Positions 1 through 64,000 of a stretch of 64,000 nucleotides of DNA are shown in pieces. Both the position numbers and the translations under genes were made by a program. The stretch's first letter is position 1, and the number at the start of each line of letters is the position of its first letter. Source of the stretch: Halalkalibacter krulwichiae (GTDB lineage Bacteria > Bacillota > Bacilli > Bacillales > Bacillaceae_D); the NCBI RefSeq assembly GCF_002109385.1, contig NZ_CP020814.1, forward strand, positions 2,565,501-2,629,500. The letters run 5' to 3'. The notes beneath the pieces were generated by a model that saw only the letters and a program-made list of their open reading frames with translations, made no database searches and was not told the DNA's origin.

Positions 1-1376
1 TCTTTTAACTGTTGATCCGTTAAATGATCTCGGTTTAATCGAATATTACTAGAAATAGTACCGGTATAAAGAAAGGGATCTTGCAAAACGAGACCGATGT
101 TCTCTCTTAATTCCTTATTAGAAAATGTTTCAAGTGGCTGACCATCGATCGTAATCTGTCCACGGTCGAGCTCGTAAAACCTCATTAATACATTAATAAT
201 TGAACTTTTTCCACTACCAGTGTGACCAACTAACGCAACAGTCTCACCGTTTTTCACCGTGAATGAGATATTTCTCAAGACATCGCTCTTACCATCATAA
301 GAAAAAGAAACATCCTTAAATTCAATCTCGCCGTTATGAATAGAAGGTGAGTACTCACCCTGCTGCAAAGGAGCATATTCTTTATAATCCATTAGTTTGA
401 ATACACGTCCTCCTGAAACAATCGCCTGCTGAAACAATGACAAACGCATCATCATTTGATTGACCGGTTCAAAGAAACGATCTATATAATTGACAAAAGC
501 ATATAATACACCGATTTCAACTGGACCAATAAAAGATGTGATCCCAAAAAAGCTTAAAATTAAAATGAGTGCCATAATTGAGATTAAATCAACTGCTGGT
601 CTTAAAAGCAAACCATCGAGCTTCATCGTTTTCATACCAGCTTGTAAATGCTCTTCGTTTACCTCACTAAATTCTTTACGTAACCTACGCTCCTGACGAA
701 ACATTTGTACAATGGACATTCCTTGAATTGTTTCATTCATCTTTGAATTTAACACACTTAATTTCTCACTCATATCCGCATACAAGCGCGAGCTAATTTT
801 TCGATACCATTGCATCAGCCCAAAGATTAGCGGTAATAACACAATACAGAAAAGAGCCAGCGTTGGGTTCAAATAAAACATTGCAATAAAAATCCCAATT
901 AAAAACAAGATATTTTGAACAAAATTCGCTAGTACTGTAAGGTAGAATTCCTTAATGGACTCTGTATCATTGGTGATTCTAGAAATTAATGCTCCAGCTG
1001 GTGTTTGATCAAAGAATTTTAATCCTTGACGTTCCACATTAGTAAACACATCCACCCGTAATTCTTGAACAAGTTTCAAGGAGATTTTTTGAAACATATA
1101 GGCTTGAAAGTAATTAATGACGACAGAGCTCAAATGCAAACCAATGTAAAAGATCGCTAACCATAATAACGGTTCGAATGGAAATTGACGTGGCGTTAAA
1201 TAATCATCAATAAAGATCTTAATTAAAATTGGACCTACCAGTTCAGCTGCTGTTGCAACAATTAGGAGAAAAAAGGCAACGAGTAATGATTTAATATGAT
1301 TTTTTGTATAACTAAGCAAACGTTTAAGTATCGTACGCTGCTCCTTATTCGTTAAAACTTGATCCTTATGTTGCAT
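1..1376 (-). CDS. bmrD: ABC multidrug exporter half-transporter YheH/BmrD (3' end outside window)
   Basis: About 458 codons are present; the C-terminal end lies beyond the left edge. The N-terminal half is a six-helix ABC exporter membrane domain. The nucleotide-binding domain begins around residue 350 and shows a Walker A, GHTGSGKSS, near residue 386. The signature motif and Walker B fall outside the window. The start ATG at 1376 overlaps the end of the upstream exporter gene by 11 bp, so the two are translationally coupled. By synteny and family this is the BmrD (YheH) partner of a BmrC/BmrD heterodimeric drug exporter in the cytoplasmic membrane. Family assignment is secure; the substrate cannot be read from sequence. 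Confidence 0.9.
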   Translation of the reverse strand, partial: MQHKDQVLTNKEQRTILKRLLSYTKNHIKSLLVAFFLLIVATAAELVGPILIKIFIDDYLTPRQFPFEPLLWLAIFYIGLHLSSVVINYFQAYMFQKISLKLVQELRVDVFTNVERQGLKFFDQTPAGALISRITNDTESIKEFYLTVLANFVQNILFLIGIFIAMFYLNPTLALFCIVLLPLIFGLMQWYRKISSRLYADMSEKLSVLNSKMNETIQGMSIVQMFRQERRLRKEFSEVNEEHLQAGMKTMKLDGLLLRPAVDLISIMALILILSFFGITSFIGPVEIGVLYAFVNYIDRFFEPVNQMMMRLSLFQQAIVSGGRVFKLMDYKEYAPLQQGEYSPSIHNGEIEFKDVSFSYDGKSDVLRNISFTVKNGETVALVGHTGSGKSSIINVLMRFYELDRGQITIDGQPLETFSNKELRENIGLVLQDPFLYTGTISSNIRLNRDHLTDQQLK

Positions 1377-3129
1377 TACGCCGCCCTCCTTGTTCCACTA
1401 ACTCTTCTAACTGTTGATGTTCATACATTCTTTGATACCATCCTTCATTTTCCATTAAATCAGAATGTGTACCACGCTCAACAATTTTACCTTGATCAAG
1501 TACGAGAATAAGATCTGCATGCTTTATTGCACTTAAACGATGAGCTGTAATAATTGTCGTTTTGCCTGATCTATTTTGACGGAGAGCATCTAATATCGTC
1601 TCCTCAGTTTTCGCATCAACAGCCGAGAGAGAATCATCCAAAATTAAAATATTCGGATTAGGCAGAAGCGCTCGTGCAATCGAAATTCTTTGCTTTTGAC
1701 CGCCTGATAAAGTAACTCCACGTTCTCCTACAATCGTTGCATAACCTTCTGGAAAGCCAATAATATCATCATGGATGGAAGCTAGTTTACAACTATCAAT
1801 AACTTCATTCATGGACGCTTCCGGTTTTGCAAATGCTACATTATCGGCTATTGTAGCTGAAAACAAAAAGTGGTCTTGCGGCACATGTCCAAATGTCTTT
1901 TTTAAATCATCGAGTCGATACTCATGCACCTGTTTAGCTCCTATTTTGATAACGCCATTAGAAAGGTCATATTCACGTTGAAGTATTCGAATTAAGGTTG
2001 ATTTCCCACTTCCGGTTTTCCCAACAATTCCAAGCGTCTTTCCTTGTTCTAATTTAAAAGCAATATCGGTAAGTGTAGCTTTTTCACTGCCTGGATACGT
2101 AAAATGATCAATTTCCACTGTTACATCACCGGTTACGTTCTCGTTTGTTGCTACCTCATGATCTGTTATGTCCTGCTTTTCAGATAATAAAGCAGATATA
2201 CGATCATTTGAAGCCCTCCCCCGTTCGACAATATTAAATAACCACCCAAAGGCCAACATAGGCCAAATTAACAATCCTAAATAGATGGTAAAGCTAGTCA
2301 GCTGACCAATCGTTAATTCACCACCAATGACAAACCTTGCGCCAAATACGATCGCTAAAAAGTATGAAACTCCAACAATTAAGGAAATCGTAGGATCAAA
2401 CAGTGCATCAATCTTCGCGACTGCTACATTCTTATCTACAACTTCTTGAGATTTTGCTTTAAATCGTTTGATCTCATCCTGTTCCTGTCCGAATGTTTTG
2501 GCTACTCTAACCCCTGTTATACTTTCCTGCACATTATCATTCAATTGAGAAAACGCTGACTGTGCATGATGAAAACGCTTGTGTAATAAAGTTCCATAAT
2601 AACTAGTTAAATACGCCATAAATGGCATGGGAATTAAACAAATAAGAGTCAGTTTCCAACTAATTGTCGTTGCCATCGTAATAATCACAAAGCTCCCCAT
2701 TGTTAAAGAATCAACTAATGTCAAAACACCTTGACCAGCTGTCATTTGGACGGCCCGAATATCATTCGTCGCATGAGCCATTAAGTCTCCTGTACGGTGA
2801 CGCTGATAAAAACGTTGAGACATCTTAGTAAAGTGCACATATAAACGATTACGTAACAGCCTTGCTAACCTAATGGAAGCACCAAAAATCATTATCCTCC
2901 ATACATAGCGGAGAACATACGTTAGTAACCCAACTACTAACAACACAACGATCCACATTAACAATATACTTCCTGTTAGAGTTTCAAGTACAATGTGATC
3001 GACAATGACACCTACAATTAATGGTGGGACAAGAGTAAAAAGAGAAACAAATGCTAAAATAACGATTCCAATTCCATATGCCTTTTTTTCCTGAGAAAAG
3101 AACCACCAAAGATCTTTAAATACACTCAC
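1366..3129 (-). CDS. bmrC: ABC multidrug exporter half-transporter YheI/BmrC
   Basis: Full-length half-transporter of about 587 residues: a six-helix exporter domain followed by a nucleotide-binding domain with Walker A (GKTGSGKST), signature LSGGQKQR and Walker B LILDDSLSAVD. The catalytic Glu after Walker B is Asp, the known asymmetry of BmrC, so this subunit carries the degenerate ATP site and depends on BmrD for hydrolysis. The start chosen is GTG at 3129, 8 nt after AAAGGTG; an upstream in-frame start at 3165 lacks an equally good ribosome site. In B. subtilis bmrCD is controlled by a leader peptide, bmrB; I found no convincing leader ORF upstream here. Confidence 0.9.
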   Translation of the reverse strand: MSVFKDLWWFFSQEKKAYGIGIVILAFVSLFTLVPPLIVGVIVDHIVLETLTGSILLMWIVVLLVVGLLTYVLRYVWRIMIFGASIRLARLLRNRLYVHFTKMSQRFYQRHRTGDLMAHATNDIRAVQMTAGQGVLTLVDSLTMGSFVIITMATTISWKLTLICLIPMPFMAYLTSYYGTLLHKRFHHAQSAFSQLNDNVQESITGVRVAKTFGQEQDEIKRFKAKSQEVVDKNVAVAKIDALFDPTISLIVGVSYFLAIVFGARFVIGGELTIGQLTSFTIYLGLLIWPMLAFGWLFNIVERGRASNDRISALLSEKQDITDHEVATNENVTGDVTVEIDHFTYPGSEKATLTDIAFKLEQGKTLGIVGKTGSGKSTLIRILQREYDLSNGVIKIGAKQVHEYRLDDLKKTFGHVPQDHFLFSATIADNVAFAKPEASMNEVIDSCKLASIHDDIIGFPEGYATIVGERGVTLSGGQKQRISIARALLPNPNILILDDSLSAVDAKTEETILDALRQNRSGKTTIITAHRLSAIKHADLILVLDQGKIVERGTHSDLMENEGWYQRMYEHQQLEELVEQGGRRNAT

Positions 3130-3444
3130 AAACTCTTCACCTTTCTTAAGCTCGCAACCAACCATTGTAACCTCTGCCCAGCAATGAAAATGAACTTTTA
3201 GTACTACTGGGTTATTTCAATTGATTCTAGTACAGTTGCACTTAATTTATATTTTTACCATGATTAAATAAATGGGACCAACTACTTATCAAATAGCTTT
3301 TTATCTAGAGTTATACACTTTCTAAATCTATGCACACACCACACCGTTCGACAACAGTTAATGGCCATACGGTAATTCGGCATTTCCCTTTGTAAACCCT
3401 TTAATCTCCTGAAAAAATTTCGATTCCCGGAACATAAGCCACAG
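3130..3444. other. Intergenic region upstream of bmrC
   Basis: No coding sequence is supported. On the minus strand a weak hairpin (CCCAG pairing with CTGGG across about 25 nt) sits just upstream of the bmrC ribosome site; it could be part of an attenuator, but no leader ORF or U-tract accompanies it. Confidence 0.3.
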
Positions 3445-3470
3445 AAAAAACACCTCAACTGACTGAGGTG
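3445..3470 (-). terminator. Terminator after yneF
   Basis: Seven-base stem CACCTCA/TGAGGTG with a six-base loop, followed on the minus strand by six U residues, 15 bp downstream of the yneF stop codon. Confidence 0.85.
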
Positions 3471-3484
3471 CTTATCCGTCTAAA

Positions 3485-3700
3485 TTATTTAGATTGTTGC
3501 TTTTGCATAGCTTTCATCATTTGATTAATTTTCTTTTGAGATGGGTTTTGTCCCATTTGCATCATCATGACGCGTAGCATTTGTTCATTAAACGGTGGGT
3601 TCTTCTTCAAATAAGACATCATCGTCTTACGTGCTATAAAGAAGCCAATTGCGACACCGGCTAAAACAGCTATTGTATACCCAAGAATATGAATCCACAT
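3485..3700 (-). CDS. yneF: YneF family small membrane protein (UPF0154)
   Basis: 71 residues with one N-terminal transmembrane segment (about residues 5-23) and a conserved Lys/Met/Gln-rich cytoplasmic tail ([15 protein letters not shown]), the hallmark of the YneF/UPF0154 family. Its position after sirA and tkt matches the Bacillus backbone. A strong ribosome site, AAGGAGG, lies at normal distance before the ATG. Function is unknown in the family. Confidence 0.92.
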
Positions 3701-3823
3701 AAGTCCAACGTCCTCCTTCGTGCTAACTAAACCTGACCCGTATAATCCGAATCAACCTTATCTATTATATCTTAATGACAAGCGATTTAAAAGCACTTAA
3801 GAAAAATATCATTTTATTTGGAA

Positions 3824-4279
3824 TTAGACTTGATTGGTTTTAAGGATATCTTCTTGTTTTAGCGGTTTTAACCAACCAAAACGATGATCTTCTAATGAAC
3901 AAGCAAAAAAGGAAGGTTCGCACTTTCTTAAAATTTCAAAAAAGATTGTTTCTACATCAAAAGAACCCTCCGCCGTTACATAAAGCGCATCAGAACTAAT
4001 TACAAGCTCTGCTTTGGAATCTCTTTCTTGTATTTCAATAACATGTGTATTTTTCTTTCTTCGATATCCATCATTCTTGGTCAAATCTTGCTTTACTTTT
4101 TGTTGTAAGAGCAGAGTTGGAATAGGCTTAGTGATGTATTCAATTTGTTTTCGGATGATTTGCTTCTGTGGTCCCTTCGCCTTCTCATGTTCAAGAAATA
4201 AATAAAACAGCTTTGATTCCTGTCCGTAATATTGACGAGCAACATCTTCTTCAATAATATAGATTTCATAATGCCTCAT
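3824..4279 (-). CDS. sirA: Sporulation inhibitor of replication SirA (YneE)
   Basis: 151 residues from the ATG at 4279 (MRHYEIYIIEEDVARQYYG), preceded by GAGGGTG. A longer open frame to 4384 exists but has no ribosome site and the family begins here. SirA binds domain I of DnaA and blocks new initiation once cells commit to sporulation; in B. subtilis it is under Spo0A control. Location between tkt and yneF is the conserved one. No Spo0A box was identified confidently in the 170 bp upstream. Confidence 0.88.
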   Translation of the reverse strand: MRHYEIYIIEEDVARQYYGQESKLFYLFLEHEKAKGPQKQIIRKQIEYITKPIPTLLLQQKVKQDLTKNDGYRRKKNTHVIEIQERDSKAELVISSDALYVTAEGSFDVETIFFEILRKCEPSFFACSLEDHRFGWLKPLKQEDILKTNQV

Positions 4280-4403
4280 CAAGGACACCCTCTCATACTT
4301 TATATTTTCTCTATTATACGAAAAGTCTATTAAAATGATTGTCTTAAAAAGGAGCAGATTCCCACTAGTTTTGTCGAACAACAAAATTGATAGACGAAAC
4401 GAA

Positions 4404-4448
4404 TAAAAAATGACTCAATCCAACACTTGTGGTAGTTGGATTGAGTCA
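4404..4448 (-). terminator. Terminator after tkt
   Basis: Perfect 14-bp inverted repeat (TGACTCAATCCAAC and its complement) with a 10-base loop and a U-rich tail on the minus strand, immediately after the tkt stop. Confidence 0.95.
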
Positions 4449-4455
4449 TTTGAAT

Positions 4456-6453
4456 TTATTTTTGTAATAGTACTTTTACTTTGGCAACAATGTTGTCAAC
4501 TGTAAATCCGTACTCTTCCATAATTTTTTCACCAGGTGCAGAAGCTCCGAATTGATCGATTGCTACTACGTCCCCGTGATCTCCTACATATTTCGCCCAT
4601 CCTAAAGAAGAACCCATTTCAATACCTAGACGAACTTTGACATTAGGCGAGATCACTTCGTCTTTATAAGATTGTGGTTGTTTCTCAAAAAGATCCCAGC
4701 TTGGCATACTGATAACATTTGTATGAATGCCCTCTTTCTCTAATACAGCTTGTGCTTCAACTGCTAGAGGGACCTCTGAACCAGAAGCAAGTAATAATGC
4801 ATCTACTTCTCCACTTGATTTCGAAGCAATATAAGCACCATTCTTCACGCCTTCATATGCTAATTCTTTTGTTTGCTCTAATGTTTTTAAGTTTTGACGA
4901 GTTAAAACAAGAGCTGTTGGTGTATCCTTGCTTTCAATTGCTACTTTCCAAGCAGCTGCTGTCTCGTTACTATCTCCAGGACGAATAACAGATAATCCTG
5001 GCATTGCTCGCAATGCAGCCAGTTGCTCGACAGGTTCATGAGTAGGTCCATCTTCTCCAACAGCAATACTATCATGAGTGAAAACATAAATGACAGGTAA
5101 TTTCATTAATGCCGCTAGACGAATAGCTGGGCGTAAGTAATCAGAGAAAACAAAGAATGTTGCTCCAAAGACTTTTAAGCCTCCATGAAGAGCCATTCCA
5201 TTAATAGCAGCTCCCATAGCGAACTCACGAACACCAAACCAAATGTTACGTCCTTCATAATGGTCACGTGAAAAATCTCCAAGTCCTTTCATGTACGTTT
5301 TATTTGAGCCAGCTAAATCAGCTGAACCACCAAATACTTCTGGTACTGAATTAGCAAGAGCATTCAACACTTCACCAGAAGAAGAGCGAGTCGCAACACT
5401 TGAACCTGCTTCATAAACAGGAACTTCTGAGTCCCAACCTTCAGGTAACTCACCAGCAGTCGCTCTTTCAAATTGCGCTGCAAGCTCTGGATACTCTTCT
5501 TTATATTGTGCAAATAATTGATTCCATTCTTGTTCTTTTTTCTCGCCCTCTGCTTTTACTGCAGCGAAAAACTCACGTACCTCAGCCGGAATATGGAAAT
5601 CTTCTTCATGAGCCCATTCATAAGCTGATTTAGTTAGCTTTACTTCATCTTTGCCAAGTGGAGCACCGTGAGATGCAGACTTTCCAGATTTATTTGGAGA
5701 ACCAAAGCCAATAACCGTTTTCACTTCAATTAACGTTGGACGTTCGTCCTGCTTTGCTGCTGCAATTGCTTGTCCTATTTCTTCAAGGTTATTACCATCT
5801 TCTACACGAATAACCTGCCAACCATAAGCTTTATAACGCTCTTCTACATTCTCAGAGAACGAAAGATGCAAATCACCATCAAGAGAAATATCGTTTGAAT
5901 CATATAAAACAATTAGGCGACCTAGTTTCAGATGCGCTGCTAATGAAGCGGCCTCTGCGGATACACCTTCCATTAAGTCACCGTCTCCACAAATAGAATA
6001 TGTATAATGATCTACTACTTCATAATTTTCTTTATTATATGTAGACGCTAAATGACGTTCTGCCATAGCCATCCCAACAGCCATCGCTACACCTTGACCA
6101 AGCGGGCCAGTAGTTGCTTCTACACCTGGTGTATGGCCGTACTCTGGGTGTCCTGGTGTTTTGCTTCCCCATTGACGGAATGATTGTAAGTCATTAATTG
6201 ATAAATCGTATCCTGTTAAATGTAGCAAACTATATAGAAGCATTGAGCCATGACCTGCTGATAAAACAAAACGATCACGGTTAGCCCAATCAGGGTTGGA
6301 TGGATTATGATTCATAAATTTAGTCCATAAGCTGAGGGCCATAGGAGCAGCACCCATTGGCATACCCGGATGTCCAGAATTTGCTTTTTCAATACTATCA
6401 ATTGATAGTGTTCTTATCGTGTTTACAGCTAACTGTTCTACTTGATTCGTCAT
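4456..6453 (-). CDS. tkt: Transketolase
   Basis: 665 residues, normal for the family. The thiamine diphosphate domain shows [12 protein letters not shown] near the N-terminus and the cofactor motif [19 protein letters not shown] near residue 155; the pyrimidine-binding domain carries [12 protein letters not shown]. It transfers two-carbon ketol units between sugar phosphates in the non-oxidative pentose phosphate pathway in the cytosol. It is flanked by its own terminator and preceded by a terminator for ynzC, so it is probably a single transcription unit. The start ATG follows a weak ribosome site (GGAAGGTAG). Confidence 0.97.
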
Positions 6454-6553
6454 ACTTTCTTCTACCTACCTTCCAAATTAGCTTAATCTAAATGCTATGT
6501 TTATATCTTATACTTTATCCTTTTTTCTTACAAGCATTCAGAAAGAACTTGAA

Positions 6554-6588
6554 GAAAAAATGGCTCAAGTTGATGTACACTTGAGCCA
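6554..6588 (-). terminator. Terminator after ynzC
   Basis: Ten-base stem TGGCTCAAGT/ACTTGAGCCA with an eight-base loop followed by six U on the minus strand; it closes the yneA-yneB-ynzC SOS unit. Confidence 0.92.
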
Positions 6589-6615
6589 TTAATGATTATT
6601 CTATAAACGTATTGT

Positions 6616-6855
6616 CTAATGCATATGCTTATTTTTGTTTTTCTTGCTTTCCTTAAGTGCATCTGGCGTAACATCGTTTCCATTTTCATCAACGACTGTA
6701 ACATTATGGAGCTGATTTTTGAAAGAATTTCGAAAAGTGTCCAAATACTCTTTTCTTAATGTCTGTTGCTCTTTCTCTTCTTGCTTCGTTAGTCCAGTTG
6801 ATTTGGCACGCTTAGATAACTCATTAATTCTATTTATTTTCTCTTTTGATAGCAT
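6616..6855 (-). CDS. ynzC: DUF896 family protein YnzC
   Basis: 79 residues from ATG 6855 (MLSKEKINRINELSK), six bases after AGGTG; the ATG nine bases upstream sits too close to that ribosome site. The Lys/Glu-rich helical sequence and the terminal HMH are typical of the DUF896/YnzC family, which forms a small helical hairpin. It is the third gene of the LexA-controlled yneA-yneB-ynzC operon in B. subtilis; the same order and a shared terminator are seen here. Molecular function is unknown. Confidence 0.9.
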   Translation of the reverse strand: MLSKEKINRINELSKRAKSTGLTKQEEKEQQTLRKEYLDTFRNSFKNQLHNVTVVDENGNDVTPDALKESKKNKNKHMH

Positions 6856-6922
6856 ACATTGCACCTACTTTCAACAACATTCATTTTCCTACTTTACAGC
6901 AATGATCTATCGTTTTCAACTA

Positions 6923-7784
<862 letters not shown>

Positions 7785-7800
7785 TGTAATTCACCTCGAC

Positions 7801-7814
7801 AGAATGTTTGTTCG
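7801..7814. promoter_or_regulatory. LexA box candidate (yneA leader)
   Basis: AGAATGTTTGTTCG matches the Bacillus SOS consensus CGAAC-N4-GTTCG except at positions 1 and 5. It lies between the yneA -10 and its start codon. Confidence 0.5.
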
Positions 7815-7821
7815 TTTTTTT

Positions 7822-7850
7822 ATTTTAATGCGAACACTCGTTTGTGTCAA
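7822..7850 (-). promoter_or_regulatory. yneA promoter
   Basis: On the minus strand TTGACA (7845-7850), a 17-bp spacer and TAAAAT (7822-7827). The spacer contains a complete LexA box, so LexA binding would occlude RNA polymerase. Confidence 0.8.
7831..7844. promoter_or_regulatory. LexA box within the yneA promoter
   Basis: CGAACACTCGTTTG fits CGAAC-N4-GTTYG completely and fills the spacer of the yneA promoter. Confidence 0.85.
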
Positions 7851-7860
7851 CACTAATTTT

Positions 7861-7874
7861 AGAACTAACGTTTG
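7861..7874. promoter_or_regulatory. LexA box upstream of lexA
   Basis: AGAACTAACGTTTG differs from CGAAC-N4-GTTYG only at the first base and overlaps the upstream edge of the lexA -35 element. Confidence 0.75.
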
Positions 7875-7900
7875 CGTTACATATGTTCGCATGATACAAT
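7872..7900 (+). promoter_or_regulatory. lexA promoter
   Basis: TTGCGT (7872-7877), 17-bp spacer, TACAAT (7895-7900). It is 36 bp upstream of the lexA GTG and overlaps two LexA-box-like sequences, consistent with autorepression. Confidence 0.75.
7876..7889. promoter_or_regulatory. Degenerate LexA box in the lexA spacer
   Basis: GTTACATATGTTCG has a perfect right half (ACATATGTTCG) but three mismatches in the left half; it sits in the lexA promoter spacer. Confidence 0.5.
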
Positions 7901-7936
7901 TTAAATAATTAGAAAAGTAAAAGTGAGGTGAGGGAA

Positions 7937-8560
7937 GTGTCAAAACTATCAAAGCGTCAGCTCGAAATACTAGATTTTATAAAAATTGAAGTAAAGAAGA
8001 AAGGGTACCCGCCCTCTGTACGAGAAATTGGAGAGGCAGTTGGACTTGCTTCAAGTTCAACCGTTCATGGACACCTCTCACGTTTAGAGAAAAAAGGCTA
8101 CATACGTAGAGATCCTACAAAACCAAGAGCAATTGAAGTGTTAGATTTAGAGGAGGACACAATTGTTCAGCCTGATCGAAAGACTACATACGTTCCTGTT
8201 CTAGGTAAAGTAACAGCAGGTTTGCCGATTACAGCCATTGAAAACATTGAAGATTATTTACCTTTACCAGAGCATCTTGTTTCAGACGATAAAGCTTACG
8301 TCTTAATCATCCAAGGTGACAGTATGATTGAAGCTGGTATTTTTGATGGAGATATGGTTATTGTTCGTCAACAGCAAACGGCCAACAATGGTGACATTAT
8401 CGTGGCAATGACAGAAGAAAACGAAGCTACTGTTAAGCGCTTTTTCCGTGAAAAGGATTACATTCGATTGCAACCAGAAAATGCAACAATGGATCCAATT
8501 TTACTAAAAGAAGTTACTGTTCTAGGTAAAGTAATTGGTGTGTTCCGTACACTTCATTAA
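7937..8560 (+). CDS. lexA: SOS repressor LexA
   Basis: 207 residues. The GTG at 7937 ([16 protein letters not shown]) is chosen because GAGGTG lies six bases upstream; the GTG at 7928 is inside that ribosome site. The N-terminal winged helix binds SOS boxes ([20 protein letters not shown]), and the C-terminal S24 peptidase domain has the cleavage site Ala94-Gly95 and the catalytic dyad Ser129 (GDSMIEAG) and Lys167 (ATVKRFF). RecA filaments stimulate self-cleavage and derepress lexA, recA and the divergent yneA operon. All key residues are intact. Confidence 0.97.
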
Positions 8561-8594
8561 TATTGAAATTTCTTAAATAAATGTAAAAACATGC

Positions 8595-8637
8595 TAGTAG
8601 TACAAACAAAGATCATGGTTTGTACTACTATTTTTTT
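8595..8637 (+). terminator. lexA terminator
   Basis: Perfect 13-bp stem TAGTAGTACAAAC/GTTTGTACTACTA with a ten-base loop followed by seven T residues. Confidence 0.95.
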
Positions 8638-8640
8638 ATA

Positions 8641-8673
8641 CTAGTACTCACCAGCCGCCCGCAGAAAGCAAAG
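8641..8673. repeat. Possible partial copy of a Bacillaceae intergenic repeat
   Basis: The stretch containing CTCACCAGCCGCCCGCAGAA is GC-rich against a very AT-rich background and, from memory, resembles a short GC-rich intergenic repeat common in Bacillus genomes. No second copy is in the window, so this rests on recollection and composition only. Confidence 0.3.
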
Positions 8674-8685
8674 TATATTTTCGTA

Positions 8686-8889
8686 ATGGATGCTTTGCAT
8701 CAATCGTTGTTACGGTCCGATTTTTCGTTAGAAAAACTCTATTATCCGGCCTCTTTTTTCAAAAAATGGATTGAAATGTACGATTTTTCAATAAAAGTAA
8801 TAGAATTTGATTATTTTGGTTATTCTACACCTAACATGGTATGTACTTATCACCCCACGAGAAAACACCTACACCATGTTAAAGGGTGA
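8686..8889 (+). CDS. Unrecognised small ORF after lexA
   Basis: 67 codons from ATG 8686 (MDALHQSLLRSDFSLEKLYY). I do not recognise the family. Composition looks protein-like (aromatic-rich, mixed charge), but no ribosome site precedes the ATG and there is no promoter or terminator of its own. The open frame extends upstream into the lexA terminator, where coding is implausible. It may be a decayed or truncated accessory gene. Confidence 0.25.
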   Translation: MDALHQSLLRSDFSLEKLYYPASFFKKWIEMYDFSIKVIEFDYFGYSTPNMVCTYHPTRKHLHHVKG

Positions 8890-8974
8890 CTTAAAAGCAT
8901 CATTACAAATAAGCGAACAAAATAAACTACGATTATCGCTTCATTATTTTTGGGCTTTTGGTCATCCCTTTTGA

Positions 8975-9202
8975 CTAATGTAACTTATGCTTCTTTAACA
9001 CCTCTTTTTGCTTTATACCCTTCTTGCTAAGATAATTATTTTTCCAACCAGCCCATATAAAATAAACTCCCGACAAGATTGCTACTACGTCATTGACAAA
9101 CTGCTCTGAGATTGTTTGATATCCCAATAAATTTAAGACTGCATTCACGACTGCTAGAATTAAAAAAGCAAACCGTGACATTGACGCTACATCTCGTTCC
9201 AT
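8975..9202 (-). CDS. SPP1-family phage holin homologue
   Basis: 75 residues from ATG 9202, five bases after GGGAGGGG; the GTG five codons upstream lies in the ribosome site. It has two hydrophobic segments (about residues 9-27 and 37-54), then WKNNYLSKKGIKQKEVL, a pattern characteristic of SPP1-type holins. Such proteins form membrane lesions that release phage endolysin. No endolysin or other phage structural gene is adjacent, so it is either a domesticated gene or a prophage leftover. Confidence 0.7.
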   Translation of the reverse strand: MERDVASMSRFAFLILAVVNAVLNLLGYQTISEQFVNDVVAILSGVYFIWAGWKNNYLSKKGIKQKEVLKKHKLH

Positions 9203-9274
9203 TTTTTCCCCTCCCACTACTGTTCTTTCCCTCTCCTTAATGCTAGTCTATGATTGTCCTTGTTAAACATGACG

Positions 9275-9370
9275 AATAACCCTCAACATCAATAGTGTCA
9301 AGGGTTCTTTCTTCTTATAGTTCTGCATGTACTGGTCACGTCGCCACGGATGTACTTGCAATCTAAACAT
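9275..9370 (-). repeat. Displaced copy of the glnA 3' end and terminator
   Basis: This 96-bp segment aligns with 10853-10949 (glnA end plus terminator) at roughly 85% identity in the same orientation. On the minus strand it still reads [18 protein letters not shown], the last 18 residues of glutamine synthetase with T4L and E10R changes, but the stop codon is lost and the frame runs on. The terminator stem (9278-9306) is preserved. It looks like an att-like duplication or the residue of a second glnA. Confidence 0.85.
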
Positions 9371-9398
9371 GTTTCTTCCTATTATATAGTGTCACATG

Positions 9399-9870
9399 TT
9401 AATAAAAACCTGCTAAAAACAATATGAATGAAATGAGTTCTTCATATCGTATCAAGGTTTCTATTTGTGTGGGTTTATTCGAACGTCTCTCTACGGAGAG
9501 GAGTTTAATATTTCCATACATTCTAATACTTCTTAGCTGTGTACTCTTTCCGCTACCGGTTGTTCCACTTATGAACAATGAGGATTCTTTATTAAATCAA
9601 ATGTGATATATACATTATTTAAGTTTTTTCCACAAATAATAGAAATGTATAACCTTTCACGAGCAGTTTAATCTCTTCATATTTCCAAGGGAGTTTGCAG
9701 GGAGAAGATCGATATAAATAATTAAAGTAAATTGTTTGTTGTTCAACTCAAGCATCTTCCCAAATTGTTACTGGAACAACCATTGTTTATTAGTTACTTC
9801 TTTTAGATCTAATCCAATCGGAAAGAGTTTATCATACGATTGGTTCTTAGAAGGAGTTTCATTTATAATA
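9399..9870 (-). pseudogene. Decayed P-loop ATPase, probably FtsK/SpoIIIE-type DNA translocase
   Basis: No intact frame remains, but reading across frameshifts and stops on the minus strand gives protein-like stretches in order: LFPIGLDLKEVTNK (about 9783-9824), LPWKYEEIKLLVKGYTF (about 9640-9700), then NNVYITFDLIKNPH followed by the Walker A region ISGTTGSGKSTQLRSI (about 9525-9590). An ..NPH..SGTTGSGKS.. context is typical of FtsK/SpoIIIE-like ATPases of integrative elements and phages. The end lies 29 bp from the glnA-end repeat, suggesting it belonged to an element integrated there. The family is inferred from motif context only. Confidence 0.55.
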
Positions 9871-9916
9871 TCAACCAAAAAAGTAAAACTTTTCCAATCC
9901 TTTTTTCAGAAGTTTA

Positions 9917-9935
9917 ATTACTATATCATAGTAAT
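9917..9935. promoter_or_regulatory. Inverted repeat upstream of ltp gene
   Basis: Perfect eight-base arms ATTACTAT/ATAGTAAT with a three-base spacer, 36 bp before the start codon; a possible operator, with no known regulator. Confidence 0.3.
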
Positions 9936-9970
9936 GTTGAAATTGATTTGAAATAAAGGGGGCAATTATA

Positions 9971-10459
9971 TTGAAAAAAGTATTTAAGTTTGGTTGTTTA
10001 GGAATTGTAGTTTTGTTTGTATTACTTATTATCGGTATCCTTGCAAGTGGCGATGACACAACAACAGATACTGAAACAAATCCTGTAACAGAGGAAGCTG
10101 AAGTAAGTGAAGAAGCAACTGAACCTACGGAAGAGCCTGCTGAAGAAGATGATGTTCCGAGGGAATATAGATCCGCTTTAACAAAAGCAGAACAATACGC
10201 TAAGACTATGCATATGTCAAAGGCAGGTATTTACGATCAATTAGTATCAGAATATGGGGAAAACTTTTCTGAAGATGCTGCCCAATACGCTATTGATAAT
10301 ATTGATTTTGATTGGAAAGAAAACGCACTGAAAAAAGCAAAAAGTTATGCCGAGACTATGTCCATGTCGGATGCAGCAATTTATGACCAATTAATTTCGG
10401 AATACGGAGAGAAATTCACTCCAGAAGAAGCACAATACGCTATTGACAATCTAGAATAA
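9971..10459 (+). CDS. Ltp-family membrane-anchored protein (putative superinfection exclusion)
   Basis: 162 residues starting at TTG 9971 after AAAGGGGG. A basic N-terminus leads into one transmembrane segment (about residues 8-26), an acidic Glu/Thr-rich linker (residues 28-62), then two tandem repeats of about 45 residues, each with AxxYAxTMxMSxAxIYDQL and EYGExFxxxxAQYAIDN. These are the host cell surface-exposed lipoprotein (Ltp, PF07553) repeats. In Streptococcus thermophilus phage TP-J34 the Ltp lipoprotein blocks phage DNA injection. Here the anchor is a membrane helix, as no clear lipobox is seen. It has its own terminator and lies in the accessory patch. An anti-phage role is inference. 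Confidence 0.8.
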   Translation: MKKVFKFGCLGIVVLFVLLIIGILASGDDTTTDTETNPVTEEAEVSEEATEPTEEPAEEDDVPREYRSALTKAEQYAKTMHMSKAGIYDQLVSEYGENFSEDAAQYAIDNIDFDWKENALKKAKSYAETMSMSDAAIYDQLISEYGEKFTPEEAQYAIDNLE

Positions 10460-10512
10460 TTTTAAAAAGAGTAAAGCCCTCAAAGGAGTCCTTTACTCTT
10501 TTTAAAATTATT
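10455..10512 (+). terminator. Terminator of the ltp gene
   Basis: Perfect 22-bp inverted repeat (10455-10476 with 10491-10512) with a 14-base loop; the descending arm contains CTTTTT. It is AT-rich and could act in both directions. Confidence 0.85.
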
Positions 10513-10656
10513 CACTTCAAGCTTCCTACCTGTTTAATTGCATTTAATACTTAAGGCCTTGCTATTTCAATAATCATAAGGTTATGCTGCTACATCCTCT
10601 GGCTAACATTTCTTAAAACACGTTGGGAAGACGTTTGAACCCCTTTTACAACTGGA

Positions 10657-10767
10657 TTAACTACTTTTTTTTATGACTTCTTCTTTCACTTCTACTTTAT
10701 TCCCTTTAAGTGATGCTCTCACTTTGTTCATATCAATTCCAGGGTACGCTAGTTGAAGATTATATGG
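10657..10767 (-). pseudogene. Possible gene-end relic
   Basis: A short open stretch of 36 codons on the minus strand (including LAYPGIDMNKVRASLKGNK) ends at a stop at 10657-10659 and is interrupted upstream by a stop at 10768. The regular charged pattern looks like a former C-terminus, but I cannot name a family and no start is present. Confidence 0.25.
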
Positions 10768-10852
10768 CTAAGCTAAACCAATCATTTTTTATGGTGTTTC
10801 GTGGGTGGTCACAAACAAGCAACACATTAATTACTCTAATCACCCACATTAG

Positions 10853-10892
10853 AAAAACCCTCAACACCAGTAGTGTCAAGGGTTCTCTTTTC
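10853..10892 (-). terminator. glnA terminator
   Basis: Stem AACCCTCAACAC paired with GTGTCAAGGGTT (one mismatch) around a short loop, followed by U residues on the minus strand. The same structure is duplicated at 9278-9306. Confidence 0.85.
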
Positions 10893-10949
10893 TTAATAAT
10901 TTTGCATGTACTGGTCGCGTTCCCACGGATGTACTTGCGTTCTAAACAT
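10853..10949 (-). repeat. Native-position copy of the glnA-end direct repeat
   Basis: Direct-repeat partner of 9275-9370; it comprises the last 18 codons of glnA, its stop and its terminator. The interval between the copies (about 1.48 kb) holds the ATPase relic, the ltp gene and the gene-end relic. Confidence 0.85.
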
Positions 10950-12242
10950 ATCCCACTCAATCTCTTTTGCTTCAACGAAATTCTCTACCGCGTGCTCTCC
11001 AAGAGCTTTGACCATAACGTCATCTTGAACAAGTTTATCAACTGCTTCTTTTAAAGTAGCTGGAAGATCGTTAATTCCTTCTTCAATACGCTCTTCTTTG
11101 CTCATGACATAAATATTACGATCTGTAGCTGGCGGTGGTGTTAATTTCTTTTTGATTCCATCTAATCCAGCAGCTAGCATAACAGCCATAGCTAAATATG
11201 GGTTAGCAGCAGGGTCAGGACTACGAACTTCAACACGCGTACTTACGCCTCTAGATGAAGGAATACGAATCAACGGACTGCGGTTACGCATCGACCAAGC
11301 AACATAAACTGGTGCTTCATAACCTGGTACAAGACGCTTATAAGAGTTAACAATCGGATTGGTAATTGCCGTGAAAGCTTCAGCATGCTTTAAAATTCCC
11401 GCTAAAAACTCCATAGCTGTTTCACTTAATTGAGAGTCAGTACCTTCATCATAAAAAGCATTTCCCTCTTTTGTAAATAAGGACATATTACAATGCATAC
11501 CTGATCCGTTCACACCGAATAGCGGTTTTGGCATAAATGTTGCGTGCAAGCCGTGCTTACGTGCAATTGTTTTTACAACAAGCTTAAACGTTTGAATATT
11601 GTCACATGCCGTAATAGCATCTGCATATTTGAAATCGATTTCGTGCTGACCAGGAGCTACTTCATGGTGAGAAGCTTCGATATCAAAGCCCATATCTTCT
11701 AACTCAAGTACAATATCACGACGGCAGTTTTCCCCTAAATCTGTAGGAGCTAGATCAAAATAACCACCTTTATCGTTAAGCTCTAATGTTGGCTCTCCAT
11801 TCTCATCATTCTTAAATAAGAAGAATTCAGGTTCTGGTCCAATATTGAAAGAAGTATAACCCATTTTTTCAGCTTCCTTTAAAACTCGTTTCAATATTCC
11901 ACGAGGATCACCTGCAAATGGTGTTGGCTCTTCTCCTGGCTTTCCAGGCAGATAAACATCACAAATCAAGCGAGCTACTTTGCCTTTTTCCGGAGTCCAA
12001 GGGAAAATAACCCATGTATTTAAATCTGGATATAAGTACATATCAGATTCTTCAATTCGAACGAATCCTTCAATTGATGACCCATCAAACATCATTTTGT
12101 TATCTAAAGCTTTCGTCAATTGGTCAACTGGTATTTCAACATTTTTAATTGTTCCTAACAAATCAGAAAACTGTAGACGTATGAAACGAACATTAGCTTC
12201 TTTTGCATTATTAAGAATATCTTCCCTAGTAAATTTTGCCAT
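10893..12242 (-). CDS. glnA: Glutamine synthetase, type I
   Basis: 449 residues. The N-terminal beta-grasp domain ([27 protein letters not shown]) is followed by the catalytic domain with metal and substrate loops [24 protein letters not shown] and NRSPLIRIP; the Bacillus-type GS-I-alpha lacks the adenylylation segment. It condenses glutamate and ammonia to glutamine and in Bacillus its feedback-inhibited form also controls TnrA and GlnR. In B. subtilis glnR precedes glnA in one operon; here glnR is absent and glnA has its own promoter with a GlnR/TnrA operator. Confidence 0.97.
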
Positions 12243-12406
12243 ACTATGTATTCCCCTTTCTAAATTGAAAGAATATTAGAAAAACAAGTGATTGCTTGTT
12301 CACTTCTTTACATTACCTTTTTCACTAATAATTAAACGATAATCTAGTAAGCTTTTATGTATTCAAAATGAGTGAGTTCAAAGCTTTCAGAAAATGAACT
12401 ATCTTC

Positions 12407-12435
12407 ATGTTACTAGAAGCAAAGTACCGTGTCAA
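12407..12435 (-). promoter_or_regulatory. glnA promoter
   Basis: Minus-strand TTGACA (12430-12435), 17-bp spacer, TAACAT (12407-12412), about 165 bp upstream of the start codon. The -35 overlaps the GlnR/TnrA-like sites. Confidence 0.7.
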
Positions 12436-12456
12436 CCGCTGTCAAATTACCTCACA
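12430..12456. promoter_or_regulatory. GlnR/TnrA operator upstream of glnA
   Basis: 12440-12456 reads TGTCAAATTACCTCACA, an exact TGTNA-N7-TNACA site. A second site with one mismatch (TGTCAACCGCTGTCAAA) begins at 12430, ten bases away, and overlaps the -35. This geometry implies repression by GlnR (and/or TnrA) under nitrogen excess. Confidence 0.85.
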
Positions 12457-12507
12457 AACAGCAGAAGAAAACAGACTAATTCATTATTTTACTCGTTAAA
12501 AAATCTA

Positions 12508-13761
12508 TCAATTTACTTGATAAATTGAATCAAGTGCTTGAATAACAGCAATTTTCACATGCTCATATGTTAGTCCACCTTGAACATATGCAACATATGG
12601 AGGTCGAATCGGACCGTCCGCAGTTAATTCAATGCTAGCTCCTTGAATAAAAGTACCTGCCGCCATAATAACAGGGTCTTCGTACCCAGGCATTGGGCTT
12701 GGTTGTGGGGAGACATGAGCATTAACTGGTGATGCAGCTTGAATCGCCTGACAAAATGCAATCATTTTTTCTGCTGTCGGAAAATGGACAGATTGAATGA
12801 GGTCCGTTCTTCGTTCGCTCCAGGTAGGTTTTGTCTTCATTCCAGCTTTCTCAAGCATAGCAGCTGTAAACACAGCTCCTTTTAGAGCTTGTGAGACTAC
12901 ATGAGGCGCCAAGAAAAAACCTTGATACATTTCAAGCAAACTATATAAGCTTGCGCCACCTTCCGCTCCAATCCCCGGAGCCGCTAAACGATAAGAAGCG
13001 AGTTCAATTAAGTCTCTTCTTCCAACTAAATAACCACCCGTTTTCACAATGCCGCCACCAGGGTTCTTAATCAGTGAACCTGCCATTAAGTCAGCACCTA
13101 CTTCACACGGTTCTCTCTTTTCAACAAATTCACCGTAGCAATTATCTACAAATACAATAACATCTTTTTTAATCGAACGAACAAACTCTATCATTTCCTC
13201 AATTTGTCCAACAGTAAAAGAAGGGCGATCACCATACCCTTTTGAACGTTGTATTCCAATCACTTTTGTACGGTCATTTATTTTATTTCCGATAGTCTCC
13301 TGATCAATCCAGCCACTCTCTAATAACGGTACCGCTTCATACCCAATTTGAAATTCCTTTAAAGAGCCGTTTCCATTTCCACGAATCCCTACAATCTCCT
13401 CCAATGTATCATAAGGCTTGCCTGTAATGTATAATAGTTCATCTCCAGGCCTTAACACTCCAAATAATGCAGTTGCAATCGCATGAGTTCCTGATATAAT
13501 CTGAGGGCGAACAAGTGAAGCCTCTCCCCCAAACACTTCAGCATAAATGATTTCAAGTGTATCTCGGCCAATATCGTCATAACCATAGCCTGTAGAAGGG
13601 GTGAAGTGAAAGTCGGATACTTGGTGTTTGCGAAAAGCTTCCATTACTTTTGCTTGATTGAAAAAGGCAGTCTCCTCAATTTCCTGATGATGTTCTCTAA
13701 TTTGTATTTCCGTTTCACTTAGTAAGTTTAGTAATTCATTTTTATTCTTTAGTTTCAACAT
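12508..13761 (-). CDS. ynbB: PLP-dependent YnbB, methionine gamma-lyase family
   Basis: 417 residues of the fold-type I PLP enzyme family annotated as methionine gamma-lyase-like or 'aluminium resistance' protein. The sequence GSLIKNPGGGIVKTGGYLVG holds the expected PLP-lysine region, and VDNCYGEFVE holds the cofactor Asp. The start ATG follows AGAGGGAAG. It lies 10 bp downstream of hflX in a conserved ynbA-ynbB pair. The physiological substrate is not established. Confidence 0.9.
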   Translation of the reverse strand: MLKLKNKNELLNLLSETEIQIREHHQEIEETAFFNQAKVMEAFRKHQVSDFHFTPSTGYGYDDIGRDTLEIIYAEVFGGEASLVRPQIISGTHAIATALFGVLRPGDELLYITGKPYDTLEEIVGIRGNGNGSLKEFQIGYEAVPLLESGWIDQETIGNKINDRTKVIGIQRSKGYGDRPSFTVGQIEEMIEFVRSIKKDVIVFVDNCYGEFVEKREPCEVGADLMAGSLIKNPGGGIVKTGGYLVGRRDLIELASYRLAAPGIGAEGGASLYSLLEMYQGFFLAPHVVSQALKGAVFTAAMLEKAGMKTKPTWSERRTDLIQSVHFPTAEKMIAFCQAIQAASPVNAHVSPQPSPMPGYEDPVIMAAGTFIQGASIELTADGPIRPPYVAYVQGGLTYEHVKIAVIQALDSIYQVN

Positions 13762-13771
13762 TTTCTTCCCT

Positions 13772-15046
13772 CTACTTTCGTTCTACAATCGAGCGGATTC
13801 GTAATTCATGTCCTAATGCTGTATTAGACAATACAAATCCTTTTATATCATAGTGTTCTATTTCTTCATCCCACTCTTGTTTTTTTATAACCGTCATTTC
13901 TCGACATTTTGACAGAAGACGCCCTTCATCGGCTCTTAAACGCACATGATATTCTGTCATTTGCTCCATTAACTTTTCCTCGATTGCTTCTTTTAAGCTA
14001 AGTAAATCTTCTTGATCAAAGGCACTTATTTCAATTGAATCTTCTTGGTGATTTGGAAAGAAGTCCGGATCCTTCTGCTCAATCTTATTGTACACGATTA
14101 ATTGAGGTATGCTTTCAGCGTCTAATTCGCTAATTAATTTCTTCACGGTTTTTTCATGTTGAATGTAGTCAGGGTTTGAGCTATCAACTACATGTAAAAG
14201 CATATTTGCCCCTTGTAGCTCCTCTAACGTCGATCGGAATGCAGCAACAAGAGTTGTTGGTAGATCTTGAATGAAACCTACTGTATCCGAGAGGAGAACT
14301 TTCATTCCACTTGGCAAATTAAATTGTCTAGTAGTTGGATCAAGTGTCGCGAATAATTGATTTTCTTCCAATGTTTCCACTTCCGCTAACCGATTTAGGA
14401 TCGTTGACTTACCAGCATTTGTGTACCCAACAATCGCGACTTGAAATGTTTCATTTTGTTTACGACGTTCCCGGTAACGCTCACGATGGCCGACAACTGC
14501 TTCAAGCTGATGCTTGATTTCATCCATTCTTCGACGAATATGGCGACGGTCTGACTCAAGTTGCGTTTCTCCAGGACCCTTCGAACCAATTCCCCCTCCT
14601 TGTCTAGAAAGTGCCAATCCTTGCCCAGCAAGACGAGGTAGTAAATATGACAGCTGTGCAAGTTCAACTTGAAGCTTCCCTTCTCTTGATCTCGCCCTTT
14701 GAGCAAAAATATCAAGAATTAGTTGCGTTCGATCGACAACGGTTGTTTTGGTTCTTGTATGGACATTCCGAATTTGACTAGGTGAAAGTTCATCATTAAA
14801 AACAATTGTATCGACATGTTTTTCGTCGAGCATAACTAACAACTCTTCTATTTTTCCTCTGCCGATATATGTAGAAGGTTCAACTTTCTGCCGTTTTTGA
14901 GTTAATGTACCTACAACTACTCCTTTTGCTGTTTCAACAAGGCTTTTTAATTCATCCATTGATCGTTCAAAGGAAAGGTCATCTTGCTCAAGTTGACAAC
15001 CAATTAAAACAACATTTTCTGTTTCACGATGATTTATTTCTTGCAA
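13772..15046 (-). CDS. hflX: Ribosome-associated GTPase HflX (YnbA)
   Basis: 424 residues. The N-terminal HflX domain ends in the glycine-rich linker LSRQGGGIGSKGPGETQLE, a diagnostic motif; the G domain shows G1 GYTNAGKST, G3 DTVGF and G4 YNKIE. HflX binds the large ribosomal subunit and splits stalled ribosomes after stress. It is the first gene of the hflX-ynbB pair. The spoVK terminator lies upstream, so the pair has its own promoter. Confidence 0.95.
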   Translation of the reverse strand: MQEINHRETENVVLIGCQLEQDDLSFERSMDELKSLVETAKGVVVGTLTQKRQKVEPSTYIGRGKIEELLVMLDEKHVDTIVFNDELSPSQIRNVHTRTKTTVVDRTQLILDIFAQRARSREGKLQVELAQLSYLLPRLAGQGLALSRQGGGIGSKGPGETQLESDRRHIRRRMDEIKHQLEAVVGHRERYRERRKQNETFQVAIVGYTNAGKSTILNRLAEVETLEENQLFATLDPTTRQFNLPSGMKVLLSDTVGFIQDLPTTLVAAFRSTLEELQGANMLLHVVDSSNPDYIQHEKTVKKLISELDAESIPQLIVYNKIEQKDPDFFPNHQEDSIEISAFDQEDLLSLKEAIEEKLMEQMTEYHVRLRADEGRLLSKCREMTVIKKQEWDEEIEHYDIKGFVLSNTALGHELRIRSIVERK

Positions 15047-15130
15047 AAACCATCACGTCCTTTCATGAATTCTTATCTTTACTATTTGTTCTAGCTAACA
15101 TTTCAATACGCATCATACCACGAACAAGGC

Positions 15131-15168
15131 AAAAAAAGAAAAGCTGAACGTAAGCGATCAGCTTTTCT
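15131..15168 (-). terminator. spoVK terminator
   Basis: 11-bp stem AGAAAAGCTGA/TCAGCTTTTCT with a ten-base loop and seven U residues on the minus strand. Confidence 0.93.
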
Positions 15169-15172
15169 ATAG

Positions 15173-16125
15173 TTAATTTAACTTAACATGAGAAGAATTA
15201 AAATTAAAATCTTCTCTTTTGATCATTAAAAGTGATGCCTTATCAAATTGATTCTCTTTTAATAAGCGTACAGCCTGCATGCGTATTGCTTCTTCTATGA
15301 TGTTTCTTATATATCGACCATTACTGAACGTTCTTTCTTGTTCTTGTCTAATACGTTTTAAATGTTCTTTTATATGATATTCTCCTTCTTTCGTAAGTTC
15401 ATATTCCCTTTCATTTAACATTCGCCGAACCATTTCCATTAATTGATCTGTTGTATAATTTGGGAAGTCAATTGCAATCGGAAAACGCGAAGGTAAGCCA
15501 GGATTTAATGATAAGAAATATTCCATTTCTTTTGAGTATCCAGCTAATATTAGTACGAAATCATGTTGATTATCTTCCATCGCTTTCACTAACGTATCAA
15601 TTGCTTCCTTACCAAAATCTTTTTCTCCTCCTCTAGCTAGTGAATACGCTTCATCTATAAATAATACCCCCCGTTAGCTTTTTTTAACACTTCTCTCGTC
15701 TTTTGAGCAGTATGACCAATGTATTCCCCAACTAGGTCCGCGCGTTCCACTTCCATAAAATGACCTTTCGAAAGCACTCCCATCTCATGTAAAAAGCCTG
15801 CAATGATTCGTGCAACTGTTGTTTTTCCGGTCCCTGGGTTTCCTTTAAAGATCATATGCAGTACTTGTTTGCTAGCTTTTAACCCTTGCTGTTGCCGCTC
15901 CTGATTCACATACAACCATGCATATATTTCATTTACGAGCCGTTTAACTTCTTCAAGGCCAACGTATTCTTCTAATTTCCGTTCAAACTTCGCAAGAACT
16001 TCATGCTCTTCCTTCTCTTGTTCTGTTGTAAACAATGAATTATTGTGACTGTGGCTTGTAATCGGCTTGTGATTTAAAACGACATTAATTCGTCCTCTTT
16101 TTTTGGAATTAACCGGGTTACTCAT
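15173..16125 (-). pseudogene. spoVK: Stage V sporulation AAA ATPase SpoVK, frame broken at a G run
   Basis: Two frames encode consecutive parts of one AAA ATPase. From ATG 16125 (after AAAGGGGTG) runs the N-terminal part with Walker A (GNPGTGKTT) and [14 protein letters not shown]; the frame is then lost at a run of six G (15667-15672). Adding one G continues into [10 protein letters not shown], containing Walker B, and on to the stop at 15173, giving 317 residues, close to B. subtilis SpoVK. SpoVK is a mother-cell protein needed for late spore maturation. Four other G-run deletions in the window make a sequencing error more likely than true loss. Confidence 0.85.
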
Positions 16126-16426
16126 GATGTACACCCCTTTGCTGTCCCATTTAACACGATATGAATTCCTTTTTATTACTATACGCAAAATGGGCGAACA
16201 TGTGACAAACACCCATTCTAAAGATAACGTTTTTTGATTATATGTACCATCTTACGCTTGATAAAAAGAATTCATGCTTCCTTATAGACGAAGTCAACAT
16301 CTTATCATGATATATTGATTCGGGCCTGTTGCTATCACTTTAATAGCCTTGAGAGAATTATTTATCTCTCAAGGCTATTTGCTGATGTTATTATATTTTC
16401 CCCCGAACTATAAGACAACACCATCC
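16126..16426. other. Intergenic region upstream of spoVK
   Basis: No coding sequence seen. It should contain the spoVK promoter; sigma-E-like elements could be forced by eye but none is convincing. Confidence 0.3.
16342..16379. terminator. Inverted repeat, possible terminator
   Basis: Perfect 15-bp arms AATAGCCTTGAGAGA/TCTCTCAAGGCTATT with an eight-base loop; no long T-tract on either side. It lies just beyond the CBO0543-like relic and may end its transcription. Confidence 0.6.
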
Positions 16427-16756
16427 TCAATGATCTTCTGATAAATATTGAAAAATGTACATTAGAAAAGATTTGAGAAAGAAACAAAGTGAAAGCTGCA
16501 GTTTACTCATTTTAACTAACCACGCATATTCAAATCGTTTAAGAATATCTAAAAATCCATAAACAAAAACGCTATTTGGAATGCTTGTGTCAAAAAACCT
16601 CCACCAATTGCGTTTTTCAGCTAAGATTCCTTCAGCAAATAAAAATAAACTCATAAATAAGACACCTGGCCAATATCGTTTCACTGTTCTCTTCCCAACA
16701 AAAGGGAATGTCAACCACGGTACAATCATGATCTCTGGAATAAAAATCCATTTATT
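16427..16756 (-). pseudogene. Relic of a CBO0543-type membrane protein
   Basis: The minus strand encodes about 110 protein-like codons (WIFIPEIMIVPWLTFPF, then LFLFAEGILAEKRNWWRFF) in the style of the multi-helix CBO0543 membrane family. It has no start with a ribosome site (a stop lies directly upstream) and the first helices of the family are missing. Composition and the WW motif support a real former gene; the family name is a tentative recollection. Confidence 0.45.
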
Positions 16757-16910
16757 CTACAAAATCAAATCAGCCCTTTTTTTTCTTACATTCCCCCTGT
16801 TGGAAGAAAAGTAATCTATAGGAATCCAATTAGAAATGATTAAATTACCATATTCAAAGCAGGAATTCACACATTAAAGTCAAATAAAGTAGGAACAAGG
16901 AGGGCTTAAG

Positions 16911-17939
16911 ATGAACAACTTGTTTCCTTCATTTATTGAATATTACATTGCGGAGCTAAGACAAAGAGGCAGAAAACCCTCAACAATTAAACGATATTTA
17001 TATGACCTTAATGATTTTTCATTTTGGTTACACAAAAAAAGAGCAACAACTGATTCCATCGACTGGAAAACGATTACAAAAGAAGAACTAGAACTTTTTT
17101 TTAGTGAGTTAGTAGAAAAAAGAAACTATCATATTCGGACAGTGAGGCGTATTCATAGTGTGCTAAGACAATTGCATCGTTATCAAAAATCACATCACCA
17201 AACGGAACTAGCGCCAATTGAGCTGATTGATCCTCCAGAATTAGTAGCCGAAACGTTAGAACCATCAGATTGGATTACCAAAAAGGAAGAACAACAATTA
17301 TTAAAAACAATGCGGTCGACTGACAGTTTATCGGATCAACAAATAGAAACATTCCCATTTTACAAAGAAAGAAACGAATTTATCGTTCGATTGTTCCTAC
17401 ACTATGGCCTTAGTCTTCATGAAGTCCACGAACTTTCAATGAATAACCTTAAATTTGAACGAAATGAACTTCTGATTTTTGATACCATAGAAACTCGCAC
17501 CATAAAGCTTAAGGAAGAAGATAAGCAACTTGCTTATACTTATTTCAAGACAATTCCTGAACCTGTACGTCCACGCTATTATAGCAATGATCCTTTTATT
17601 GTAGCATTTGATTTTAAACGCAAAACATTTCATTGGTCTTATGACAATGACGAACCAAAAAGAATGTCAATGATCGCAATTCAAAAAATGGTACGAACCG
17701 AAGTAAAACGTGCAAGCTTACGAAAAGGAATTAGTGCTCAAACTCTTAGAAACACTTTTATTCTCTCCACACTTATTCGCAAAAATCAAATAGAAAATTT
17801 AATTGCAACAATTGGTTACACTACTCCCCTTTCACTTAATCGTTACTTACAAACGGTCGAATCTTTTTCGCAAGAGCAAATCAATGAACTCATTCTAGCG
17901 AGAGAACAGTTAACTTACAAAAAAGAAAAAGCGCTCTAA
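16911..17939 (+). CDS. Tyrosine recombinase-like protein with degenerate active site
   Basis: 342 residues starting at ATG 16911 after GGAGG. Residues 5-95 form a SAM-like core-binding domain (KPSTIKRYLYDLNDFSFWL) and residues 110-335 a tyrosine recombinase catalytic fold. Key positions differ from active enzymes: the first Arg (GLRxxE) is Ser in YGLSLHEV; the HxxR box reads QTLRN, so His is Gln while Arg stays; the later G-H pair is IGY. The nucleophile region RYLQ keeps its Tyr. It is the only plus-strand gene in this part and converges on hfq, sharing a terminator. Probably not a working integrase; a DNA-binding or structural role is inference. Confidence 0.8.
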   Translation: MNNLFPSFIEYYIAELRQRGRKPSTIKRYLYDLNDFSFWLHKKRATTDSIDWKTITKEELELFFSELVEKRNYHIRTVRRIHSVLRQLHRYQKSHHQTELAPIELIDPPELVAETLEPSDWITKKEEQQLLKTMRSTDSLSDQQIETFPFYKERNEFIVRLFLHYGLSLHEVHELSMNNLKFERNELLIFDTIETRTIKLKEEDKQLAYTYFKTIPEPVRPRYYSNDPFIVAFDFKRKTFHWSYDNDEPKRMSMIAIQKMVRTEVKRASLRKGISAQTLRNTFILSTLIRKNQIENLIATIGYTTPLSLNRYLQTVESFSQEQINELILAREQLTYKKEKAL

Positions 17940-17949
17940 TAGAGCGCTT
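17929..17949. terminator. Bidirectional terminator between recombinase-like gene and hfq
   Basis: AAGCGCTCT/AGAGCGCTT stem with a three-base loop overlapping the recombinase stop; the minus-strand reading is followed by TTTCTTTTT, giving hfq a strong terminator. Confidence 0.9.
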
Positions 17950-17953
17950 ATCT

Positions 17954-18187
17954 TTATTCACTGTCATCAGATTTTAACTGAACGTTGCGTTGAGGTGCGA
18001 AAGTTGAAATAGCGTGCTTATAAACAAGTTGTTGTTTTCCTTCCGTCTCCAAAATGACCGTAAAATTATCAAACCCTTTAATCAAACCACGAATTTGAAA
18101 ACCATTTGTTAGAAACACCGTTACTGAGATGTTATCTTTACGTAATTGATTTAAAAACTGATCTTGAATATTAATAGGTTGTTTCAT
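17954..18187 (-). CDS. hfq: RNA chaperone Hfq
   Basis: 77 residues with the Sm1 motif ([20 protein letters not shown]) and Sm2 motif ([11 protein letters not shown]), forming a hexameric ring. It binds A/U-rich RNA and small RNAs. Directly downstream of miaA as in many bacteria, 30 bp apart, with a GGAGGACACC ribosome site. Confidence 0.97.
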
Positions 18188-18217
18188 CGGGGTGTCCTCC
18201 TCTAATTGACTCTCTCT

Positions 18218-19159
18218 TTATTTCGAGATAAATGGGAATTTTCCTTCTATAAATAAACAAATTTCCTGAAAACTTTCTTCTCTTAGTCCATTAGTAACAT
18301 CAAACCAAGTTGCGTTTGTCTTGTTACGAAACCATGTTAACTGCCTTTTAGCATATCTTCTTGAATTTTTCTTTAACGTTTCAATTGCATCCTCAAGAGA
18401 GTATCGTCCTTCAAAATAGTCGTAGATTTCCTTATAACCAATTGCTTGAACAGACTGACAATCTCGAATTCCTTTGTCATATATAGACCTAACTTCTTCG
18501 ATCAGTCCTTGTTCCACCATTAAATCCACTCTCATGTTTATTCGTTCATAAAGTTTTGTTCTATCCATCGTTAAGCCAATTATCGCAACATCATATTTGG
18601 ATTCTCCCTGTTCTTCTATTTGCTGAGATGAAAAGGGCTTTCCAGTTGCTCTCGTCACTTCTAGCGCACGAATAACTCGACGAACATTATTAGGATGGAT
18701 CAACTGAGCAGCTTTGGGATCTTCTCTTTCTAACATCTTATGTAATTCATCTTTACCAATAGTAAAAGCTAGCTGTTCAAGCTCTTGCCTATAATCTTCG
18801 TCTGTAGGCTTAGAGTCAAATTCATAACCTTTAATGATTGAATTCACATACAGCCCTGTTCCACCAACAATAAGCGGAAGCTTCTCTTTTTGATTAATCG
18901 CTGTAATTAAAGGCGTACAACGTTCCTTAAAATCAGCAACTGAGAAGGCCTCATTTGGTTCCAAAATGTCAATTAAATGATGTACGACTCCATTCATCTC
19001 ATCCGGCGTGACCTTAGCTGTTCCTATATCCATTCCTTTATACACTTGCATCGAGTCACCACTAATGACCTCACCTTGATACTTTTTAGCAAGCTTAACA
19101 CCTAATGCCGTTTTCCCTACCGCCGTTGGACCTGCAATTACAATTAACTTCTCTTTCAT
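18218..19159 (-). CDS. miaA: tRNA dimethylallyltransferase MiaA
   Basis: 313 residues from the second of two adjacent ATG codons (better spaced from GGGAG). P-loop GPTAVGKTALG, the catalytic region SGDSMQVYKGMDIGTAKV, and VGGTGLYVNSII are all present. It adds dimethylallyl to N6 of A37 in tRNAs reading UNN codons; MiaB, also in this window, then methylthiolates the product. Confidence 0.97.
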   Translation of the reverse strand: MKEKLIVIAGPTAVGKTALGVKLAKKYQGEVISGDSMQVYKGMDIGTAKVTPDEMNGVVHHLIDILEPNEAFSVADFKERCTPLITAINQKEKLPLIVGGTGLYVNSIIKGYEFDSKPTDEDYRQELEQLAFTIGKDELHKMLEREDPKAAQLIHPNNVRRVIRALEVTRATGKPFSSQQIEEQGESKYDVAIIGLTMDRTKLYERINMRVDLMVEQGLIEEVRSIYDKGIRDCQSVQAIGYKEIYDYFEGRYSLEDAIETLKKNSRRYAKRQLTWFRNKTNATWFDVTNGLREESFQEICLFIEGKFPFISK

Positions 19160-19195
19160 CATCTTCTCCCTATTTCCATAAATTCAAACATTTAT

Positions 19196-19975
19196 TCAGG
19201 TCTTTTTATCAAGCCATCCATAATGAAAAGAAGCATGTTGCCTCTTAATCACTTCAAAGCCGAACCGTTTAAAACGTTTACTCAAGTAATGATCTTTTAA
19301 CACGATGCGCTCTTTAGCAACTCGAAGAGCTTCCTTTATTACATGTTCATCAAGATCATCATGACAGGCGAATTGCTTCAAACCTTGAATGCCGCTCGAA
19401 TCTGAAATATGTGTGTCAAACATCGGATCGAAATAGACTATATCAAAGCTATTACTAGGTTGAGATGCTAAATATGAAAAATGATCTTCATGGATCACTT
19501 CAATTCGTTTCATAGCATCTAACATCTCTTTCTGACCTTCTTGCCATGTTTGAAGACCGTGACGGACAAGATTAGCAAGGGCTTGATTGGCTTCAATTCC
19601 ACGAACAAGCCCTTGTTCTCCCACAGCTAATTGTGCAACGAGACTGTCTGACCCTAGCCCTAGTGTACAGTCTAGAAACGACATCCCTCGTTGCAATTGA
19701 GCTGTTTGAACTAATGGATCATAACCTGTCTTTAGAAATTGTTTTACTCGAAACATTGCTGAATTAGGATGGTAAAAGAACGGTTCGCCACCATTAACAG
19801 AATGTAAGGTAACCTTATCCCTTCCAACTACTAAAACATCTTCATTATATTCATTTATTAAATCTTGAACAGAGCGATCGTTACGATTAACTAATTGGCC
19901 ACTTAATACTCGGTTCCAATCCTTAGCTTTCTCCACTAAGACATCTGCATTTTTTCTAACGGTTGTCACAATCAT
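19196..19975 (-). CDS. Class I SAM-dependent methyltransferase, RsmJ-like
   Basis: 259 residues. Motif I is MSFLDCTLGLGSDSLVAQ, with an acidic residue at the end of the next strand (GIEAN) and a catalytic-type motif FDIVYFDPMFD. The arrangement matches the SAM_MT/RsmJ family (16S rRNA guanine-N2 methyltransferase), but the substrate is not demonstrated for Bacillus homologues. It lies between mutL and miaA, 33 bp from miaA, with a GAGGTAG ribosome site. Confidence 0.8.
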   Translation of the reverse strand: MIVTTVRKNADVLVEKAKDWNRVLSGQLVNRNDRSVQDLINEYNEDVLVVGRDKVTLHSVNGGEPFFYHPNSAMFRVKQFLKTGYDPLVQTAQLQRGMSFLDCTLGLGSDSLVAQLAVGEQGLVRGIEANQALANLVRHGLQTWQEGQKEMLDAMKRIEVIHEDHFSYLASQPSNSFDIVYFDPMFDTHISDSSGIQGLKQFACHDDLDEHVIKEALRVAKERIVLKDHYLSKRFKRFGFEVIKRQHASFHYGWLDKKT

Positions 19976-20003
19976 ATTCTTCTACCTCAATCATTATAAT
20001 GCC

Positions 20004-21932
20004 TTACATAATTCGTTTAAACATTTTCTCAAGTGCATAGGTTGAAAAATGAACAAGGATCGGTCGCCCATGTGGGCAAGTAAATGGATCACTGCTCTTG
20101 CGCAATGATTCCAACAAAGCAAACATCTCATCTTGTCGTAAATGACGGTTTGCTTTTATTGCTGCTTTACAAGACATAAGAATGGCTGCTTCTTCTCGCA
20201 ATTTTGCTATATCAACATTGCGGTATTCCAGCAAGTACTCAATGATCTCTCGAATGGTTTCTTCTTCATGGCCTTTTGGCAGCCACGTGGGATGAGCTCT
20301 AACAATATACGCTTGCGTGCCAAAAAGCTCTAGGAACACACCAACGTCATTTAATTTGTCAATATGCTCATTGATAATGGCCACTTCTTGAGAAGTAAAC
20401 TCAAACGTAATCGGTAATAGAAGTTCTTGAACCTTTGGATCAACTTCAGCTACTTTATCACGAAAATATTCATACTTAATACGTTCCTGAGCCGCATGCT
20501 GATCGATTAAATACATTCCTGTCTCATTTTGAGCAATTATATACGTACCATGCATTTGACCAACAGGGTACAATGCTGGAATTCGCTCTACTTCTGATTC
20601 AACTTTTATTCCTTGATTGGAACTTACTTCTTGATCAAGTTCAACCTGTTTTTCTACTTGAGGTTGAGCTTCACTTTCGAACTGTGGAAAGCTCGATTGC
20701 GTTGTTGAGTGACTTTGTTCCGATTGTTGCTTTTTACCGTTATTGACTTCATCTTTATATACATACTCGATGTTTAGCTCTTTTTCAAAAGGTTGACGTT
20801 CCATTTGGTCAATTGATTCTTCCTTTACTTGACCCTCACTCGTATCGGTCGCCCTTTCATTCATATGGTCAAAATCCAATGAAACTTGCTCACTTTTATA
20901 CCCTTGAAACTCCGTTCTCTTATTCGTATCGGCAGATGGAATTAGGGTTTGTTTTGCAAAAACTTCTTTAATAGATTTTGTTATTAATTGACCAAGTTCT
21001 TCTTCCTTACTAAGTCTTACCTCTAATTTCGAAGGGTGTACATTGACATCTATCAGTTTCGGATCCATTTTGATAGATAGAACTGCTAGTGGGTACCGTC
21101 CAATTGGCAACAGCGTGTGATAGCCATCTTGGATTGCTCTTGCCAATGCATAATTTCGAATATACCGTCCGTTAACGAATATCGACATGTATTGCCTTGA
21201 AGCCCTAGTTAACTCAGGTATAGCCACATATCCACTAATCTCATAATCAAGCGATTTCCCTGAGATTGAGACCGTTTTTTTTGCTGCATTTCTCCCATAA
21301 ATAGAGGCAATCACTTGCCTGATATCGCCATTACCAGATGTGCGTAACACTTCTTTTCCATGATGATATAATTCAAACGCGACTTCAGGATACGCCATCG
21401 CAAGTCGATTAATCATATCACTTACATTCCCCGCTTCGGTATGAACCGTTTTTAAATACTTTAATCTCGCAGGTGTATTGTAAAATAAGTTTGTAACAAT
21501 GACCTCTGTTCCTTTTCTAGCAGTAGCAGCTTTCTTGCTTATAATTAGGCCGCCTTCTATTTCAATTTCAGTCCCAGGACCGTTTCCAGTACTAGTTTTT
21601 AATTTAACATTTGAAACTGAGGCAATACTCGGTAATGCCTCGCCACGAAATCCAAGCGTTGCAATTTGAAAAAGATCTCGATCAGTTCGGATTTTACTTG
21701 TTGCATGACGAAAAAAAGCCGTTTCTACATCCTCTTCTGCTATTCCATCTCCATTGTCAACAATCCGAATCGAAGACAATCCACCTTCTTCCATTTCAAT
21801 TACGATGTGCGTACTATTTGCATCTAATGAATTTTCTACTAGTTCTTTTACAATAGAAGCAGGACGTTCGACGACTTCTCCTGCTGCGATTTTATTAGAT
21901 AACGCATCATCCAATTTAATAATTTTTGCCAT
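20004..21932 (-). CDS. mutL: DNA mismatch repair protein MutL
   Basis: 642 residues. The GHKL ATPase motifs are intact: [17 protein letters not shown], and [11 protein letters not shown] polar, Gln/Glu-rich linker (about residues 340-450) leads to the C-terminal endonuclease domain with [12 protein letters not shown] (the DQHA-x2-E-x4-E metal motif) and CPHGRP. It therefore belongs to the nicking MutL class of bacteria without MutH. It follows mutS with a 24-bp gap. Confidence 0.97.
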
Positions 21933-21956
21933 CGAATCCCTCCTTCGTTACAGCGA

Positions 21957-24569
21957 TCATTCCTTTAGTGAACGCTGTAATTCATTAATAAATTGTAGTG
22001 CTTCAATCGGCGTCATATTTAATACATCTTTTTTTATCAGTTTCTTGATGACTTTTTCTTCTTGTTTTGCAATAGTTGTATGAACAGTAGATTCCTTGAC
22101 CGTTGCCGTTGGCTCATGCTCTTCGAAAAAAAGCGAAAGTTGCTGAGGCTTTACGTCTTCTGTCACACTTGATGAGATCGTGACAGCCGTCGGCGTACTC
22201 TGTTCAAATTCTGTTAATAACTCCTCTGCTCTTTTCGTTACCTCTGTTGGGAGCTCAGCAAGTTCAGCAACATAAATACCGTAACTTCTGTCGGCTTGTC
22301 CATCAACAACTTTATGCAAAAAAACAACACTGCCATTTTCTTCGACTGCAGAAACATGAACATTCTTTAAATCTACTAGGGTTTCATCTAGTTGAGTTAG
22401 TTCATGATAATGGGTTGAAAATAAGGTCTTTGCACGTACAGTATCATGAATATATTCGATAATCGCTTGAGCCAATGCCATCCCGTCATAGGTTGATGTT
22501 CCGCGCCCAATTTCATCAAGCAAAATTAAGCTTTTCTCAGTTGCTTTCGTTAGGGCATAACGCGTTTCAAGCATTTCAACCATAAATGTACTTTGTCCAC
22601 TAGCTAGATCATCTGCGGCGCCGATTCTCGTAAACACTTGATCAAAGATTGGTAGTTTTGCAACTGTAGCAGGTACATAACAACCTATTTGAGCCATTAC
22701 AGCTAATAAAGCAAGTTGACGCATATACGTACTTTTACCAGCCATATTTGGACCTGTTATCAACAACATCTCTCTACCAGTATGCATATGAACATCATTA
22801 GCAACATATTGTCCTTTCTCAATTACCGTTTCGACAACAGGATGTCGCCCATCAACAATCTCAATCTTTCGATCATCTGAAAATAGAGGTCTAACATAGT
22901 GTCTTTTCTCACTCACTGTTGCAAAACCAGCTAAAACGTCTATCTCACTTATCGCATGTGCTAATGTTTGAATATGTTCCAAATATTGTTTTGCTTCCTC
23001 TCGTACAATCACAAATAAATCATACTCGAGGCTCTCCATCTTTTCTTCAGCATTTAAAATTAACGCTTCTTTCTCTTTTAATTCAGGAGTTATGAAGCGT
23101 TCTGCATTCGATAACGTTTGTTTACGTTCGTAACGTCCTTCAGGTAGTAGGTGAAGATTCGCTCTTGTCACTTCAATATAGTAGCCAAAGACTTTATTAA
23201 AACCAACTTTTAGCGATTTAACTCCCGTTTCCAACTTTTCTCTTTGTTCCAATTCAGCAATCCATTTTTTCCCATTCAAACTTGCATCACGATAGGAATC
23301 AAGTTCTTCATGATAACCAGGACGAATCATTCCTCCATCCGTTACCGAAATAGGTGGGTCATCAACTAAACTTTGCTCTAATAAATCAATTAATTGTTCT
23401 ATTTGATCCTCATTTTTAAACCAACGCTCGACATACTGTGGAGCGATTTTCTCTATAAAGGATTTTAATAGTGGTACTTTTTGTAATGAACGCTTTAATT
23501 GAACAAGCTCTCTTGCATTTACACTTCCATACGCAATTCTACCTGCTAACCGTTCTACATCATATACTTGTCTTAATTCATCTCTTAATTCTTCTCTTTC
23601 AAAATATGAATCAAGAAACGCAGTGACAAGCACTAAACGCTCTTCAATTGTTTTCTTATTAATTAACGGTCGTTCAATCCAATTCTTTACAAGCCTTCCA
23701 CCCATAGCAGTAACTGTTTGATCGACAATCGAGAGTAACGAGCCTGCTTTTTTCTTATCTCTTAGTGATTCGGTCAACTCTAAGTTCCGCTTCGTATGAG
23801 TATCCATTTTCATAAACGAATCATTTTGATAGAACGTAACTTGCTGTAAGTGTCCTAATGAACGTTTCTGTGTTCGGATTAGATATTGTAGTAGTCTTGA
23901 AAAGCTTGTGATCAACTTCTCAGATTGTAAGTCAGCAACTAAATGTTCATACTCTTTAACAAGCTCTGATTCTTCCTCATAAGAAAGAGTGACAGAGCAT
24001 TTTTTCTCAATTTGTTTTATAAGAGGCTCTTTTATAGAGGAAGAGACAACCAGTTCCTTCGCACCTGAACTCGCAATATCCTGAATCACTTCTTCAATAT
24101 CATCGATAATAAGTGTTACAGCACATTCTCCTGTTGTTAAGTCAGTTCGTGCCAATCCATAACAATCGTCTTCAAATACCGTTAAAGCAACTAAGTAGTT
24201 GTTTTCTTTTTCTTTAATGATGTTTCCATTCATCATCGTTCCAGGGGTTAGCAATTTTACAACTTCTCGCTTCACTACACCCTTTGCGTGCTTCGGATCT
24301 TCAACTTGTTCACAAAGAGCAATTTTATAGCCTTTTTCGATTAACCTTGTCATATACTGCTCAGCGGAATGATAGGGAACTCCGCACATTGGAATACGGT
24401 CTTCACCTTGACCACGTCCAGTTAATGTAATTTCTAATTCTTGAGCTGCTTTTACAGCATCGTCAAAAAACATCTCATAAAAGTCGCCGAGGCGAAAAAA
24501 TAAAAAGGCATCCTGATGTTGGGCCTTTATTTCTAAGTATTGTTTCATCATTGGGGTATTCTGTGCCAT
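21957..24569 (-). CDS. mutS: DNA mismatch recognition protein MutS
   Basis: 870 residues from ATG 24569 (MAQNTPMMKQYLEIK), placed correctly after GGTGGAGG. The mismatch-binding wedge FFRLGDFYEMF is present (Phe-x-Glu type), as are Walker A GPNMAGKST, Walker B LILLDEIGRGTSTYDG, and a C-terminal acidic tail. Operon with mutL. Confidence 0.98.
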   Translation of the reverse strand: MAQNTPMMKQYLEIKAQHQDAFLFFRLGDFYEMFFDDAVKAAQELEITLTGRGQGEDRIPMCGVPYHSAEQYMTRLIEKGYKIALCEQVEDPKHAKGVVKREVVKLLTPGTMMNGNIIKEKENNYLVALTVFEDDCYGLARTDLTTGECAVTLIIDDIEEVIQDIASSGAKELVVSSSIKEPLIKQIEKKCSVTLSYEEESELVKEYEHLVADLQSEKLITSFSRLLQYLIRTQKRSLGHLQQVTFYQNDSFMKMDTHTKRNLELTESLRDKKKAGSLLSIVDQTVTAMGGRLVKNWIERPLINKKTIEERLVLVTAFLDSYFEREELRDELRQVYDVERLAGRIAYGSVNARELVQLKRSLQKVPLLKSFIEKIAPQYVERWFKNEDQIEQLIDLLEQSLVDDPPISVTDGGMIRPGYHEELDSYRDASLNGKKWIAELEQREKLETGVKSLKVGFNKVFGYYIEVTRANLHLLPEGRYERKQTLSNAERFITPELKEKEALILNAEEKMESLEYDLFVIVREEAKQYLEHIQTLAHAISEIDVLAGFATVSEKRHYVRPLFSDDRKIEIVDGRHPVVETVIEKGQYVANDVHMHTGREMLLITGPNMAGKSTYMRQLALLAVMAQIGCYVPATVAKLPIFDQVFTRIGAADDLASGQSTFMVEMLETRYALTKATEKSLILLDEIGRGTSTYDGMALAQAIIEYIHDTVRAKTLFSTHYHELTQLDETLVDLKNVHVSAVEENGSVVFLHKVVDGQADRSYGIYVAELAELPTEVTKRAEELLTEFEQSTPTAVTISSSVTEDVKPQQLSLFFEEHEPTATVKESTVHTTIAKQEEKVIKKLIKKDVLNMTPIEALQFINELQRSLKE

Positions 24570-24701
24570 TGTGATCCTCCACCGTACATATTCAATCAAC
24601 TCTTATTATATCATAGCTTGTTTAATGATCGCATTAGGGATAAACTCCCTCCTATCGTTTAAGCTTTTCTCCTTAAGCTCACTGCCCTTGATCCAGTAAA
24701 C

Positions 24702-24730
24702 AAAAAATAAGCAAGCCTCGAGTGGCTTGC
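24702..24730 (-). terminator. cotE terminator
   Basis: GCAAGCC/GGCTTGC stem, six-base loop, then UUAUUUUUU on the minus strand. Confidence 0.9.
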
Positions 24731-24738
24731 TCATTCGC

Positions 24739-25302
24739 CTATTTATCAAATTCACTGTGCAAGAAATTTGGATCAAGACGTTCGTACTCTTCATCACTGA
24801 CATCGTCCGAGTAATCTGACGCAGGAAAATCCTCTAACAATCCATCTGGATTACAAGCTACTGCCACTTTTGTTTCGCCAATGCATTCAACAAGAAATTC
24901 ACGTTCTACTTGCACATCCACATTTGCTCCATTTTCAGAGATTGTTGCCTCAAGTGTGTTAGGCTGTTGAATTGCTCTTGCAATGACATCCATTTCATCT
25001 GAAAGAATGTTTGTGTCTTGCATGGAGAGTGGAATAGCATCTGAATAAGTAACGGTTTGCGTAGCTACGTCTGTTTTCGTATTTTTATTATACGAGAACC
25101 AGCAGTTAATGTCATAACTTCCTTGCACTACAACCGTGTCACCCTTCTTTTCGGCGCTGTACTTATGATTAATAATCCAGCAGCCTAGAATGCTTGACGG
25201 TCTGTGTGAAGGGCTAATCGTATGTGTTGCTTCAGAAAACTTACGACCTTTTCCACATACCGCTTTTGTAATAATTTCACGATAATTAAAGTTTTGAGAC
25301 AT
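24739..25302 (-). CDS. cotE: Outer spore coat morphogenetic protein CotE
   Basis: 187 residues, near the 181 of B. subtilis, beginning [20 protein letters not shown], the conserved CotE N-terminus, with [15 protein letters not shown] and [16 protein letters not shown] in the core and an acidic C-terminus. CotE is made in the mother cell and organises outer coat assembly. A strong GAGGAGGG ribosome site precedes the ATG. Synteny with ricA/miaB upstream and mutS downstream is conserved. Confidence 0.96.
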
Positions 25303-25656
25303 GAAACAAAACCCTCCTCTTTCTCATATCATATCGAGTTGTCGGTCGCTCGTGTCGGCTTCTCGTGCCTAATTCGCTCCGCCAAATGCTTCACTGTCAT
25401 CATATGCAGGGCGAATAACCAATGTGCGAAAAAAAGATAGAAGATGATAGCAAAGCGTTATCTGTAACACAATATGATGCAAACTCTTAGTTTAGTACAT
25501 GAATCATAAAACTTCTGATAAAAGCGTCTATTTTTTTATTCAAGATACACTTGGTACTCTTCAGTACAGCAACGACCAGTACCTTTATACATAGTATGTT
25601 TGTCTGTCATGAAAATTCCTTAATCTCAAATCTTTCTAATTATCAAAGTTACTAGA
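25303..25656. other. Intergenic region upstream of cotE
   Basis: No coding sequence is supported. The part proximal to cotE holds the candidate sigma-E promoter; the distal part has no recognisable element. Confidence 0.4.
25399..25427 (-). promoter_or_regulatory. Candidate sigma-E promoter of cotE
   Basis: Minus-strand GCACATT (-35, six of seven against KMATATT), 14-bp spacer, CATATGAT (-10, six of eight against CATACANT), about 97 bp before the start codon. cotE P1 of B. subtilis is sigma-E-dependent. Confidence 0.4.
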
Positions 25657-25711
25657 TCAAAAAAAGATCTGTTGTAGGAGCTGAAAATCTTTCAGCAAAC
25701 AACAGATCTTT
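25657..25711 (-). terminator. ricA terminator
   Basis: 13-bp stem AAAGATCTGTTGT/ACAACAGATCTTT enclosing a second small hairpin (CTGAAA/TTTCAG), followed by U-rich sequence on the minus strand. Confidence 0.9.
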
Positions 25712-25726
25712 TCTATGTTTAAACTT

Positions 25727-26152
25727 TTAACAACCACCATCAAAATATGGATTCTTTGTCGTAGTTCCTTTTAATACATCTCCGCCCATAGAAGTAATAA
25801 TTTCTTCTGTAACCGTTTTGGAGATTGTATTGGATACCATTTGCAAGAGCTCGTTTACTTCAATTTGGCTTGACTTAAACTCTTGAACAAGTGGAATCGA
25901 ATCAACTTCATCATGAAGAGCATTGATTTTCGCTTCTACTTCTTTTAAAGCCTCACTTTTCCCATAATGCTGAAGATTGACCGCTTCTTTTTGCAGTTTT
26001 TTAATTTGTGCAATCAACTCTTGAACTTTTAAATGCTCATTGATTTGCTTTTCCGCTCTTTTAAAGAAATCGACTTCTTCTGTATCAGCTAACATTTTCG
26101 CTAATTCTTTTGCTTTTAATCGAATGTCATCTCTTGTATAAGTTACTGTCAT
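25727..26152 (-). CDS. ricA: RicA (YmcA), subunit of the RicAFT complex
   Basis: 141 residues from ATG 26152 ([19 protein letters not shown]). Helical YlbF/YmcA-family core and a C-terminal NPYFDGGC whose cysteine is implicated in the Fe-S clusters of the RicA-RicF-RicT complex. The complex assists RNase Y in mRNA processing and influences sporulation, competence and biofilm formation. Its ATG overlaps the miaB stop in an ATGA, so the two are coupled. Confidence 0.94.
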
Positions 26153-27774
26153 AATCCTTTTACCTCCGCCATCTCTACCATTTCTCCAGTTAGTGACCAC
26201 GTTTTTGCTTCTGTCACTTTTACGTACACAATCTCACCAATTACCGATTTAGGTGCTTTGAAGTTAACAAGACGATTTGTTCTTGTACGTCCAGCTAACA
26301 CCTCTGGGTTTTTCTTACTCTCTCCTTCAACTAATACCTCAACCGTTCGATCTTGATAGTCAAGATTCTTCTTTGCTGAAATTTCATTTACAAGAGCATT
26401 TAAGCGTGCTAAACGTTCACGCTTTACTTCCATAGGAACATTGTCTTTCATTTTTGCTGCAGGTGTACCTTCACGTGGAGAATAAATATACGTAAACGCA
26501 CTATCAAACTCAATCTCTCGAACAAGTGATAGCATTTCTTCAAATTGCTCTTCTGTTTCATTTGGGAACCCAACAATTAAATCCGTTGTAAAGGAAGCAT
26601 TTGGAATCGCCATTTTGATTTTATGAGCAAGCTCTAAATAGGACTCACGTGTATATTTTCTTGCCATTAATTTAAGAATGTCATTGTTTCCATGTTGAAC
26701 TGGTAAATGAATATGTTCAACTAGATTTCCGCCCTTTGAAAGCACGGAAATGAGATGATCATCGAAGTCTCTTGGGTGACTCGTCGTGAAACGTACGCGT
26801 GGAATATCAATCTTGTGGATTTCATCCATAAGGTCTCCAAGACCGTAGTTAAGATCTGTTAAATCTTTTCCATAAGCATTTACATTTTGACCGAGTAGCG
26901 TAATTTCTTTATACCCTTGTCTTGCTAAATCACGAACCTCAGCAATAATATCCTCAGGACGACGGCTACGTTCTTTACCGCGTGTGTAAGGCACGATACA
27001 GTACGTACAGAACTTATCACATCCGTACATAATATTTACCCATGCCTGCGTTTTTCCTTGACGTGCACGCGGCATATTTTCTACGATATCGCCTTCTTTA
27101 GACCAAACTTCTACAACCATCTCTTTACCAAATAATGCATTGCGAAGAAGTTCAGGCAAGCGATGGATATTATGAGTTCCAAAAATCAAATCTATATGCT
27201 GATGTTTTTGCATAATGCGGTTTACTACATTTTCTTCTTGGGACATACAGCCACATACACCTATGATAAGTTCAGGACGTTCTAGTTTTAAAGGTTTAAG
27301 ATGACCAATTTCACCAAATACTTTATTCTCCGCATTTTCACGGATCGCACAAGTATTCAATAAGATTACATCGGCATCATTTGTTTCTTCTGTTGCTTCA
27401 AATCCCATCTCAAGTAGCAACCCTGCCATATTTTCCGAGTCATGTGTGTTCATCTGGCAACCATACGTTCTAATTAAGAACTTCTTGCCTGTCCCAATCC
27501 CTTTCATTTCTTCAGGAATTAAACTGTCCGGACGTAAAACTTGAATCTCTTCTTTTCCACGACGTTTCCCTTGTTTATAATCGGGTTGTTCATGAATGGC
27601 TATTTCACGGCCTTCGATCCGAATTACTTTTTTATTATCTTCTTCTGATATAACTTTTGCATTTGAAAAATCAAAGTACTTGCTATAATCTTTCTTTGAT
27701 TTTTCTTCCTTTTGATTCTCAAGCTGAGAATCTGATGTATTCCCTAAACGTCCAAGACGTTGATCTTCATTCAT
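26149..27774 (-). CDS. miaB: tRNA methylthiotransferase MiaB
   Basis: 541 residues from ATG 27774 ([15 protein letters not shown]). An N-terminal extension of about 90 residues, usual in Bacillus, precedes the UPF0004 domain with three cysteine motifs ([27 protein letters not shown]), the radical SAM CxxxCxxC (CDKFCTYC), and a C-terminal TRAM domain. It adds 2-methylthio to i6A37 in tRNA. Coupled to ricA. Confidence 0.97.
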
Positions 27775-27944
27775 CTTTAAAACTCCTTCCATCCAAATCA
27801 TTCAACCAAAATATAATAAGCTCTATTTCTTCCGAGCGAATTTCAGTGAAGTTTCCTTCATACATTATACGTGGATCTTACAATAAACTCAATGAAACTT
27901 GTTTGTCGATCTTAGTAAGTTACACCAAAGCTGTTTGACACACA

Positions 27945-27981
27945 TAAAAAATCGACGCTCTAGTAATGAGCATCGATTTTT
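27945..27981 (-). terminator. korB terminator
   Basis: 15-bp stem with one mismatch (AAAAAATCGACGCTC/GAGCATCGATTTTTT), seven-base loop and U-rich descending arm. Confidence 0.92.
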
Positions 27982-27985
27982 TGTT

Positions 27986-28852
27986 TTACATAAATTCAGC
28001 CATAAGTTCATCAAACTTTGCTTCATCTATTTTCAAGTCATGGTGAGCAAGTGGTTTGTCAGAATAATTTTCAATTAACTGTTGATAAGAAGGCTGCTCT
28101 GTATTTTGATAAATTAACCCAGTGACAAGACCGTTATGCTCCATTAAAGTTTGCATAGCTTTCATTCGATTGTTAGGATCGTATTCTTCTACATCCTCTA
28201 GTTTCGTTATATTTTCTTTAAACCAATCGTACGTGTTCACTTTATTGAAAGTGACACATGGACTATACACATTAATAAGAGAGAATCCTTTATGATTTAT
28301 TCCTTGCTCAATTAATGACGTTAGCTCCTTTAAGTCTTTAGAGAAGCTTTGCGCAACAAATGTAGCTCCAGCAGTAAGTGCCATTTCCATTACATTTAAT
28401 GCAGATTCAATTGAACCACCTGGTGTACTTTTAGTTTTAAAGCCCATTTCAGAACGAGGTGATGTTTGTCCTTTTGTTAACCCGTAGATCTGGTTATCCA
28501 TAACAATGTACGTGACATCAATGTTACGACGGATCGCATGAACTGTATGTCCCATACCAATCGCAAAACCATCACCGTCTCCACCAGATGCAATAACGGT
28601 TAAGTCACGATTTGCCATTTTTACCCCTTGAGCAATCGGCAATGCACGACCATGAACACCGTGAAGACCGTAAGAATTAATATAACCGGAAATCCGTCCT
28701 GAACAACCAATACCCGAGATCACAGCAAGATCATCCGGCTCAATGCCAACATTTGCTGCTGCACGCTGTATTGCAGCTTGAACAGAGAAATCACCGCAAC
28801 CAGGACACCAGTTAGGTTTTACTTTATTACGAAAGTCTTTAAATGTTGCCAT
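27986..28852 (-). CDS. korB: 2-oxoacid:ferredoxin oxidoreductase, beta subunit
   Basis: 288 residues. The CPGCGDF motif near residue 16 and the thiamine diphosphate motif GDGDGFAIGMGH with NQIYGLTKGQ identify the TPP-binding subunit of the KorAB/OorAB class. With KorA it converts 2-oxoglutarate (or another 2-oxoacid) and CoA to acyl-CoA, CO2 and reduced ferredoxin. Its ATG directly follows the korA stop, with AAGGAG inside the korA end. Confidence 0.95.
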   Translation of the reverse strand: MATFKDFRNKVKPNWCPGCGDFSVQAAIQRAAANVGIEPDDLAVISGIGCSGRISGYINSYGLHGVHGRALPIAQGVKMANRDLTVIASGGDGDGFAIGMGHTVHAIRRNIDVTYIVMDNQIYGLTKGQTSPRSEMGFKTKSTPGGSIESALNVMEMALTAGATFVAQSFSKDLKELTSLIEQGINHKGFSLINVYSPCVTFNKVNTYDWFKENITKLEDVEEYDPNNRMKAMQTLMEHNGLVTGLIYQNTEQPSYQQLIENYSDKPLAHHDLKIDEAKFDELMAEFM

Positions 28853-30611
28853 TTACACCAACTCCTTACTAGCTTCTACTTTTTTCTTGCAAATCTGATG
28901 CAACTCACCAGGTAAGAACGGATTTCCATCATATTTTAATACATGTTCAATTTGAACATCGCCTACATTCATCTTAATTATATTAGCTAATTGTGCAGTC
29001 GCATTATTTTCAACAACAATTACTTTTTTCGCTTTAGCAATTTGTTGCTTTAATGCATCTGCTGGGAAAGGATGCAATAAACGAATTTGAGCATGATTAA
29101 CCTTAATACCATCAGCTTCTAGTCTTGGCATTGCCTCTTCAATTGTACCGCGCGTTGAGTTCACTCCAACAACCAAAATATCTGCTTCTTGGTGTTCTGC
29201 ATGAACATGTAACGGATTCTTAAATGTATTAGGCAAATCAGCTAATTTCCGCAAACGCTTATCCATTTGAGCAATACGGTTTTCTGGACTCTCTGACGGT
29301 TTTCCAGTTTCATCATGCTCTACTCCAGTCACATGGTGAATGCCATTTTTCATTCCTGGAATTACACGGTTTGAAACACCAGAATCCGTTACTTCATAAC
29401 GCTTATAATAAGTACCATCAATTCTCTCTGGCAATTCTTCACCAAGTTTAAGAGCGCCACGACGAATTTCAACTCGATTATAGTCTAACGGTTCTACTGT
29501 TTGCTTTCCTAACGATAGAGCTAAATCAGTTACTAGTATAACTGGACATTGGTACTCCTCAGCTAGATTAAAAGCCTCAACTGTATCATAAAAAGCTTCT
29601 TCAACCGTACTTGGTGTCATGACAATTTTTGGGATATCGCCATGCGTGCTATAGATCATAGCCATCAAGTCTGATTGTTCTTGCTTTGTCGGTAATCCTG
29701 TACTTGGTCCCCACGTTGCGTGTCAAAGATCACAAGGGGTTGCTCTGTCATTCCTGATAAACCAATGGCCTCTGCCATTAAAGATAAACCAGGACCTGCA
29801 GAAGCAGTAAATGCACGAACCCCAGCATAGTTTGCACCAATTGCCATTGTACAAGCAGCGATTTCATCCTCTGTTTGAATAACGGTGCCTCCAAATTCAG
29901 GAACTCTCTTAATCATATATTCCATAATTTCAGAAGCTGGCGTAATTGGGTAAGCCGCCATGAAACGGCTTCCTGCTGCAATAGCTCCCATTCCAATTGC
30001 ATCATTTCCAATCATAAACATTCTTTTCTTACCATCTGCTGGTGCTAGTCTTAGCTCTGGTAGATCACCAGCTTCATTACGGAAATACTCTGCTCCAGCA
30101 CGAATAGCTTCCATATTTTTCTCCACTACAGTGGCGCCTTTTTTCAAAAATAAGTCTTCAACAACATCTTGATAAGTTGATGGGTTAAGACCTAAAATGG
30201 CACTCGAAGCACCTACAGCAACCATGTTTTTCATAAGAGATGTACCAAGTTCTGTTGCAATTTCAGTAAATGGTACAACGAACAAACGAGCTTCATAACC
30301 TTCTGTAACAACAGGGTTAAATTTAGCATCAGCAATAATCACACCATCTTGACGAAGCTCATGAATATTTACATCAATTGTTTCTTGGTCAAATGCAACA
30401 AGTATATTTAAATCGTCTGATATCGAGTTTAACGGTTTCGTGCTAACTCGGATTTTATTATTCGTATGTCCACCCTTAATTCTAGATGAGAAATGACGAT
30501 ATCCGAATAGAAAATAACCTTGGCGATTTAATGCCGAAGCAAAAATCTCACCTGTGCTCTCAATTCCTTCCCCTTGCTGACCCCGACTTTCCATGATAAT
30601 TGCTCTCTCAC
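28853..30611 (-). pseudogene. korA: 2-oxoacid:ferredoxin oxidoreductase, alpha/gamma subunit KorA, frame broken at two G runs
   Basis: The gene reads as one 586-residue KorA if a single G is added at 30581-30584 and again at 29709-29712. From GTG 30611 (after GAGGAG) it would begin MREQLSWKVGGQQGEGIES, the family start, whereas the observed frame is shifted after WKV. The gamma-type domain (GYRHFSSRIKGGHTNN) is followed by the alpha domain (YPITPASEIMEYM, GPGLSLMAEAIG) and a C-terminal domain. Near 29710 DTQRG should continue GPSTGLPTKQEQSDLMAM, encoded one frame over. Both breaks lie in G runs, suggesting sequencing error; if real, the enzyme would be dead. Confidence 0.87.
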
Positions 30612-31039
30612 TCTCTTCACTCCTCATTTGTCTTTTAGACTATATAGCACGTAATTAAAATTATAGTTATTTTAGCACATTTCCGAGTAGACTACTAGAA
30701 TTTATTTTAACTTTAATCTAATGTAGGAACTTAAACGTCATTATAATAGTCCCTCTCCTCTAAAAATGCAAGTTATTTTTCCTGTCGCTTCTTCTCTTCA
30801 GCCGACTTCTCTCGTTTTCTTAATTAATATTTCACCATTTTATACATTGAATATTTCTCCTTACATGTGACAAACTATCCAAAATAAAACCAGATTTATT
30901 TTCTCTCTTCGGCCTAACTATGACATTGACCTTTTAAAAAGAGATCTAGTCATTTGAACGGTCATAATGGTAATAAAACCTCTTTAATCAGACTCTTAAA
31001 AGATCAATATCATAGATAACGTTAAAAGGAGAGGTTAAC
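30612..31039. other. Divergent intergenic region korA / gerXA
   Basis: No coding sequence seen in about 430 bp. AT- and pyrimidine-rich. It must hold the korA promoter and, on the plus strand, presumably a sigma-G promoter for the ger operon; I could not place either with confidence. Confidence 0.4.
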
Positions 31040-31042
31040 GTG

Positions 31043-32749
31043 ATGAAACATCGAAAGCCTCGGCTTATTAAAAAGAAGAAGACAAAACAAAACAACGAAG
31101 ACCAATTTCAAACACCGACAGATCAAACAATCGCAAAATTTAAAAATCAAAAAGTAAACCCCGATATACAACAGTCTATTGAATTTCTGCAAAATTTACT
31201 CGGTGATAATGATGACATGGTTATGAGACGGTTTCATGTATTTGGCAAACATGACGCCGTTCTCTTTTACTTTGAATATTTCAATAATAAAGAAGATGTA
31301 CAGGATATACTGAAATCGTTTATGTATCCACCATTGCATCTAGAAAAGGAGAAAGTTTCAAAAATTTACCTAAAAGAAGTATTGCTAAATGAAACTCTAT
31401 TTCATGCAGATGCTAAGCTCATTGGTGATATATCGACATTGCTCCAAGCACTGATGGAAGGCAATTCAATTGTATTGATCGACGGTTTAAATGAAGCCTT
31501 TGTTATCGGTGCCCGTAATGTTGATAAACGCTCGGTAGACAATCCGGACACTGAAAGAGCGATTCGGGGGCCGCGTGAGGGATTTATTGAACCGATATCC
31601 TCTAATATTGCTTTACTACGTTATCGTTTGCAAACAACAGATTTCTGTATAAATACAATGAAGGTGGGACGCGTAACGAATACTAAGGTGGCTTTATGCT
31701 ACGTTAAAGGAATTGCGGACCCCGGGCTTGTACAGGAAGTAAAAGACCGTGTTACTTCCATTGACATTGATACAATTCAAGACTCAGGTTACATTGAACA
31801 ATTTATTGAAGACAGTCACCTGTCTCCATTTCCACAAATTCAAAATACAGAACGTCCTGACAAAGCAGTTTCGGCAATGCTAGAAGGGAAAGTTGTCCTC
31901 CTAGTCGACGGATCACCATTTGCACTCATTGCCCCTGCTGTTTTTGCCCAATTCTTTCAAACGATCGAGGATTATACCGAACGATTTATGATGGGTAGTC
32001 TACTGAGATTGCTCCGTGTATTAGCTCTTTCTTTTGCACTCTTTTTTCCATCTTTTTATGTGGCAATCATTGCTTTTAATCCGGAGCTTATACCAACAGA
32101 TTTTGCGATCGCCGTCGCTAGTGGACGAGCCGGTGTTCCTTTTCCGACTGTGATAGAAGTTTTATTTATGGAAATTGCGATGGAAGTGCTTAGAGAAGCA
32201 ACAGTACGTCTTCCACAGCAGGTTGGCGGTGCACTGTCGATTGTTGGTGTTTTAGTAATCGGGCAAGCTGCCGTTGAAGCTGGGTTTGTAAATCCAATTA
32301 CAGTCGTTGTCATTGCTTTAACGACGATTGGTTCGTTTGCTACTCCAGCTTATAATGCCGCAATTGCATTGCGAATGCTACGCTTTCCACTCGTAATACT
32401 TTCTGGAATTTTTGGCTTAATTGGGTTAATGTTTGGCTTCATTTTGGTCATGAATCACATTCTTTCTTTAAAATCTTTTGGAGTTCCATATTTAACACCG
32501 ATTGTTCCAGGAGATTTTCAAGGAATGAAAGATACCATTATTCGAATGCCACTTTGGAAAATGCCTAAACGTCCTGGACAGTTTCATCCGAAAAACCAAG
32601 ATCGGTTAGGAAAAAATGAAGACATGGAATTCAATCAAGAGCAAAGTAACCCATTAGATTTACAAGCCGGTTATAAAAGGTGGGATAAGACAAATGGAGT
32701 ATCCAAAAAAGATAACGGCCATTCAAACAGCGATTATCATCGCAAGTAG
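31043..32749 (+). CDS. Spore germinant receptor A subunit (GerAA family)
   Basis: 568 residues. A basic, Lys-rich N-terminal tail precedes the two cytosolic subdomains (residues about 45-290) with the conserved RGPREGFIEPISSNIALLR segment and PDKAVSAMLEGKVVLLVDGSP, then five or so membrane helices (about 315-475) including GRAGVPFPTVIEVLFMEI, then a hydrophilic tail. GTG at 31040 and ATG at 31043 are both possible after AAGGAGAGG. The A subunit forms the channel of the receptor in the inner spore membrane. First gene of an A-B-C-D operon. Confidence 0.93.
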   Translation: MKHRKPRLIKKKKTKQNNEDQFQTPTDQTIAKFKNQKVNPDIQQSIEFLQNLLGDNDDMVMRRFHVFGKHDAVLFYFEYFNNKEDVQDILKSFMYPPLHLEKEKVSKIYLKEVLLNETLFHADAKLIGDISTLLQALMEGNSIVLIDGLNEAFVIGARNVDKRSVDNPDTERAIRGPREGFIEPISSNIALLRYRLQTTDFCINTMKVGRVTNTKVALCYVKGIADPGLVQEVKDRVTSIDIDTIQDSGYIEQFIEDSHLSPFPQIQNTERPDKAVSAMLEGKVVLLVDGSPFALIAPAVFAQFFQTIEDYTERFMMGSLLRLLRVLALSFALFFPSFYVAIIAFNPELIPTDFAIAVASGRAGVPFPTVIEVLFMEIAMEVLREATVRLPQQVGGALSIVGVLVIGQAAVEAGFVNPITVVVIALTTIGSFATPAYNAAIALRMLRFPLVILSGIFGLIGLMFGFILVMNHILSLKSFGVPYLTPIVPGDFQGMKDTIIRMPLWKMPKRPGQFHPKNQDRLGKNEDMEFNQEQSNPLDLQAGYKRWDKTNGVSKKDNGHSNSDYHRK

Positions 32750-33815
32750 CATTACAGGTACTGGTTTAATGACCATTGCTAGAGAAGTGACTGAGGAAGT
32801 CGATACACTCGCTCCCCTTCTTACAAGCACTGGGATCCTAATTGCGTTTCTACCAATTTGGGTCCTCTCTCATCTAGGAAATAAATACAAAGGCAAAACA
32901 CTTTTTCAATATAGTGAAGACATTATCGGCAAATGGCCGGCTCGTTTGATTAATACTTTGCTTATTGCTTTTTTTGCTGTAGCTGCAGGTTTTACTGCTC
33001 GGGAGTTTGGAGCTGTCGTTAGGACCTCTGTCTTACGGGAAACTCCATTAGAGATAATTGTTGTAGCCATTTTAGTTTTAGTTGCGATTTCTTGCCGCAA
33101 TAACATTACGACATTTGCTTATATCCATCATTTTTATTTCCCAATTGTCTTTATGCCCGTTCTTATTATTACGATTGCTTCCTTGCAACACTCAAATGTG
33201 CTTTACCTTCAACCAGTACTCGGAAACAATCCAACCAACCATATTAAAGCAATATTATTGGTGACAGCGATGTTTCAATTTTCTTTTGTACTTACGGTCA
33301 TCATGCCAGCAATGAGAGAATCTCGCCAAGCACTCAAGGCAGCTACATGGGGCCTTGCCCTCTCAGCTGGACTTTATCTTATCATTGTCATTGCCACTCT
33401 TTCTGTATTTGGATCAGAAGAAATAAAGAACCTTATTTGGCCGACATTGGAACTTACAAGAATAACGACTTTACCAGGAGAGATTCTACAGCGGTTGGAC
33501 GCTGCTTATTTAGCTGTTTGGGTTACTGCCGTCTATACTTCTTTATTTTCTAGTTATTTCATTATTGTTTATGGTCTAAAGCAAGTTTGTCGTCTGAAAG
33601 ACCATAAACTATTTTCTTTTTTTATCTTACCAATGGTCTTTTTAATATCTGCTATTCCGCGTAACGTAACAGAAGTGTATAGTTTTGCCGAGTATCTCGC
33701 GATCACTGGCCTTTTTTTTACCATTATCTATCCAAGTTTATTACTTGCTATTTTTTTGATAAAAAAAACAATAGGAAAGCAAGATCACGGAAGGAGTACA
33801 AGCTCTCATGGCTAA
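32694..33815 (+). CDS. Spore germinant receptor B subunit (GerAB family)
   Basis: 373 residues, an APC-superfamily transporter-like protein with about ten membrane helices, starting MEYPKKITAIQTAIIIASS and including SITGTGLMTIAREV in helix 1. The B subunit binds the germinant. It overlaps the A gene by 56 bp, with AAAGGTGG as ribosome site inside that gene, indicating coupled translation. The ligand cannot be predicted. Confidence 0.93.
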   Translation: MEYPKKITAIQTAIIIASSITGTGLMTIAREVTEEVDTLAPLLTSTGILIAFLPIWVLSHLGNKYKGKTLFQYSEDIIGKWPARLINTLLIAFFAVAAGFTAREFGAVVRTSVLRETPLEIIVVAILVLVAISCRNNITTFAYIHHFYFPIVFMPVLIITIASLQHSNVLYLQPVLGNNPTNHIKAILLVTAMFQFSFVLTVIMPAMRESRQALKAATWGLALSAGLYLIIVIATLSVFGSEEIKNLIWPTLELTRITTLPGEILQRLDAAYLAVWVTAVYTSLFSSYFIIVYGLKQVCRLKDHKLFSFFILPMVFLISAIPRNVTEVYSFAEYLAITGLFFTIIYPSLLLAIFLIKKTIGKQDHGRSTSSHG

Positions 33816-35019
33816 AGCATGTTTTAGTTTCTTACTTCTGCTACTGATCGTTTGCCTAAGTGGTTGCTGGGATTATTCTGATATAGAACGAAGGGCCAAT
33901 GTGTTAGGTATTTCTTTTGATATAGCTTCAGTAGAGGAAGTAGAAAAAGAGAGTGAAATTACACATGAAAACAAGCAGGATATAACTTTTCCTCACGAAA
34001 GTGCTGTTCGTCTTACCGTACAAATCGCAAAACCCGGTAGCCTTCCTTTAGGTAGTGCTGGCGAAGGTGGGGTAACTGGCAAAGATACCGTAAAGGTTAT
34101 TAAAGTAACAGGCCGAACGATCAGTGATGCTTGGGAAAACCTTGAACAACAAGTATCGCTTCCTCTTTTCATGGGTCATTTGCGTGTTTTAGTCGTAAGT
34201 GATGCTTTAGCCAAAGCTGGCTTAGAACGGTTTGGGGATTTTTGGAGACGAAATCCAGAAATAAGAAGGACCGCTTGGATGATTGTAGCAGAAGGAACAG
34301 CAGACAAGTATATGGAATTAGAACCCGAATTAGGAAGAATCCCAGCTCTTTATTTAGTTGCCGTTATTGATGAAGCAATTAAAATTGGGAAATTCCCTGA
34401 AGAATATATGGGGATTGCATGGACGAAATATGTTAGTTTAGGTCAAGAACCAATATTACCTTTTGTGACAATTAAAGAAAATGGCAATATAGAAATCTCA
34501 GGACTTGCTTATTTTAGAGATGGAAAACTTATTGGAACAACTAAAGCACTTGAAATCGGTCGTTATATGGCAATTATGGGAATCAATCCGGGTGGTTATT
34601 CTGTCTTACTTCCTTTCAAAGAAGAAGATGCAACAATTATGTTCAAATCGATCAAGCGAAAATCAAGGTTTCGAACGGAGATTGTCAATGGTAAACCAAA
34701 AATTCTGATTAATACTCATGTTGATGGAGAAATAGAGGAAGTATTAACAATGGATTTTACATTAACATCTGAATCTATACGTGAAATTGAAGATGCACTC
34801 AGCCAAAACGCAAAAGAAAGTTTTATGAATTTAATAGCACAGACACAAAAGAATCAATCAGATATTTTTGGTTTTGGTGAACACTTTCGAGCAAAACATC
34901 GGCAATACTGGAATCAACATGTGAAGACAAAAGAAAAATGGGGCGAGATCTATCAAGATTTAGGTGTTGAGTTAAAAGTGACCGCTAGCATTAAACGAAT
35001 TGGAATGAAAAATAAGTAA
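33808..35019 (+). CDS. Spore germinant receptor C subunit lipoprotein (GerAC family)
   Basis: 403 residues with a lipoprotein signal peptide ending in the lipobox LSGC (Cys about residue 20) followed by WDYSDIERRANVLGISFD, the typical GerAC mature start. Domains 1-3 of the GerAC fold follow. The protein is lipidated, attached to the outer face of the inner spore membrane. It overlaps the B gene by 8 bp. Confidence 0.94.
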   Translation: MAKACFSFLLLLLIVCLSGCWDYSDIERRANVLGISFDIASVEEVEKESEITHENKQDITFPHESAVRLTVQIAKPGSLPLGSAGEGGVTGKDTVKVIKVTGRTISDAWENLEQQVSLPLFMGHLRVLVVSDALAKAGLERFGDFWRRNPEIRRTAWMIVAEGTADKYMELEPELGRIPALYLVAVIDEAIKIGKFPEEYMGIAWTKYVSLGQEPILPFVTIKENGNIEISGLAYFRDGKLIGTTKALEIGRYMAIMGINPGGYSVLLPFKEEDATIMFKSIKRKSRFRTEIVNGKPKILINTHVDGEIEEVLTMDFTLTSESIREIEDALSQNAKESFMNLIAQTQKNQSDIFGFGEHFRAKHRQYWNQHVKTKEKWGEIYQDLGVELKVTASIKRIGMKNK

Positions 35020-35034
35020 AGGAGACTAAAGGAG

Positions 35035-35250
35035 ATGCATCAAGATGGAGTCATTTATCTTTCAATTTTCTTGTTTATCTTTTCTGGTATATTTGCACTT
35101 TTTTTTGACAGTGGCATCTACAAACGCGATCAACTTAAAACAGAACAAAAGCTTGTTCGAGTCCTCGGTTGGATTCATATTGCCATCGGAGGAACGATTT
35201 TAGTAGGAAATTGGTGCTACAATGCATGGTTCTACTATTTTCTTATCTAA
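35035..35250 (+). CDS. Small two-helix membrane protein, GerA-receptor D-type subunit
   Basis: 71 residues with two predicted transmembrane helices (about 6-24 and 45-68) separated by a short basic loop (YKRDQLKTEQKLVR). Small two-helix proteins of this kind are encoded at the end of several gerA-type operons and have been described as D subunits that modulate receptor function; the CLC_0170-like family is similar. It lies 15 bp after the C gene with GGAG ribosome sites and before the operon terminator. Confidence 0.75.
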   Translation: MHQDGVIYLSIFLFIFSGIFALFFDSGIYKRDQLKTEQKLVRVLGWIHIAIGGTILVGNWCYNAWFYYFLI

Positions 35251-35259
35251 CAAACCGCT

Positions 35260-35292
35260 AAAAGGAGGGATCATATAGATCCCCCTCTTTTA
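35260..35292 (+). terminator. Terminator of the ger operon
   Basis: AAAAGGAGGGATC pairs imperfectly with GATCCCCCTCTTTT around ATATA, ending in a short T-rich arm. It may also serve the converging spoVS. Confidence 0.75.
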
Positions 35293-35326
35293 ATGGTTCT
35301 TGTTGCATGAAACTGAACCTTGACCG

Positions 35327-35586
35327 TTATCTTGGTTCAACGATTATTTTCATCGCTGTTCGTTCTTCACCCTCAATTTGAATATCTGTAAAGGCTGGGA
35401 TACAAACGAGGTCAATTCCACTTGGGGCGACAAACCCCTTGCAATCGCAATCGCTTTAATTGATTGATTAAGTGCTCCTGCTCCAATTGCTTGAATTTCT
35501 GCTGCTCCTCTTTCACGGATTACTCCGGCTAGTGCACCAGCAACAGAGTTGGGAGTAGACTTTGCTGAAACTTTTAAGACTTCCAT
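35327..35586 (-). pseudogene. spoVS: Stage V sporulation protein SpoVS, frame broken at a G run
   Basis: From ATG 35586 (after GAGGAGG) the sequence MEVLKVSAKSTPNSVAGAL to KAIAIARG is SpoVS. At a run of four G (35435-35438) the frame shifts; one extra base restores FVAPSGIDLVCIPAFTDIQ and ends at the stop at 35327 with exactly 86 residues, the length of SpoVS. It is an Alba-like small DNA/RNA-binding protein influencing sporulation. Loss in a spore former would be surprising, so sequence error is likely. It converges on the ger operon. Confidence 0.87.
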
Positions 35587-35751
35587 TTCTTGTACCTCCT
35601 CTGTAAACAATAGTGGGCTGTCTATGATTACGATTGTTCTCATGCGTCAATATATAAGCAAGGAACTCACTAATCGTACAAGATGTTCATCTAATTCATC
35701 CTATTTCACAAAGTCTATCCTTATTCCTAAAAACAGAAATTTAATCTAATA

Positions 35752-36546
35752 TTATGCATAAAAAGGATGATCTTCGTTAATTAGAATTCTTTTAATCGAA
35801 GTTGCTTGTCCTGTTTTAGGATTTAAATCAATTACAACAGCACTTAATTGCTCTCGCCCCTCAGCTACATTAAATCGGACAGGTAAACTTGTAAGAAAAC
35901 GATGCAGGACCGCTTCCTTCTCCACTCCAAGAATCCCATCATAAGGTCCCGTCATTCCAACATCTGTTAAGTAAGCCGTACCTTGTGGAAGAATACGCTC
36001 ATCAGCTGTTTGTACATGTGTATGAGTTCCTACAACAGCTGACACTCTTCCATCCAAATACCAGCCCATAGCTTGTTTTTCACTAGTAGCCTCAGCATGA
36101 AAGTCAACAAAAATAAACGGTGTCCGTCCATTCAATTCCTCTAATATCTCATCCACTTTTTGAAAGGGACAATCAATTGCTGGTAGAAAAGTTCTTCCCA
36201 TTAAATTAATTACAGCTATTTCAATTTGATTATATTTGAATAATGTATAGCCTTTTCCTGGCACTCCGGCAGGATAATTAGCTGGTCGGATCAATGCCTT
36301 TGCTTGATCAATAAATTCAAAGATTTCTCTATTATCCCAGCTATGATTACCTAATGTGACAATTTGAGCACCTGCATCTAAAAACCCCTTATAAATCTTC
36401 TCAGTAATTCCTTTTCCCGATGCTGCATTCTCTCCATTAATGACTGTAATAGTCGGTTTATATTGCTGTTTAAGCTTCATTGTATATTCTTTCACCATTT
36501 TGCGTCCAGGAGATCCAACAACATCCCCAATAAATAAAATTCTCAT
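35752..36546 (-). CDS. ymdB: Metallophosphoesterase YmdB (2',3'-cyclic nucleotide phosphodiesterase)
   Basis: 264 residues from ATG 36546 (MRILFIGDVVGSPGRKMV), after AAAGGAG. Metal-binding motifs: GDVVG, NGENAASGKG, GNHSWDN, and GTHTHVQTAD. YmdB hydrolyses 2',3'-cyclic nucleotides and affects the choice between biofilm and motility in B. subtilis. The rny-ymdB-spoVS order is conserved. Confidence 0.95.
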   Translation of the reverse strand: MRILFIGDVVGSPGRKMVKEYTMKLKQQYKPTITVINGENAASGKGITEKIYKGFLDAGAQIVTLGNHSWDNREIFEFIDQAKALIRPANYPAGVPGKGYTLFKYNQIEIAVINLMGRTFLPAIDCPFQKVDEILEELNGRTPFIFVDFHAEATSEKQAMGWYLDGRVSAVVGTHTHVQTADERILPQGTAYLTDVGMTGPYDGILGVEKEAVLHRFLTSLPVRFNVAEGREQLSAVVIDLNPKTGQATSIKRILINEDHPFYA

Positions 36547-36655
36547 ATAAACTCCTTTACTCTCTAACATCTATATCCTAATATACTTTTTCAAAGTATC
36601 ATTTGGCTACTAGAAAACGGCTCTACTTACTCCTTCTTAGGATGCCAAAATCCTT

Positions 36656-36690
36656 AAAAAAAATAAAGTGACGAATATCGCCACTTTATT
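36656..36690 (-). terminator. rny terminator
   Basis: AATAAAGTG/CACTTTATT stem overlapping the end of rny, followed by seven U or more on the minus strand. Confidence 0.92.
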
Positions 36691-38248
36691 TTGCATACTC
36701 AACTGCTCTTGTTTCTCGAATAACGGTAACACGAATGTGACCAGGATAATCGAGTTCTTCTTCAATTCGTTTCGTAATATCTCGAGCTAGCTTGTGAGCT
36801 AGTGCATCATCGACGACATCAGGTCGAACCATAATTCTCACTTCACGACCAGCTTGTATAGCATAAGTCTTTTCAACGCCATCGAAGGACTCTGAAATTT
36901 CTTCCAGTTTTTCTAAACGACGAATATATGTCTCAAGCGTTTCTCTTCTTGCTCCTGGTCTTGCTGCTGAAAGCGCATCGGCTGCAGCCACGAGCGTTGC
37001 TATTATAGAAGTTGACTCTGTATCACCGTGGTGAGAAGCAATTGCATTAATCACAACTGGATGTTCTTTATACTTCGTTGCTAACTCTACTCCGATCTCA
37101 ACATGACTTCCTTCCACTTCGTGGTCAATGGCTTTACCAATATCATGAAGAAGTCCGGCTCTTTTAGCAAGCTTAACATCTTCTCCTAATTCAGAAGCCA
37201 TTAGCCCAGCTAAGTGAGCAACTTCCATCGAATGCTTTAACACATTTTGACCATAACTTGTTCTAAATTTAAGACGACCAAGAATTTTAATTAAATCAGG
37301 ATGCAATCCATGAATTCCCATTTCAAAAGTCGTTTGTTCGCCGTATTCTCTAATCGCTTCATCGACTTCTCGACGCGATTTATCAACCATTTCTTCAATA
37401 CGAGCAGGATGTATTCTTCCATCTTGAACAAGTTTTTCTAATGCTGTACGAGCAATTTCACGACGAATTGGATCAAAGCCAGATAAAATAACTGCTTCAG
37501 GCGTATCGTCAATAATTAGATCAATCCCTGTTAATGTCTCTAAAGCACGAATGTTTCGACCTTCACGACCGATGATTCTACCTTTCATTTCATCATTAGG
37601 CAATGTAACAACCGACACGGTTGTTTCTGCAACATGATCGGCAGAACAACGTTGGATGGCAAGAGACAATACTTCTTTCGCCTTCTTATCAGCTTCTTCT
37701 TTCGCTTGTGCCATTCGTTCCTTGACGACAAGAGCCGTTTCATGAGCAAGCTCTTGTTCTACTTCACTTCGAATGGTTTCACGAGCTTCTTCGCGAGAAA
37801 ATCCAGAAATTCGTTCAAGCTCAGCTTGCTGCTTGTTCAAGATTTCCTCCACTTTGCTATCCATCTCTTCAATTTGTCGTTGTTTTTTGGTGAGAGATTC
37901 CTCCCTTTTATCCAAAGATTCTTCTTTCTTATCTAAGGTTTCACTCTTCCGGTCAAGAATCTCTTCTTTTTGAACCAAACGATTCTCTTGTTTTTGAATC
38001 TCATTTCTACGTTCACGAACTTCACGCTCCGCTTCCGTACGAATCTTATGTGCTTCATCCTTCATTTCGAGGACAGCTTCCTTTTTACTCGCTTCCGCTT
38101 CACGCTTAGCATCATCCACAATTTGTTTTGCTGCATGTTCCGCACTAGAAATTTTCGCTTCTGCAATGGATCTTCTAACAAGATATCCAACAACTGCACC
38201 AATACCTGCAGAGACAACAAGCAAAATGGAGATGATTATAATATCCAT
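36686..38248 (-). CDS. rny: Ribonuclease Y
   Basis: 520 residues. An N-terminal transmembrane helix (about 3-23) anchors the protein; a long charged coiled coil (about 30-190) follows, then the KH domain ([20 protein letters not shown]) and the HD domain ([17 protein letters not shown]) that carries the endonuclease site. RNase Y initiates mRNA turnover at the membrane and works with RicA, RNase J and others. Confidence 0.98.
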
Positions 38249-38410
38249 ACTCTTTCACCTCCCCTTGCTATCTAATTGTTGGTTTTCATTCTGTCATACT
38301 TCATCAGTTATAAAAAAACAAACGCATATTACATTTGATCGCGGAAAAAATAAATATGACATAAAACTTCACCGCATTCCACTTAATTTTAAAGCTCGTT
38401 TTTATGAATG

Positions 38411-39076
38411 TCAAGTGTTGTCAATTTTAGCAACTTCGCTTATCCCATCTCTTATCGAAACTTCATAAGCAAGGTCCCCTGATTGAGCTAAATGATAATT
38501 ATGCGTAATCATAATAATTTGCCGGTTAAACATTGTGCTTAGAGATTTTAGAAATTCATATAAATATAGAACATAATCCCCAGAAACATGCTTCCCTGGC
38601 TCATCCAATAACAACGGACCTTCTCGTCTTGGCTGAACCGTTTCTATTAATGCAACGCGAAGAGCAAGCGTTACTATATCAACGACTCCGCCCCCTCTAG
38701 AATCTTGTGGTCTAGTTTTTATTTTTACCCCTTCATACTCTGATATTACATAAAATTCAGCCACAGCCTTATTCCCATGTTCCTCTAATTCGATTTGAAA
38801 AGCAAACAAAGGACCAAAGACATACTGCAGCGCATTTGTTACTAATGTTTCTATTTGTTGCTTAGCCTGTTCTCTAGCGTACTCTGCAGATTGTTGCAAC
38901 AGCACTCTTGCTTTTTCATATGTATCTATCGTTTCAAAATATGAATCAAGCTCTTTCAGTTTCTCTGCAATCTGTTCTTCTAATAAAACTCTTTTTGCAT
39001 CAAGTCTCATCCACTGATTTTGTGCTTTTTTATATCGTTTTTCAAGTTCCTTCAGTTGATTTGCAACATTAGTCAT
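38411..39076 (-). CDS. Rad50/SbcC-like ATPase, C-terminal half as a separate protein
   Basis: 221 residues. Residues 1-85 are a coiled coil (NQLKELEKRYKKAQNQWMR). The rest is the C-terminal ABC-ATPase lobe: a signature-like SRGGGVVDIVTLALRVAL, Walker B GPLLLDEPGKHVSGDYVLYL, and the H-loop IIMITHNYH. There is no Walker A; that lies in the separate protein at 39329-40756. The signature lacks the usual LSGGE order and the D-loop has no Leu-Asp pair, seen also in phage-type SbcC-like ATPases (from memory). It overlaps the preceding small gene by 8 bp, so four genes form one operon. Likely a subunit of an Mre11-Rad50-like DNA-end-processing complex. Confidence 0.85.
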   Translation of the reverse strand: MTNVANQLKELEKRYKKAQNQWMRLDAKRVLLEEQIAEKLKELDSYFETIDTYEKARVLLQQSAEYAREQAKQQIETLVTNALQYVFGPLFAFQIELEEHGNKAVAEFYVISEYEGVKIKTRPQDSRGGGVVDIVTLALRVALIETVQPRREGPLLLDEPGKHVSGDYVLYLYEFLKSLSTMFNRQIIMITHNYHLAQSGDLAYEVSIRDGISEVAKIDNT

Positions 39077-39317
39077 TGCTTATCAATTCCTTAGGAATCA
39101 ACTCCCATGTTTCCTTCAAAGAACGTTCAATTTCAATTTCTAACTTTTGAATTTCTTGATTTAGATCTTCAGGTTTTACTCCAAGTTCTTCTAATTCAAT
39201 TAGTAGACGTGCTTTTTGATTTTCTAATTCTTCTAATTTGGCTTCAGCCCGGTAACGCATATCTCGTGCTTTATCAATTGCTTTTTTTATTTGGGCTAAT
39301 TGCTGTTCCACTGTCAT
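39069..39317 (-). CDS. Small coiled-coil protein inside the split Rad50 operon
   Basis: 82 residues from ATG 39317, six bases after AGAGGTG. The sequence is almost entirely heptad-like coiled coil, with Leu/Ile spacing and Glu/Lys flanks (ELENQKARLLIELEELGVK). No catalytic motif and no cysteines. It lies between the two Rad50-like halves, 11 bp after one and overlapping the other, so coordinated expression is clear. It may extend or bridge the coiled-coil arm between the two halves. I do not recognise a named family. Confidence 0.75.
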   Translation of the reverse strand: MTVEQQLAQIKKAIDKARDMRYRAEAKLEELENQKARLLIELEELGVKPEDLNQEIQKLEIEIERSLKETWELIPKELISND

Positions 39318-39328
39318 TATGTTCACCT

Positions 39329-40756
39329 CTATTTTAGATTTTCGTGACGGCAAATGGATTGACCGCACGTTGGACACGTTCCTGCTTTTAACAACTGTTG
39401 TTGTAACTCTTGTTCTCTCCATTCCAATTCTTGTGCTTGTTGCGCCATATATCGGTTTCCTTCTTGAATTCTCTTTTGATAATCCCTAAAACTATTTTCA
39501 AGTTGCTTTATACGTTCCAGCCGCTCTGCTTGCTTAACGATCTTTTTATGTTTGCTCTCGAGCTGTTCTTCATTTGGTAGTTTATTAAAAATGTGATTAA
39601 TTTGGTTATCTTGCTTCTCGATTTGTAAAAGCGAACGTTGAACATTCACTAATTGCTTCTGCCTTGATCGTTTCTCTGGTACTGCATGAAGCTGATCAAG
39701 ATTAATAGATGTTAAAAAATCAGATTGCTTTAAATGTTTACTTTCTTGGTTCATCAAATTAGTCATTTGATTTAATTGCTTGTCAATGGCTTCCAATAGC
39801 TTTAATCGCTGTAGCGCTTCCCCTATTAAACGATATTTTGTATTTGCAGTGTCATTTTGCTCTGTTTTTGCTATCCACTTCTGGCAAACTTCACTATCCT
39901 TTTCGAGCTCATTTTTTCTAGTAAGCTTGTCCTTAAACGTAGTATAACGTTGAATCATTCTTTCAAGCTCATAAACTCGCTCCTGCCACAATGACATATT
40001 TTGTACAAGTTGTATTCGATCCATAGCCAACTCTTCTTCTTTTCTTACCTCTTGCCATTGTTGTTGTATTCGTTCAAGCCTCTCCTTTTTACTAATCACC
40101 GCTCCAAGCTTTTCAATGTTTTGTTCTGAAGTGACAAGACTGCTTTTTAATTGATCTAAATGTTCATATTCTTTTAGTTCTTCCTTTAACTTGTCGATGA
40201 CAACTTGCTCTTGTTTCATTCTTAAATTGAGCTGTGAAAGGTCTTTCGTTGTATCACGAATGGCCATATCAAGGAAATGAGCTCCACTAATCCGCCCCAA
40301 TGTCTTGGCTCTAATCGAACTCGTTTGCTCTAATAAAAAGGGACCGTCTAATTGTTGCGAGAGATGGATCATAATCTCATTATCCTGATCAATTTTTAAA
40401 TGACCCATCCCATGAGCTTGCAACACTTCATCTGGAACATGGATCCCAAAGCCTTCAAGAACAAGCTCCTCTTGATCGGGTTTACGAATCGTATAACGAT
40501 TTTTAGAACTCGTTCTTTCTCTTATAATGACGGTATCGTTCTCAAATAGAACCGTAACTCTTACAAAATCTCCGGAGACACGAATGAAATCCGTACCACG
40601 AGGCTGATTAAATAAGGCCCAGCGAATTCCTCGAAGAATTGCGGTTTTTCCACTATCAGACTGTCCTACAATCACGTTTAACCCTTGATTAAACTCAATA
40701 TACGTATCAAGATGTGATTGGAAATTTTCTAATCTTACTGCTTTTATATTATGCAT
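39329..40756 (-). CDS. Rad50/SbcC-like ATPase, N-terminal half ending in a zinc-hook-like motif
   Basis: 475 residues from ATG 40756 (MHNIKAVRLENFQSH). The N-terminal lobe has Walker A (GLNVIVGQSDSGKTAILRGI, about residues 27-47) and the Rad50-type opening in which a loop contacts DNA. From about residue 165 to 450 it is long coiled coil. It stops just after CPTCGQSICRH at residues 461-471, which looks like the Rad50 zinc hook; canonical Rad50 would turn there and return to the C-terminal lobe. That lobe is a separate gene downstream. It overlaps the Mre11-like gene by 8 bp. Confidence 0.87.
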   Translation of the reverse strand: MHNIKAVRLENFQSHLDTYIEFNQGLNVIVGQSDSGKTAILRGIRWALFNQPRGTDFIRVSGDFVRVTVLFENDTVIIRERTSSKNRYTIRKPDQEELVLEGFGIHVPDEVLQAHGMGHLKIDQDNEIMIHLSQQLDGPFLLEQTSSIRAKTLGRISGAHFLDMAIRDTTKDLSQLNLRMKQEQVVIDKLKEELKEYEHLDQLKSSLVTSEQNIEKLGAVISKKERLERIQQQWQEVRKEEELAMDRIQLVQNMSLWQERVYELERMIQRYTTFKDKLTRKNELEKDSEVCQKWIAKTEQNDTANTKYRLIGEALQRLKLLEAIDKQLNQMTNLMNQESKHLKQSDFLTSINLDQLHAVPEKRSRQKQLVNVQRSLLQIEKQDNQINHIFNKLPNEEQLESKHKKIVKQAERLERIKQLENSFRDYQKRIQEGNRYMAQQAQELEWREQELQQQLLKAGTCPTCGQSICRHENLK

Positions 40757-41738
40757 AATCCTCTTCTTTCCACACCTCCTCAATAACCGTCATTCTGCGA
40801 AGTGCCTCTTGCTTTACTTTCTCTTCAACATTTTTTAATGAGGCAATTTCTAATATAATATCACTCATATTAAGTGATTGAAATTTGGATGCCTCTTTTA
40901 CTTGCTGAACAAAACTATGAAGTTTTTCTTCTTGATGTACAGCCTTTTCCAAAAATGTTCGGTCAAGAACTTCTTCACCAGTTCGTGCACTTTTGATCGT
41001 TACTTCCTTTAGAGAGATATTGCGATCCACAATTTCACCAATAATTACCTTAGGCATTCTACTGATCTCAGACCAGTGATTATTCACACGCGCTAGAGCA
41101 CCTGGATTGCAAATGAATTTTCCATTTCGCTCCTTAATTCCAAAGCCACCATGGAAATGACCTGTAAATAAAATATCTGCCGGCGTGCCCCATATATGAT
41201 CAATTATCGTATGAGGTACTCCTTCAGGCAATGCTTTCTCAACAAGCATACTATGAACCATATGTATCATAAAATCCGCTTCAGTTACATTTGCTGGGTA
41301 ATAGTCTAATTTCGGATCTCGTTGGTCTAGATCGTAGTGATATGGTTGTCCAGATATTTGCACTTTAATGTTATCTTTCTCAAATAAGATCGGATTGTTT
41401 TGATCGATAACTTGCATAACCCCAAACGAATCCATTAACCCAAGCATCGTTCTAGAAATGGTGTCCGGATTATGTCCAAACGTGTCATGATTACCTGCTA
41501 CAACATAAATTGGCATTTCAGCTTTCATAAATATTTTAGCAAATTGTCCTACTACGTTCGGTGATAAATCTGGTCGATCAAATACATCGCCACCATGAAG
41601 AATCATATCCACATTTTCATAATTAGCTAATGTAATTACTTCTTCCAACTTTTCCTTCAATGTATCTGTATAAACATCTAGGCGATTTTTCGGTGTCGTT
41701 CCGCGAATATGAGTATCCGTCACATATAAGAATTTCAT
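40749..41738 (-). CDS. Mre11/SbcD-like metallophosphoesterase nuclease
   Basis: 329 residues. All phosphoesterase motifs are present: VTDTHIRG, HGGDVFDRPD, VAGNHDTFGH, MVHSM, and TGHFHGG. After about residue 235 comes a short C-terminal region probably contacting the Rad50-like partner. The start ATG is preceded by AAGGAGCGAG. First gene of a four-gene operon after recA. It resembles SbcD but is not the standard sbcCD pair, which Bacillus encodes elsewhere with a single-chain SbcC. It likely performs nuclease processing of DNA ends. Confidence 0.9.
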   Translation of the reverse strand: MKFLYVTDTHIRGTTPKNRLDVYTDTLKEKLEEVITLANYENVDMILHGGDVFDRPDLSPNVVGQFAKIFMKAEMPIYVVAGNHDTFGHNPDTISRTMLGLMDSFGVMQVIDQNNPILFEKDNIKVQISGQPYHYDLDQRDPKLDYYPANVTEADFMIHMVHSMLVEKALPEGVPHTIIDHIWGTPADILFTGHFHGGFGIKERNGKFICNPGALARVNNHWSEISRMPKVIIGEIVDRNISLKEVTIKSARTGEEVLDRTFLEKAVHQEEKLHSFVQQVKEASKFQSLNMSDIILEIASLKNVEEKVKQEALRRMTVIEEVWKEEDYA

Positions 41739-41825
41739 CTCAACTCGCTCCTTTATTTATGTCATTTTCTTTTAAAACTTTAACCTTACTTCTACTATAA
41801 ACTTTCCCACACCTTTAGAAAAGGA

Positions 41826-41853
41826 AATAAGCACCTCTAAAAAGGTGCTTATT
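41826..41853 (-). terminator. Probable recA terminator
   Basis: Perfect 11-bp stem AATAAGCACCT/AGGTGCTTATT with a six-base loop, then UUUCCUUUUC on the minus strand; the U-tract is interrupted, so some readthrough into the mre11-like operon is possible. Confidence 0.8.
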
Positions 41854-41892
41854 CTATGCATGTATATTCTTAACCAAATACGTACTAGAGAT

Positions 41893-42942
41893 TTATTTTA
41901 AATCGAAAGGAACTTCTTCAAATTCCTCATCAGTAGCTGCTGGCACTTCAATTTCACCATTAAGACCGTAATGATCACGAACTAATGTTTCAACCTCATT
42001 CAAAATTTCCGCATTTTCTCTCAAGAATTGTTTTGAATTTTCACGTCCTTGTCCTAGACGCTCTTCATTAAATGAGTACCAAGCACCACTCTTTTGCACG
42101 ATATCAAGCTCAGAAGCTATATCTAATACGGAACCTTCACGTGAAATACCTTCTCCGTACATAATATCAACTTCCGCTACTTTAAATGGTGGAGCTACCT
42201 TATTTTTCACAACTTTAATTTTCGTTTTGTTACCAACCATATCGTTTCCTTGCTTTAATGTTTCAGCACGACGAACTTCAAGACGCACTGAAGAATAAAA
42301 CTTTAGTGCACGTCCGCCTGGAGTTGTTTCAGGATTTCCAAACATAACTCCAACTTTTTCACGAATTTGGTTAATAAAGATTGCAATTGTTTTAGATTTG
42401 TTAATCGCACCAGATAATTTACGAAGTGCCTGAGACATTAAACGAGCTTGTAAGCCGACATGACTATCTCCCATGTCCCCTTCAATTTCCGCCTTTGGAA
42501 CAAGTGCTGCAACACTATCAATAACTAGAATATCAATCGCACCACTTCTAACAAGAGCTTCAGCAATTTCTAATGCTTGTTCACCAGTGTCTGGTTGAGA
42601 AAGTAAAAGCTCATCAATATTTACACCTAACTTTTGTGCATAGACTGGATCAAGAGCATGTTCTGCATCAATAAATGCAGCTTGCCCTCCCTGGCGTTGA
42701 ACTTCAGCAATTGCATGAAGAGTTACAGTTGTTTTACCTGAGGATTCCGGTCCATATACCTCAATAATTCTGCCTTTTGGATATCCGCCAACCCCAAGCG
42801 CGATATCTAATGCTAGAGCACCACTAGAAACTGTTGATACTCTTTGCTCCGCTTGTTCTCCAAGCTTCATAATCGATCCTTTACCAAATTGTTTTTCAAT
42901 TTGACGCAAGGCCATATCAAGGGCCGCTTTACGATCACTCAT
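41893..42942 (-). CDS. recA: Recombinase RecA
   Basis: 349 residues. Walker [11 protein letters not shown]1/L2 DNA loops ([34 protein letters not shown]) and an acidic C-terminal tail. It polymerises on single-stranded DNA, promotes strand exchange and activates LexA self-cleavage. It has its own promoter with a LexA box and a terminator. Confidence 0.98.
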
Positions 42943-43014
42943 TTAAATCTCTCCTCTATAATAAATAATATATATATAAAATTGGAAAAGCGAATCTATG
43001 TTTCGTTCTACTCT

Positions 43015-43043
43015 ATCATACCTGTTTTCTTCGCTTTTGCCAA
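43015..43043 (-). promoter_or_regulatory. recA promoter
   Basis: TTGGCA (43038-43043), 17-bp spacer, TATGAT (43015-43020) on the minus strand, 73 bp before the start codon. Confidence 0.8.
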
Positions 43044-43052
43044 TAGTTTTTA

Positions 43053-43066
43053 CGAACATTTATTCG
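43053..43066. promoter_or_regulatory. LexA box of recA
   Basis: CGAACATTTATTCG matches CGAAC-N4-GTTCG at all but one defined position and lies nine bases upstream of the -35. A weaker box-like sequence lies downstream of the -10 near 42991-43004. Confidence 0.8.
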
Positions 43067-43118
43067 GTAAAATAGTTAGAGAATAGTTGGAAAAGAAGAA
43101 TGAAAGTAAGGAGAGGAT

Positions 43119-43152
43119 TTGTCTCAAAAGATCGTAATATCTTTTGAGACAA
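43119..43152 (-). terminator. Hairpin after the helicase gene
   Basis: Perfect 14-bp arms TTGTCTCAAAAGAT/ATCTTTTGAGACAA with a six-base loop and no strong U-tract; probably the helicase terminator or an mRNA-end stabiliser. Confidence 0.65.
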
Positions 43153-43201
43153 CCTCGAGAGGAAAGAATCCAGGGGGTGGATCCTTGATACGCTAATTTT
43201 A

Positions 43202-44830
43202 TTAGCTACGGCTTGGAGTTGTCCGGCGTTCGCGCATTGGTGGTCGCTCACGCTTCGGACGAGGTTTTGCAGGTTCTAAATTCACTCTAGCTCCGTTAAT
43301 TCGAGAATAACGAAGTGCTTCATATACAAACGGCGCTGCTTCTTCTGGAACTTCGACAAAGGTAAAATTTTCAAAAATATCTATCTTGCCAATCGTCTTA
43401 CCAGGAATGCCAACAAGTTCAGAGATCGATTCAATTAAGATTTTCGGTGTCATATTAACATTTCTTCCAACGTTTATAAAGAATCGAACCTTTCCTTTCG
43501 CAGCACCTGTGTCACCAAAATTATACCCAGATTCTTCAGTTGTAGTCGATGGTGAAAAGTTCATTTTCAAAAGGGCTGAAACGACAGCTCGAGCATCATA
43601 TTCTTCTAATACTTCTTCGACAAGCGGGGCAAACAATTCTATTTCTTTTCCACCGCCCGTGATCGCATCTGAGATTAACTTTTTCCAGGAGCCTTGTTGC
43701 TTTACAACCACTTCTTCAATAGTAGGAACATCTTGTGATGGAATACTCATTTTAATTTCTTGTTCGATAGAACGCAAGTGTTTCATCTCACGTGGTGTCA
43801 CTAAAGTTAAAGCCAAACCTTTTCTACCTGCTCGTCCCGTTCGACCAATTCGATGTACATAACTCTCAGGGTCTTGAGGGATATCGTAGTTTATCACATG
43901 TGTCACATTATCAACATCAATGCCTCGCGCTGCTACATCTGTAGCAATGAGAAATTCTATTGAAGAATCACGGAATTTCTTCATGACAGCATCTCGTTGT
44001 GATTGAGTTAAATCACCGTGCAAACCATCGGCGAGATATCCTCTTGCTTGAAGAGCTTCTGCAAGCTCAGCTACTCCTTTTTTCGTTCGACAGAACAAAA
44101 TTCCAAGTTCAATGTCTTCACTATCGATGATACGGCATAATGACTCAATTTTATTCCGTTCTAGAACTTTATAATACATTTGATCGATTAATGGTGCTGT
44201 TACTTCACCTTTATTAATTGTTACTGTTTTAGGAGTCGACATATATTTATGCGACAGTTTCTTTATTGCAGGGGGCATTGTTGCTGAGAATAAAAGCGTT
44301 TGTCTCTCTGTATTCACTTGGCGAAGGATCGCTTCGATATCATCAACAAACCCCATATCAAGCATTTCATCAGCTTCATCTAGAACAATTGTATGCACAC
44401 GATCTAACTTTAACGTTTGACGGCGTAAGTGATCAAGGATTCTTCCAGGTGTTCCAATTACAACTTGTACCCCTTGCTTTAAAGCACGAATTTGATGACT
44501 AATTGATTGTCCACCATATATAGGTAGTGTTCGAATTGGTTTATGAATAGATAATTTTTGTAATTCACCAGATACTTGAATAGCAAGTTCTCTCGTTGGC
44601 GTTAAAATGAGGGCTTGAACATAGCGATCAGAAGTAACTTTGTCAACAACGGGTATACCAAATGCCGCCGTTTTCCCTGTTCCTGTCTGTGCTTGGCCGA
44701 TTACATCTCCCCCTTCCAAGATGACTGGAATTGCTTTTTCTTGAATGGGGGATGGTTCCTCAAAACCCATATCCTTAATTGCCTTCTTAATTGAATCTGA
44801 GATATTAAAATCATTAAAATACGTTGTCAT
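43202..44830 (-). CDS. DEAD-box RNA helicase with DbpA-like RNA-binding domain
   Basis: 542 residues. The Q motif and helicase motifs are complete: AQTGTGKT, PTRELA, TPGR, VLDEADEML, SAT, HGDL, ATDVAARGIDVD, HRIGRTGRAG. About 90 residues of linker lead to a C-terminal DbpA-type RNA-binding fold (VRFFINVGRNVNMTPK) and a basic Arg/Pro tail. Likely a ribosome-assembly or cold-adaptation helicase of the DeaD/CshA group. It overlaps cinA by 4 bp (ATGA). Confidence 0.93.
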   Translation of the reverse strand: MTTYFNDFNISDSIKKAIKDMGFEEPSPIQEKAIPVILEGGDVIGQAQTGTGKTAAFGIPVVDKVTSDRYVQALILTPTRELAIQVSGELQKLSIHKPIRTLPIYGGQSISHQIRALKQGVQVVIGTPGRILDHLRRQTLKLDRVHTIVLDEADEMLDMGFVDDIEAILRQVNTERQTLLFSATMPPAIKKLSHKYMSTPKTVTINKGEVTAPLIDQMYYKVLERNKIESLCRIIDSEDIELGILFCRTKKGVAELAEALQARGYLADGLHGDLTQSQRDAVMKKFRDSSIEFLIATDVAARGIDVDNVTHVINYDIPQDPESYVHRIGRTGRAGRKGLALTLVTPREMKHLRSIEQEIKMSIPSQDVPTIEEVVVKQQGSWKKLISDAITGGGKEIELFAPLVEEVLEEYDARAVVSALLKMNFSPSTTTEESGYNFGDTGAAKGKVRFFINVGRNVNMTPKILIESISELVGIPGKTIGKIDIFENFTFVEVPEEAAPFVYEALRYSRINGARVNLEPAKPRPKRERPPMRERRTTPSRS

Positions 44831-46080
44831 TCTGCTTTATTCCACCTTTTCAATTCGTTCAATAAATAAAAACATCCATATTTAATGGCACGATCTCGAA
44901 TAGCTTCTCGTCCACCAGCTAAATTTAATTCATAAGATAGCGGTTCTTTTGTTAATCCAGCAATTCCAATAAAGACAGTACCAGGTTCTTTTTCTTCTTG
45001 ACGAGCCGGGCCCGCTACACCCGTGAAGCTAATGGCAATCTCTGCACGATATTGATCTTTCGCACAACGTGCCATCTCTTTAGCACACTGTGAACTAATA
45101 ACTCCAAACTTGTTAATAATATCTCCTTGCACTCCCAATACTTTCTCTTTCACATCTGTTGCATAGGAGACAACTCCCCCTCTAAAGACAGAGGATGAAC
45201 CTGCAAAAGAAGTCAACATTCCAGAAAATTTCCCGCCTGTTAAGCTCTCTGCAGAAGCAATCGTAACCTGTTTCTGTTGCAATTGGATAAAGAGCTGTTC
45301 TATTAATGATGTATCACCATATCCATATAGGTAATCTCCAACACGGTTTGTAATAAGTGCTTCAGTTTCATCCAACAGTCTTTGTTGCTCTTTTTCATCA
45401 GCATGTTTAACGGTTAGTCTTAAAGTAACCTCACCCTCACTAGCCAAAGGCGCGATTGTCGGGTTTGTTTGCCCCTCAATTATATCTAATAAATCCGTCT
45501 CAAGTTGCGATTCACCGATATCAAAGAAACGAAGTACTCTTGATGTAATCGATTCGCGACTACCTACTTGTGCAGTAATATAAGGAAGCAATTCATTGGT
45601 AAACATCGGCTTCATCTCTTTCGGTGGGCCCGGTAATAAAACAAATAGGACTCCTTCAAAAGTGACTACCATCCCCGGAGCCATCCCAAAATGGTTCATT
45701 AGTACATGGCTACCTTCTATTACGAGTGCTTGCTTTCGGTTATTATCAGACATCGGTCGATTACGCTTCTTAAAAAATTCTTCAATATTATGTAAAGATT
45801 GTTCATGATGTACTAAAGGTTTTCCTACGAAACGAGCTACCGACTCCTTTGTGAGATCATCTTTAGTTGGTCCTAAACCACCGGTTAAAATAATAAGGTC
45901 AGATCTTTTTTTCGCTTGTATTAATGCTTCTGTTAACCTTGTGTCATTATCTCCTACAGTAGTTTGATGAAAAACATTCACTCCTAAAATGGCTAATTCT
46001 TGTGAGAGGTATGCTGCATTCGTGTTGACAATTTGTCCTAGTAACAATTCAGAACCTACAGATATAATTTCAGCATTCAT
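44827..46080 (-). CDS. cinA: CinA family protein (competence/damage-inducible)
   Basis: 417 residues: N-terminal molybdopterin-binding-like domain (SVGSELLLGQIVNTNAAYLS, LTGGLGPTKDDLTKE) and C-terminal CinA amidohydrolase domain (TIASAESLTGGKFSGML, GVAGPARQEEKEPGTVFIG). The family hydrolyses NMN or pyridine-nucleotide derivatives. Core location between pgsA and recA. Confidence 0.95.
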   Translation of the reverse strand: MNAEIISVGSELLLGQIVNTNAAYLSQELAILGVNVFHQTTVGDNDTRLTEALIQAKKRSDLIILTGGLGPTKDDLTKESVARFVGKPLVHHEQSLHNIEEFFKKRNRPMSDNNRKQALVIEGSHVLMNHFGMAPGMVVTFEGVLFVLLPGPPKEMKPMFTNELLPYITAQVGSRESITSRVLRFFDIGESQLETDLLDIIEGQTNPTIAPLASEGEVTLRLTVKHADEKEQQRLLDETEALITNRVGDYLYGYGDTSLIEQLFIQLQQKQVTIASAESLTGGKFSGMLTSFAGSSSVFRGGVVSYATDVKEKVLGVQGDIINKFGVISSQCAKEMARCAKDQYRAEIAISFTGVAGPARQEEKEPGTVFIGIAGLTKEPLSYELNLAGGREAIRDRAIKYGCFYLLNELKRWNKAE

Positions 46081-46095
46081 TGCATCTACCGCCTG

Positions 46096-46677
46096 TTATT
46101 TTGATTTAAGAAGAATATGTTGATTTTTTTGAAAGTAGTCAACTCCTGACACAATTGTTAAAAAGGTAGCAACCCAAATTGCAATCATGTCAAACGGTAA
46201 TGAAATCGCTTGAAACGGCCAGTTATGTAACATCAATGCAGATATTGCCACGATTTGAGAAACCGTTTTGAGCTTCCCTAAATTACTTGCAGCAATTACG
46301 TCACCATCTGCCGCTGCAACTAATCGAATACCTGTAACAGCAAACTCTCGACTTATAATAATAATTGCTATCCATGCGGGAAGAAGTTGGAGCTCAACTA
46401 GTGCAATTAATGCAGCTGTAATCAATAGCTTATCAGCAAGCGGGTCTAAGAACTTACCTAAGTTTGTCACAAGCTGATATTTTCTCGCATAGTAGCCATC
46501 TAAAAAGTCTGTTACAGCAGCTATGATAAAGATAATAGCTCCAATCAGATGAGCAATTGGAATCATTGTCCCTATAAAGTTAACTTCACCAAAAGAAAAT
46601 GGTACTAATAAAAAAATCATAAAAATTGGAATAAGAAAAATACGAGAGATCGTTATTTTATTCGGTAAATTCAACAA
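46096..46677 (-). CDS. pgsA: CDP-diacylglycerol--glycerol-3-phosphate 3-phosphatidyltransferase
   Basis: 193 residues with several membrane helices and the CDP-alcohol phosphotransferase motif DFLDGYYARKYQLVTNLGKF, continuing to the catalytic Asp residues. It makes phosphatidylglycerophosphate, the first committed step to phosphatidylglycerol and cardiolipin. Confidence 0.96.
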   Translation of the reverse strand: MLNLPNKITISRIFLIPIFMIFLLVPFSFGEVNFIGTMIPIAHLIGAIIFIIAAVTDFLDGYYARKYQLVTNLGKFLDPLADKLLITAALIALVELQLLPAWIAIIIISREFAVTGIRLVAAADGDVIAASNLGKLKTVSQIVAISALMLHNWPFQAISLPFDMIAIWVATFLTIVSGVDYFQKNQHILLKSK

Positions 46678-46768
46678 AATTCCCTTCCTTCATAAACAAT
46701 GATTGCTTCAACTTTCATTGTATCATAATTAACACGATTGATAAATTCAACCATTTTTCTCTTTCATC

Positions 46769-46854
46769 AAAAAAAGACTCTACTCCTCACAAAAGATTGA
46801 TTTCCTGCCCTATTGACGGCAAGTCATTTTTTCTTTTGCGAGGAAATTTGAGTC
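46769..46854 (-). terminator. Structured terminator after rodZ
   Basis: Outer stem GACTC..CCTC.CAAAAG pairs with CTTTTG.GAGG..GAGTC, with an inner hairpin (TTGCC..GGCA) and seven U on the minus strand. Confidence 0.75.
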
Positions 46855-46855
46855 C

Positions 46856-47749
46856 TTATTCTGAATCTCCATCTAAAATTTCAATATCGATTTTTTGATG
46901 CGTTCGGTCTAACGGGAAGTCAACTTGCTCCCCATTTATATAAAAATCTACATTTTGTGACGCACCGAAGTTGAATAAAACTCGTTCCTCTGCCTCAAAG
47001 TCGAACGTTAATTCATCCCCTTTTGTTGGCGTGCCGCTATAAAAAGTTTTTCCAAGCTCATTTTTTATATCAACATAGGAACTTCCATTAAATTCAATTA
47101 AAACATCTGATAAGCGTCCATTTTCAAGGTCAAAGAATGATGTATTGCCTTCACTCTTTATGAAATTCAGAGTGAATTCAGGTTCTGGTTCTACCTCTTC
47201 TTCGATTTCTTCCTCTTCAACTGTTTCAACTTCTTCAACAGGTTCCGATTCTTCAGTTGCTCCTGATGCTTCTTCGTCATTACCAACATCATCTGAAAAC
47301 TCAGCATCTAAATTTTCACTGTCGTCGGGTGCGATCGCATCACCTTCACTTGCCCCATTTCCTTGAGCAAAGATCCAAATGCCAACAACTAGAACCACAA
47401 TAAAAGCAATGGCAGCAAGGGCTGGGAAAATCGACCCTTTCTTTGTTCGTTTTCTTGGACTAACTGATTTGGAACGTTCAGCCCTCGATGGAAGTGTAAC
47501 AGCCTCTCGTTGTGGGTTTGGGAGCTCATTTTTATATTGATCAAATAGAGGCTCCGGATCAAGACCAACTGCTTCTGCATACGATTTAACAAATGCCCTC
47601 GCATAAAAGAGACCCGGTAACGTATCAAACCGTCCCTCTTCAATCGCAACCAAATATCTTTTTTGTATTTTCGTCGTTTGTTGAAGGTCATCTAATGAAA
47701 TATTTTTCTGTTCTCTAGCCTCTTTTAAAAACTGACCTAATTCTGACAA
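46856..47749 (-). CDS. rodZ: Cell-shape protein RodZ (YmfM)
   Basis: About 297 residues. The N-terminal helix-turn-helix (LKEAREQKNISLDDLQQTT, about 5-70) is the cytoplasmic MreB-binding module; a basic stretch precedes a transmembrane helix (about 110-130), then a very acidic linker and a DUF4115-type extracytoplasmic domain. TTG at 47749, six bases after AGGTG, is the best start; GTG 47758 sits within the ribosome site. Confidence 0.9.
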   Translation of the reverse strand: MSELGQFLKEAREQKNISLDDLQQTTKIQKRYLVAIEEGRFDTLPGLFYARAFVKSYAEAVGLDPEPLFDQYKNELPNPQREAVTLPSRAERSKSVSPRKRTKKGSIFPALAAIAFIVVLVVGIWIFAQGNGASEGDAIAPDDSENLDAEFSDDVGNDEEASGATEESEPVEEVETVEEEEIEEEVEPEPEFTLNFIKSEGNTSFFDLENGRLSDVLIEFNGSSYVDIKNELGKTFYSGTPTKGDELTFDFEAEERVLFNFGASQNVDFYINGEQVDFPLDRTHQKIDIEILDGDSE

Positions 47750-47769
47750 TCCTAACACCTACCTACACG

Positions 47770-48543
47770 TTAACTTATGTCGAAAGAAGAAAAACCTGAT
47801 TCCACAACTTCGTATGTAATCTCTTCCCCATCATCATTTCGCAATTCAATTATGCAATCAAAATCATCCAATTCATATTCTGTTTCACGGACAAAAATAT
47901 CAGGATGTTCGACGACTTTAACGGCTGGGAGTCTCATAACGTCACTAACAAGCATACGGTGCTTCTCCGTTGATCTCATCGTCGTCACAATTCCATCGAT
48001 AATAAAGATGTGGTCCTCACTCATTTCATCCTCTGCTAAGGTGCTTCTTACAGTTTGTCTTAGTAAAGTTGATGAAATAAATGACCATCTTTTATTTGCA
48101 CAAACGCTGGCTGCAACAATCGACTCTGTTTTACCTACACGTGGCATTCCACGTATCCCAACTAAAAAATGACCATCACGCTTAAACTGTTCAGCCATAA
48201 AGTCTACTAACAAGCCTAATTCCGCGCGAACAAAACGGAAGGTCTTCTTATCATCAGCATCTCTTTCAATATATCTTCCATGTCTAATAGCTAAGCGATC
48301 ACGCAATCTCGGTTCTCTCACTTTAATAACACTTATATCCTCAATTGTCTCTAAGATGGCTCGAAATCGTGCCACTTGATCATCACTTGAACTTCTAATT
48401 AACATACCACGTCTCATATTCTCAACACCGTTAATCGTAACAATGTTTATCGATAACATACCAAGGAGAGATGAAATATCTCCAAGTAAACCCGGCCTAT
48501 TTTTATGAATTTGATACTCTAAATACCATTCTTTCAAGCTCAT
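47770..48543 (-). CDS. ymfK: ACT-domain/P-loop protein YmfK (DUF3388)
   Basis: 257 residues from ATG 48543. Residues 1-85 form an ACT-like regulatory domain (EYQIHKNRPGLLGDISSLLG); the second half contains GMPRVGKTE, fitting the GxxxxGKT P-loop, and IFIIDGIVTTM, a Walker-B-like strand. No function is established for the family. It lies between ymfJ and rodZ as in B. subtilis. Confidence 0.85.
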   Translation of the reverse strand: MSLKEWYLEYQIHKNRPGLLGDISSLLGMLSINIVTINGVENMRRGMLIRSSSDDQVARFRAILETIEDISVIKVREPRLRDRLAIRHGRYIERDADDKKTFRFVRAELGLLVDFMAEQFKRDGHFLVGIRGMPRVGKTESIVAASVCANKRWSFISSTLLRQTVRSTLAEDEMSEDHIFIIDGIVTTMRSTEKHRMLVSDVMRLPAVKVVEHPDIFVRETEYELDDFDCIIELRNDDGEEITYEVVESGFSSFDIS

Positions 48544-48707
48544 TTCCCTCACCCTTTGTATGTATTCAACTTACATGATAATTGATTTTGATTATAAATG
48601 AAAGAACTTTGTCGGAAATTATTACATGTTGACAAAAATATATACCTCATTGTAGGAAAAATGGCATTAGTATCAGTTTGCTTTATTTAGTTTATATTAT
48701 GTATAAA

Positions 48708-48736
48708 AGAACGCCGCGGTTGCGGCGTTCTTTTAT
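48708..48736 (-). terminator. ymfJ terminator
   Basis: AAGAACGCCGC/GCGGCGTTCTT stem with a three-base loop and short U-rich flanks in both directions. Confidence 0.88.
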
Positions 48737-48746
48737 GATACTGCTT

Positions 48747-48998
48747 TTAACCTTCGCTTTGTACAAGCTTTACCATCATATTAGCAATTGCATGCTGCTC
48801 TTGCTCATCTGCTACTCTCCATAACTCAGCTAAAACACGCTCTTGTTCATTTTTAGGCTCAACTTGCTGCGCCAAGTACTCACCAACTTGATAAGCTACA
48901 TCCGACACAACGTTTTGGCTCATACCTTCTTGTTGAGCTTGATTTAAACGATCACCTAAGAAATCTTTCCATTGTTCCCAATTGTCAAGTACAGACAT
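48747..48998 (-). CDS. ymfJ: DUF3243 protein YmfJ
   Basis: 83 residues starting MSVLDNWEQWKDFLGDRLNQAQ, the conserved DUF3243 opening; helical and acidic. Function unknown. It has a ribosome site GGGAGG and its own terminator, in conserved synteny. Confidence 0.92.
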   Translation of the reverse strand: MSVLDNWEQWKDFLGDRLNQAQQEGMSQNVVSDVAYQVGEYLAQQVEPKNEQERVLAELWRVADEQEQHAIANMMVKLVQSEG

Positions 48999-49079
48999 AT
49001 TAGAACCTCCCTTGATAATGTACTACAACCTTATTTTTTCTATTAGGAGGAATCTTATTCATGGAATAAAAAGATCTTT

Positions 49080-49799
49080 TTAACAATACCAAGCTCCATT
49101 AACCGACAACACTTGTCCATTTATGTAATTTGATCGATCTGATACAAGAAATGAAACAGCATGAGCTATATCAATTGGAGTTCCTATTTGATTAGCTGGT
49201 ATTTCTTCTTTTAACTCATCAACGTCATCATGGACTAACATATTCGTATCAATTGCACCAGGTGCTATTCCGTTTACTTGAATCTGACTTGGTGCTACCT
49301 CTTTTGCCAACCCTTTTATAAAAGAATTCACTCCTCCTTTTGCAGCCGAATACATAACTTCACATGATGCACCCGTTAAACCCCAAATGGACGAGATAAG
49401 CACAATTTTCCCTTTTTTCTTCTTGAGCATCGCCGGTAAAAGCGAGCGCGTAATCTTCATAGGGTTAATTAAATGAATATTCATCATTTCGTTAATCTGT
49501 TCATTTGTTACATCCGTAAATAAGCCAAAATGTGATATACCTGCATTATGTATAATACTTTGAAAGGCAACCCCAGTGGGCAATTGTTTTAGCAATTGAC
49601 TTTCTCCATTATCTTTTGTTAGATCTGCTTCTATTAAGGTCACTGTTGCTCCCATTTCCCTACATTCATTAGCTACTGATTGCGCAGCTTGTTTATTTTG
49701 ACTGTAATGCAAAAAAAGAGAGCAAGTGGGAGATGCCAGCTCTCTTGCAATAGCTGACCCTATTCCCCCTGATGCTCCTGTAATCAAAATTGATTCCAT
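49080..49799 (-). CDS. ymfI: EF-P 5-aminopentanone reductase YmfI (SDR family)
   Basis: 239 residues. The Rossmann motif ITGASGGIGSAIARELA, the NAG motif (HNAGISHFG), and the catalytic Ser...Tyr-x3-Lys (YSAAKGG) are intact. In B. subtilis YmfI reduces the aminopentanone on Lys32 of elongation factor P to 5-aminopentanol. It begins one base after the ymfH stop. Confidence 0.9.
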   Translation of the reverse strand: MESILITGASGGIGSAIARELASPTCSLFLHYSQNKQAAQSVANECREMGATVTLIEADLTKDNGESQLLKQLPTGVAFQSIIHNAGISHFGLFTDVTNEQINEMMNIHLINPMKITRSLLPAMLKKKKGKIVLISSIWGLTGASCEVMYSAAKGGVNSFIKGLAKEVAPSQIQVNGIAPGAIDTNMLVHDDVDELKEEIPANQIGTPIDIAHAVSFLVSDRSNYINGQVLSVNGAWYC

Positions 49800-51095
49800 T
49801 TATTCTTCAAACCCTTCTGCCTTTACTTGGCAAACGGTGAAGCGATTAAACTGAAAATGATCTTCTAGCGTTTCTTGTAACTGTTCTGCCGTTAAACTCT
49901 CTAGCATAGAAACAACATCAAATAAGTTCATATCATTAAATTGATATCGAGTAAATTGATTAGCAATATACTCTGGTGAATTTAAGGACCGCAAAAATGA
50001 CCCAATCTTTTTCTTGATTGCTCGATTAACTTGATCATCTGTTAATTTTGATTGCTTAAATGTCTCAACCATTTCTTTTATGCGGCTTGACAACTTATCA
50101 GGATACATTGTATCTCCACCAATAATAGTGAATCCAAACCCAGCTTCAGCAGAATAATCAAATGAAAACGAATCATCTATTAATCCTTCTTCAAATAACG
50201 CTTGATAATTGTCCGAACTTTGTCCGAACATTAGGTCCAATAGAATATTTAATGAAAGCTCTCTCTTTAATAGATCATCACCTTGCCTAATTGCTCCTTT
50301 TTCTTTAAAACCCATTAGACATTTGGGCGTTTGAACAGGCATTGTAATGATATGCTTTTCTTTCGCAACTGTGTCAGGCTCCTCATCAAAGAAACGTTTG
50401 ATCTCTTCGGGCTTTGCAAAAGTCTTATTAGATTGATTTTCTTTAACTTGGTTCATTATTGTCTCAGGATCAACAGGACCAATGACAAATAAAAGCATAT
50501 TCGCTGGATGGTAAAATGTTTCATAACAAGTATATAATAAATCTTTTGTAATATTGGCTATAGAATCAATTGTTCCAGCAATATCAATTTTTACTGGATG
50601 ATGATGAAACATATTTTCAATTACACCAAAATATGCTCTCCAATCCGGATTATCATCATACATTGTAATTTCTTGATTAATTATACCTTTTTCTTTTTCA
50701 ACATTCTCATCAGTGAAGTACGCATGTTGAACAAAGTTCAATAAAGTGTCTAAATTCTTCTCGACATTCGTTGTACTAGAAAATAAATAAGCTGTTCTCG
50801 TAAAACTAGTAAAAGCGTTCGCAGAAGCCCCTTGTTTACTGAAGTCTTGAAAGACATCACCATCTTCTTCTTCAAACATTTTATGTTCTAGGAAGTGAGC
50901 AATTCCATCAGGTACTTCAATTGCTTCACCTTGGCCAAGCGGAGTGAACTTTTGATCAATTGAACCGTATTTTGTCGTAAAAGTAGCAAAGGTTTTATTA
51001 AAACCTTCTTTCGGAAGAATGTAAACGTCTAATCCATTGTCTAATTTTTCATGATAAAGTATTTCTTCTACTTGTTGGAACTGAACCGGTTTCAT
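49800..51095 (-). CDS. ymfH: M16 family peptidase YmfH
   Basis: 431 residues with the inverted zinc motif HFLEHKMFEE near residue 68 and the distal Glu about 75 residues later, so it is the catalytically competent partner of a bacterial M16B pair. It overlaps ymfF by 4 bp. Substrate unknown. Confidence 0.92.
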   Translation of the reverse strand: MKPVQFQQVEEILYHEKLDNGLDVYILPKEGFNKTFATFTTKYGSIDQKFTPLGQGEAIEVPDGIAHFLEHKMFEEEDGDVFQDFSKQGASANAFTSFTRTAYLFSSTTNVEKNLDTLLNFVQHAYFTDENVEKEKGIINQEITMYDDNPDWRAYFGVIENMFHHHPVKIDIAGTIDSIANITKDLLYTCYETFYHPANMLLFVIGPVDPETIMNQVKENQSNKTFAKPEEIKRFFDEEPDTVAKEKHIITMPVQTPKCLMGFKEKGAIRQGDDLLKRELSLNILLDLMFGQSSDNYQALFEEGLIDDSFSFDYSAEAGFGFTIIGGDTMYPDKLSSRIKEMVETFKQSKLTDDQVNRAIKKKIGSFLRSLNSPEYIANQFTRYQFNDMNLFDVVSMLESLTAEQLQETLEDHFQFNRFTVCQVKAEGFEE

Positions 51096-52384
51096 TTGTT
51101 CGCCTCCTTACCTGTTAAGAAATAAATTGTATCCAAACGAACTTTCTGGGCTACCTTAACGATATCATCTTTCGTCACCGTATCAATTTCCTCGAGCCAT
51201 TGTTCGATTGAGCGCTTTTTACCGCTAACAACTTGATGATAAGAAAGTTCAACTAATCCTCTTGCGACATCAGCCGTTTCTAGAATTTGGTTTTTCAGCA
51301 TCGCCTTTGTCTGTTCAACTTCCGCATCTGTAAAATCACCTTTTTTCATTGCATCGAATTGCTCTTTAATAATTTCCACTGCGCGTTCATACTTGCTAAA
51401 TTCAATTCCTGACATAACCATCATAATACCTTTATGGCTTTCAAATCTTGAAGCGGCGTAGTATGCTAAGCTTTCTTTTTCGCGGACATTAAGAAACAAT
51501 TTCGAATGAGAAAAAGCTCCATATAAACCGTTACAGACTTGCATGGCAACATAATCATCATCGCCGTATGTTGTATATGTTCTAAAGCCCATATGAAGCT
51601 TCCCTTGTTTGACATCTTGTTCCTCATTTACTACATTAACATTTGTTACTTCCGGACTGACAGTCGTCTCATGATGAGCTCCTCTGTCACTTGGTAACTC
51701 GCGAAACTTCTCAGATACGCTTTCAATCGCTTTATCCTCATCAATTGCTCCAACGATGTACAGATCAAATTGATTAGATTTCAATACTTCTTTGTAATAA
51801 TCATAAATTGATTGAGGGGTGATAGCATCAACCTCTTCTTTTGTTCCAAAAGCTGTTAATGCAAAAGGTTCGTCTTTACACATTTCTTCAGTAACACGAA
51901 CATTTGCATAGCGCATTTTATCATCAAAAACAGATTGAATCCTTTGTTTGAGTGAACGTTTTTCGCTTTCCACAACTGATTGAACAAAAGAATTTGCTTC
52001 AAGACGAGGATCTAGGATCACTTCGCTCATTAATTCAATTGCTTGCTCGAACAATGGAGTAGAGTCAGATAAAAAACGTTCATTTGCAACATCAATACGA
52101 ATTGTTATGACATGCTCTTCGCCTTTTTTCTGAACATCGGTTGCAAGCATCGCACCATATAAATCATCTAATCGTTCTCTAAGCTCTTTTCTTGTTGGAC
52201 TTTTCGCTGTCCCATTTTGTAAAATATGTGGCAATAATGCTCGCATGGCAACCGTCTCTTTAGTTAGCGGTGCTTTTATCATTAAAATTAAGGAATTGGT
52301 TTTATACTTATCTGTTTGCATCGTATGGATCGTCAAGCCATTCATTATATGAATACGCTCTTGTATTTGGTCCAAGTACATCAT
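51092..52384 (-). CDS. ymfF: M16 family peptidase-like YmfF, no zinc site
   Basis: 430 residues with the M16 fold (MGFRTYTTYGDDDYVAMQV, NVREKESLAYYAASRFE). At the position of HxxEH it reads LLPHILQNGT, without the Glu-His pair, so it is the non-catalytic partner of YmfH, as in B. subtilis. The two likely form a heterodimeric chamber. Confidence 0.9.
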   Translation of the reverse strand: MMYLDQIQERIHIMNGLTIHTMQTDKYKTNSLILMIKAPLTKETVAMRALLPHILQNGTAKSPTRKELRERLDDLYGAMLATDVQKKGEEHVITIRIDVANERFLSDSTPLFEQAIELMSEVILDPRLEANSFVQSVVESEKRSLKQRIQSVFDDKMRYANVRVTEEMCKDEPFALTAFGTKEEVDAITPQSIYDYYKEVLKSNQFDLYIVGAIDEDKAIESVSEKFRELPSDRGAHHETTVSPEVTNVNVVNEEQDVKQGKLHMGFRTYTTYGDDDYVAMQVCNGLYGAFSHSKLFLNVREKESLAYYAASRFESHKGIMMVMSGIEFSKYERAVEIIKEQFDAMKKGDFTDAEVEQTKAMLKNQILETADVARGLVELSYHQVVSGKKRSIEQWLEEIDTVTKDDIVKVAQKVRLDTIYFLTGKEANK

Positions 52385-52415
52385 CTCCTTTTTACCATTC
52401 TTGCATAGGTTATGC

Positions 52416-53135
52416 TTACACTCTTTTTCTTACTACGTGAAACTTAAATTTATCTGCTCGAAAATAGTTTAGTGAATATAGCAAAGGTTGCTCGGCCTGA
52501 TCATAATGCATTTGTTTTAACAATAAGAGTGACGTACCAGGTTCGCACTCTAAGATTTCAGAAACATGCTCATGATAGCCGATAGGTTCGATATAGGTTA
52601 CTGCATAAGATATTGTACGACCAACCTCCTCCAAAAAGCGGAAGATTGATTTCGTTTCATGAATAGAATGATTTTCTACTAACTCATTAGAGACTTTATC
52701 TAAACAATATACAACCGGGGAACCATCAGCTGTTCGGACTCGTTCTATTCCCACGATCTCTTTCAGGTCTTCCTTCATAAATTTACGGCGATCCTCATCA
52801 GTTGCTTCTTGTACAGATGAAGACAAAAAAATCGTCCCAGGTTCCATATTTGCTTTAATAATCATATCCGTTACACTGTATAATTCTTCTATTCCAGCTG
52901 AAAAAAGTGGCTTCGAGTGGACAAAAGTGCCCACTCCATGCCTTCTAACTACAACCCCTTCTTCCTCAAGTAATCGTAGCGCCTCGCGAAGCGTTGCACG
53001 ACTGACTCCAAGGATTTTAGAAAGTTCAAACTCTGAAGGCAATTTTTCTCCCTCTTCATAAACTTTTTGTTCAATATCATCTTTAATTCGATCAATTACT
53101 TGTAAGTATAACGGCCTGTGGTCCGCTTTAATCAC
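52416..53135 (-). CDS. ymfC: GntR/HutC family transcriptional regulator YmfC
   Basis: About 239 residues if started at GTG 53135 ([19 protein letters not shown]); a TTG at 53156 is possible but is badly spaced from its ribosome site. N-terminal GntR winged helix ([20 protein letters not shown]) and C-terminal UTRA/UbiC ligand domain. The effector is unknown. It lies between spoIIIE and ymfF. Confidence 0.9.
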
Positions 53136-53170
53136 ACTCTCCACCCCTTTTTTCAAATTCCCCTTATCAT

Positions 53171-55510
53171 TTATACAGAAGCCTCATCTTCTCTAGGTTT
53201 ATCAACAAGTACTTCTCTTGGTTTACTCCCTTCATATGGTCCAACAATCCCGCGAACTTCCATTTCATCAATCAATCTTGCTGCTCTCGTATACCCAATT
53301 CTAAACCTTCTTTGTAACATTGAAACGGATGCTGTGTTCATTTCCGTTACTAATTCAACAGCAGCATCGTACAACTCGTCCTCTACCTTGTCTGTAACAA
53401 CGTTTTCTTCTGAAGGTGCCATTTCCTCTTGGTATTGTGCTTTTTGTTGAGAAATAGCAAAGTTAACTACTTCTTCTACTTCACCATCTGATAAGAAAGC
53501 CCCCTGAATCCGCGTTGGCTTCGTTGCTCCAACAGGCATATAAAGCATATCTCCACGCCCGAGTAATTTCTCTGCTCCTCCAGAATCTAATATCGTTCTT
53601 GAGTCTATTTGCGAAGAAACACCAAAAGCAATCCTAGAAGGTATATTAGCTTTAATCACACCGGTAATAACATCAACAGAAGGTCGTTGGGTTGCAATAA
53701 TCATATGGATACCAGCAGCCCTTGCCATTTGAGCAAGTCTAGCAATTGAATCCTCTACATCTCCAGAAGCAACCATCATTAAGTCAGCAAGCTCATCAAC
53801 TATAACAACAATGTAAGGCAATAAAGGCTGTTTTGCTTCCTCTTCTTCATTTTGGCGTTTTACAAGCTCATTATACCCCTCAATATTACGTGTACCACTG
53901 TGTGAGAAGAGATCGTACCGTCTCTCCATCTCAGCAACAACCTTCTTTAAAGCTTGTGAAGCTTTTTTCGGTTCTGTGACAACAGGTGTTAATAAATGAG
54001 GAATCCCGTTATAGATTGTTAATTCAACCATTTTAGGATCGATCATCATTAATTTCACTTCATGTGGTTTTGCTTTTAACAAAATGCTAGTAATAATTCC
54101 ATTTATACAAACGCTTTTTCCACTTCCAGTTGCTCCTGCGACTAGAAGATGAGGCATTTTATTTAGATGAGCTAAAACAGGCTCACCCGAAATATCTCGT
54201 CCTAGGCCAACAGATAAGACATTCTCATCCTTTTCAGCTTCCGGTGAATCAAGCACTTCACGCAACGTAACAATTGCCACTTCTTGATTTGGCACCTCAA
54301 TTCCAATAGCTGATTTACCAGGGATCGGAGCTTCAATTCGAATATCTTTTGCAGCAAGGGCGAGTGCTAAGTCATCTGCTAAATTAACTATTTTACTAAC
54401 TTTTACACCAACGCTTGGATTCACTTCATATTTTGTAACAGCTGGTCCTAAATGAACTTTAGATACTCTCGCTTTCACTCCAAAACTCTCAAGCGTCTCT
54501 TCTAACTTTTTAGCATTGGCTGTTAAATGTCTTTTTTCATTGATTTGACTCGGATTATTCGGCAATTTTAAGATTTCAACGTTCGGCAATCTATATGCTT
54601 CATTTGTTTCTTGCGCCGTAACAAGCGGAGCTTGTACTTCCTCATCTTCTCCTTTGTTCTCTACTTCTTTTGTTTCAGTTGACTTTCCCTTCACGTCACT
54701 TTCGATGTCTCCACGATAAACTTTCTGAGTAAAATCAACAATTTCTGGTTCAACCTCTTCGACAGACTCCTCTTCAATCCCTGCTTCAGAGCGCTTTTGT
54801 TGCCGTACACTCTTTTCTTGCTCTGCATCTTTCCTTGCTTTTTGAGCTTCTCGTTCTTCTTGTAGCCGTTCTTTTGCTTTATCTTTCATAAGTTTCATTT
54901 CTTGGAACAAACTATTGAATGTATCAACCACAAACAAATAAAACTTTCTAAAGCCTTTCCCTAAAATCTCAGAAAGCGATTTTCCTGTTAAAAGAATAAA
55001 TCCTATGATAAATAAAATAAAGCATAGAAAATAAGTTCCCATTTCAGCAAACAAGAAATGGCTGACAGCAAAAGCCAATGCCCCTATCATTCCCCCACCT
55101 AAATCAGAAGGTGGTGTTTCTCCGCTCATCTCCATCCAAAATAATCGCCATGTATTGCGGATTACAGATTGGTCCTGAAATCCTTCCCTGCCATTTAGTT
55201 GATGGAAAAGACCAACATGACTAAATAACACAAAAGAGAGAATCATCACATATAGTCCTGATATCTTCCTTGACCATAGCTTTGGATTTTGACGCTTAAT
55301 CATTATGTACAGTGCTACTACTAGAAGCCCTATTGCGAGCACGATAAACCATTCACCTAGGAAGAAACGAAATAACCTGACAAATGTCTCTCCAACTGAG
55401 CCTAATCGTGCAAAAGTAACAACAGCAATGACTAGTAGGCCGAGACCGATTAATTCATACGTAAGCTGAGATTTCCACTCGGTTTTCCTTTTTTTCTTTC
55501 TCCTAGCCAT
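53171..55510 (-). CDS. spoIIIE: DNA translocase SpoIIIE (FtsK family)
   Basis: About 779 residues from ATG 55510, six bases after AAGGGTG. Four N-terminal transmembrane helices (to about residue 180), an acidic linker, then the motor domain with Walker [21 protein letters not shown] and Walker [12 protein letters not shown], and a C-terminal gamma winged helix ([20 protein letters not shown]). It pumps the chromosome into the forespore across the septum. Conserved downstream of ylzJ. Confidence 0.96.
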
Positions 55511-55628
55511 ACATTTCACCCTTTACAACTATATCTTCTTAGCATATATAAGAAGCAGCCAAAATAGGCTGCTTCGACCATGCTTGGATGAAATTAATTA
55601 TAGCATAAGACATTCCCTGTCTACATAG

Positions 55629-55850
55629 CTAAAGTTGAGGTTTTGCTTGAATGATAGAACCCGGTGAATATTTTTCATTTAAGTAACTCATTGGATTCCC
55701 GCTAATTAAACGAATAATTCGATATTGCGAAGAATTAACTTGTTCAACGACTAGATGTCCATCCTCACATGAGATGACTTGTTGCGCTTTCCAATTATAA
55801 TCATCCTCTGGGAAAATATATTCCTGTGGCATCATTGTATAGAGAATCAT
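55629..55850 (-). CDS. ylzJ: YlzJ-like family protein
   Basis: 73 residues, [17 protein letters not shown] at the start and [19 protein letters not shown] further on, as in the YlzJ-like family. Its ATG overlaps the tepA stop in an ATGA. Function unknown; conserved between tepA and spoIIIE. Confidence 0.9.
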
Positions 55851-56590
55851 TGGACAACATCCCCTTGTTGGTTTGGTTTATTTTGTTCTATTAGCTCGTT
55901 TAGTTTCTTTAAAGCTTGACCAATTCCACCAACTTCATTAATCAACCCGTACTCAACTGCATCTGTTCCAACGACATTCGTCCCTATATCCCTAGTTAAA
56001 TTCCCTTTCGAGAACATTAATTCTTTAAATTTCTCTTCTGAAATCGAGGAATTTTTCGTAACAAAATTAATCACTCTTTCCTGCATTTTATCCAAATACT
56101 CGAACGTTTGAGGAACTCCAATAACAAGCCCTGTTAACCGAACAGGGTGAATCGTCATCGTTGCTGTTTCAGCAATATAAGAGTGATTGGATGCAACAGC
56201 AATTGGTACACCAATTGAATGCCCTCCTCCTAATACAAGGGTTACGGATGGTTTTGACATTGATGCAATCATTTCTGAAATGGCAAGGCCAGCCTCTACA
56301 TCTCCACCAACTGTGTTCAGTACTAACAGTAACCCTTCAATTTTAGGATTTTGTTCTATTGCGACAAGCTGAGGGATAATATGTTCATATTTAGTTGTTT
56401 TATTTTGTGGAGGTAATTGCATATGCCCTTCAATTTGCCCAACGATAGTCATACAATGAATGTTCGATTGTCCCATATCAGGTACATTCGTTTGGCCTAG
56501 CTCTTGAATCTTTTCAATGATACCTGAGCTTTTTTGCTCCTTTTGTGGTCCTGCTGGTTGTTGTTCAGGGTTTGGATTTTCCATCGTCAT
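55847..56590 (-). CDS. tepA: ClpP-like translocation-enhancing protein TepA
   Basis: 247 residues from ATG 56590, eight bases after AAGGAGG. ClpP-fold core: [30 protein letters not shown] with the position of the nucleophile Ser, and [11 protein letters not shown]. It is a cytosolic/peripheral serine peptidase-like protein reported to aid protein export and degrade small spore proteins. Confidence 0.92.
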
Positions 56591-56693
56591 TCCAACGTCC
56601 TCCTTTAACATATCTAAAAATAGTATGAACTCGTTTGAATTTAATATCCAAAGAAGCTACTATTTCTTATGATCCTCATAATAAGGAAATACA

Positions 56694-56740
56694 AAAAACT
56701 GCACCTTTGTAGTTAGCTCTAACTACAAAGGTACAGTTTT
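56694..56740 (-). terminator. rnjB terminator
   Basis: Near-perfect 22-bp stem (AAAACTGCACCTTTGTAGTT and its complement), minimal loop, U-rich minus-strand tail. Confidence 0.94.
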
Positions 56741-56743
56741 TCA

Positions 56744-58410
56744 TTATACTTCCATAATGATTGGCAAAATCATCGGACGACGTTTTGTTTTTTCAAAGAG
56801 GAATCTGCTTAACCCTTCTCTAACATTGCTTTTTAAAGAAGACCATTCATTTACATTTTCATTGACACACTTCTTAAGAATTACTTCAACAAGCTCATTC
56901 GCATCTTCAAGTAACTTCTCTGACTCCCTTACATAAACAAAGCCACGAGAAATAATATTTGGACCGGAGACAAATTCGCCCGTCTTTTTATTAAGAGTTA
57001 CTACAACAACAAGAATCCCGTCTTTAGAGAGTAGACGTCGATCTCTAAGAACAATATTACCAACATCTCCTACTCCTAATCCATCTATAAGTACGTTACC
57101 AGATGGTACCTTACCTGTTTTTCTTGCTTGTCCATTTGTAAACTCAACAACTTCGCCTTTTTCAGTTAAAAATACATTTTCTTGCGGAACGCCTGTTTGA
57201 ATCGCTAAGTCTCGATGCGCATGCTGCATACGAAATTCTCCATGAACTGGCACAAAGTATTTCGGTTTCATTAAATTTAACATTAACTTTAATTCTTCTT
57301 GGCTTCCGTGTCCTGAAGCATGGACTTTCGCTGAACCATAAACGACTTCTGCTCCAATTCTATATAGCTTATCAATTACTGCAGAAACAGAGCGTTCATT
57401 ACCAGGTATTGCAGATGCAGCAATAATAACTGTATCTTCAGATGTTATCGTAATTTGTCTATGAGCGCCTTTAGCCATTCTTGTTAGTGCAGACATAGGC
57501 TCTCCTTGAGAACCAGTCGTTAAGATAGCTAAACGCTCATGACGATACTTACCGATCTCATCAATTTCAATGAATAAATCTTTTGGTGCTTGGATATATC
57601 CAAGTTTTGAAGCTATGGTAATGACACGAATCATACTCTTTCCAACTACGACCATTTTACGATTTGCTTTCACTGATGCATTAATTACTTGCTGAATACG
57701 ATGCACATTGGAAGCAAAAGTCGTAACAATAATCCGACCTTGTGTGTTTTCGAATACTTCAGCAATCCCTTGCCCCACCTCCGTCTCAGACTTGGTTAAG
57801 CCAGGGCGCTCCGCATTTGTACTATCTGACATTAAACATAATACGCCTTTCTTACCAATATGTGCCATCTTTCCAATATCCGCTTGTTTACCATCGACCG
57901 GAGTTTGATCAAACTTGAAATCTCCTGTATGAACGACGGCTCCTTGCGAAGTTTCAAAACAAACACCAACTGAATCAGGAATGCTATGATTTGTACGGAA
58001 AAAGGAAACAGACGTAGATCCAATTTTCAATCTGGAATTCGCATCAATTAACCTTAATGTGCTTTGACGGATAATCCCTGCTTCTTTTAACTTTTCTTCT
58101 ACTAGGCCAAGGGTTAGTTTTGTCCCATAAACTGGAACGTTAATCTTTTTCAAAACATAAGATAAGCCACCAATATGATCCTCATGACCATGCGTTAGGA
58201 TAATCCCTGCACACGCTCAGCATTTTCAACTAGGTAAGACACATCTGGAATGACAATATCAACACCTAACATGTCATCATCTGGAAACATTAATCCTGCA
58301 TCAACAACTAGAATATCTTCATTAACTTCAACAACATACATGTTTTTTCCTATTTCACCGACTCCACCTAAGGCAAAAACACGTACTTTCTCTATATTTT
58401 CTTTGGACAA
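56744..58410 (-). pseudogene. rnjB: Ribonuclease J2 (RnjB), frame broken at a G run
   Basis: The first 71 codons (SKENIEKVRVFALGGVGEIG to VENAERVQG) begin at a normal start with AGGAGG. The frame is lost at GGG (58205-58207); one extra G restores IILTHGHEDHIGG, the metallo-beta-lactamase motif, and continues to the stop at 56744, giving 555 residues, the length of B. subtilis RNase J2. The downstream open frame alone would lack the metal-binding HxHxDH. RNase J2 partners RNase J1 in 5' exo- and endonucleolytic RNA decay. The break is probably a homopolymer error. Confidence 0.87.
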
Positions 58411-58680
58411 TGGACGTTCCTCCTACTATTAACATAACTAAAATTCCGAAATTTTTTTTATTTTTACTACCGTTCACTCATCCTTGGCGTAGATGATTAC
58501 TATATTGCTAAAATAACAGTCAACTTTGAAAAATCAATGTTGATTATAACCCGGACAAATCAAGTAACTTAAGTATACCTTAACTATCAAATGAAAAACA
58601 AGACTGAACTTCCTCTGTTGTCACCTTAAAACATTTTCACTAATTTATTCCTTATATGTAAAATGTTTACTAAAGATATA
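58411..58680. other. Intergenic region upstream of rnjB
   Basis: No coding sequence. Two TATAAT-like hexamers occur on the minus strand (TATACT near 58562-58567 and TATAAT near 58541-58546) with weak -35 partners; rnjB needs its own promoter here because the dapA terminator lies just upstream. Confidence 0.35.
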
Positions 58681-58710
58681 AAAAAAGCTGATCCAACTTG
58701 GACCAGCTTT
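58681..58710 (-). terminator. dapA terminator
   Basis: AAAGCTG.TCC/GGA.CAGCTTT stem with six U on the minus strand, 21 bp after the dapA stop. Confidence 0.9.
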
Positions 58711-58731
58711 GAGGTATAAATCAACCATCCT

Positions 58732-59592
58732 TTAGATGACACTTCTAACTACATTCTCTAGTTCTTTCGTTAAAGGAACAAGGGGCAGGCGAACGCCTCC
58801 AACTTCAACTCCCTTACTATTTAAAGCAAATTTAACACAAGTTGGATTCGGAGCAAGAAACATTGCTTGCATAATTGGTAACAAGGATCTGTGAAGTCTA
58901 GCCGCCTCAGCATTGTTACCTTTTTTATATGAAGCAACCATTGCTTGCATTTCCTCTCCGATAATATGAGAAGCAACCGATACGACTCCATGGGCACCAA
59001 TTGCCAACGAAGGCAATGTATTAGCATCATCTCCTGTATACAGATAGAAATCAAAATCAGTAGCTGAAATAATTTCAGCCATTTGCTCCAAATCTCCACT
59101 TGCTTCCTTAATGGCAACAATATTTGCTATTTTCGACAATGCTATCGTTGTACTAGCCTTCAGTGCAGAACTAGTTCTGCCAGGAACATTGTAAAGCATT
59201 ATAGGAAGTTCAGTAGATTCCGCCACACATTTAAAATGCTGATACATGCCTTCTTGTGATGGTTTATTATAATATGGCACCACTAGCATAATCCCATCGA
59301 CACCAATATTTGTTGCTTCAATCGTCAAATCAATTGTAGCTTGAGTATTATTACTCCCTGTACCTGCAATAACAGGAACCCTTTTATTTACATATTCCAC
59401 ACAAAGTTGGAAAAGATCAATCTTTTCTTTATGAGTCAATGTAGGTGACTCACCTGTTGTTCCAGCTACGACAATTGCGTCACTACCATTTTCTATAAGG
59501 TAATCAAGTAGTTGCTTCGTTTTCTCTACATCGATCAAACCTTTATCGTTAAAGGGAGTCACCATCGCCGTTAAAATATGGCCAAAGTCCAT
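58732..59592 (-). CDS. dapA: 4-hydroxy-tetrahydrodipicolinate synthase
   Basis: 286 residues: GTTGESPTLTHKEK, the catalytic Tyr in YNVPGRTSSAL and Schiff-base Lys in IVAIKEASGD are present. It condenses aspartate semialdehyde and pyruvate, feeding lysine, peptidoglycan diaminopimelate and, in sporulation, dipicolinate. Third of the asd-dapG-dapA group. Confidence 0.97.
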   Translation of the reverse strand: MDFGHILTAMVTPFNDKGLIDVEKTKQLLDYLIENGSDAIVVAGTTGESPTLTHKEKIDLFQLCVEYVNKRVPVIAGTGSNNTQATIDLTIEATNIGVDGIMLVVPYYNKPSQEGMYQHFKCVAESTELPIMLYNVPGRTSSALKASTTIALSKIANIVAIKEASGDLEQMAEIISATDFDFYLYTGDDANTLPSLAIGAHGVVSVASHIIGEEMQAMVASYKKGNNAEAARLHRSLLPIMQAMFLAPNPTCVKFALNSKGVEVGGVRLPLVPLTKELENVVRSVI

Positions 59593-59620
59593 AACCCTTC
59601 AGCTCCTTATTAGGGTATTC

Positions 59621-60853
59621 TTAGATGTTTACATCTAGGTGCTGCCCTTGTTGTTCCAAATGAAACATATGATGAAGTGCATTTACTGCTTTAACCATAT
59701 CTTCTTCCCTAACTAATACCCAAATTGTAGTATGAGAATCAGCTGATTGCAAAATTTGAATATTATTTTGCGAAAGTGCACTGACAATCTTGGCTGTTAC
59801 CCCAGGCACTCCAGTCATTCCTGCTCCAACAGCTGAAACTTTCGCGCAACCTCTTGTTACAATTGGCTCATACCCCAATTTTAGTAGCACATCAATTGCT
59901 TTATCTGTTACGTTTTCCATTACTGTATAAACTACTCCACGTGGATTAATGTTAATAAAATCAACACTTATTTCCTCGGCAGCCATTGCTTTAAACACTT
60001 TCTCTTGCAAGTCATATTCGCCTTCTTTGGCAAATATTTTAATTTGTGAAACATTGGCTAAATGAGCAATTCCTGTAATTAATCGATCCTTTACCTCCGC
60101 TGTTTTCTCAGAAGGTTTAACAGTAACAAGAGTTCCTTTGCTATCAGAATAAGTTGATCTGACATGGATTGGAATCTTAGCTTGCATTGCAACCTCAACA
60201 GCTCTAGGATGAATGACCTTCGCTCCTTGATAAGCCATATTACAAATTTCTTCATAGGACATCGTCTCAAGCGGCCGTGCATCTTTCACAATCCTTGGGT
60301 CAGCTGTCATAACGCCTTCAACATCTGTAAAGATATCGACCCATTCTGCTTGAAGGGCGGCTCCTAATGCCGTTGCAGATGTATCGCTACCGCCTCTTCC
60401 AAGTGTCGTAACTTCACCAGTAGTCGTCTGCCCTTGAAAACCAGCTACCACAACAACATCATGCATGTGAAGTTGTGCTTTAACAAAATCACAATTCATA
60501 TCAATAATTTTTGCATTTGCAAAATCATTATTTGTTCTGAACCCAGCTTGAGCACCCGTGCATGCAATGGATGACAATCCCATTCCTTTTAATAGGTCTG
60601 TAAAGACAACAGACGAAATGATCTCACCACAAGAAACAATTAAATCTTGCTCACGTTTGGTAATTTGGTTCTCATTAACTAGACCTAATAAAGTATCTGT
60701 TGCATAAGGCTCACCTTTACGTCCCATTGCTGAAACGACAACGACAACTTTATAACCGTCTTCAACAGCCTTTTTTACATGATTGGCTGCACATGACCTA
60801 CTTTTCTCATCACGGACAGACGTACCGCCAAATTTCTGAACAATTATCTTCAT
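59621..60853 (-). CDS. dapG: Aspartate kinase I (DapG)
   Basis: 410 residues. Kinase motif VQKFGGTSV, GRGGSDTSATALG, DPRIVKDARPLE, followed by two ACT domains with the feedback-type sequences (SQIKIFAKEGEYD; VSAVGAGMTGVPG). In B. subtilis DapG is the diaminopimelate-sensitive isoenzyme. 18 bp after asd. Confidence 0.96.
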   Translation of the reverse strand: MKIIVQKFGGTSVRDEKSRSCAANHVKKAVEDGYKVVVVVSAMGRKGEPYATDTLLGLVNENQITKREQDLIVSCGEIISSVVFTDLLKGMGLSSIACTGAQAGFRTNNDFANAKIIDMNCDFVKAQLHMHDVVVVAGFQGQTTTGEVTTLGRGGSDTSATALGAALQAEWVDIFTDVEGVMTADPRIVKDARPLETMSYEEICNMAYQGAKVIHPRAVEVAMQAKIPIHVRSTYSDSKGTLVTVKPSEKTAEVKDRLITGIAHLANVSQIKIFAKEGEYDLQEKVFKAMAAEEISVDFININPRGVVYTVMENVTDKAIDVLLKLGYEPIVTRGCAKVSAVGAGMTGVPGVTAKIVSALSQNNIQILQSADSHTTIWVLVREEDMVKAVNALHHMFHLEQQGQHLDVNI

Positions 60854-60871
60854 ATGACACCTACTCTTTGA

Positions 60872-61912
60872 TTACGATAGAAGCTTTAATTTTACAAGAC
60901 TTTCAGCAATTTGTACTGAATTCCATGCTGCACCCTTTAGCAGGTTATCTGAAACAATCCACATATGAAACCCATTGTCACGGTCTAAATCATGACGAAT
61001 ACGACCAACAAATACATCATTCTTTCCAACACATTCTGAAGCAAGTGGATAGATTTGATTTGCAGGATCATCTTGCAACGTAATTCCAGGGGCTGAAGCA
61101 AGTAACTCTTTGATTTCAGCAACCGTTGCTCCGCCTTGTTCTGTTTCAATGTAAACTGATTCTGAATGTCCTGTCTCAACAGGTAGACGAACACAAGTAG
61201 CAGCTACTTCTAGTTCTGCCATGTTCATAATTTTCTTTGTTTCGTTGATCATTTTCATTTCCTCAAATGTATAACCATTTTCTTGAAAAAGGTCAATTTG
61301 AGGAATAGCATTGAAAGCAATTTGATAATGTTTCTTATCTCCACCAACTGGTAAAATTTCTGGAGTAAACTCTTCACCGTCTAGGATTGCCTTTGTTTGT
61401 TGTTTCATCTCATCGATTGCTTCAAGGCCAGCACCTGAAACTGCTTGATAAGTTGATACTACAACCTTCTTCAAACCGTATTTTTCACGAAGCGGCTCTA
61501 ATGCAACCACCATTTGAATCGTAGAGCAATTTGGATTTGCAATAATTCCATTATGAGCACGTAAATCTTCTTCATTCACTTCAGGCACAACAAGTGGAAC
61601 ATTTGGATCCATTCGATAGGCACTCGTATTATCAACAACAATTGCCCCTCTCTTTACAGCTTCAGGAGCTAATGTTTTAGAAACAGAACCACCTGCTGAA
61701 AATAATGCTATTTGAACACCCTCAAATGATTCGGGTGTTGCTTCTTCCACTGTATAATCTTTCCCTTTAAAAGAAACTACCTTCCCTGCTGAACGTTTTG
61801 AAGATAATAGTTTCAAGCTAGCAATCGGAAAATCTCGCTCCTCTAAAGTTCTCAACATTTGTTGACCGACTGCTCCAGTTGCGCCGACTACGGCTACATG
61901 ATAATTTGACAT
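60872..61912 (-). CDS. asd: Aspartate-semialdehyde dehydrogenase
   Basis: 346 residues. NADP-binding [11 protein letters not shown], active-site Cys in [13 protein letters not shown] and substrate-binding region [10 protein letters not shown]. It reduces aspartyl phosphate to the semialdehyde, the branch point to lysine/dipicolinate and threonine/methionine. Heads the asd-dapG-dapA operon. Confidence 0.97.
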
Positions 61913-62056
61913 TTGGTTAATCTCCCCTCATATACTTGCTGTTTAATAGAGTTAACTTAGATGGAATGATTATAGCATATCCACCCTCGTTTGTATCTCT
62001 AACCTCTCTATTAAACTTTAAGGGAAATATTTCATTTCTGCAACCGTGTGATTTGA

Positions 62057-62650
62057 TTAATCTCTGAATTTTTCAACTAGTACAGGCTGATATTGCTTAC
62101 CAGCTATGGCAGACTCAACCGTATCCACTAATGCTTCCATTCTAGCTACTAATGAGTTTGGTTTTTTATAAGGATCGTCTTGACCATAAGGAATAAAGTA
62201 AATATTCTTAGTCGCCATGAGTCTCATAATATTTACACCATTTAATCCAAGAGCATCATTAGTTGATATCCCTAACACAACAGGATTACCGCTTCGAAGG
62301 GTTGCTTTTGCCCCCATTAAAACGGGAGAATCTGTTAGCGCATTTGCTAATTTACTAGTGGAATTACCAGTCAATGGTGCAATGACCATACAATCTAATG
62401 GGGTTTTTGGCCCGAATGGCTCTGCCTTTACAATTGAGTCTACAATAGGTTCTGATGTAATTTCTTGTATTCTTTTTAACCAGTCAGCGCTATCACCAAA
62501 TTTCGTATCGGTATGTTGGACAGTATAGGATACAAAAGGTGTTACCTTTGCTCCAAGATTCACCAGCTTCTCCATTTCTGGTAATACCGCATCATACGTA
62601 CAATGTGATCCAGTCAAACCAAAACCGATATGCTTTCCTTTTAATGACAT
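62057..62650 (-). CDS. spoVFB: Dipicolinate synthase subunit B
   Basis: 197 residues, flavoprotein-like fold with GFGLTGSHCTYDAVLPEM at the N-terminus and APLTGNSTSKLANAL, matching SpoVFB/DpaB. With DpaA it oxidises dihydrodipicolinate to dipicolinate in the mother cell. 13 bp downstream of dpaA. Confidence 0.96.
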   Translation of the reverse strand: MSLKGKHIGFGLTGSHCTYDAVLPEMEKLVNLGAKVTPFVSYTVQHTDTKFGDSADWLKRIQEITSEPIVDSIVKAEPFGPKTPLDCMVIAPLTGNSTSKLANALTDSPVLMGAKATLRSGNPVVLGISTNDALGLNGVNIMRLMATKNIYFIPYGQDDPYKKPNSLVARMEALVDTVESAIAGKQYQPVLVEKFRD

Positions 62651-62663
62651 GACTCATCCTCCT

Positions 62664-63548
62664 CTAATTATTCGGCTCATTTGTTAACAACACTGCTAAA
62701 ACATCAGCTAAAATCTGACCCGCTGTTTTAGGTGCTACTATTCCAGGTAACCCAGGCGCAAGTAATGCTCTCATTCCACGCTTTTCTGCATAGTGGAAAT
62801 CGGTCCCACCCGGTTTTGAGGCCAGATCGATAATAAGAGTGTGCAAAGGCATTTCAGCTAGAACTTTTGCTGTTAAAACAAGAGCTGGAATGGTATTAAT
62901 ACATAAATCAATATCTTTTAGTTCATCTTTTATATTCGCTGTGTGAAAAGGGGTCAACCCCATTTCAGTTATTCTCGCTAATTGGTACGATTCATTCGCT
63001 CCTACTTTCACATCTGCACCAAGAGCACCAAATGTTCTTGCAACTGACATACCAACTCTTCCTAAACCTAAAACAGCGACTTTTGCACGGTGGATTGTAA
63101 TATCCGTATGCTGAATTGCCATCATAACGGTTCCTTCAGCTGTTGGAATGGAATTGTATATAGCGACATCGTCACGTTCCATTAACTTCACAAGCGAGCG
63201 ATTTGCTTCTTCTATACAATCATTTAAATAATCGTTGGTAATGCCCGAGTAAACAACACAGTGACTCGGTGTCTTTTTTAATTGTTCAACCTTTAATGTG
63301 ATTGTTTCATTTGAAAAAATGGTTTCTACTTTTCCATCTGCACTAACTCCACTTACTGGTAATAAAATAGCATCCACAGTTGACCATTCAATATCATCGA
63401 TTGATTGCTTTGAAGCACCAATAAAACCATCGTTCAACTGATCAAACCCGACCATCGATATTTGTGCATCAAGAGTTGAAAGCTTTCGAATGATTTCAAG
63501 TTGGCGTGCGTCTCCACCAATAATGACAACGTGTTTATCTGTTAACAT
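62664..63548 (-). CDS. spoVFA: Dipicolinate synthase subunit A
   Basis: 294 residues with IIGGDARQLEIIRKL at the N-terminus and the NAD-binding AVLGLGRVGMSVARTFGALG near residue 155. SpoVFA supplies the dehydrogenase part of dipicolinate synthase, giving spores their heat resistance. First gene of the pair, with a candidate sigma-K promoter upstream. Confidence 0.96.
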   Translation of the reverse strand: MLTDKHVVIIGGDARQLEIIRKLSTLDAQISMVGFDQLNDGFIGASKQSIDDIEWSTVDAILLPVSGVSADGKVETIFSNETITLKVEQLKKTPSHCVVYSGITNDYLNDCIEEANRSLVKLMERDDVAIYNSIPTAEGTVMMAIQHTDITIHRAKVAVLGLGRVGMSVARTFGALGADVKVGANESYQLARITEMGLTPFHTANIKDELKDIDLCINTIPALVLTAKVLAEMPLHTLIIDLASKPGGTDFHYAEKRGMRALLAPGLPGIVAPKTAGQILADVLAVLLTNEPNN

Positions 63549-63671
63549 CTGCTCTTGTTCTCCTTTCTTTCATGCGAATCTGATCATCATCGCAGGTAAG
63601 CTAAATGGAAAGAGACACTTTCGCCTATCACATCTCTTCCTGACCAAAGGATGAACAGCAACGATTCACAA

Positions 63672-63699
63672 TAGCATATGTCTATAAGATTCATTAGGT
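63672..63699 (-). promoter_or_regulatory. Candidate sigma-K promoter of spoVFAB
   Basis: Minus-strand AC (63698-63699), 17-bp spacer, then CATATGCTA (63672-63680), an exact CATAnnnTA. spoVF is sigma-K-controlled in B. subtilis, and the ymxH terminator separates this unit from upstream genes. Confidence 0.6.
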
Positions 63700-63768
63700 G
63701 AATACCATTTTTATCTATAAGTTTTAAATATATATCTACTTTTTAACGGGTAAAAGAAATGAACAAAA

Positions 63769-63819
63769 CAAAAAAGAGACATACTCAATCGTCATCTTTT
63801 GGCTGATTGAGTATGTCTC
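63769..63819 (-). terminator. ymxH terminator
   Basis: Perfect 15-bp arms GAGACATACTCAATC/GATTGAGTATGTCTC with a 14-base loop and a U-rich minus-strand tail. Confidence 0.94.
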
Positions 63820-63829
63820 TCCACTTTAC

Positions 63830-64000
63830 CTATTCATATTGATCTAGGTTAATGATAATCATGTCTTCACCAATTTTTTTAACTTGTTCCCAATAAACGG
63901 TTACTTCACGATCCTTCTTTCCAAAACCAAACCATTTCATGGTCGGGATGATAAATGCTTCAATCTCTCCTGTTTCTTCATTAACTAACAAATCCGTCTG
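63830..64000 (-). CDS. ymxH: YlmC/YmxH family sporulation protein (5' part outside window)
   Basis: The last 56 codons and the stop are present; the frame continues past the right edge. PRC-barrel-type sequence LLVNEETGEIEAFIIP and WEQVKKIGEDMIIINL, as in YlmC/YmxH proteins. Position upstream of spoVFA matches B. subtilis. Confidence 0.88.
   Translation of the reverse strand, partial: QTDLLVNEETGEIEAFIIPTMKWFGFGKKDREVTVYWEQVKKIGEDMIIINLDQYE

Follow-up and report, generated by a model that had tools for sequence, protein, structure and literature searches.

Four coupled genes of Halalkalibacter krulwichiae very probably encode a single Mre11–Rad50 (MR)-type nuclease, in which Rad50 would be assembled non-covalently from separate chains and which would stand in for SbcCD. 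The genes lie on the minus strand at positions 38411–41738 of the window, by which we mean the whole stretch of 64,000 nt analyzed (contig NZ_CP020814.1, positions 2,565,501 to 2,629,500). They run 3΄ of recA in the order Mre11-like gene, Rad50 N-half, small protein and Rad50 C-half (Table 1). The Mre11-like gene overlaps the N-half gene by 8 bp, a gap of 11 bp separates the latter from the small-protein gene, and this in turn overlaps the C-half gene by 8 bp; coordinates, sizes and spacing are exactly those of the preliminary description. Elsewhere, Rad50 is one long chain with its hook in mid-protein. That description proposed an MR-type complex of several subunits in which Rad50 is divided at the hook, and this idea is supported. 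Directly observed are the parts, their conserved residues, a conserved split, natural fusions and, in carriers, an almost complete lack of SbcD.

Table 1. Positions in the window of the MR genes, their motifs and neighboring features
Feature	Position	Strand	Basis
recA (context)	41893..42942	-	neighbor gene
Terminator-like hairpin, 13-bp stem, between recA and the MR genes	41825..41854	-	sequence scan
Mre11/SbcD-type nuclease, 329 aa	40749..41738	-	Pfam and NCBIfam match, motifs
Rad50 N-half, 475 aa: N-lobe, arm, C-terminal hook	39329..40756 (ATG at 40756)	-	profiles, AF2
Walker A GQSDSGKT, N-half residues 31–38	40643..40666	-	G31, G36 and K37 kept in 156/158 N-halves
Q-loop Gln135	40352..40354	-	156/158 N-halves
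Arm, five tandem units of ~47 residues, starting at 195, 242, 289, 337 and 384	39467..40174	-	profile repeats, AF2 helix breaks
Zinc-hook motif CPTC	39365..39376	-	11 residues remain between motif and stop
Small coiled-coil subunit, 82 aa, motif LGVKPEDL	39069..39317	-	conserved order; resembles post-hook stretch of fused relatives
Rad50 C-half, 221 aa: short coil and C-lobe	38411..39076	-	profile matches
Variant ABC signature RGGGV, with GGGV at the place of the canonical SGGE	38684..38698	-	alignment
Walker B LLLDE	38600..38614	-	D158 and E159 in 162/162
H-loop His192	38501..38503	-	150/162

The location directly downstream of recA holds as to position, but co-transcription with recA is doubtful here because a terminator-like hairpin stands between them (2 such sites observed in the region, compared with 2.6 expected in shuffled sequences). 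No LexA-like site was detected ahead of the MR genes, the window as a whole containing 15 one-mismatch sites compared with 9.1 expected.

We examined the identity of each part using profile searches. The Mre11-like protein matched Pfam Metallophos (E = 4.1e-14), and the N-half matched Pfam AAA_23 (E = 1.4e-12), with Rad50 as its best NCBIfam match (59.7 bits). The C-half alone remained below the Pfam cut-offs and matched the C-termini of Rad50 in NCBIfam (28.6 bits). Three PHROGs (16465, 18563 and 15167) matched the N-half (234 bits), the small protein (31 bits) and the C-half (210 bits), respectively; they are listed apart, as exonuclease, unknown function and ATPase, and not as one split Rad50. 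Judged by these three collections, the two halves fall within or close to the SbcC/Rad50 family, and Mre11 within or close to the SbcD/Mre11 family. Profiles of both halves also matched chains A and B of the Pyrococcus furiosus Rad50 ATPase (1f2t, 1ii8), in which the lobes are likewise separate chains. The AF2 model of the N-half displayed a head of the SMC/Rad50 type, the match extending from residue 1 to ~190; helices were confident for both the N-half and its arm, with low pTM values (0.36 and 0.33), and the arm alone matched no chain in structure searches (Foldseek, VIA-align).

The residues expected of such enzymes were largely conserved. The Mre11-like protein, matched in 161 of 162 distinct loci, carries DxH, GGDxFD, GNHD, H and GHxH, and D8, H10, D51, H84, H162 and H196 were kept over 161 relatives (one Q at H10, 2–3 gaps); variation in the 82 viral rows concerned N83 (Q in 18) and H194 (D in 30). 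At the Walker A and Q-loop positions, the two N-halves not counted as conserved had gaps. The ABC signature deviated from the canonical form: SGG[EQ] was present in all 30 canonical Bacillales SbcC and in 0/162 C-halves, which instead had GGG in 150/162. The P. furiosus SGGE aligned with GGG[VI] of the C-halves, and the signature serine was replaced by glycine in 158/162. The N-half arm ends in CPTCGQSICRHENLK, of which C461, P462 and C464 were invariant in 112 homologues (120 listed; 8 left out, some of them truncated). A profile of the N-half end reached the zinc hooks 6zff (E = 3.6e-5) and 1l8d (8.7e-5) weakly, a designed coil scoring better (6.6e-6). A CxxC zinc hook is present as a motif at the arm tip, and zinc binding is predicted.

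We next consider how far this arrangement is conserved. A pattern scan with the C-half alignment over genomes of 84,980 species yielded 137 relatives, an undercount because one peptide pattern was used, and the best 80 were kept. The order Mre11, N-half, small protein, C-half, the distribution of which had been proposed for checking, was found in 80/80 of these bacterial loci, with recA upstream in 74. The carriers range from Halalkalibacter, Shouchella and Alkalihalophilus to Thermoactinomycetaceae, Desulfotomaculum relatives and Peptoniphilus; nine plasmid records also matched the C-half, five of them over at least 80% of its length. Before hook distances were taken, one of the 80 bacterial loci and 39 of the 120 viral ones were dropped as duplicates or for missing one half. 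The hook was found in 76 of the 79 remaining bacterial loci, the other three having an interrupted ORF, and the N-halves of this set extended 9–47 residues past its first cysteine (median 21). Among 81 distinct viral loci having both halves, the hook was found in 80, followed by 5–33 residues and in one case by 141 (median 13; within 33 in 79/81). It could be argued that we are looking at a broken or decaying Rad50, or at assembly errors that cut one gene, since the C-half alone escapes Pfam and one of the four genes is interrupted in 6/80 bacterial loci. However, breakpoint and order are the same in the 80 bacterial and the viral loci, catalytic residues are conserved, and the genome of the window is a single contig. 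We regard this explanation as refuted already by conservation, its probability being next to nil. The same retention of the split in bacteria and viruses disposes of a possibility raised at the outset, that a corrected sequence would restore one Rad50; there is no sequencing error.

The viral loci differ in layout. Mre11 lies mostly behind the C-half or between the halves, and the small gene was recognized in 44/81 loci; a short ORF preceded the C-half in 28 of the 37 loci without such a match, several of these ORFs not being coil-like. Bacillus phage vB_BboS-125 contains the same parts, its Mre11 ORF being unannotated. A nucleotide search with one viral C-half returned no match, and a viral scan with the L156 fusion as query returned only L156 itself. 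In a tree of the joined lobes (101 rows, SH-aLRT, rooted on the canonical rows), 23 of 24 canonical rows formed one branch (support 100), the 24th (L277) being a very long branch, and the separation of the split rows from the rest had a support of only 59. All 27 bacterial split rows and six viral ones formed a group of 33 (support 98) nested among viral rows. A phage origin of the bacterial split form may be taken from this as a lead. The very wide phage distribution, the fusions, the GGG signature and the stepwise arm length were not foreseen in the preliminary description.

Parts that are separate in H. krulwichiae are joined in some relatives. Mre11 and the N-half form a single ORF in four viral contigs. 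In addition, we examined 72 proteins among the 120 listed for an armless query, and 65 of them were Mre11 + N-half fusions. Fifty-nine of these end 7–30 residues past the last CxxC, and six run on for 135–144 residues. In five of the six, this extension matched the small-protein profile, the scores over the whole protein being 27.7, 24.2, 18.3, 14.2 and 13.5 bits compared with 13.8 for the best of 662 decoys; the decoys were shorter (141 aa), and by best single stretch three fusions exceeded the best decoy (27.7, 24.2 and 16.5 bits). The L156 tail was rejected as a small-protein homologue because it scored 11.4 bits, ranking sixth of 663 and no higher than coil decoys; the relationship is claimed from the five fusions. 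Six further proteins among the 72 were single chains of 667–734 aa comprising Mre11, N-lobe and C-lobe, with neither a CPxC hook nor an arm. Three genomes (G183, G500 and G437) encode armless chains of 684–700 aa lacking CxxC altogether, and these probably include some of the six. Therefore, Mre11 and N-half, N-half and small piece, and N-lobe and C-lobe are each covalently joined somewhere.

The arm of the N-half varied in length in a stepwise manner. Measured in 266 N-halves, the distance between F140 and the hook fell into the classes 159–179 (17 proteins), 208–227 (25), 258–262 (3), 272–276 (13), 283 (1), 316–322 (175), 366–372 (31) and 461 (1), with at least one length (L164) taken from a truncated ORF; the classes are mostly ~47 residues apart and form two series. 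The N-half family profile repeated itself at 47, 95 and 142 residues, and offset 47 was the best of 145 tested (~3 sd, compared with 2.5 sd reached by the canonical control at other offsets). Four of five helix breaks in the arm of the AF2 model fell near unit position 11. Because the same family served to train the unit profile, matches to it are in part circular, and 2/30 canonical controls also matched it (15.4 and 8.9 bits). We claim a 47-residue period because of the multiples (95, 142) and the length classes. Canonical SbcC, represented by one narrow family, displayed neither length steps nor a 47-residue repeat.

The strands of the arm are unequal. In most members ~320 residues lead from F140 to the hook, compared with the 82 residues of the small protein and a short C-half coil returning, whereas the strands of the canonical controls measure 477–488 residues from Walker A to hook and 411–425 from hook to signature. 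Arm length did not correlate with the length of the small protein or the C-half (Spearman –0.08 and –0.07, n = 120). The returning strand thus does not grow with the arm, and therefore a simple two-stranded hairpin over the whole arm is excluded at 1:1:1 stoichiometry. The view that the parts amount to one ordinary Rad50 accordingly does not hold, the ascending strand far exceeding the returning one. Antiparallel packing within the arm was at most hinted at: mean-field couplings between consecutive 47-residue units (754–762 rows) gave antidiagonal sums of 65–71, though not for all unit pairs, and background correction made the permuted control unsuitable for comparison.

These length differences would fit another explanation, namely that the halves belong to different complexes, the C-half and small protein being regulators and not parts of one head. 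Microbacterium phage Magritte points the same way, with an N-half-like gene lacking CxxC ~93 kb from the C-half in its linear record. However, the ATP site is incomplete in each half alone, Mre11 is fused to both lobes in six protein clusters, and the genes are coupled; we consider separate complexes very unlikely.

We then compared the distribution of the split form with that of SbcCD. The expectation of a standard sbcCD elsewhere was not borne out: the H. krulwichiae genome (one contig, 99.99% complete) yielded no match to NF041751 or NF041754 and no SbcD by TIGR00619 at E = 1e-18, and its best TIGR00618 match (23.6 bits) lay in a 1201-aa ORF that we take for Smc. Since no canonical SbcC or SbcD was found in this single-contig genome, the split complex seems to be the MR complex here, and not a second one as was supposed. 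Among 100 relatives, a split C-half was found in 41/41 genomes of the family and in one other, with two further weak matches in large ORFs. Canonical SbcC and SbcD occurred together in 7/42 of these carriers, while strong canonical SbcC was found in 54 of 58 relatives without the split form, one of the other four having an SbcC-like ORF (Fisher P = 1e-15, ignoring kinship). In 40 carriers, four of them from the family of H. krulwichiae, SbcD matches comprised one clear (150 bits) and one weaker (55.6 bits), with 22 at ≤30 bits; Alkalihalophilus pseudofirmus OF4 yielded no SbcD. We extended the comparison to 398 phylum-wide genomes, with SbcD called at E = 1e-18. Seventy C-lobe matches less five weak ones (E = 5.7e-12 to 8.7e-11) left 65 strong carriers in 27 families and 45 genera, three of them with the armless fusion. 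SbcD was present in 168 of the 398 genomes, comprising 3/65 split carriers and 165/333 others (Fisher P = 2e-13 by genome and 4e-9 by genus, kinship ignored). Two of the three genomes with both showed a phage-type gene order, and the third had a marginal SbcD (E = 1.7e-20). This distribution suggests that the split complex most likely replaces SbcCD in its carriers.

It also bears on the possibility of a defense system of the Lamassu or MADS type, in which a Rad50-like ATPase would guard against phage DNA ends. Among the PADLOC matches listed, the N-half matched LmuB with up to 66.9 bits and the C-half matched mad3 with 31.6 bits; LmuA and LmuC were absent from the matches listed for the four proteins (for the N-half, the best 25 of 37). 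Against such a system, SbcD is largely absent where the split form occurs, no effector is found among the four genes, and the split form is frequent in phage contigs. Moreover, the core place by recA and the presence in 41/41 sampled genomes of the family argue for housekeeping, contrary to the defense role first entertained. We consider a defense system unlikely.

We accordingly return to a split MR nuclease, for which we infer assembly, ATP-driven closure, a zinc dimer, nuclease function and a role of the small protein from sequence. The N-half and C-half would pair into one ABC ATPase head, and two heads would close upon ATP, with Walker A and B present and SGGE replaced by GGG[VI]. The arm bases would carry two Mre11 subunits, and the CPTC at each N-half tip would join two arms via zinc. 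The returning strand may begin with the small protein, as a detached piece, and end with the short coil of the C-half. The complex would share its substrates with SbcCD, namely DNA ends, blocked ends and hairpins, and in phages it may serve recombination or replication of the phage itself. Counted against this assembly are the unequal arm strands, the glycine signature, the low pTM, the weak hook match, the 7/42 carriers that keep both systems and the Magritte gene. More tentatively, at somewhat less than an even chance, a bolder reading may apply: a separate MR lineage, most diverse in phages, without a covalent return strand. Its arm would be a modular rod that gains and loses 47-residue units as wholes, an exchangeable small subunit would close the tip, and heads could be assembled or released through the C-half. 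In many Bacillota this lineage would have taken the place of SbcCD, and arm and hook would have been lost in one branch.

How the Rad50 head, arm and hook communicate has long been asked, usually with constructs in which one chain is cut or shortened. The present family offers natural variants in which the chain is cut at the hook, the arm is varied stepwise, and arm and hook are removed in one branch, making the need for covalent hook continuity, arm length and the signature serine directly testable. It also suggests a likely repair role for a big gene family (975 matches to the C-half and 743 to the N-half) whose members are often labeled just ATPase or hypothetical, and would account for the apparently missing SbcCD in many Bacillota.

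Taken together, there is a real and widespread split MR form, with assembly and activity predicted; no description of a split Rad50/SbcC was found in the literature searched, which excluded preprints and most subscription papers. The split form shares with SbcCD/Mre11–Rad50 the Mre11 residues, Walker A, Q-loop, Walker B, H-loop, the CxxC arm tip and the N-lobe head fold, and differs in its division of Rad50 into three chains by a cut behind the hook, its GGG signature, its 47-residue arm units and its unequal strands. Phage SbcCD is described as near-universal in jumbo phages, and the accessible part of that article mentions splits of other enzymes and not of SbcCD (PMC7824862). B. halodurans is described as having RecBCD in place of AddAB (PMC1193525). 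Mre11 fused ahead of Rad50 is reported for Mimivirus R555 and others, together with a Bacillus phage Mre11/Rad50 fusion without one P-loop segment (PMC3175470). Three of our loci (L121, L126 and L131) have this fusion architecture, the missing segment being a separate downstream gene, which suggests that split Rad50 explains the absent segment. Finally, viability screens of B. subtilis Smc indicate an arm length constrained in steps with a period of 91 residues, and their authors suggest that such steps may apply to Rad50 as well (PMC5344682). In the split Rad50 arm, by comparison, the step is ~47 residues and is borne by a recognizable sequence unit.

In the alignment of viral Mre11 proteins, the residue corresponding to N83 of the window's Mre11-like protein was replaced by Gln in 18 of 82 rows, and that corresponding to H194 by Asp in 30 of 82. 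At two loci (L319 and L321) within bacterial genomes that also carry canonical SbcD, the split MR genes were found in phage order, and these loci are perhaps prophages. As judged by eye, the gene following the armless fusion at each of L310, L311 and L312 (see the table below) had an AddB-like appearance.

Within the window, LexA-like sites with one mismatch occurred at a frequency only slightly above that expected by chance. In B. subtilis, recA and cinA are neighbours.

Coordinates of features in the window, its genome (G000) and related loci (L)
Feature	Location	Remark
Armless, hookless Mre11+Rad50-lobe single chain	L310:2152-4254	
Armless, hookless Mre11+Rad50-lobe single chain	L311:1264-3318	
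Armless, hookless Mre11+Rad50-lobe single chain	L312:2083-4170	
Mre11 ORF, Bacillus phage vB_BboS-125	L002:9256-10236	unannotated
LexA-like site in front of recA	43053-43066	one mismatch
DEAD-box helicase gene between recA and cinA	43202-44830	identified by eye
RecB-like open frame	G000:C1:3230360-3232939	own genome

The RecB-like open frame spanned approximately 1107-1182 aa in many genomes of the window's family, and mostly approximately 1230-1270 aa, the length of AddA, in other Bacillales. The shorter frame in these genomes of the window's family is in line with the RecBCD reported for B. halodurans in PMC1193525.
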